A DNA stretch of 22,021 nt from a virus. The notes under the pieces are model-generated. The model did not search any database. It was not told the DNA's origin and saw only the letters and a program-made list of their open reading frames with translations. Where the stretch lies: IMG/VR virus record IMGVR_UViG_3300046001_007556, positions 1 to 22,021 of that record. The stretch is one strand, 5' to 3'. How positions within the stretch are numbered: the stretch's first letter is position 1; each line of letters opens with the position of its first letter. Shown one piece after another: positions 1 through 22,021 of the stretch. Position numbers and translations under genes: made by a program.

Positions 1-1
1 G

Positions 2-205
2 GTAGGTAAAAAAGACATGAAAGTTGATGACCAAGAGTCATATGGTACACCTAATTATAAAGGAGGATCACCATTAGCATTGGAAAATAGCCGTGGAGAG
101 TTTCTAAAAAATAAAAATCTATTAGAAGGTTTAAAAAAGAAACTTGTTTTTGATGAAGAAAAATCAGCCGGCTCATACTTAGACGAAAATCTCATCAAAG
201 ATTAA
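2..205 (+). CDS. 3' end of an upstream gene (partial, product unidentified)
   Basis: The reading frame is open to the left edge (V-G-K-K-D precedes the first methionine at 17) and ends in TAA at 203-205, so this is most likely the C-terminal ~67 residues of a gene that begins outside the window. The tail is hydrophilic and lysine/glutamate-rich. It contains NLLEGLKKK, which fits the (L/I)-x-E site of T4-type gp21 proteases and resembles LLEGLK in gp22 and gp23 further down. In many T4-like phages the portal gene (gp20) lies upstream of gp21, so a portal C-terminus is possible by position. Nothing visible proves it. A promoter-like motif follows at 216-229. Confidence 0.6.
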   Translation, partial: VGKKDMKVDDQESYGTPNYKGGSPLALENSRGEFLKNKNLLEGLKKKLVFDEEKSAGSYLDENLIKD

Positions 206-215
206 CATTCTTTAT

Positions 216-229
216 ATATTTATAATAAA
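216..229 (+). promoter_or_regulatory. Recurrent ATATTTATAATAAA motif (candidate late promoter)
   Basis: ATATTTATAATAAA lies in the 35-bp gap between the partial gene and the gene starting at 241. The TATTTATA core ends 16 nt before that ATG. It is one of about eleven similar sites in the window. No -35 element is obvious, as in T4 late promoters. Promoter function is inferred from position. Confidence 0.5.
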
Positions 230-240
230 ACTTACTCGTA

Positions 241-1095
241 ATGTTAGTAAAACATAACAAATTTAAAAATTCAGGATTATTATTTGAATTGCTAGTTAGA
301 CAGATTACAGCAGATACATTATCAGGTAAAGAATCACCAGCTGTTAATATACTTAAAAAATTCTTTGTTAAAACAGAATTAGGAAAAGAATATAAGTTAT
401 ATGATACTGTATTAAAACAATCCCAAATCACTGAAACCAAAGCCAATATTATTATTGATGAGGTATTAAAAGTATCTCGCAAATTAAATAGAACTACTTT
501 ACGTAAAGAAAAATATAATTTAATCAGTGAGATTAGAAAACATTACAACTTAGATGAGTTTTTCAAAACTAAACTCCCTCATTATAAATCACAAGCTGCT
601 TTATATACATTAATTGAAATATATAACAATCAAGAATTAACAAATCCTGATCAAATTATTTCAAATAAAATGACTTTGTTAGAAAGTTTAACAACTCAAC
701 CTGTTAAAGAAAAAGAAGTTAGAGATAATGTTATTGAGGAATTTAAAAAATACGATAAAGACTTACGCTTATTAACTTACCAAGTACTATTAGAAAAATT
801 TAATGGTAAATATGGTTCATTAAATGATAACCAAAAAGTTATACTAAGAGAATTTATCAACTCAGTAGACAATACTCCACGCTTACGTGAGTTTTATAAC
901 ACTAAAATAGTTGAAGTTAAAAATATATTATCTAAACTGATACCATCAGTGACTGATAAAGTTACCCAAATTAAACTTAACGAAGTGGTTTCATTAATTA
1001 AGGAAATAGATAAAACATCTAAAATATCAAATGATGATATTGTAAACTTACTACAATACTATTCATTGGTTGAAGAACTAAAATCAACTAAGTAA
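241..1095 (+). CDS. Conserved-looking head-module protein of unknown function (284 aa)
   Basis: I do not recognise a named family. The protein is mostly helical and highly charged (Lys/Glu/Asn), with no signal peptide, membrane segment or obvious catalytic motif. It starts with a compact hydrophobic stretch (KNSGLLFELLVRQIT, residues about 10-24), and later segments look like amphipathic helices. LLESL near residue 148 resembles a gp21-type (L/I)-x-E site. The ATG at 241 follows the promoter-like motif by 11 nt. The stop overlaps the next ATG by one base (TAATG), implying translational coupling. Its place between the upstream gene and the prohead protease suggests a head-assembly role, which is inference. 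Confidence 0.8.
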   Translation: MLVKHNKFKNSGLLFELLVRQITADTLSGKESPAVNILKKFFVKTELGKEYKLYDTVLKQSQITETKANIIIDEVLKVSRKLNRTTLRKEKYNLISEIRKHYNLDEFFKTKLPHYKSQAALYTLIEIYNNQELTNPDQIISNKMTLLESLTTQPVKEKEVRDNVIEEFKKYDKDLRLLTYQVLLEKFNGKYGSLNDNQKVILREFINSVDNTPRLREFYNTKIVEVKNILSKLIPSVTDKVTQIKLNEVVSLIKEIDKTSKISNDDIVNLLQYYSLVEELKSTK

Positions 1096-1658
1096 TGAAA
1101 TTATCTGAATTAAAAAAATTAGTTAAAGAAACACTACAAGAAATGTCTATGACTGGTGGTGGAACAGCTGGAGCTGCTTTTAGTGCTGGTGTTGGTATGA
1201 ATTACGCGACACCTAAAGCATTTAAAAAAGTAAAAGTAACTGAAGCTACACACCCATGGTACACTTCATTAAGAGGATATTATAAAGATGAAAAAAAAGC
1301 AGGAGAAGGACCTAGAGGTACAGGTAATGTATCTCAATATTTAAAACCTAATGCTATTGTTTATAATGCTAAAGGTGAATCAAAACGTATCAAAGATGTA
1401 ACAAGTTCTCATATTCAATTTGTTGATGGAACAGAAGATTACTTTATGAATTGGTTTACTGAAAAACCAGACTTATATGAAGCCTCAAATCCATACGGAA
1501 CTGGTAATTTAGGACCAGGTCCTAAAGCTGGTAAAGACGGAGTTAAAGATAATTACTACGTGAAAGCATTTGGTTTTAAACCTGTTAACCGTAAAAAACA
1601 AGCCAAAGCATCTAAAGCCATAGATTATAAAGACTTATGGGATGCTACATATAAATAA
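1095..1658 (+). CDS. Putative protease-processed head protein with a gp23-like N-terminal block (187 aa)
   Basis: The N-terminus (MKLSELKKLVKETLQE, residues 1-16) is a short amphipathic helix ending in L-Q-E, which fits the (L/I)-x-E cleavage rule of T4 gp21. Residues 20-34 (TGGGTAGAAFSAGVG) match residues 64-78 of the capsid protein in this window at 13 of 15 positions. In both proteins the block starts four residues after the predicted P1 glutamate. T4 internal head proteins carry removable N-terminal capsid-targeting peptides, so an internal or decorating head protein is a reasonable inference. The rest is basic and Gly/Lys-rich, with a central W-Y-T-S...Y-Y region. The start is fixed by the 1-nt TAATG overlap with the preceding gene. 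Confidence 0.75.
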   Translation: MKLSELKKLVKETLQEMSMTGGGTAGAAFSAGVGMNYATPKAFKKVKVTEATHPWYTSLRGYYKDEKKAGEGPRGTGNVSQYLKPNAIVYNAKGESKRIKDVTSSHIQFVDGTEDYFMNWFTEKPDLYEASNPYGTGNLGPGPKAGKDGVKDNYYVKAFGFKPVNRKKQAKASKAIDYKDLWDATYK

Positions 1659-1660
1659 TA

Positions 1661-1675
1661 ATATTTATCATAAAC
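1661..1675 (+). promoter_or_regulatory. Variant ATATTTATCATAAAC motif (candidate late promoter)
   Basis: A one-base variant of the recurrent motif in the 26-bp gap before the gene at 1685. TAATATT at 1659-1665 and AATATTA at 1676-1682 form a short inverted repeat around it. A forward TATAAATA (the T4 late consensus) lies at 1650-1657, inside the end of the preceding gene. Confidence 0.42.
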
Positions 1676-1684
1676 AATATTAAC

Positions 1685-2953
1685 ATGAGAAATACACTTC
1701 AAGAACAATACAATTTAATTAAAGAAGGTAAAGGCGCTAAGGATGTTTTCTTAAAACATGCTAAATCTTTATTTCCTAATTTAGTACCTAATCATTATGA
1801 ATTTGATTCTGCTTCTAAAATATTACTTCAACGTGGTATTATTTCAGAAAACATGATATTAAATGAAAATCTTTGGGGTATAGCAACAGGTAACAATAAA
1901 CAACCTGATTGGTTTAAATTGTTTGAAGAATACACTGCTTCATCTGAAGAAAAAGATACTAAAGCTGATGCTTCTAAAACATCTAAAGAAGTAGATGAGT
2001 ATAAAAATAAATCATACCACAACCAATACGAAGCAGAAACTGGTGATGATGTAATATTTGATCAATATTTACATGGTATCCAAATTGAAGCATGTAAATC
2101 AGAAAATAACGGTAAAACAGTTGATGAGTTAAAGAAAATTGTATTAAAGAATCTTAAAAAAGATAAATTATACTATACTAAAAATGCTGCTTTCAACACT
2201 GAAGGTATTGGTTATACAGAAGACGCTCCTGGTTTAGGTAAAACTAAAGAAGTAAAAGGTAAGTATGCTTCATCTGGTATGGAACCAGTTAAATTGAAAG
2301 AAGCTGTAATGTATGGTAGTTCAGATGGAGATAGAGATGCTGATATAGAATCTTCAGTTCAAGCTAATGAATATTATGAAAAAGGATTACAAGCATATTC
2401 TGAAGGTGATTTATTAAAAGCAGAACAATATTATAACGCCGCTTTAAAAGCTGGTGCTTGGTTAGGATGGACTGAATATGATTTACCACCGTATGAAACA
2501 ATGACAAAAGAAAATATGGATATTAAAGAATCTCAATTACGCACAGCTATTCGTCAATTAATTAAAGAAGAACTTAACTTAAAAGAAATCGATCAAATTG
2601 GTGAAGAAGCTGCTAAAGGAGCTAAAGTTAAGAAAATCAATGATGAGATCAATAAGCGTAAGAAAAAAATCAAAGCTTTAGAAACATTAAAAGAATTAGA
2701 AGACGATTCTATCAATCCTAAAAAATTAAAAGAATTATATTCTGAAATTAAAAAACTTGAGTCTGTTAAAACTAAACTTGAGAAAAAAGGTAAAAAGAAA
2801 GAACAGATTGTAGATGAAGTTACTGTTGTAGATAAAACTACTACAAGTGATGAAGTAGCTGATATAGTAAAACAAGAAAAAACTACACCAGCAGCAGTAA
2901 AAAAAGCAATAGATACTGCTAAATCTACTGGTGAACCTGTTAATGTAGCTTAA
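1685..2953 (+). CDS. Unassigned phage protein with one TPR-like motif and a coiled-coil C-terminus (422 aa)
   Basis: No family recognised. The N-terminal ~80 residues (LIKEGKGAKDVFLKHAKSLFP onwards) look like a compact helical domain. Residues 90-110 form a Lys/Asp/Ser-rich linker. Residues about 225-258 (NEYYEKGLQAYSEGD, KAEQYYNAALKAG) fit a single tetratricopeptide-like helical hairpin. QLRTAIRQLIKEELN (284-298) is an amphipathic helix like the N-terminus of the 187-aa neighbour. Residues about 300-375 are a Lys/Glu-rich coiled coil, followed by a low-complexity Thr/Val/Asp tail. The gene has its own short leader with a motif copy and ends 2 nt before the gp21 start. A head-core or assembly-accessory role is suggested only by position. 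Confidence 0.8.
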   Translation: MRNTLQEQYNLIKEGKGAKDVFLKHAKSLFPNLVPNHYEFDSASKILLQRGIISENMILNENLWGIATGNNKQPDWFKLFEEYTASSEEKDTKADASKTSKEVDEYKNKSYHNQYEAETGDDVIFDQYLHGIQIEACKSENNGKTVDELKKIVLKNLKKDKLYYTKNAAFNTEGIGYTEDAPGLGKTKEVKGKYASSGMEPVKLKEAVMYGSSDGDRDADIESSVQANEYYEKGLQAYSEGDLLKAEQYYNAALKAGAWLGWTEYDLPPYETMTKENMDIKESQLRTAIRQLIKEELNLKEIDQIGEEAAKGAKVKKINDEINKRKKKIKALETLKELEDDSINPKKLKELYSEIKKLESVKTKLEKKGKKKEQIVDEVTVVDKTTTSDEVADIVKQEKTTPAAVKKAIDTAKSTGEPVNVA

Positions 2954-2955
2954 TA

Positions 2956-3570
2956 ATGAAACAAGTATTAATAGAAACAATACCGTTTATTGTATCTCGT
3001 CAACAATTAACTGAGGGTGCTAAAACAGCTGCTGGCAATCCAGTTGTTGAAGGAATATTAGCTACAGCTGAAGTAAAAAACGGTAATGGTCGTTACTATA
3101 AAAAAGAATTATGGGAGCGTGAAATAGACAAATACATGTCTTGTGTTAAAGAAAATAGAGCGCTAGGTGAATTAGACCACCCAGAATCATCTATTATTAA
3201 TTTAAAAAACGTTTCTCATAACATAGTTGGTATATGGTGGGATGGAGACAAAGTAATGGGTAAATTAGAAATATTACCTACTCCATCTGGTAACATTGTT
3301 AAAGCACTTATTGATAACAATATAACTATAGGTGTATCTTCACGTGGTATGGGTAGTTTAAAACCATTAGGTGAAACAATGGAAGTACAAGATGATTTTG
3401 AATTATTATGTTGGGACTTTGTATCAACACCTTCTAACCCAGGTTCATGGATGCATGTGACTAAAAGTGGTTTAAACGAAGGTTTAACTAAAAACACTAA
3501 TCCATATACTAAAATAAATTCTATTATCACAGAAATACTTTGTGCTAATGGATCTTGCCCAATAATATAA
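2956..3570 (+). CDS. 21: Prohead core protease (T4 gp21-type)
   Basis: This is a serine protease of the T4 prohead-protease type, which matures scaffold and capsid proteins inside the prohead. Residues 32-50 (VEGILATAEV, NGNGRYYKKELW) are the typical opening. GELDHP (71-76) supplies the catalytic His75. GVSSRGMGS (126-134) carries the nucleophile, Ser128 or Ser129. WDFVSTPSNP (153-162) supplies the likely Asp154. The 204-aa length is close to T4 gp21 (about 212 aa). QQLTE|GAK at residues 16-23 could be a self-processing site. The gene starts 2 nt after the preceding stop and is followed by a strong terminator, so it is the last gene of its transcription unit. It sits directly before its substrates gp22 and gp23. 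Confidence 0.93.
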   Translation: MKQVLIETIPFIVSRQQLTEGAKTAAGNPVVEGILATAEVKNGNGRYYKKELWEREIDKYMSCVKENRALGELDHPESSIINLKNVSHNIVGIWWDGDKVMGKLEILPTPSGNIVKALIDNNITIGVSSRGMGSLKPLGETMEVQDDFELLCWDFVSTPSNPGSWMHVTKSGLNEGLTKNTNPYTKINSIITEILCANGSCPII

Positions 3571-3602
3571 TTAACCCCTCTATCAATAGTATTGTTAGAC
3601 TG

Positions 3603-3632
3603 ACCCTCCCTTAAAAGGAGGGTTTCTTTTTT
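3603..3632 (+). terminator. Rho-independent terminator after gp21
   Basis: ACCCTCC (3603-3609) pairs perfectly with GGAGGGT (3617-3623) across a 7-nt loop, followed by TTCTTTTTT (3624-3632). This GC-rich stem plus U-tract separates the gp21 unit from the scaffold/capsid unit. Confidence 0.9.
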
Positions 3633-3663
3633 CGCAACTCTTCGCATTTTCAGCTCTTCATAT

Positions 3664-3674
3664 ATATTTATATG
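3664..3674 (+). promoter_or_regulatory. Motif copy ATATTTATATG upstream of the scaffold/capsid unit
   Basis: A TATTTATA core (3665-3672) lies just after the gp21 terminator and 107 nt before the gp22 start. It sits in a small perfect inverted repeat, CATATA (3659-3664) and TATATG (3669-3674). It is the only motif copy between the terminator and gp22, so it is the likely promoter for gp22-gp23. The AATAAA tail seen at other copies is absent. Confidence 0.42.
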
Positions 3675-3679
3675 TGAAT

Positions 3680-3750
3680 ATGCCGTTCATTCTACGCTAT
3701 ACGGCATCAATTTATTATAAACCCCTATTACGCTACAGTAATTAAGCGTA
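3680..3750 (+). promoter_or_regulatory. Structured 5' leader of the scaffold gene
   Basis: ATGCCGT (3680-3686) pairs with ACGGCAT (3701-3707) around a 14-nt loop. TACGCT (3729-3734) pairs with AGCGTA (3745-3750). The first loop holds another TACGCT (3693-3698) that could compete for AGCGTA, giving alternative folds or a pseudoknot. A 21-codon frame (3680-3745) also runs through it. Regulatory function is inferred. Confidence 0.4.
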
Positions 3751-3779
3751 TTTCCAAAAACAATTTGAGGACAAAAAAC

Positions 3780-5003
3780 ATGACAAACAGAGATTTGTTA
3801 AAAGAGGCTATTGCCGATGCAAAAGCAATCAAGGAGACTGCAATTGCAAATGCTAAAGCTGCTTTAGAAGAATCTTTCACACCTCATCTTAAATCTATTT
3901 TAGCTGCTAAAATCAATGAAATGGATAACTATTACGAAGAAGACGATGTAATGGAAGCAGAAAAAGAAGAAATGGATGAAATGAAAAAATCTGAAGAAGT
4001 AGAAGAAGCAAAGAAAGAAGAAGTAGAAGAAGTTGGTTTCGCTCAAGCGACAACTGGTGACTTCGTTGCTGACGCTGAAAGAGCTAAAGGCTACGGTTTA
4101 GAAGAAGAAGAAATGGAAGAAATTGATCTTGATGAACTTTTAGCTGAACTAGATGAAGCTAAAGAAGAAGAGATGGATGAAGCCAAGAAAGAAGAAATGG
4201 ATGAAACTGTAACTGAAGCTAAAGAAGAAGAAGGCGAAGAAGAAGAAGGTGAAGAAGAGGAAGGCGAAGAAGAGGAAGAAGAAGAAATCGATCTTGAAAA
4301 CATGAGTGAAGAAGATCTTAAAAACTTTATTGAAGGCGTAATCGAAGACATGATTGCTGCTGGAGAAATTGAAGCTGGCCATGAAGGTATGGAAGAAGAA
4401 GCTGAAGAAGAAGCAGAGATCGAAGAAGACATCAACATTGATGAAATCTTAGCTGAACTAAAAGGTGAAAAAGAAGTTGAAGAAGACATGATGAGTGGAG
4501 CTATGGGAGTATCTGCCGCTGGTGGAATGGCTGAATTAGCTAAAAAATTCAAACAAGGTCTTATTTCACTTAATGACTTTTTAGAAAAAGTAGCTGCCGC
4601 TCAATCATCTGGATTCAAAGCTAGTGTAGCAGAAGAAGAAATGGACGAAATGAAAAAAGAATTAGACGAAGCTTATGCTGCGATTAATACATTACGTTCA
4701 GAACTTAATGAAATCAACGTTCTAAATGCTAAACTTCTTTACACCAACAAAATTTTCAAAGCTAAAAACTTAACCGAATCAGAAAAAGTTAGAGTTTTAA
4801 CAGCATTTGACAAAGCTGCATCTAAAAAAGAAGCTCAATTAGTCTATGAAACATTATTAGAAGGTTTAAAAGATAAGAAACCTGCTATTAAAGAAAATCT
4901 AGGCCGTGCTTCAAAACCAGCGGGTGTTGCTCCAAGTAAAAAACCTATTGTAGAGTCTAATGACATGATCGCTAGATTCCAAAAGTTAGCTGGTATTATT
5001 TAA
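3780..5003 (+). CDS. 22: Prohead core scaffold protein (T4 gp22-type)
   Basis: This highly acidic, low-complexity protein is the expected internal scaffold around which gp23 assembles and which gp21 later degrades. Long Glu-rich stretches fill roughly residues 40-230. The C-terminal ~140 residues are a more balanced helical region ending in MIARFQKLAGII, typical of marine gp22 proteins. The length (407 aa) exceeds T4 gp22 (about 269), mostly through the acidic insert. I chose ATG 3780 over the in-frame TTG at 3765 because TTGAGGAC (GAGGA at 3767-3771) is a good Shine-Dalgarno about 8 nt upstream, the clearest one in the window. TLLE|GLK near the C-terminus is a candidate gp21 site. The assignment rests on composition, the C-terminus and position between gp21 and gp23. 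Confidence 0.88.
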   Translation: MTNRDLLKEAIADAKAIKETAIANAKAALEESFTPHLKSILAAKINEMDNYYEEDDVMEAEKEEMDEMKKSEEVEEAKKEEVEEVGFAQATTGDFVADAERAKGYGLEEEEMEEIDLDELLAELDEAKEEEMDEAKKEEMDETVTEAKEEEGEEEEGEEEEGEEEEEEEIDLENMSEEDLKNFIEGVIEDMIAAGEIEAGHEGMEEEAEEEAEIEEDINIDEILAELKGEKEVEEDMMSGAMGVSAAGGMAELAKKFKQGLISLNDFLEKVAAAQSSGFKASVAEEEMDEMKKELDEAYAAINTLRSELNEINVLNAKLLYTNKIFKAKNLTESEKVRVLTAFDKAASKKEAQLVYETLLEGLKDKKPAIKENLGRASKPAGVAPSKKPIVESNDMIARFQKLAGII

Positions 5004-5036
5004 TTTTTTAACAATTTAATTTTAATTTAAACAAAC

Positions 5037-6701
5037 ATGAACTCAATTCAAACTCTATTAGAAGGTGCTAACCCATGGAAAGCTCTTCAAAGTGATGCAG
5101 CTCGCTTGTCTGCTAAATGGAGCAAGACCGGTTTGTTAGAAGGTTTAAAAACAGAAACCGACAAAAACAACATGTCTATGATCCTTGAAAATCAAGCAAA
5201 ACAATTAGTAATGGAATCTTCACAAACTGGTGCTGGTACTGCAGGTGCTGCTTTTACCGCTGGTGTTGGTGAACAATGGGCTGGTGTAGCTCTTCCATTA
5301 GTACGTAAGGTGTTCGGACAGATCGCTGCTAAAGAATTCGTTAGCGTTCAACCTATGAACTTACCTTCAGGTCTAGTGTTTTTCTTAGACTTCCAATATG
5401 GTACAACTAAAGCTCCTTTCAACGCTGCTACTGGTGCTGGTTTCTACGGAACCGAATCTATGTATGGTGTTACTAACCCTGGTGCTAACACTGCTGCTAA
5501 TGGTGGTCTTTATGGTGCTGGTAGATTCTCATACTCTATCAACAACACTTCTTCAATTTTCTCAGGTACTGTAGCTACTGCTTCTTGGTCTGATTTTAAT
5601 TTTGATGCTAACTACTCAGCTTCAGCTGTAGCTAACGAGTGGAAAAAAGTAACTTTAGCTAATTTCCCAGCTACTACTGATTTCAATGGTGTACGCGCTT
5701 TCGTTATCAAAACTGGTTCAGTTCAATACACAGATGCTCAACAAGCTTTCACTACATCTCCAGGTGTAGTATTTGGTGGTTTACCAGCTTCTTGCTCGTT
5801 CTTAATCACTGGTAACTTGTTACCTCAATTAGCTACTATTGCTAACGTAACTGCTTCTTACCAATTACAACCAACTGATCAATTACGTGGTGACTTCGAA
5901 GATGGAAACACAAGCTTAAACACCTTGAACAACCCAATCTCTATCCCTGAAGTAAACGTTAAGATGAAATCAGAACCAATCGTTGCTAAAACTCGTAAGT
6001 TGAAAGCCGTTTGGACACCTGAGTTCGCTCAAGACTTAAACGCTTACCATGCATTAGACGCAGAAGCTGAATTAACTAGTATCATGAGTGAGTACATCTC
6101 TTTAGAGGTTGACTTAGAAATCTTAGATATGTTGATTGAAAACGCTTCAGCTGCTACTGAATACTGGTCAGCAATTAACAACATTGCTTTCACATCTGCT
6201 ACTGGAAACGGAACTACAACTAACTTAGGTTTCTATAACACTCAAGGTGGTTGGTTCCAAACCTTAGGTACCAAATTACAAAAAGTATCTAACATCATCC
6301 ATCAGAAAACTTTACGTGGTGGTGCAAATTTCTTAGTATGTTCTCCTACAGTTGCTACTGTTTTAGAATCAATCCCAGGATTTGCTACAACTTCTAAAGG
6401 TGATGCTGCTCAGATGACTTATGCATTTGGTGTTCAGAAAGTTGGTAACTTAAACAATCAGTATGACGTTTATAAAAACCCATACATGACTGAAAATACC
6501 ATCTTAATGGGCTTCAAAGGAAAACAATTCCTTGAAACTGGTGCTGTATTTGCTCCATACATTCCATTGATCATGACTCCGCTTGTGTACGATCCAGATA
6601 CCTTCACTCCACGTAAAGGTTTACTGACTCGCTACGCTAAGAAAATGGTTCGTCCTGAATTCTACGGTAAAGTCCTTGTTAGTGGATTAAACACTCTCTA
6701 A
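5037..6701 (+). CDS. 23: Major capsid protein (T4 gp23-type)
   Basis: The hexameric shell protein of the phage head, 554 aa against about 521 in T4. The N-terminal propeptide contains TLLE|GAN (residues 6-12) and GLLE|GLK (32-38). Maturation probably occurs at LVME60|SSQ, close in position to the known T4 cleavage at Glu65. Residues 104-122 (VQPMNLPSGLVFFLDFQYG) are the hallmark segment corresponding to T4 VQPMNSPTGQVF. The C-terminal part (LLTRYAKKMVRPEFYGKV) is also typical. The gene lies 33 nt after gp22 with no terminator or promoter motif between them, so both are probably cotranscribed. A strong terminator follows. Residues 64-78 are repeated almost exactly in the 187-aa protein at 1095. 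Confidence 0.96.
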   Translation: MNSIQTLLEGANPWKALQSDAARLSAKWSKTGLLEGLKTETDKNNMSMILENQAKQLVMESSQTGAGTAGAAFTAGVGEQWAGVALPLVRKVFGQIAAKEFVSVQPMNLPSGLVFFLDFQYGTTKAPFNAATGAGFYGTESMYGVTNPGANTAANGGLYGAGRFSYSINNTSSIFSGTVATASWSDFNFDANYSASAVANEWKKVTLANFPATTDFNGVRAFVIKTGSVQYTDAQQAFTTSPGVVFGGLPASCSFLITGNLLPQLATIANVTASYQLQPTDQLRGDFEDGNTSLNTLNNPISIPEVNVKMKSEPIVAKTRKLKAVWTPEFAQDLNAYHALDAEAELTSIMSEYISLEVDLEILDMLIENASAATEYWSAINNIAFTSATGNGTTTNLGFYNTQGGWFQTLGTKLQKVSNIIHQKTLRGGANFLVCSPTVATVLESIPGFATTSKGDAAQMTYAFGVQKVGNLNNQYDVYKNPYMTENTILMGFKGKQFLETGAVFAPYIPLIMTPLVYDPDTFTPRKGLLTRYAKKMVRPEFYGKVLVSGLNTL

Positions 6702-6722
6702 TATTAATTTAGAGTAAATAAG

Positions 6723-6754
6723 AAGCCCGAGTATTACACTCGGGCTTTCTTTTT
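6723..6754 (+). terminator. Rho-independent terminator after gp23
   Basis: AAGCCCGAG (6723-6731) pairs perfectly with CTCGGGCTT (6739-6747) across a 7-nt loop (TATTACA), followed by a T-rich tract to 6754. It closes the scaffold-capsid unit. Confidence 0.93.
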
Positions 6755-6755
6755 A

Positions 6756-6769
6756 ATATTTATATCAAA
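6756..6769 (+). promoter_or_regulatory. Motif copy ATATTTATATCAAA before phoH
   Basis: The TATTTATA core (6757-6764) ends 16 nt before the phoH ATG and directly follows the gp23 terminator, so phoH needs its own promoter here. AATATTT (6755-6761) and AAATATT (6767-6773) form a perfect 7-bp inverted repeat with a 5-nt loop. Confidence 0.5.
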
Positions 6770-6780
6770 TATTTGTTATT

Positions 6781-7449
6781 ATGAAGGAGCCAAATCGTGA
6801 ACGTAAAAGTGATATCAAAGCAATCAATGCGGTTCAATTAAATGAAGAACAAAAAGAAGCCAAACGTTTAATAATTGAAAACCAAATAGTAATAATTACT
6901 GGTAGAGCAGGTTCAGGTAAATCATTAGTATGTGCTAACGCAGCGTTAGATTTCTTAAAGAAAAAACAAATAGATTGTATATACAATACTCGCGCTGCTG
7001 TTGAAGTAGGTAAAAGTTTAGGATATTTGCCAGGAGCGTTAAATGAGAAATTTGATCCTTATATGGAAGCTCTAGTTGAAAATCTAAACAAATGCTGCAC
7101 TGATAAAAATGAAGTAACTAAACTAATTGAACAAGGTAAAGTTAAAGCTACCCCAGTTCAATTTATTCGTGGTAAAACAGTAGATGACATTTTAATTGTT
7201 GAAGAAGCACAAAATCTTACTAAAGGTGAAATGTTAGCCATATTAACTCGTTTAGGTAAAAACGGTAAAATTGTTATAAATGGTGATAATGAACAGTCAG
7301 ATATCAAAACACCTGATGGACAAATGAATGGTTTAACCTATGCTATTGAATTATCTAAAAGATTAGAGGAAATAAAATGGGTTAAATTAAAAGAAAATCA
7401 CCGCTCAGACTTAGTAGGTAAAATATTAGAAATTGAATACGGAAAATAA
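6781..7449 (+). CDS. phoH: PhoH-like P-loop NTPase
   Basis: A PhoH-family ATPase of 222 aa. Walker A is GRAGSGKS (residues 41-48). The family-specific GKSLGYLPG segment followed by EKFDPYMEAL is present. Walker B is ILIVEEAQNLT, with Glu-Glu where many PhoH proteins have Asp-Glu. LTRLG..GKIVINGD.EQ.D completes the signature, and ENHRSDLV near the C-terminus resembles a helicase-type arginine motif. PhoH genes are very common in aquatic T4-like phages; their role is unsettled (phosphate stress or RNA metabolism). It stands alone between a terminator and a fresh promoter-like motif, which suggests an independently expressed gene inserted in the structural module. Confidence 0.93.
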   Translation: MKEPNRERKSDIKAINAVQLNEEQKEAKRLIIENQIVIITGRAGSGKSLVCANAALDFLKKKQIDCIYNTRAAVEVGKSLGYLPGALNEKFDPYMEALVENLNKCCTDKNEVTKLIEQGKVKATPVQFIRGKTVDDILIVEEAQNLTKGEMLAILTRLGKNGKIVINGDNEQSDIKTPDGQMNGLTYAIELSKRLEEIKWVKLKENHRSDLVGKILEIEYGK

Positions 7450-7453
7450 TAAA

Positions 7454-7473
7454 TATAAATATTTATAATAAAA
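7454..7473 (+). promoter_or_regulatory. Composite palindromic promoter motif abutting a start codon
   Basis: TATAAATATTTATA (7454-7467) is a perfect 14-bp palindrome that contains both the T4 late consensus TATAAATA (7454-7461) and the recurrent TATTTATA core (7460-7467). The full motif runs straight into the ATG at 7474, so the transcript leader would be only a few nucleotides long or absent. Confidence 0.5.
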
Positions 7474-7881
7474 ATGTCAGCTGGAAAATATTCATTCACA
7501 ATAGAGCAAGGTGCTACTTTAGATTTTGAAATCCAATATAAAGATTCAAGTGGTAATCCTATTGATTTAACAGGATATACAGGAGCAATGCAAATACGCT
7601 CAAATTATAGTGGTAGTGGTACTACTTATTTAACATTTACTTCTAGTTTAATTGATACTACACCTGATAAAACTAGTTCTAGTGTATTTTTATGTTTTGA
7701 AGGTAGTAATCAAACAAAACCTACTACGTCAGGTAGTATAGGAATATATGCTGGATATGCTGCTACTGAAAGATTATCATTCACTGACCAAGCTTATTAC
7801 GATTTAGAAATAACCTCAGGAAGTATTAGAACAAGAATATTAGAAGGTAGAGTTAATCTTTCTAAACAAGTAACATATTAA
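7474..7881 (+). CDS. Small beta-rich virion-associated protein (135 aa)
   Basis: The sequence (FTIEQGATLDFEIQYKDSSGNPIDLTGYTGAMQIRS) looks like a beta-sandwich of the kind found in small phage baseplate or fibre-attachment proteins: 'it has a forcing with the form D-x-T-G-Y'. Beta strands run throughout, ending in YYDLEITSGSIRTRILEGRVNLS. It has no signal peptide, catalytic motif or membrane segment. Its stop overlaps the next ATG by one base (TAATG), coupling it to the adhesin at 7881 and suggesting an attachment or partner role for that fibre. A resemblance to BppU-type N-terminal domains is possible but untested. ATG 7474 is the only reasonable start because the next in-frame methionine is at residue 36 or later. 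Confidence 0.75.
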   Translation: MSAGKYSFTIEQGATLDFEIQYKDSSGNPIDLTGYTGAMQIRSNYSGSGTTYLTFTSSLIDTTPDKTSSSVFLCFEGSNQTKPTTSGSIGIYAGYAATERLSFTDQAYYDLEITSGSIRTRILEGRVNLSKQVTY

Positions 7882-9296
7882 TGGCTATACCTAACCAAAT
7901 TATAATTAGTTCATCAACTAATACTGTTAATGTTGGTAATAATAATAACTCAATAACAGTATCAAGTAGCTTTTGTAATACATTAATTAATGTAACACAA
8001 TCTACTACTAATATAGTTACAGTAGCAACTCCTGGACCTCAAGGAACAACAGGAGCAGCTGGTGGAGGAATAAATACAAGTTCATTTGCAACTACAGGTT
8101 CAAACACCTTCATTGGCGATCAAATAATAACAGGTTCAATAACATCAACAACAGGGTTTACAGGATCTTTATTTGGTACTTCATCTTGGGCTCAAAGTGC
8201 TTCACAAACTATAACATCCTCATACTATAAAGAAACTGACCCTGTCTTTACAGCAGTATCTGGAACATTTGTATTAACTTCAAGCTTTAACGCATATACT
8301 TCAAGTATAAACACATTTACATCATCTTACAATACAGGATCATTTACTGGATCATTTACAGGTGCATTTACAGGATCATTATTCGGAACAGCAGCTACTG
8401 CTTCATATTATCAAGAAACAGATCCAATCTTTACAGCAAAATCAGCCTCACTTGCAACTACAGGCTCTAATAATTTTAACGGTAATCAAACAATAACAGG
8501 TTCTTTATTACAGGGATTAGAAGGGAATATAGCAACAGGAGAATATTCACATGCTGAAGGAAGTATTACTAAAGCAATAGGAAACTACTCGCATGCTGAA
8601 GGAGATTTTACCCAAGCAAAAGGAGACTACTCACACGCTGAAGGCCAAGAAACAATAGCGTCAGGATCTTATTCACATGCGGAGGGTTATCAAACAATAG
8701 CATTAGGTGATAGACAACACGTAACGGGTCAATATAATTTTGTATCACCCGTACAATCTGCTTTTATTGTAGGTAATGGTACTGATAATAGTAACAGATC
8801 AAACTTAATATATGCTCATGATTCTACAGTTGAAATAACAGGATCATTAGAAGTAAATGGAGGTATAACAGGATCATTATTTGGAACTTCAAGTTGGGCT
8901 AATAATAGTACAAGTGCATCTTTTTCTTTAACAGCATCTTATATTAATAATCTAAGTCAAAGTATTATTATAACAGGTTCAACTCAAGGTAATGTTACAA
9001 CACTAAGTATAGCTTCAAATACAGCTTCTTTAAACTTAAACTTAGGTAATTTCTTTACATTACAATTAGTGTCTGGTTCTAACACATACATTAATCCATC
9101 AAATATAAAACCAGGTCAATCAAGTGTATTACAGTTGTCTACTACAGGTTCAGCTACAGTAAGTTTTCCATCTACTGTTAAACAACCAAGTGGATCAGCT
9201 TACACTCCTACAACAACAACTGGAACTGATATTTTAACTTTTGTATCATTTGATAGTAGTAATTTATACTTAGTAAGTGTGAAGAATTTAATATGA
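7881..9296 (+). CDS. Fibre/adhesin with a collagen-like patch and YSHAEG beta-roll repeats (471 aa)
   Basis: A probable trimeric fibre. The Asn/Ser/Thr-rich N-terminus is followed by a short collagen-like stretch (GPQGTTGAAGGG, residues 52-63). Next come GSFTGSLFGTASWA-type segments, two ETDPxFTA segments and four perfect-length 14-residue repeats of YSHAEGxxTxAxGx (nt 8544-8711). These end in RQHVTGQYN, a common closing unit of such arrays in phage fibres and YadA-like heads. The C-terminal ~110 residues form a beta-rich domain. The repeats suggest a left-handed beta-roll. Receptor binding or virion decoration is inferred. The start overlaps the preceding stop by 1 nt, and the end overlaps the next gene (ATGA at 9293-9296). 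Confidence 0.85.
   Translation: MAIPNQIIISSSTNTVNVGNNNNSITVSSSFCNTLINVTQSTTNIVTVATPGPQGTTGAAGGGINTSSFATTGSNTFIGDQIITGSITSTTGFTGSLFGTSSWAQSASQTITSSYYKETDPVFTAVSGTFVLTSSFNAYTSSINTFTSSYNTGSFTGSFTGAFTGSLFGTAATASYYQETDPIFTAKSASLATTGSNNFNGNQTITGSLLQGLEGNIATGEYSHAEGSITKAIGNYSHAEGDFTQAKGDYSHAEGQETIASGSYSHAEGYQTIALGDRQHVTGQYNFVSPVQSAFIVGNGTDNSNRSNLIYAHDSTVEITGSLEVNGGITGSLFGTSSWANNSTSASFSLTASYINNLSQSIIITGSTQGNVTTLSIASNTASLNLNLGNFFTLQLVSGSNTYINPSNIKPGQSSVLQLSTTGSATVSFPSTVKQPSGSAYTPTTTTGTDILTFVSFDSSNLYLVSVKNLI
8544..8738 (+). repeat. YSHAEG 14-residue (42-bp) coding repeats
   Basis: Four consecutive 42-bp units (8544-8585, 8586-8627, 8628-8669, 8670-8711) encode YSHAEG followed by eight variable residues. 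A degenerate fifth unit (RQHVTGQYN) closes the array. They match the Hep_Hag/YadA-head style repeats of trimeric adhesins. Confidence 0.85.
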
Positions 9297-10315
9297 TCTA
9301 TCCTATATTTGGTCTTTTTGCTCAAAGTACACCTTCACCAGTATCACCTCCAGATACTTCTTCTTTATATGATTTTACAACATTTACATTTACAAACGCT
9401 GGAGCAACTGGTAGAACAGGTCCTACATATGCTCAATTAACAGCTTCATATGCTACAACTGCTTCTTGGGTAACATCCTCACTTTATTTTTCAGCCTCAA
9501 TTCAAGGTATTCAAGAATGGACTGTTCCTCAAACAGCAACATATAGAATAACAGCTGCTGGAGCAGCAGGTGGAAACAGTCCAACATTAAATTTTAGTGG
9601 TGGTTTTGGAGCATCAGTAACTACAGATATATCATTAACTCAAAATCAAAAAGTATTAATAGTAGTAGGGCAACGTGGAGGAAATAGATTCACAGGTTCA
9701 GGAGCATCTACATTTAATGGAGCATCAGGTGGTGGTGGTACATTTGTTTATGATAGTGCTTCTATAACATACTATTTAGCTGTAGGTGGTGGTGGAGGAG
9801 CAGCTGGAGCAGCAGCAAATTTATTTTCAAATCAAGCTACAGCTAGTGGTAAATTTAACACAACATCTGGTTCAACAGTAAATATAGGTAGTGGATTTTC
9901 AGGTTCAGGAGGATTCAATGGTAGTGGTGGATTTAGAAGTAACAGAAATGTATTATATGGCGCTCCAGGAGCAGGTGTAAATTCATCAGGTTCAGCAGCA
10001 AACGGAGGTCAAGGATTATCTAGAGTAGGAAATTGGTTAGGAGGTACTACTGGTTCAACATCAAATATTAATGGAGTTGTAGGTGGTTTTGGTGGTGGAG
10101 GAGGAGCAGTAGATGGTGATGCAAGTACTGACCCTAATGTAATTGGTTGGGCAGGTGGTGGTGGCGGATATTCTGGTGGTGGAGCTGGTGGAAACTCAGG
10201 TCAATCTAATAGTTCATATGGTGGAGGTGGTGGTACCTTCTATACAGGTTCATTTGTTACTGGCTCAAGTAATATTAATCAAGGACATGGTTATGTTATT
10301 ATAACTAAGTTATAA
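9293..10315 (+). CDS. Glycine-rich structural protein, probable virion adhesin (340 aa)
   Basis: Residues 1-70 carry a short TASYATTASW segment like the neighbouring fibres. From residue about 75 (EWTVPQTATYRITAAGAAGG) the protein follows the layout of ALK/LTK-type glycine-rich domains (PF12810 style): a beta-rich opening, KVLIVVGQRGG, then many GGGG blocks such as YYLAVGGGGGAAG, ending in GHGYVIITKL. Similar polyglycine-sandwich folds occur in phage tail-tip adhesins, including gp38 of some T-even phages, so a receptor-binding role is plausible. The ATG at 9293 overlaps the preceding TGA (ATGA), so it is translationally coupled to the YSHAEG fibre. The early hydrophobic MIYPIFGLFA is too short and unsupported to call a signal peptide. 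Confidence 0.82.
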   Translation: MIYPIFGLFAQSTPSPVSPPDTSSLYDFTTFTFTNAGATGRTGPTYAQLTASYATTASWVTSSLYFSASIQGIQEWTVPQTATYRITAAGAAGGNSPTLNFSGGFGASVTTDISLTQNQKVLIVVGQRGGNRFTGSGASTFNGASGGGGTFVYDSASITYYLAVGGGGGAAGAAANLFSNQATASGKFNTTSGSTVNIGSGFSGSGGFNGSGGFRSNRNVLYGAPGAGVNSSGSAANGGQGLSRVGNWLGGTTGSTSNINGVVGGFGGGGGAVDGDASTDPNVIGWAGGGGGYSGGGAGGNSGQSNSSYGGGGGTFYTGSFVTGSSNINQGHGYVIITKL

Positions 10316-10322
10316 TAAACAT

Positions 10323-10337
10323 ATATTTATAATAAAC
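10323..10337 (+). promoter_or_regulatory. Motif copy ATATTTATAATAAAC before the neck block
   Basis: A full consensus copy whose core ends 15 nt before the ATG at 10347. TAAAC (10316-10320) and GTTTA (10338-10342) flank it as a short inverted repeat. It probably drives the 10347-13682 chain of coupled genes. Confidence 0.55.
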
Positions 10338-10346
10338 GTTTAAGCA

Positions 10347-11486
10347 ATGAATATACCTATTTGGCCAGGTTCATCATCATTTACACCAGGTTCAACACCC
10401 TTCGGATTCTATGATAATGATTATCAATTTCAAACAGAAGCTGATAAAGTAGCGGTTTTTGTTACTCGTAGACTAGGTTATCCTATTATGGAAGTTGAAC
10501 TTCAAGCTATCAATATATATGCCGCTTTTGAAGAAGCAATTACTACTTATGGTAATGAGTTATACGCTTATAAAGTAAAACAAGATTATTTAACATTTGA
10601 AGGAGCATCTACTAACATAAATGTTAATAATGCTTTAATAACACCTTCATTTGCTACTATAGTTAGAATATCAGAACAATATGGTGAAGAATCAGGTGTT
10701 GGAGGTAATGTTACTTGGAAAAGAGGTTTATTACCTATGACTGCTAGTGTTCAAGATTATGATTTAAATGCTTGGGCTGCACAAAATAATATTACTGGAG
10801 GTTTAGAAGTTAAAAAAATATTTTACGAATCAGATCCTGCTATTGTAAGATATTTTGACCCATATGCTGGTACAGGTACTGGTATGCAACAATTATTAGA
10901 TAATTTTGGTTGGGGTAATTATTCACCTGCTATTAACTTCTTATTGATGCCTATTAATTATGATTTACAAAAGATTCAAGCAATTGAATTTAACGATCAA
11001 ATTCGTAAATCACAATTTAGTTTTGAAATAACTAATAATCAATTAAGAATATTTCCTATACCTAAAATAGATAGAAACTTAAGCATTCAGTACATTACTA
11101 AAGAAGAAAGATTAAACAGTAGTTTTGATGTTAATTCTAATGTTATTAGTAATGTATCAAATGTTCCATTCACCAATCCAACTTATGCTCAAATAAATTC
11201 AATTGGACGTCAATGGATATATGAATATACTTTAGCTTTATGTAAAGAAATATTAGGATATATTCGTGGAAAGTATACTCAAGTTCCTATACCTAACGCT
11301 GAAGTAACTTTAAATCAAGCAGACTTATTAGCCTCAGCATCAACTGATAAAGCCGCTTTAATTGAAAGATTAAGAGCATATTTTGATGAAACTTCAAGAA
11401 CTAAACTTTTAGAAGCACGTTCACTTGAAGCAGATTATAGACAAAAAGAAATGAGTCAAGTACCACTTCCAATTTATATATACTAA
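10347..11486 (+). CDS. 13: Neck protein (T4 gp13-type)
   Basis: The protein is 379 aa and starts MNIPIWPGSSSF..GSTPFGFYDND. ADKVAVFVTRRLGYPIMEVEL and YAAFEEAITTYGNELY follow. This N-terminal pattern is one I associate with gp13-type neck proteins of environmental T4-like phages. T4 gp13 (309 aa) joins the completed head to the tail. The C-terminal half is alpha/beta with a helical, charged tail. Three features support the call: it is the first gene of a chain with 1-nt overlaps, gp14- and gp15-type proteins follow, and all lie between the capsid and sheath genes. The exact gp number is less certain than the neck/connector role. Confidence 0.7.
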   Translation: MNIPIWPGSSSFTPGSTPFGFYDNDYQFQTEADKVAVFVTRRLGYPIMEVELQAINIYAAFEEAITTYGNELYAYKVKQDYLTFEGASTNINVNNALITPSFATIVRISEQYGEESGVGGNVTWKRGLLPMTASVQDYDLNAWAAQNNITGGLEVKKIFYESDPAIVRYFDPYAGTGTGMQQLLDNFGWGNYSPAINFLLMPINYDLQKIQAIEFNDQIRKSQFSFEITNNQLRIFPIPKIDRNLSIQYITKEERLNSSFDVNSNVISNVSNVPFTNPTYAQINSIGRQWIYEYTLALCKEILGYIRGKYTQVPIPNAEVTLNQADLLASASTDKAALIERLRAYFDETSRTKLLEARSLEADYRQKEMSQVPLPIYIY

Positions 11487-11995
11487 TGGCAATATTTGGT
11501 TCATCACGAGATATATCAGCGTTTAGGCATATAAATAGAGAATTGTTGAATGACATTATTACTCAACAATGTTCATTTTATAAGTTTAAATTAAATGAAA
11601 CCATTGTAAACATTTATGGTGAAGCATCAGGTGAAAAATACTATGATGGTCCTTTACTTGTAAATTGTTTAATTAATCGTGTTGATCAACAATATGCTGA
11701 TGCACCTTATGGTGTTGATCTTAATTGGCAAATACAATTTGCTTTTTTAAAAGATGACTTAGTAGATGCTAAATTAGTACCTGAAGTTGGTGATATCATC
11801 TTATATCAAGAAAGTTATTATGAAATAAATAGCTTAATTGAAAACCAATACTTTACAGGTAAAAATCCAGATTATCCAAATGAAACTAATCCATTAAATC
11901 CAGGATTAGGTAATTTTGGTTATGATGTTTCAATTATAGCTAAAACACATGTAGTTCCAGCTGATAAAGTAGGTATAACTAAAGAAAGAATGTAA
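11486..11995 (+). CDS. 14: Neck / head-completion protein (T4 gp14-type)
   Basis: The protein is 169 aa, shorter than T4 gp14 (about 256). NRELLNDIITQQCSFYKFKLNET near the start and VPEVGDIILYQESYYEINSL (residues about 98-118) resemble the T4 gp14 segment ending in GD-L-I-Y-F..LFEIN. Gp14 acts with gp13 in the neck complex that seals the packaged head and receives the tail. The gene sits between the gp13-type and gp15-type genes, joined to both by TAATG overlaps, so the three are probably made in fixed ratios. The assignment relies on partial similarity recalled from T4 and on gene order. Confidence 0.66.
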   Translation: MAIFGSSRDISAFRHINRELLNDIITQQCSFYKFKLNETIVNIYGEASGEKYYDGPLLVNCLINRVDQQYADAPYGVDLNWQIQFAFLKDDLVDAKLVPEVGDIILYQESYYEINSLIENQYFTGKNPDYPNETNPLNPGLGNFGYDVSIIAKTHVVPADKVGITKERM

Positions 11996-13299
11996 TGGCA
12001 AACGGAAGAAAACCAATACCTAAATCACAAAGAAAGATCTCAGAAGATCTTCAAACCCCACTACCTGAGGGAGGGGTAGGATTTCAGCCTACAGGTAATC
12101 CTAACAACATTAATATTAACAAAAACTCTAATGAACAGGCTACAGGTATTGACTTTAATAGAGCATTAAAACAAAGTTTTACTGGTGATACAGTTAAACC
12201 TTTTACTGTTGGTATTGAAGACATTGATAATGCTGTATTTTATTATTTTCAAAATGTTATTAGACCTTTTGTTATACAAAATGGAAATAGAATAGAAGTA
12301 CCTGTAATCTATGGTTCACCTGAACGTTGGAAATCAGTTCAAAAAGATGGTTATTATAGAGATAAACTAAACAAAGTAATGTTACCTCTTATAATGATTA
12401 AGAGAAATGATATTGCTAAAAATAGAACTGTAGCAAATAAATTAGATGCTAATTTTCCTAACTTATATGTAAGTTGGAGAAAACAATATTCACCTAAAAA
12501 TTTCTATAGTAATTTTAATGTATTAACAAATCGTGTTCCTGAGAGAGAATACTATGCTAATGTAGTTCCTGACTATGTCACTATAACTTATGAGTGTATG
12601 GTTATGACTTATTATATGGATCAAATGAATAAAATTATAGAGGCCATAAACTACTCTTCAGATTCATATTGGGGTGATCCTAGTCGTTTTAAATTCAAAG
12701 CAGCAATTGATACATTTAACTCAGTGACTGAATTATCTACAGACCAAGACCGTATAGTTAGAAGTACATTTAATATTAAATTAAATGGATATATAATTCC
12801 TGATGTTGTTCAAAAAGATGTTACAGCATTAAAGAAATTACCTTCAATTTCTAAAGTAACATTCACATTAGAAACAGACACTACATCAGAAATGTTATCA
12901 ACATCTGCTAAACGTGGTTCAATGAAGAAAATACCAGCTACTTTCTTTGATAATGTAACTGTAGTAAGTGGTGGAGGTGGAGGTACATCACAAGAAGTAT
13001 TAGATTACTTAGCATTAAATAATGTTAAAGCGGCTAACTCTTCTTTAACAACTAACAATGGTACAATTTCAACTGCTACCTTCCCTAATGCTGTGATAGA
13101 ACCAGCCCCAGGTTCATTACCTGTAACTTCAGCTAGTAATTTTTCAATTTATATAAATGGACAGTATGTAGAAAGTAGTGCTATAGTTTCACTTGTACAA
13201 TCTGGTACAGATGTAATTTTAACTCTTAATAATTCACAATTAGGATTTGGTTTAGATACAACATTTGAAGTAGTAGCATCAGGTAAATTTAGTAACTAA
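11995..13299 (+). CDS. 15: Tail-completion / sheath-stabilising protein (T4 gp15-type) with C-terminal extension
   Basis: Residues about 70-300 fit the gp15 pattern. IDNAVFYYFQNVIRPFVIQNGNRIEVPVIYG corresponds to T4 VPITYAS, and ITYECMVMTYYMDQMNKIIE and NGYIIPDVVQ follow in the expected order. Gp15 caps the tail tube and sheath and contacts the neck. The N-terminal ~60 residues are Pro/Asn/Lys-rich and probably disordered. The protein is 434 aa against 272 in T4. A GGGGG linker (about residue 326) leads to an added ~100-residue Ser/Thr/Val-rich beta domain (FSIYINGQYVESSAIVSLV...) like modules of phage fibres. It starts and ends with 1-nt TAATG overlaps. Confidence 0.78.
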   Translation: MANGRKPIPKSQRKISEDLQTPLPEGGVGFQPTGNPNNININKNSNEQATGIDFNRALKQSFTGDTVKPFTVGIEDIDNAVFYYFQNVIRPFVIQNGNRIEVPVIYGSPERWKSVQKDGYYRDKLNKVMLPLIMIKRNDIAKNRTVANKLDANFPNLYVSWRKQYSPKNFYSNFNVLTNRVPEREYYANVVPDYVTITYECMVMTYYMDQMNKIIEAINYSSDSYWGDPSRFKFKAAIDTFNSVTELSTDQDRIVRSTFNIKLNGYIIPDVVQKDVTALKKLPSISKVTFTLETDTTSEMLSTSAKRGSMKKIPATFFDNVTVVSGGGGGTSQEVLDYLALNNVKAANSSLTTNNGTISTATFPNAVIEPAPGSLPVTSASNFSIYINGQYVESSAIVSLVQSGTDVILTLNNSQLGFGLDTTFEVVASGKFSN

Positions 13300-13682
13300 T
13301 GGCATTAATTAATAGTTCACAAATACAATATCCGTTATCTGGTTCATTCAGTGGGTCATTTTTTGGCGATGGTAGTGGACTAACTAATTTATCAGCAGGT
13401 GGAAATAAAATAGCTTCTGGTAGTGTAACCGCTAGTGTGAGTCCTATTGGTAATTTATTTTTAGTAAAATCAGCTAGTATTGAGTTTATGTCTGTGACAT
13501 CAGATACTACAACTATCACAAATAATGTATTTTTAATTAAGAATAATAGTAACCAAACAACATTTAAGGTTAGTGAAAGTATAGTGTATTTTGCCACTCA
13601 ATCTGCTCCTTTAACTGGTTCAACTGTAGCTGGAAGCATGTACTTTACTTCATCATCATTTTATGTCGGACTAGAAAATTAA
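13299..13682 (+). CDS. Small fibre-like protein (127 aa)
   Basis: The N-terminus (SGSFSGSFFGDGSGLTNLSAGG) is a classic phage-fibre module of 'GDGSGLTNL' type. The rest is a Ser/Thr/Val-rich beta structure, FMSVTSDTTTITNNVFLIKNN, ending SMYFTSSSFYVGLEN. No signal peptide or enzyme motif is visible. Its start overlaps the gp15-type stop by 1 nt, so it is coupled to tail-completion proteins. It could be a short fibre, a decorating protein or a connector for the fibre domain on gp15. An antisense frame across this region is not credible as a gene. Confidence 0.78.
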   Translation: MALINSSQIQYPLSGSFSGSFFGDGSGLTNLSAGGNKIASGSVTASVSPIGNLFLVKSASIEFMSVTSDTTTITNNVFLIKNNSNQTTFKVSESIVYFATQSAPLTGSTVAGSMYFTSSSFYVGLEN

Positions 13683-13683
13683 C

Positions 13684-13698
13684 ATATTTATAATAAAC
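13684..13698 (+). promoter_or_regulatory. Motif copy ATATTTATAATAAAC before the 321-aa fibre gene
   Basis: A full consensus copy in the 32-bp gap. The core ends 22 nt before the ATG at 13715. Confidence 0.55.
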
Positions 13699-13714
13699 AT
13701 TAAAGTAATTTATA

Positions 13715-14680
13715 ATGGCAACTTGGAAAAAAGTCATAGTCTCAGGTAGTAATGCGGAACTATTAACAGTTACCTCATCATTTTTAGGAAACTTAACAGG
13801 AACAGCATCATATGCTACCAATGCTAATAGTTCATCTTATGCGTTAAATTCAACAAGTGCATCATACGCTTTAAACGCTACTAGTGCATCATATGCATTA
13901 AACGCTACTAGTGCCTCGTATGCGTTAAACGCTACTAGCGCATCATATGCATTAAACGCTACTACTGCTTCATATGTTTTAAATGCTGTTTCAAGTTCAT
14001 TCGCATCAACAGCCTCATTTGTAAATACTTTAAACCAAAATGTAATAATATCTGGTTCATTACAAGTAACTAATGGTATAACAGGTTCATTATTAGGAAC
14101 TGCTTCATACGCTGCTAATGCTAATAGTTCATCTTATGCTTTAAGCGCTTCATATGCTTTCAATTCAACTAGTGCTTCATATGCTGCCTCTGTTAATGAC
14201 TTAACAAATGCTATCACTAATAATGTTGATAATAGAGTAATAACAGCAACAGGTGGTGGCACTATAAATGGTGAATCAAATTTAACATTTGATGGTACCA
14301 CATTAACAGTAACTGGTAACGCTGTTATCACAAGTAACTTAACAGTACAAGGTACTGCTTCATTCCAAAATACCACAAACTTAGATGTAGCAGATAGATT
14401 TATATTATTAGCCTCAGGTTCAAATACAGCAGGTGATGGTGGTATAGTAGTACAACAAGGTACTCAAAATATAGGTGAATTATTTGGATTTGATAGTGGA
14501 ACTACAAGATGGGCATTTACAAGTTCATTTAATGGTGCTAGTAGTGCATTTACACCTGATGCTTTTGTGGCAGCAGCTGTTATAGGAGCAAATGCAGTTC
14601 CAACCTCAGCCCCAGCTAGATATCAAGTAGCAGGTAATATATTTATAGGTACAGACGAAAACATTTGGATTTATTCATAA
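13715..14680 (+). CDS. Repetitive fibre protein with WKKVIVSGS N-terminus (321 aa)
   Basis: The start, MATWKKVIVSGSNAEL, is shared with the 1321-aa fibre at 15226 (MPNWKKVIVSGSDAAL), so these are paralogues probably docked through the same N-terminal element. Residues about 39-92 are 9-residue repeats (SASYALNAT). Then come TLNQNVIISGSLQV and a second ITGSLLGTASYAANANSSSYAL block. The C-terminal ~130 residues form a beta domain with GGGTINGESNLTFDGTTLTVTGNAVITSNLTVQGTASF and a LDVADRFILLASGS segment. This layout is typical of trimeric phage fibres and structural 'GTASYA' proteins. The gene has its own promoter motif. The next small gene follows after 17 nt if its second ATG is used. Confidence 0.85.
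   Translation: MATWKKVIVSGSNAELLTVTSSFLGNLTGTASYATNANSSSYALNSTSASYALNATSASYALNATSASYALNATSASYALNATTASYVLNAVSSSFASTASFVNTLNQNVIISGSLQVTNGITGSLLGTASYAANANSSSYALSASYAFNSTSASYAASVNDLTNAITNNVDNRVITATGGGTINGESNLTFDGTTLTVTGNAVITSNLTVQGTASFQNTTNLDVADRFILLASGSNTAGDGGIVVQQGTQNIGELFGFDSGTTRWAFTSSFNGASSAFTPDAFVAAAVIGANAVPTSAPARYQVAGNIFIGTDENIWIYS
13829..13990 (+). repeat. Six tandem 27-bp coding repeats (SASYALNAT)
   Basis: Units at 13829, 13856, 13883, 13910, 13937 and 13964 each encode nine residues around S-A-S-Y-A-L-N-A-T. The four central units (13856-13963) encode identical peptides and differ only at third codon positions. The outer two units carry amino-acid changes. Confidence 0.9.
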
Positions 14681-14697
14681 AACTTAAAAAATTAGTT

Positions 14698-14898
14698 ATG
14701 GGTTTCACTGCAAGTCATGTTGAAGGAGCTAGTCTTATTCAAAATAAACAGCAACCTTCAAATCAACTTAACTCTAAGGAGTTAGAGATATTATTAACTT
14801 TAATAAAGAGATCAAGTTTCCTTGGAGAAGACGTAGAGGCTATTTATAATATGGTAGTCAAACTACAAAACCAATATTTAGAACAAACCAAAAAATAA
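14698..14898 (+). CDS. Small helical protein of unknown function (66 aa)
   Basis: MGFTASHVEGASLIQNKQQP is followed by a helical, Leu/Lys/Glu-rich C-terminal half (LNSKELEILLTLIKRS, VEAIYNMVVKLQNQYLEQ). It could pack as a small helical bundle or coiled coil; no family recognised. An in-frame ATG at 14665 would overlap the preceding gene by 16 nt. I prefer ATG 14698, which lies after that stop and is preceded by TTAGTT, much like TAAGTT before the next small gene. A TATTTATA core at 14640-14647 inside the preceding gene could serve it. It pairs in position and size with the 73-aa neighbour. Confidence 0.65.
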   Translation: MGFTASHVEGASLIQNKQQPSNQLNSKELEILLTLIKRSSFLGEDVEAIYNMVVKLQNQYLEQTKK

Positions 14899-14905
14899 TT
14901 AAGTT

Positions 14906-15127
14906 ATGGATATATTTTCAATTGATTTAACTCATAACGAGCTAAATTTTATTCGTCAATCTTTAGAAACAGTTCAAATTCAAGGTAAAGATGCTAAGTT
15001 TCTAGCTAATCTTCAGATTAAAGTTGAACACGAACTATCTGAAATACAACGTATGAAACAAGAAGAAGAGCAAAAAAAGATGCTAGCTCTATCTGAGATT
15101 GTGGGAAAACCATCATCTAAGAAATAA
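14906..15127 (+). CDS. Small coiled-coil protein of unknown function (73 aa)
   Basis: The first half (LTHNELNFIRQSLETVQIQGKDAKFLANLQIKVEHELSEI) is helical with heptad-like spacing. The second half is a charged Gln/Glu/Lys run ending in a short Ser/Lys tail. No family recognised, and no signal or membrane segment. The gene begins 7 nt after the previous stop. A TATTTATAAT sequence lies at 14841-14850 inside that preceding gene. Two tiny helical proteins between two fibre genes suggest assembly factors, chaperones or regulators, but that is only position-based inference. Confidence 0.68.
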   Translation: MDIFSIDLTHNELNFIRQSLETVQIQGKDAKFLANLQIKVEHELSEIQRMKQEEEQKKMLALSEIVGKPSSKK

Positions 15128-15133
15128 TTCTCT

Positions 15134-15145
15134 ATATTTATATAA
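15134..15145 (+). promoter_or_regulatory. Motif copy ATATTTATATAA before the giant fibre gene
   Basis: TATTTATA (15135-15142) begins seven bases after the preceding stop and lies 83 nt upstream of the ATG at 15226, much further than other copies. A transcript from it would carry most of the structured spacer as its leader. Confidence 0.42.
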
Positions 15146-15211
15146 GACCATAGGCCCGCGTAGGGAAGTAGGCTCATGCACGGCATAAGTGTGTGTATCT
15201 AACCATGGTTT
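15145..15211 (+). ncRNA. Candidate structured leader RNA (three-helix junction)
   Basis: The spacer before the 1321-aa fibre is unusually GC-rich for the window and can fold compactly. A closing stem pairs AGACCAT (15145-15151) with ATGGTTT (15205-15211) with one G-U. A short hairpin pairs CCC (15155-15157) with GGG (15163-15165). A third stem pairs CATGCAC (15175-15181) with GTGTGTG (15189-15195) with two G-U pairs around a 7-nt loop. GGGAAGTAGG (15163-15172) resembles the conserved GGAAGUAGG of glutamine-riboswitch (glnA/Downstream-peptide) RNAs, but the matching 3' CCGAAG element is missing. It could be a diverged riboswitch, another leader element or chance pairing. Confidence 0.35.
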
Positions 15212-15225
15212 AATTATAAAATAAT

Positions 15226-18200
15226 ATGCCAAATTGGAAAAAAGTCATAGTTAGTGGCTCAGACGCTGCTTTAAATACATTAACCGTCTCAAACGGTATC
15301 ACAGGTTCACTTCAAGGAACTGCTTCATATGCTTCCAACGCTAATAGTTCATCTTACGCTTTAAGTGCTTCATACGCGTTAAACACCACTAGTGCTTCGT
15401 ATGCTTTAAACTCAACAAGCGCATCATATGCTTTATCAGCTTCTAATGCCGCTACAGCATCTTATGTTTTAAACGCAGTATCAAGTTCATTTGCATCAAC
15501 AGCCTCATCTGTAGATACTTTAAATCAAAATGTAATAATATCAGGTTCACTAACTATAGTTACAGGTTCAGGTATTGAATTGCAAGTATTAAATACTGGA
15601 GTAAGAATAGGTAATGTAATAGGTGATGCTCACTCAATAACAGGTAGTTTAGGTATAAGTGGTAGTGTAATTATAACTGGTTCTTCATTTTCAATTGTAT
15701 CTACAGCCGGTGCTACAAATACTGAATTTCAAGTTCTTAGTACAGGTACAAGAATAGGTAATGCCACAGGTGATACACATAATGTAACTGGTAGTTTAAG
15801 AATAAGTGGTAGTAACATAATAAGAGCTCTTACTAATGCTGCTACTCCTTTTCAAATTAATAGTCCAGCTAATGTTTCTATAGTTAGAATAAATGGTATA
15901 GGTGGAGTTGAAATTGGAGCTGATTCATCTGCTAGTGGTACAGGTTCATTTGCTCAAGGAGATTCTTTTGTAACAGCATTAGGTGATTATTCACATGCTC
16001 AAGGTAATAGCACAAATGCAGTAGGAATGGGTTCACATGCAGAAGGTGCTAGTACCGTTTCAACAGGAGACTTTTCACATGCTGAAGGTACTAGCACTAA
16101 TGCAATAGGAACTTATTCACATGCAGAAGGCAGTTCAACTCGAGCTGTTGGTGATTACTCACACGCTGAAGGTGAAGGTACAATAGCATCCGGTTCAGCC
16201 CAAACTGTAATGGGTAAATATAATACCCAAAATAATACAACATCATTAGTTATAATTGGTAATGGTGTTGATGATGGAACTAGAAGTGATTTAGCTTTAT
16301 TTAATACAAATCAAATAGTATTTAATGCTCCACTATCTGGTTCTTCATTTACAGGTTCATTATTAGGAACAGCAAGCTGGGCTAGTAATGCTGTTACTGC
16401 CTCATATGTTTTAAACGCAGTTTCAAGTTCCTTTGCTACAACAGCTTCCTATGTATTAAATGCAGTTTCAAGTTCATTTGCTACTACTGCTTCATATGTA
16501 CTAAACGCTGTTTCAAGTTCATTTGCTACAACTGCTTCCTACGTGTTGAATGCAGTTTCAAGTTCATTTGCCTTGACAGCCTCATTTGTCAATCCATTAA
16601 ATCAAAATGTTGTAATCACAGGCTCGCTAACTGTATTTACTGGATCAGGTGTTGAACTACAAGTAACTAATACTGGAGTAAATATAGGTAATGTTTCAAC
16701 AGATAACCATAATATCACTGGAGCAACACGAGTTACAGGAAGTCTAACAGTAACAGGTAGTGTTGTCTTAGGTGGACCCGCTCCATTTCAAAATTCAGTT
16801 TATATACAATCTAATTACGGAGTATCTTTTGCTGATATTGGTAATGCTAATGTAGCTATAGGAGCATCTGGTGTATTATATTTTGGTGGTGTGTTTCTTA
16901 CACCAAGTAGTATTAGGGCAAGTACTAGTGGTAACATGGTTTTAGCTAGTGATTCAACAGCTATAACCGGGTCAGGTAAATTACATATCAGAGGTGCAGG
17001 CGCTACATCAGCAACAAACGCTTTATATGTTGAAAACTCAGCAAATACAAATATACTTACCTTAAAAAATAATGGGTCTATGATAGTATGGCCAGCTGGT
17101 GGTGATGAATTTGCTGTTAGACCTCCCGCTTTTGTAAGTGACAATACTATGGGTTTTATCTTTAAACCAGGACCAAACTACGGAAATGATGATACATTTC
17201 TTTTTGGAGGTAGTAGATACGGAATATTTGCTCAAAATAATTCAAACGTAAATTCATTGAGATGGGCTACTGGTTATGGATATCAAATTACACAAGACTT
17301 AGTTGGAATATATGGTAACATACCATTTTGGCAAATGAATTTTTTTAGTCAATATGCTATGGCTCCAACTAGCGGAGATACATCACAATTAAATTCTAAT
17401 ATTTCATTTGCTCCATCAGCTGGTAGTGCCTCATTTGCGGTATTTAGTTTTAGACCAACTATTAATCAAACAGGTACAGCTACTGGTATTTCCCGCGGGT
17501 TGTATATTGCCCCTACATTAACATCAGCCTCTAGTTTTAGAGCCATTGAATGGACTAACAACAGTAATAGTTTTGGTTTATATGGTTCAGGCAGCGCTGC
17601 AAACGTATTACGTGGTAATACAACAATAGGTACATTAACTACAGGTTCAGCTACATTCAATGTGTCTGGCTCTAGTGATTTTAAAGGTAATGTGACAACA
17701 ACAGGTTCATTAAATGTTAGTTCAAATAGTTTAACTGTAAATATAGATAGTACAAATAATAATTGGGTTGGCGTTAATACAGCTACTTCTGCAAGTTATA
17801 TTAAGAATTTCCCATTAGTTGTTAAAGGTAATAATGCGAGTGATGCTTATGCCACTATTGCACTTGTAAATGACCAACCACTTATAAAATGGAAAGGTAC
17901 TTACAATAGTAGTAATGGAGCTGAATTATATCAAAATGGTAGTGGTACATTCTTATTAAATACTAATAGTAGTATATCTGGTTTTGCAATTTACTCAGAT
18001 GGTTCTCCAGCTTTTGCTTTATACGCTAGTACAAAAATGGTTGTTGGTGATACAGTAACACCAGCTTCGGCTCTTGGTAAACTTCATATTCGTGGTGGTG
18101 GTGCAACGTCAGCAACAAACGCTTTATATGTTCAAAACTCATCAGGTACCCAAGCATTAACAGTTAGAGATGATGGTCTTATTAGAATAGGAGAAACAGC

Positions 18201-19191
18201 AACAGATTTACAAATTACTCCTTCTTTGAGTAGAATTATATTTGCAAACCCAAATAGTAATGGTTTAATAGGATTTAGTAGTTACAATACATTCCTTACA
18301 CCAACAGGATTAAGACTATTCAGTAGGTCAACTATTGACGGCGGTGTAAATACATTAGGTGATTTTAGATTTTATAATGTGACTACTGCCAAAACCTATA
18401 TGTATATAACTGAAACTGGTAAAATCAGTATCAACAAAGGTACAGTAACACCAAATGCTGACTTAGATGTAAGTGGTAGTGTTATTATAACAGGCTCACT
18501 AACAGTAATAACTGGTTCTGCTGTTGAACTACAAGTATTAAATACTGGAGTGAATATAGGAAACGTAGTTGGAGATACCCATACTGTAACAGGTAGTTTA
18601 GGAGTAAGTGGCTCAAGTAATTTTAGAGGGAATATAATAATAACAGGCTCAGCCAACAACTCACTAAGAGTAAGAGGCTCAGGTACCACATCAGCAACAA
18701 CTGCATTATATATTGAAAACTCAAGCGCTGCTAAATCTTTTCAAGTAGCAGATGATGGTAAACTCTTTTTAAGAGATATTACAGATGAAAGTGGTGAATA
18801 TGGTTTATATTGGTTTAATACTGGAACTAGTTATGGAATCTATAAAACAACAGGCTCATGGAGTGCTCCAAATTATACACAGTTAAAAGTAGATTTTCCT
18901 ACTGGTATTATCATTGATGGTGGTGATGCGTACGGTAAGAGTGGTACTGTAATCCAACCTAGTTCTGGTAATGTAGGTATAGGTACATCATCACCCTCAG
19001 CTAAATTACATGTTGATGGTACAGTAAGAATAGATAACCAAAATAGTTCAACACCTACTGGTCCAAATGCTTCAGCAGGTACAGTCACTAACTACTGGGG
19101 TACAGCCGATGGAACATTTTTAAGTACACCATCTACATGGTTAAAAATAAATTTAGGTGGAACTGATTATTATTTACCAGCGTATCAATAA
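15226..19191 (+). CDS. Giant repetitive tail fibre / adhesin (1321 aa)
   Basis: Starts MPNWKKVIVSGSDAAL, shared with the fibre at 13715. In order it holds GTASYASNANSSSYAL repeats, two ELQV/FQV blocks (about 15541-15815), six YSHAEG-type units ending in QTVMGKYN (15943-16223), four 15-residue repeats (16402-16581) and further ELQV blocks near 16617 and 18490. Three ALYVENS/ALYVQNS blocks lie near 16975, 18076 and 18661. GNVGIGTSSPSAKLHVDGTVR, a common fibre motif, comes near the C-terminus, which ends STWLKINLGGTDYYLPAYQ. The middle (about 17080-17600) is a less repetitive domain and a candidate receptor-binding part. No S74 chaperone domain is visible. It is almost certainly a trimeric, receptor-facing fibre. 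The stop overlaps the next ATG by 1 nt. Confidence 0.9.
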   Translation: MPNWKKVIVSGSDAALNTLTVSNGITGSLQGTASYASNANSSSYALSASYALNTTSASYALNSTSASYALSASNAATASYVLNAVSSSFASTASSVDTLNQNVIISGSLTIVTGSGIELQVLNTGVRIGNVIGDAHSITGSLGISGSVIITGSSFSIVSTAGATNTEFQVLSTGTRIGNATGDTHNVTGSLRISGSNIIRALTNAATPFQINSPANVSIVRINGIGGVEIGADSSASGTGSFAQGDSFVTALGDYSHAQGNSTNAVGMGSHAEGASTVSTGDFSHAEGTSTNAIGTYSHAEGSSTRAVGDYSHAEGEGTIASGSAQTVMGKYNTQNNTTSLVIIGNGVDDGTRSDLALFNTNQIVFNAPLSGSSFTGSLLGTASWASNAVTASYVLNAVSSSFATTASYVLNAVSSSFATTASYVLNAVSSSFATTASYVLNAVSSSFALTASFVNPLNQNVVITGSLTVFTGSGVELQVTNTGVNIGNVSTDNHNITGATRVTGSLTVTGSVVLGGPAPFQNSVYIQSNYGVSFADIGNANVAIGASGVLYFGGVFLTPSSIRASTSGNMVLASDSTAITGSGKLHIRGAGATSATNALYVENSANTNILTLKNNGSMIVWPAGGDEFAVRPPAFVSDNTMGFIFKPGPNYGNDDTFLFGGSRYGIFAQNNSNVNSLRWATGYGYQITQDLVGIYGNIPFWQMNFFSQYAMAPTSGDTSQLNSNISFAPSAGSASFAVFSFRPTINQTGTATGISRGLYIAPTLTSASSFRAIEWTNNSNSFGLYGSGSAANVLRGNTTIGTLTTGSATFNVSGSSDFKGNVTTTGSLNVSSNSLTVNIDSTNNNWVGVNTATSASYIKNFPLVVKGNNASDAYATIALVNDQPLIKWKGTYNSSNGAELYQNGSGTFLLNTNSSISGFAIYSDGSPAFALYASTKMVVGDTVTPASALGKLHIRGGGATSATNALYVQNSSGTQALTVRDDGLIRIGETATDLQITPSLSRIIFANPNSNGLIGFSSYNTFLTPTGLRLFSRSTIDGGVNTLGDFRFYNVTTAKTYMYITETGKISINKGTVTPNADLDVSGSVIITGSLTVITGSAVELQVLNTGVNIGNVVGDTHTVTGSLGVSGSSNFRGNIIITGSANNSLRVRGSGTTSATTALYIENSSAAKSFQVADDGKLFLRDITDESGEYGLYWFNTGTSYGIYKTTGSWSAPNYTQLKVDFPTGIIIDGGDAYGKSGTVIQPSSGNVGIGTSSPSAKLHVDGTVRIDNQNSSTPTGPNASAGTVTNYWGTADGTFLSTPSTWLKINLGGTDYYLPAYQ
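15943..16223 (+). repeat. YSHAEG-type 42-bp coding repeats in the giant fibre
   Basis: Six 14-residue units (FAQGDSF, YSHAQG, GSHAEG, FSHAEG, YSHAEG, YSHAEG) closed by AQTVMGKYN. The architecture matches the array in the fibre at 7881, including the closing G-x-YN element, so the two proteins share a beta-roll module. Confidence 0.85.
16402..16581 (+). repeat. Four tandem 45-bp coding repeats (SYVLNAVSSSFATTA)
   Basis: Units at 16402, 16447, 16492 and 16537 each encode 15 residues. Differences between the first three units are synonymous only; the fourth ends in ALTA rather than ATTA. Confidence 0.88.
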
Positions 19192-19361
19192 TGATTAAAT
19201 CAACACCAGAAATAGAGGCAAAAATAAAGGCTAGTGGAGTTCCTGTACTAGAAATTACATTAGAACAATTAACTCAGGCTAAACTTGCTACTGAAGAAGA
19301 AATAAATTATATTTATAATAAAATAAAAGACAAAAACAATGGCATTACAAATTACAGGTAG
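19191..19361 (+). CDS. Small coupled gene of unknown function (56 aa)
   Basis: The ATG overlaps the giant fibre stop by one base (TAATG), the same junction used by five other gene pairs in the window. The frame stays open for 56 codons to TAG at 19359-19361. The peptide (IKSTPEIEAKIKASGVPVLE, then ITLEQLTQAKLATEEEINYIYNKI) is plausibly helical and unlike random sequence. It overlaps the next gene by 23 nt and contains that gene's promoter motif (19309-19323), so its last 12 or so codons may be constrained by regulation. No family recognised. If it is not real, 19192-19338 is an unexplained gap. Confidence 0.55.
   Translation: MIKSTPEIEAKIKASGVPVLEITLEQLTQAKLATEEEINYIYNKIKDKNNGITNYR
19309..19323 (+). 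promoter_or_regulatory. Motif copy ATATTTATAATAAAA before the 108-aa gene
   Basis: A full consensus copy lying inside the small coupled gene. The core (19310-19317) ends 21 nt before the ATG at 19339. Confidence 0.5.
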
Positions 19362-19665
19362 CTTTAAAAATGGCTACGCATCTTATGAAAACCCACAATT
19401 ACAATTAGTACCTTACTTAACTTATAGAGGTACAATTGCAATGGATGTAAACATTACTATTCCAACTTATGTAACTAATAGTTTAGGAACTGGTAGTATG
19501 ATTTATCCTCAAGTAGGAGCAATTCCAATGTATCCTAGTACATCTGAGTTAGTATACCCTACTTCACCAATAGACCCTTATAGTGATCTTATCTATTCAT
19601 TGGAAACATATATTATCACTCAACTTTCAGGTTCTAACCCAGATTGTACTTTTAATAGAGTTTAA
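19339..19665 (+). CDS. Small probable structural protein (108 aa)
   Basis: MALQITGSFKNGYASYENPQLQL looks like a beta-rich virion protein, with YLTYRGTIAMDVNITIP forming likely strands. The centre is Pro/Tyr/Ser-rich (MIYPQVGAIPMYPSTSELVYPTSPIDPYSD), and the end contains LIYSLETYIITQLSGSN. No signal peptide or catalytic motif, and no family recognised. It lies between the giant fibre and the sheath, so it may be a fibre-attachment or tail-accessory protein (inference). The gene has its own promoter motif at 19309-19323. Confidence 0.7.
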   Translation: MALQITGSFKNGYASYENPQLQLVPYLTYRGTIAMDVNITIPTYVTNSLGTGSMIYPQVGAIPMYPSTSELVYPTSPIDPYSDLIYSLETYIITQLSGSNPDCTFNRV

Positions 19666-19701
19666 TTTGGAAATTTAAAATAGTTTTATTATCATTATAT
19701 T

Positions 19702-19953
19702 ATGGAAAAAATAACTTTAACACAAGAGGAAATTGATTTATTAAAATCAATCCAAGAAGAAAACAACAAGTTAATGGCTAGTTTTGGTCAATTAGAAATG
19801 GCTTTACAATCAATAAACTTGCAAAAAGAAGTTTTGATTAAAACGTTTACTAACCTTAAAAACAAAGAAAATGAGGTTGGAACTACATTACAAGAAAAAT
19901 ACGGTAATGGTAACATTAACATAGAAACAGGAGAATTTACTAAAGTAAGTTAG
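19702..19953 (+). CDS. Small coiled-coil protein (83 aa)
   Basis: Residues about 5-60 (LTQEEIDLLKSIQEENNKLMASF, QLEMALQSINLQKEVLIKTFTNLKNKENEV) show heptad-like hydrophobic spacing typical of a coiled coil. A short polar tail (NGNINIETGEFTKVS) follows. Proteins of this shape occur in many T4-like tail modules, but I cannot name a function; an assembly chaperone is one possibility. The 36-bp upstream gap has TTTATTATCATTATA, a weak echo of the recurrent motif, but no clear core. It ends in TAG, 57 nt before the sheath gene. Confidence 0.72.
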   Translation: MEKITLTQEEIDLLKSIQEENNKLMASFGQLEMALQSINLQKEVLIKTFTNLKNKENEVGTTLQEKYGNGNINIETGEFTKVS

Positions 19954-19965
19954 TTTTTGAGAAAA

Positions 19966-20006
19966 GCTTAGATATTTATTATCAACAATCAATAATTAAT
20001 CTAAGC
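19966..20006 (+). promoter_or_regulatory. Inverted repeat around the tail-sheath promoter motif
   Basis: GCTTAGAT (19966-19973) and ATCTAAGC (19999-20006) are perfect 8-bp complements with a 25-nt loop. The loop holds nearly all of the variant motif ATATTTATTATCAAC (19972-19986), and the ATG at 20011 lies just downstream. Read-through transcripts could form the hairpin, while transcripts starting inside the loop could not. Confidence 0.5.
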
Positions 20007-20010
20007 GAAC

Positions 20011-21702
20011 ATGGCAGAAGTATTATTATCTCCTGGAGTTCTCTCAATAGAGAACGATCAATCACAAGTAACACAAGGCCCAATTACCGTTGGTGCTGCT
20101 ATTATAGGTCCAACAGTTAAAGGTCCTGTTGAAATACCTACTCTTGTTACTTCATATAGTGATTATGTAAATAAATTTGGTACAACATTTGTAAGCGGTG
20201 GTGATGTATATTCATACTTTACATCAATTGCCGCTTATAATTATTTTAATAATGGTGGTGAATCATTGTTAGTAGCTAGAGTAGTAAGTGGAGCTTATTC
20301 ATCTGCTACTTCAACTGCTATCTCAGGTGCTATTGGTAACGCTTTAGTACTTGAAACTATCTCTGAAGGGACTATAATGAATAGTTCAAGTTCATTAGAC
20401 TCAGCTGGTGGGTTAGCTAGTGGTTCAACAGATAATATCAGATGGCAAGTTGTATCTCCTGATACTTCATCTGGTACTTTTAGTTTATTAATTCGTCAAG
20501 GTAATGACATATCTAATAGTCCTATAGTATTAGAAACTTGGACTAACTTATCATTAGATCCTAAAGCACCTAACTACGTTTCTAAAGTAATTGGTGATTA
20601 CACATTAAATTATAATTCAACAAATAATCAAATTGAAATTTCTGGTTCTTATCCTAACGCTTCAAGATACGTAAGAGTAAAATCAGTAAATAATACTCCT
20701 GATTACTTTGATAACAATGGTGTAGCTAAATCTCAATATACAGCTTCAATTCCTGTAGCTGCAAGTGGTTCATTCACTGGAGCAACAGGTGGTATAATGG
20801 TTGGAGGTCAGTATTACAATAATATTACTGATGGTAACAAATCTCAAGGTATCCCTAGCGCGAGCTATGATGACATGATTGATTTATTATCAAATCAAGA
20901 TGATTATAAATTCAATGTATTATTAGCTCCAGGATTATTTAATTCATTACATTCAAGTCAAGTATCAACTATTATAACTAATACTCAAGGTAGAGGTGAT
21001 AGTTTATTTGTTCTTGATTTAGTAACATATGGTTCTACAGTTACTTCAGTAACAAGTCAAGCCGCCTCAAGAGATACTTCATATGCTGCTTCATATTGGC
21101 CATGGTGTCAAATTCAAGATCCAAGTTCAGGTAAGAACGTTTGGGTTCCAGCTTCAGTATTAATCGCAGGTGTTTATGCTTACAATGATAGAGTAGCTGA
21201 ACCTTGGTTCGCACCAGCAGGTATTAATCGTGGTGGATTAGGAACTGTAATTCGCGCTGAACAAAAATTACCTCAATCAAGCCGTGATACTTTATATCAA
21301 GGTAAAGTTAATCCAATTGCAACATTCCCTGGAACTGGAACTGTAGTATATGGTAACAAAACATTACAAACTAAAGCATCAGCTCTTGATCGTGTGAATG
21401 TAAGACGTTTATTAATTGCTTTAAAATCTTATATCGGCCAAGTAGCGAATACATTAGTATTTGAACAAAATACAACTGCTACAAGAAACCAATTCTTAGC
21501 TCAAGTAAATCCTTACTTAGAATCAGTTCAACAAAGACAAGGTTTGTATGCGTTTAGAGTAGTAATGGATGATAGTAATAACACACCAGATGTTATAGAT
21601 AGAAATCAGTTAGTAGGTGCTATTTATTTACAACCAACTAAAACAGCTGAATTTATCTATCTGAACTTCAATATTACACCTACTGGAGCTACATTCGCGT
21701 AA
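20011..21702 (+). CDS. 18: Tail sheath protein (T4 gp18-type)
   Basis: The contractile sheath subunit, 563 aa against 659 in T4. The N-terminus LLSPGVLSIENDQSQVTQGPITVGAAIIGPTVKGPVEIPTLV is typical of phage sheath proteins, followed by SYSDYVNKFG and AAYNYFNNGGESLLVARVV. The C-terminal region contains WPWCQI..PSSGKNVWVPASVLIAGVYAYNDR, EPWFAPAGINRG, VNPIATFPGTGTVVYGNKTLQ and DRVNVRRLLIALKSYI, all standard sheath landmarks that form the core and linking domains. The variable middle (about residues 100-270) is the protruding surface domain. It is followed by the tube gene, the usual 18-19 order. The start is preceded by CTAAGCGAAC with no clear Shine-Dalgarno. Confidence 0.96.
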   Translation: MAEVLLSPGVLSIENDQSQVTQGPITVGAAIIGPTVKGPVEIPTLVTSYSDYVNKFGTTFVSGGDVYSYFTSIAAYNYFNNGGESLLVARVVSGAYSSATSTAISGAIGNALVLETISEGTIMNSSSSLDSAGGLASGSTDNIRWQVVSPDTSSGTFSLLIRQGNDISNSPIVLETWTNLSLDPKAPNYVSKVIGDYTLNYNSTNNQIEISGSYPNASRYVRVKSVNNTPDYFDNNGVAKSQYTASIPVAASGSFTGATGGIMVGGQYYNNITDGNKSQGIPSASYDDMIDLLSNQDDYKFNVLLAPGLFNSLHSSQVSTIITNTQGRGDSLFVLDLVTYGSTVTSVTSQAASRDTSYAASYWPWCQIQDPSSGKNVWVPASVLIAGVYAYNDRVAEPWFAPAGINRGGLGTVIRAEQKLPQSSRDTLYQGKVNPIATFPGTGTVVYGNKTLQTKASALDRVNVRRLLIALKSYIGQVANTLVFEQNTTATRNQFLAQVNPYLESVQQRQGLYAFRVVMDDSNNTPDVIDRNQLVGAIYLQPTKTAEFIYLNFNITPTGATFA

Positions 21703-21718
21703 TATTTTAAATTTAATA

Positions 21719-21732
21719 ATATTTATAACAAG
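21719..21732 (+). promoter_or_regulatory. Motif copy ATATTTATAACAAG before the tail-tube gene
   Basis: The core TATTTATA (21720-21727) ends 22 nt before the ATG at 21750. It allows the abundant tube protein to be transcribed separately from the sheath. Confidence 0.48.
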
Positions 21733-21749
21733 ATAAATAAATAAATAAA

Positions 21750-22021
21750 ATGGCAGTATTAAATCCAAACGAAATATTTTTCACAGCATTTGAACCTAAA
21801 CAACAGAATAGATTCATAATGTATATTGATGGTGTTCCCTCATATATGATTAAAGGTGTAGGCGCAGTAACTTTAACTCAAGATACAATTAAGCTAAACC
21901 ATATGAATGTAGCTCGTTATGTTAAAGGTAAATCAAATTGGGGTACTATATCATTTACATTATTCGATCCTATTACTCCTTCAGGTGCTCAAGCTGTAAT
22001 GGAATCGGTACGTTTACACCA
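21750..22021 (+). CDS. 19: Tail tube protein (T4 gp19-type), truncated by window end
   Basis: Ninety codons are visible. MAVLNPNEIFFTAFEPKQQNRFIMYIDGVPSYMIKGVGAV is the usual opening of gp19-type tube proteins, followed by TLTQDTIKLNHMNVARYVKGKSNWGTISFTLFDPITPSGAQAV. T4 gp19 is about 163 aa, so roughly half is missing to the right. It forms the inner tube within the gp18 sheath. The call rests on that pattern and on the sheath-tube gene order. Confidence 0.9.
   Translation, partial: MAVLNPNEIFFTAFEPKQQNRFIMYIDGVPSYMIKGVGAVTLTQDTIKLNHMNVARYVKGKSNWGTISFTLFDPITPSGAQAVMESVRLH

Follow-up and report, generated by a model that had tools for sequence, protein, structure and literature searches.

The window (the whole stretch of viral DNA analysed, 22,021 nucleotides) contains T4-type head genes, with a gp21-type protease, gp23, PhoH and a tail sheath protein recognized in these 22 kb using Pfam and PHROG. 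By gp23, the closest isolated relative is Flavobacterium phage immuto (57.6%), and the host group of the phage is probably Bacteroidota. The gene for a 187-aa protein, p187, lies upstream of gp21 (Table 1), which can be compared with the order gp20-[67-68]-gp21-gp22-gp23; gp20 does not fall within the window, and the only place where it was observed is the annotated genome of immuto, whose p187 family member is QQO91878.1. The genes for the T4 prohead core proteins gp67 and gp68 are likewise found just upstream of gp21, but homology of p187 to either protein was rejected, as blastp, hmmsearch and hhalign gave matches at chance level. Searches of Pfam and PHROG with p187 and its relatives returned nothing reliable, and a PDB sequence search gave chance matches only. 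Elsewhere in the window, the 422-aa p422 has another targeting-peptide-like stretch (LRTAIRQLIKEEL), and fibre-like proteins (13715-14680 and 15226-19191) have tandem repeats of the SASYALNATSASYALN type.

Table 1. Features discussed in the text. Positions are those of the window, except in the last row.
Feature	Position	Strand	Basis or remark
p284, conserved neighbour 5' of p187	241..1095	+	synteny in most loci
p187 (187 aa), predicted internal/core head protein	1095..1658	+	between p284 and gp21 region
p187 predicted propeptide/capsid-targeting helix, residues 1-16, ends LQE16	1095..1142	+	AF2 helix 3-17; Glu16 invariant
p187 LQE16 Glu codon	1140-1142		
p187 predicted mature N-terminus, M17	1143		
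p187 block (capsid arm copy), residues 20-34	1152..1196	+	
p187 conserved basic stretch after arm copy, MNYATPKAFKKVKV	1197..1238	+	most conserved motif of the family
p187 predicted second gp21-type site, VTE50	1236..1244	+	[LIVM]xE scan; sites flank inserts in relatives
p187 swappable middle module, residues 51-129	1245..1481	+	missing or different in relatives
p187 predicted third gp21-type site, LYE129	1473..1481	+	[LIVM]xE scan
p187 conserved C-terminal part (ASNPYGTGNLGPGPKAGKDGVKDNYYVKAF...DYKDLW)	1482..1655	+	family comparison
p422, possible core protein adjoining gp21	1685..2953	+	position only
gp21-type prohead protease	2956..3570	+	PF03420 E=1e-28; phrog_207
Acidic gp22-like scaffold candidate	3765..5003	+	position and composition only
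gp23 major capsid protein	5037..6701	+	PF07068 E=1.5e-76; phrog_138; T4 gp23 structures
gp23 predicted propeptide, residues 1-60, ends VME60	5037..5216	+	Glu60 invariant; counterpart of T4 LTE65
gp23 VME60 Glu codon	5214-5216		
gp23 N-terminal arm after site, residues 61-81	5217..5279	+	at T4 N-fist position
gp23 block, residues 64-78	5226-5270	+	
T4 gene 61.1 (gp61.1, 54 aa, hypothetical; NP_049649.1)	NC_000866 18966-19130 (L195 1467-1631)		

The block that an earlier note had reported as duplicated between the two proteins is a real match, with 13 of 15 residues identical between p187 residues 20-34 (TGGGTAGAAFSAGVG) and gp23 residues 64-78 (TGAGTAGAAFTAGVG). The equal spacing that it described was also recovered: in each protein, exactly three residues lie between the Glu (LQE16, VME60) and the block. 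The interval 1134-1196, under which the duplication had been recorded, runs from L14 through the end of the block. The likeness extends slightly further, up to an aromatic residue (GVGEQW in one protein and GVGMNY in the other). The local BLOSUM62 score of p187 against gp23 is 89, a value reached by none of 5,000 shuffles of p187 (36.5 +/- 5.6), of which the lone high scorer was a long gapped alignment unlike the p187/gp23 match; a separate set of 500 shuffles had one maximum of 92. None of the other window proteins matches the block at more than 7 of 15 positions.

By its layout (a helical 16-aa propeptide, an [LIV]xE site, the arm copy, a basic tail and a swappable middle module with flanking predicted sites), p187 looks like a T4-type internal head protein. 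Such proteins are recognized by a hydrophobic-X-Glu propeptide end, a gp21/head gene context and a basic mature protein, and p187 has all three (mature pI 9.5). The AlphaFold models are of low confidence (pLDDT 51 for p187 and 59.5 for gp23), including the arm/block region; the p187 propeptide is predicted as a helix. That the removed 16-mer could be a capsid-targeting signal, as proposed earlier, is plausible given this predicted helix and the T4 precedents. The T4 gp21 motif is L/I-X-E (PMC9026906), while the predicted gp23 site here has V rather than L or I at P3. The T4 proteins IPI, IPII, IPIII and Alt resemble p187 in having a short propeptide with a gp21-type L/I-X-E end, a basic body and variable content (PMC9026906). 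Unlike p187, they are not described as having a copy of the capsid's mature N-terminus, and only in p187 does the variable module lie within the chain, between further predicted sites.

Relatives were collected as 39 matches to p187 from three viral scans, followed by 80 gp23-anchored and 80 profile-anchored loci. Family members are present in 159 loci (116 distinct sequences), and the recurrent gene order, syntenic in most loci, is p284 - p187 - (p422) - gp21 - gp22 - gp23. The predicted P1 Glu is conserved in both proteins (gp23 Glu60 is invariant in 49 aligned sequences and p187 Glu16 in 35), and in the p187 family 49 of 53 lineage representatives have a hydrophobic P3 residue (L/V/I/M) before it. 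The earlier note would have been contradicted by homologues without the Glu and the block. This applies in part: 17 of the 53 lineages have the short form E^MSTSGGAGGYLTxxAF (with ^ after the Glu), in which the Glu is kept and the block is mostly missing, and in these the long block is dispensable or replaced.

The family is also modular. The spacing between the basic ATPxAF motif and LGPGP is mostly 10-16 residues, but some members have inserts of ~67-231 residues. The long inserts are unrelated, and nearly all have [LIVMF]xE motifs near both ends; the corresponding insert of the window p187 is 51-129, between VTE50 and LYE129. In many family members a different domain of ~110 residues or longer precedes the block. 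The p187-family modules that were tested have no recognizable relatives.

In the ORFs of ~190 loci, an arm/block profile matched 245 ORFs of the gp23 or p187 families. The remaining matches in these loci were few and at chance (best E 0.48), with no third gene having the block. On contigs of 128, 155 and 170 kb the profile found exactly two copies each (confirmed for the 155 kb contig).

The sequence after the Glu differs widely among phages, yet it differs jointly in the two proteins. In locus L102, gp23 has ...GSAAFSANVGTGEQW and the p187-family protein ...GSASFSSNVGTGAQY; the corresponding pairs are E^SNQIASNSFYTSGGQGENW and E^ESTIASNSFFTSGGEGENH in L162 and ...GGATFTPGTGEQW and ...GGATFTPGTGEQM in L118. 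Rare lineage-specific signatures are common to both copies, such as FSANVGTGEQ/FSSNVGTGAQ in L102 and IASNSFYTSGGQGEN/IASNSFFTSGGEGEN in L162. Across 36 divergent gp23 lineages, arm-block similarity is 54.6 within the same genome and 33.9 between genomes, with none of 20,000 permutations as high. The correlation persists in a partial Mantel test given the gp23 body (r=0.50, 36 lineage representatives) and when gp21, p284 and the p187 tail are included as well (partial r=0.49). Swapping copies between disjoint nearest sister pairs favoured the native pairing 13:3 (Wilcoxon p=0.0017). The own-genome effect is at the clade level; among close relatives (gp23 body identity of at least 75%) the preference was not significant (p=0.15). 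The lengths of arm and block are weakly correlated (rho 0.29, p=0.087).

Both segments are low in complexity and predicted to be flexible, and the arm is rich in Gly/Ser/Thr, so that two linkers exposed by cleavage might have converged without being related. The own-genome specificity under permutation and the rare signatures common to both proteins of a genome (L102, L162) make such convergence extremely improbable. An old duplication followed by independent drift was also rejected, as the likeness of a genome's own arm and block exceeds that of arms or blocks between clades: for the core, own arm-block similarity is 45.6, against 34.1 for block-block and 24.4 for arm-arm comparisons between clades, and in 34 of 36 lineages the arm core is closer to its own block than to the arms of other clades. 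Gene conversion between gp23 and p187 was rejected as well. None was detectable, with identical codons at 208 of 397 matched residues (195.6 +/- 9.7 expected); this is the chance level, so that selection on the protein is apparently what maintains the match. This bears on the view that the block is a functionless duplicate of a gp23 segment, held similar by recombination or drift. The block DNA of the window, identical at 38 of 45 positions (with different codons at 4 of the 13 identical residues), is what such a duplicate might look like, but the chance level of codon identity at identical residues, the matching of the copies across lineages with gp23 body identity of 53-83% and the similar layouts in T4 and cyanophages described below leave it very little probability.

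When the T4 gp23 arm was searched against the T4 genome, one other match was found, gene 61.1. Its product can be aligned gap-free and in identical register (MKTFKEFIKE^DMVAGDSGGNPENISIGTTSGAVVNKGP) with T4 gp23 after LTE65 (LTE^AEIGGDHGYNATNIAAGQTSGAVTQIGP), with a score of 82 (shuffles 29.2 +/- 4.4); around the IKE site it reads MKTFKEFIKE^DMVAGDSGGNPENISIGTTSGAVVNKGPEQIPKKKK... Like p187, gp61.1 has a stretch resembling a capsid-targeting sequence (MKTFKEFIKE), a Glu, the gp23 N-fist copied in register and a basic tail. Unlike p187, its gene adjoins the primase gene 61, outside the head cluster, and the likeness recognized is one of layout. Homologues of gp61.1 are found in 1,387 phage records, some labelled 'major capsid domain-containing' or 'head morphogenesis', and some have a long N-terminal domain. 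In ten Straboviridae, own-genome and cross-genome similarity did not differ significantly (p=0.14) because the arms are nearly invariant. The protein was not found in the portion of the T4 head composition table consulted, and in the literature searched gp61.1 occurs only in two gene lists. A T4-type late-promoter-like sequence, TATAAATA, lies close 5' of gp61.1 in several relatives (L197 ~130, L198 ~130, L201 ~113), beside replication gene 61; it is absent in T4.

In the cyanophages syn9 (YP_717860.1) and P-SSM4 (YP_214724.1), the gp23 arm is copied at the start of a ~175-aa protein (score 103, against about 33 +/- 4.7), and homologues are found in 283 records. Products named 'major head protein' in cyanophages (L237 130-654, L238 137-676) start with the arm copy, and these names probably derive from this short stretch. 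Such proteins (syn9, P-SSM4, T4-GC 426) resemble p187 in having the arm copy at the N-terminus followed by a basic stretch, and differ from it in a propeptide of no more than about 3 residues and a different ~150-aa body. The same search found no second arm copy in Sinorhizobium phage phiN3 or Microcystis phage Mel-JY01. The window, the 36 lineages, T4, syn9 and P-SSM4 all have a copy of the own-genome gp23 arm at a fixed distance behind a Glu. We propose these capsid-arm copy proteins as a class, with putative binding to gp23 arm sites.

The earlier note had offered two explanations of the shared block, recognition by gp21 or a common binding interface. According to the first, the block would be a P'-side recognition element, both proteins needing the residues after the Glu for efficient cutting. 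In its favour, the block of both proteins stands in exact register with a Glu that is invariant, and the T4 L/I-X-E motif is very short on its own; furthermore, the Glu is kept even in syn9 and P-SSM4, where a cut would take off no more than about 3 residues. However, more substrates should carry the block if it were a general protease motif: gp21 should also cut gp22 and further core proteins, but no other ORF has the block, and the predicted sites flanking the middle modules lack it. Neither segment tracks gp21 divergence beyond phylogeny (partial r 0.13 for block and gp21, -0.39 for arm and gp21), and the cyanophage S-RIM2 has a weaker, degenerate copy at a natural N-terminus without an upstream Glu. 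Based on the two-gene restriction and the lack of gp21 tracking, a generic gp21 motif was rejected as the main role of the block, and the recognition element itself is unlikely.

The evidence favours the second explanation, as the block corresponds in position to the T4 N-fist and changes along with the gp23 arm encoded in the same genome. Aligned to T4 gp23*, it falls within residues ~66-90. The T4 N-fist comprises gp23 66-91 (the ~25 first mature residues); it makes stabilizing inter-capsomer contacts and is disordered facing the portal (PMC7136217). During T4 expansion, disordered gp23 N-terminal regions shift outward and become ordered (PMC9958956). The N-arm/N-fist of T4 gp23* (5VF3) is the same segment as the gp23 block here, the difference being that here it is also found on a second, non-capsid protein. 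Because this second head protein would expose the capsid's own clamp peptide, docking at the gp23 arm sites is the simplest reading. We consider it somewhat more likely than not that p187 is an internal head protein and that its arm copy, exposed after a gp21 cut, docks there and so fastens p187 to the shell. The predicted VTE50 site counts against docking, as a cut there would separate the arm copy from the remainder of p187.

The proposed model for p187 is as follows. The 16-residue helical propeptide would bring p187 into the prohead, where gp21 may cut after LQE16 and remove it. The predicted cut would expose an N-terminus that nearly repeats the first ~20 residues of mature gp23 from the same phage. 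This copied arm may then dock in the inter-subunit gp23 groove used by gp23's own arm, possibly where a gp23 arm is absent, beside the portal or the vertices. Once docked, it would hold the basic body of p187 at the inner shell, together with whatever cargo module is inserted. Alternatively, the common partner of arm and block while the prohead assembles could be a third protein instead of gp23, such as the gp22 scaffold, some other core protein or a chaperone of assembly. This would likewise yield protein-level co-variation limited to two genes, and the T4 gp23 N-terminus is disordered within the prohead before expansion (PMC9958956). The segment stays after cleavage, however, and its known T4 contacts are gp23 subunits, so that we give a third partner a small but appreciable probability.

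More tentatively, an overlooked small protein (the p187 family, T4 gp61.1, cyanophage T4-GC 426) may be common in T4-superfamily heads. It would supply a copied N-fist in trans, which would occupy arm-docking sites of the expanding shell or compete for them and would tether modular, protease-excisable cargo to the shell. The joint change of the two copies across phages and the similar second protein of T4 and cyanophages point to a docking tag in general use inside T4-type heads. If docking is correct, T4-type phages use a duplicate of the capsid's clamp peptide to fix a second protein to the capsid. It would also suggest a role for the uncharacterized gene 61.1 of T4, which has homologues in more than a thousand phage records, account for the 'major head protein' and 'major capsid domain-containing' names on some small cyanophage and coliphage proteins, and provide a natural tag to attach cargo inside T4 heads. 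The unrelated inserted and N-terminal modules of the p187 family (window 1245-1481; L007, L018, L143, L145 and others) are candidates for packaged cargo.
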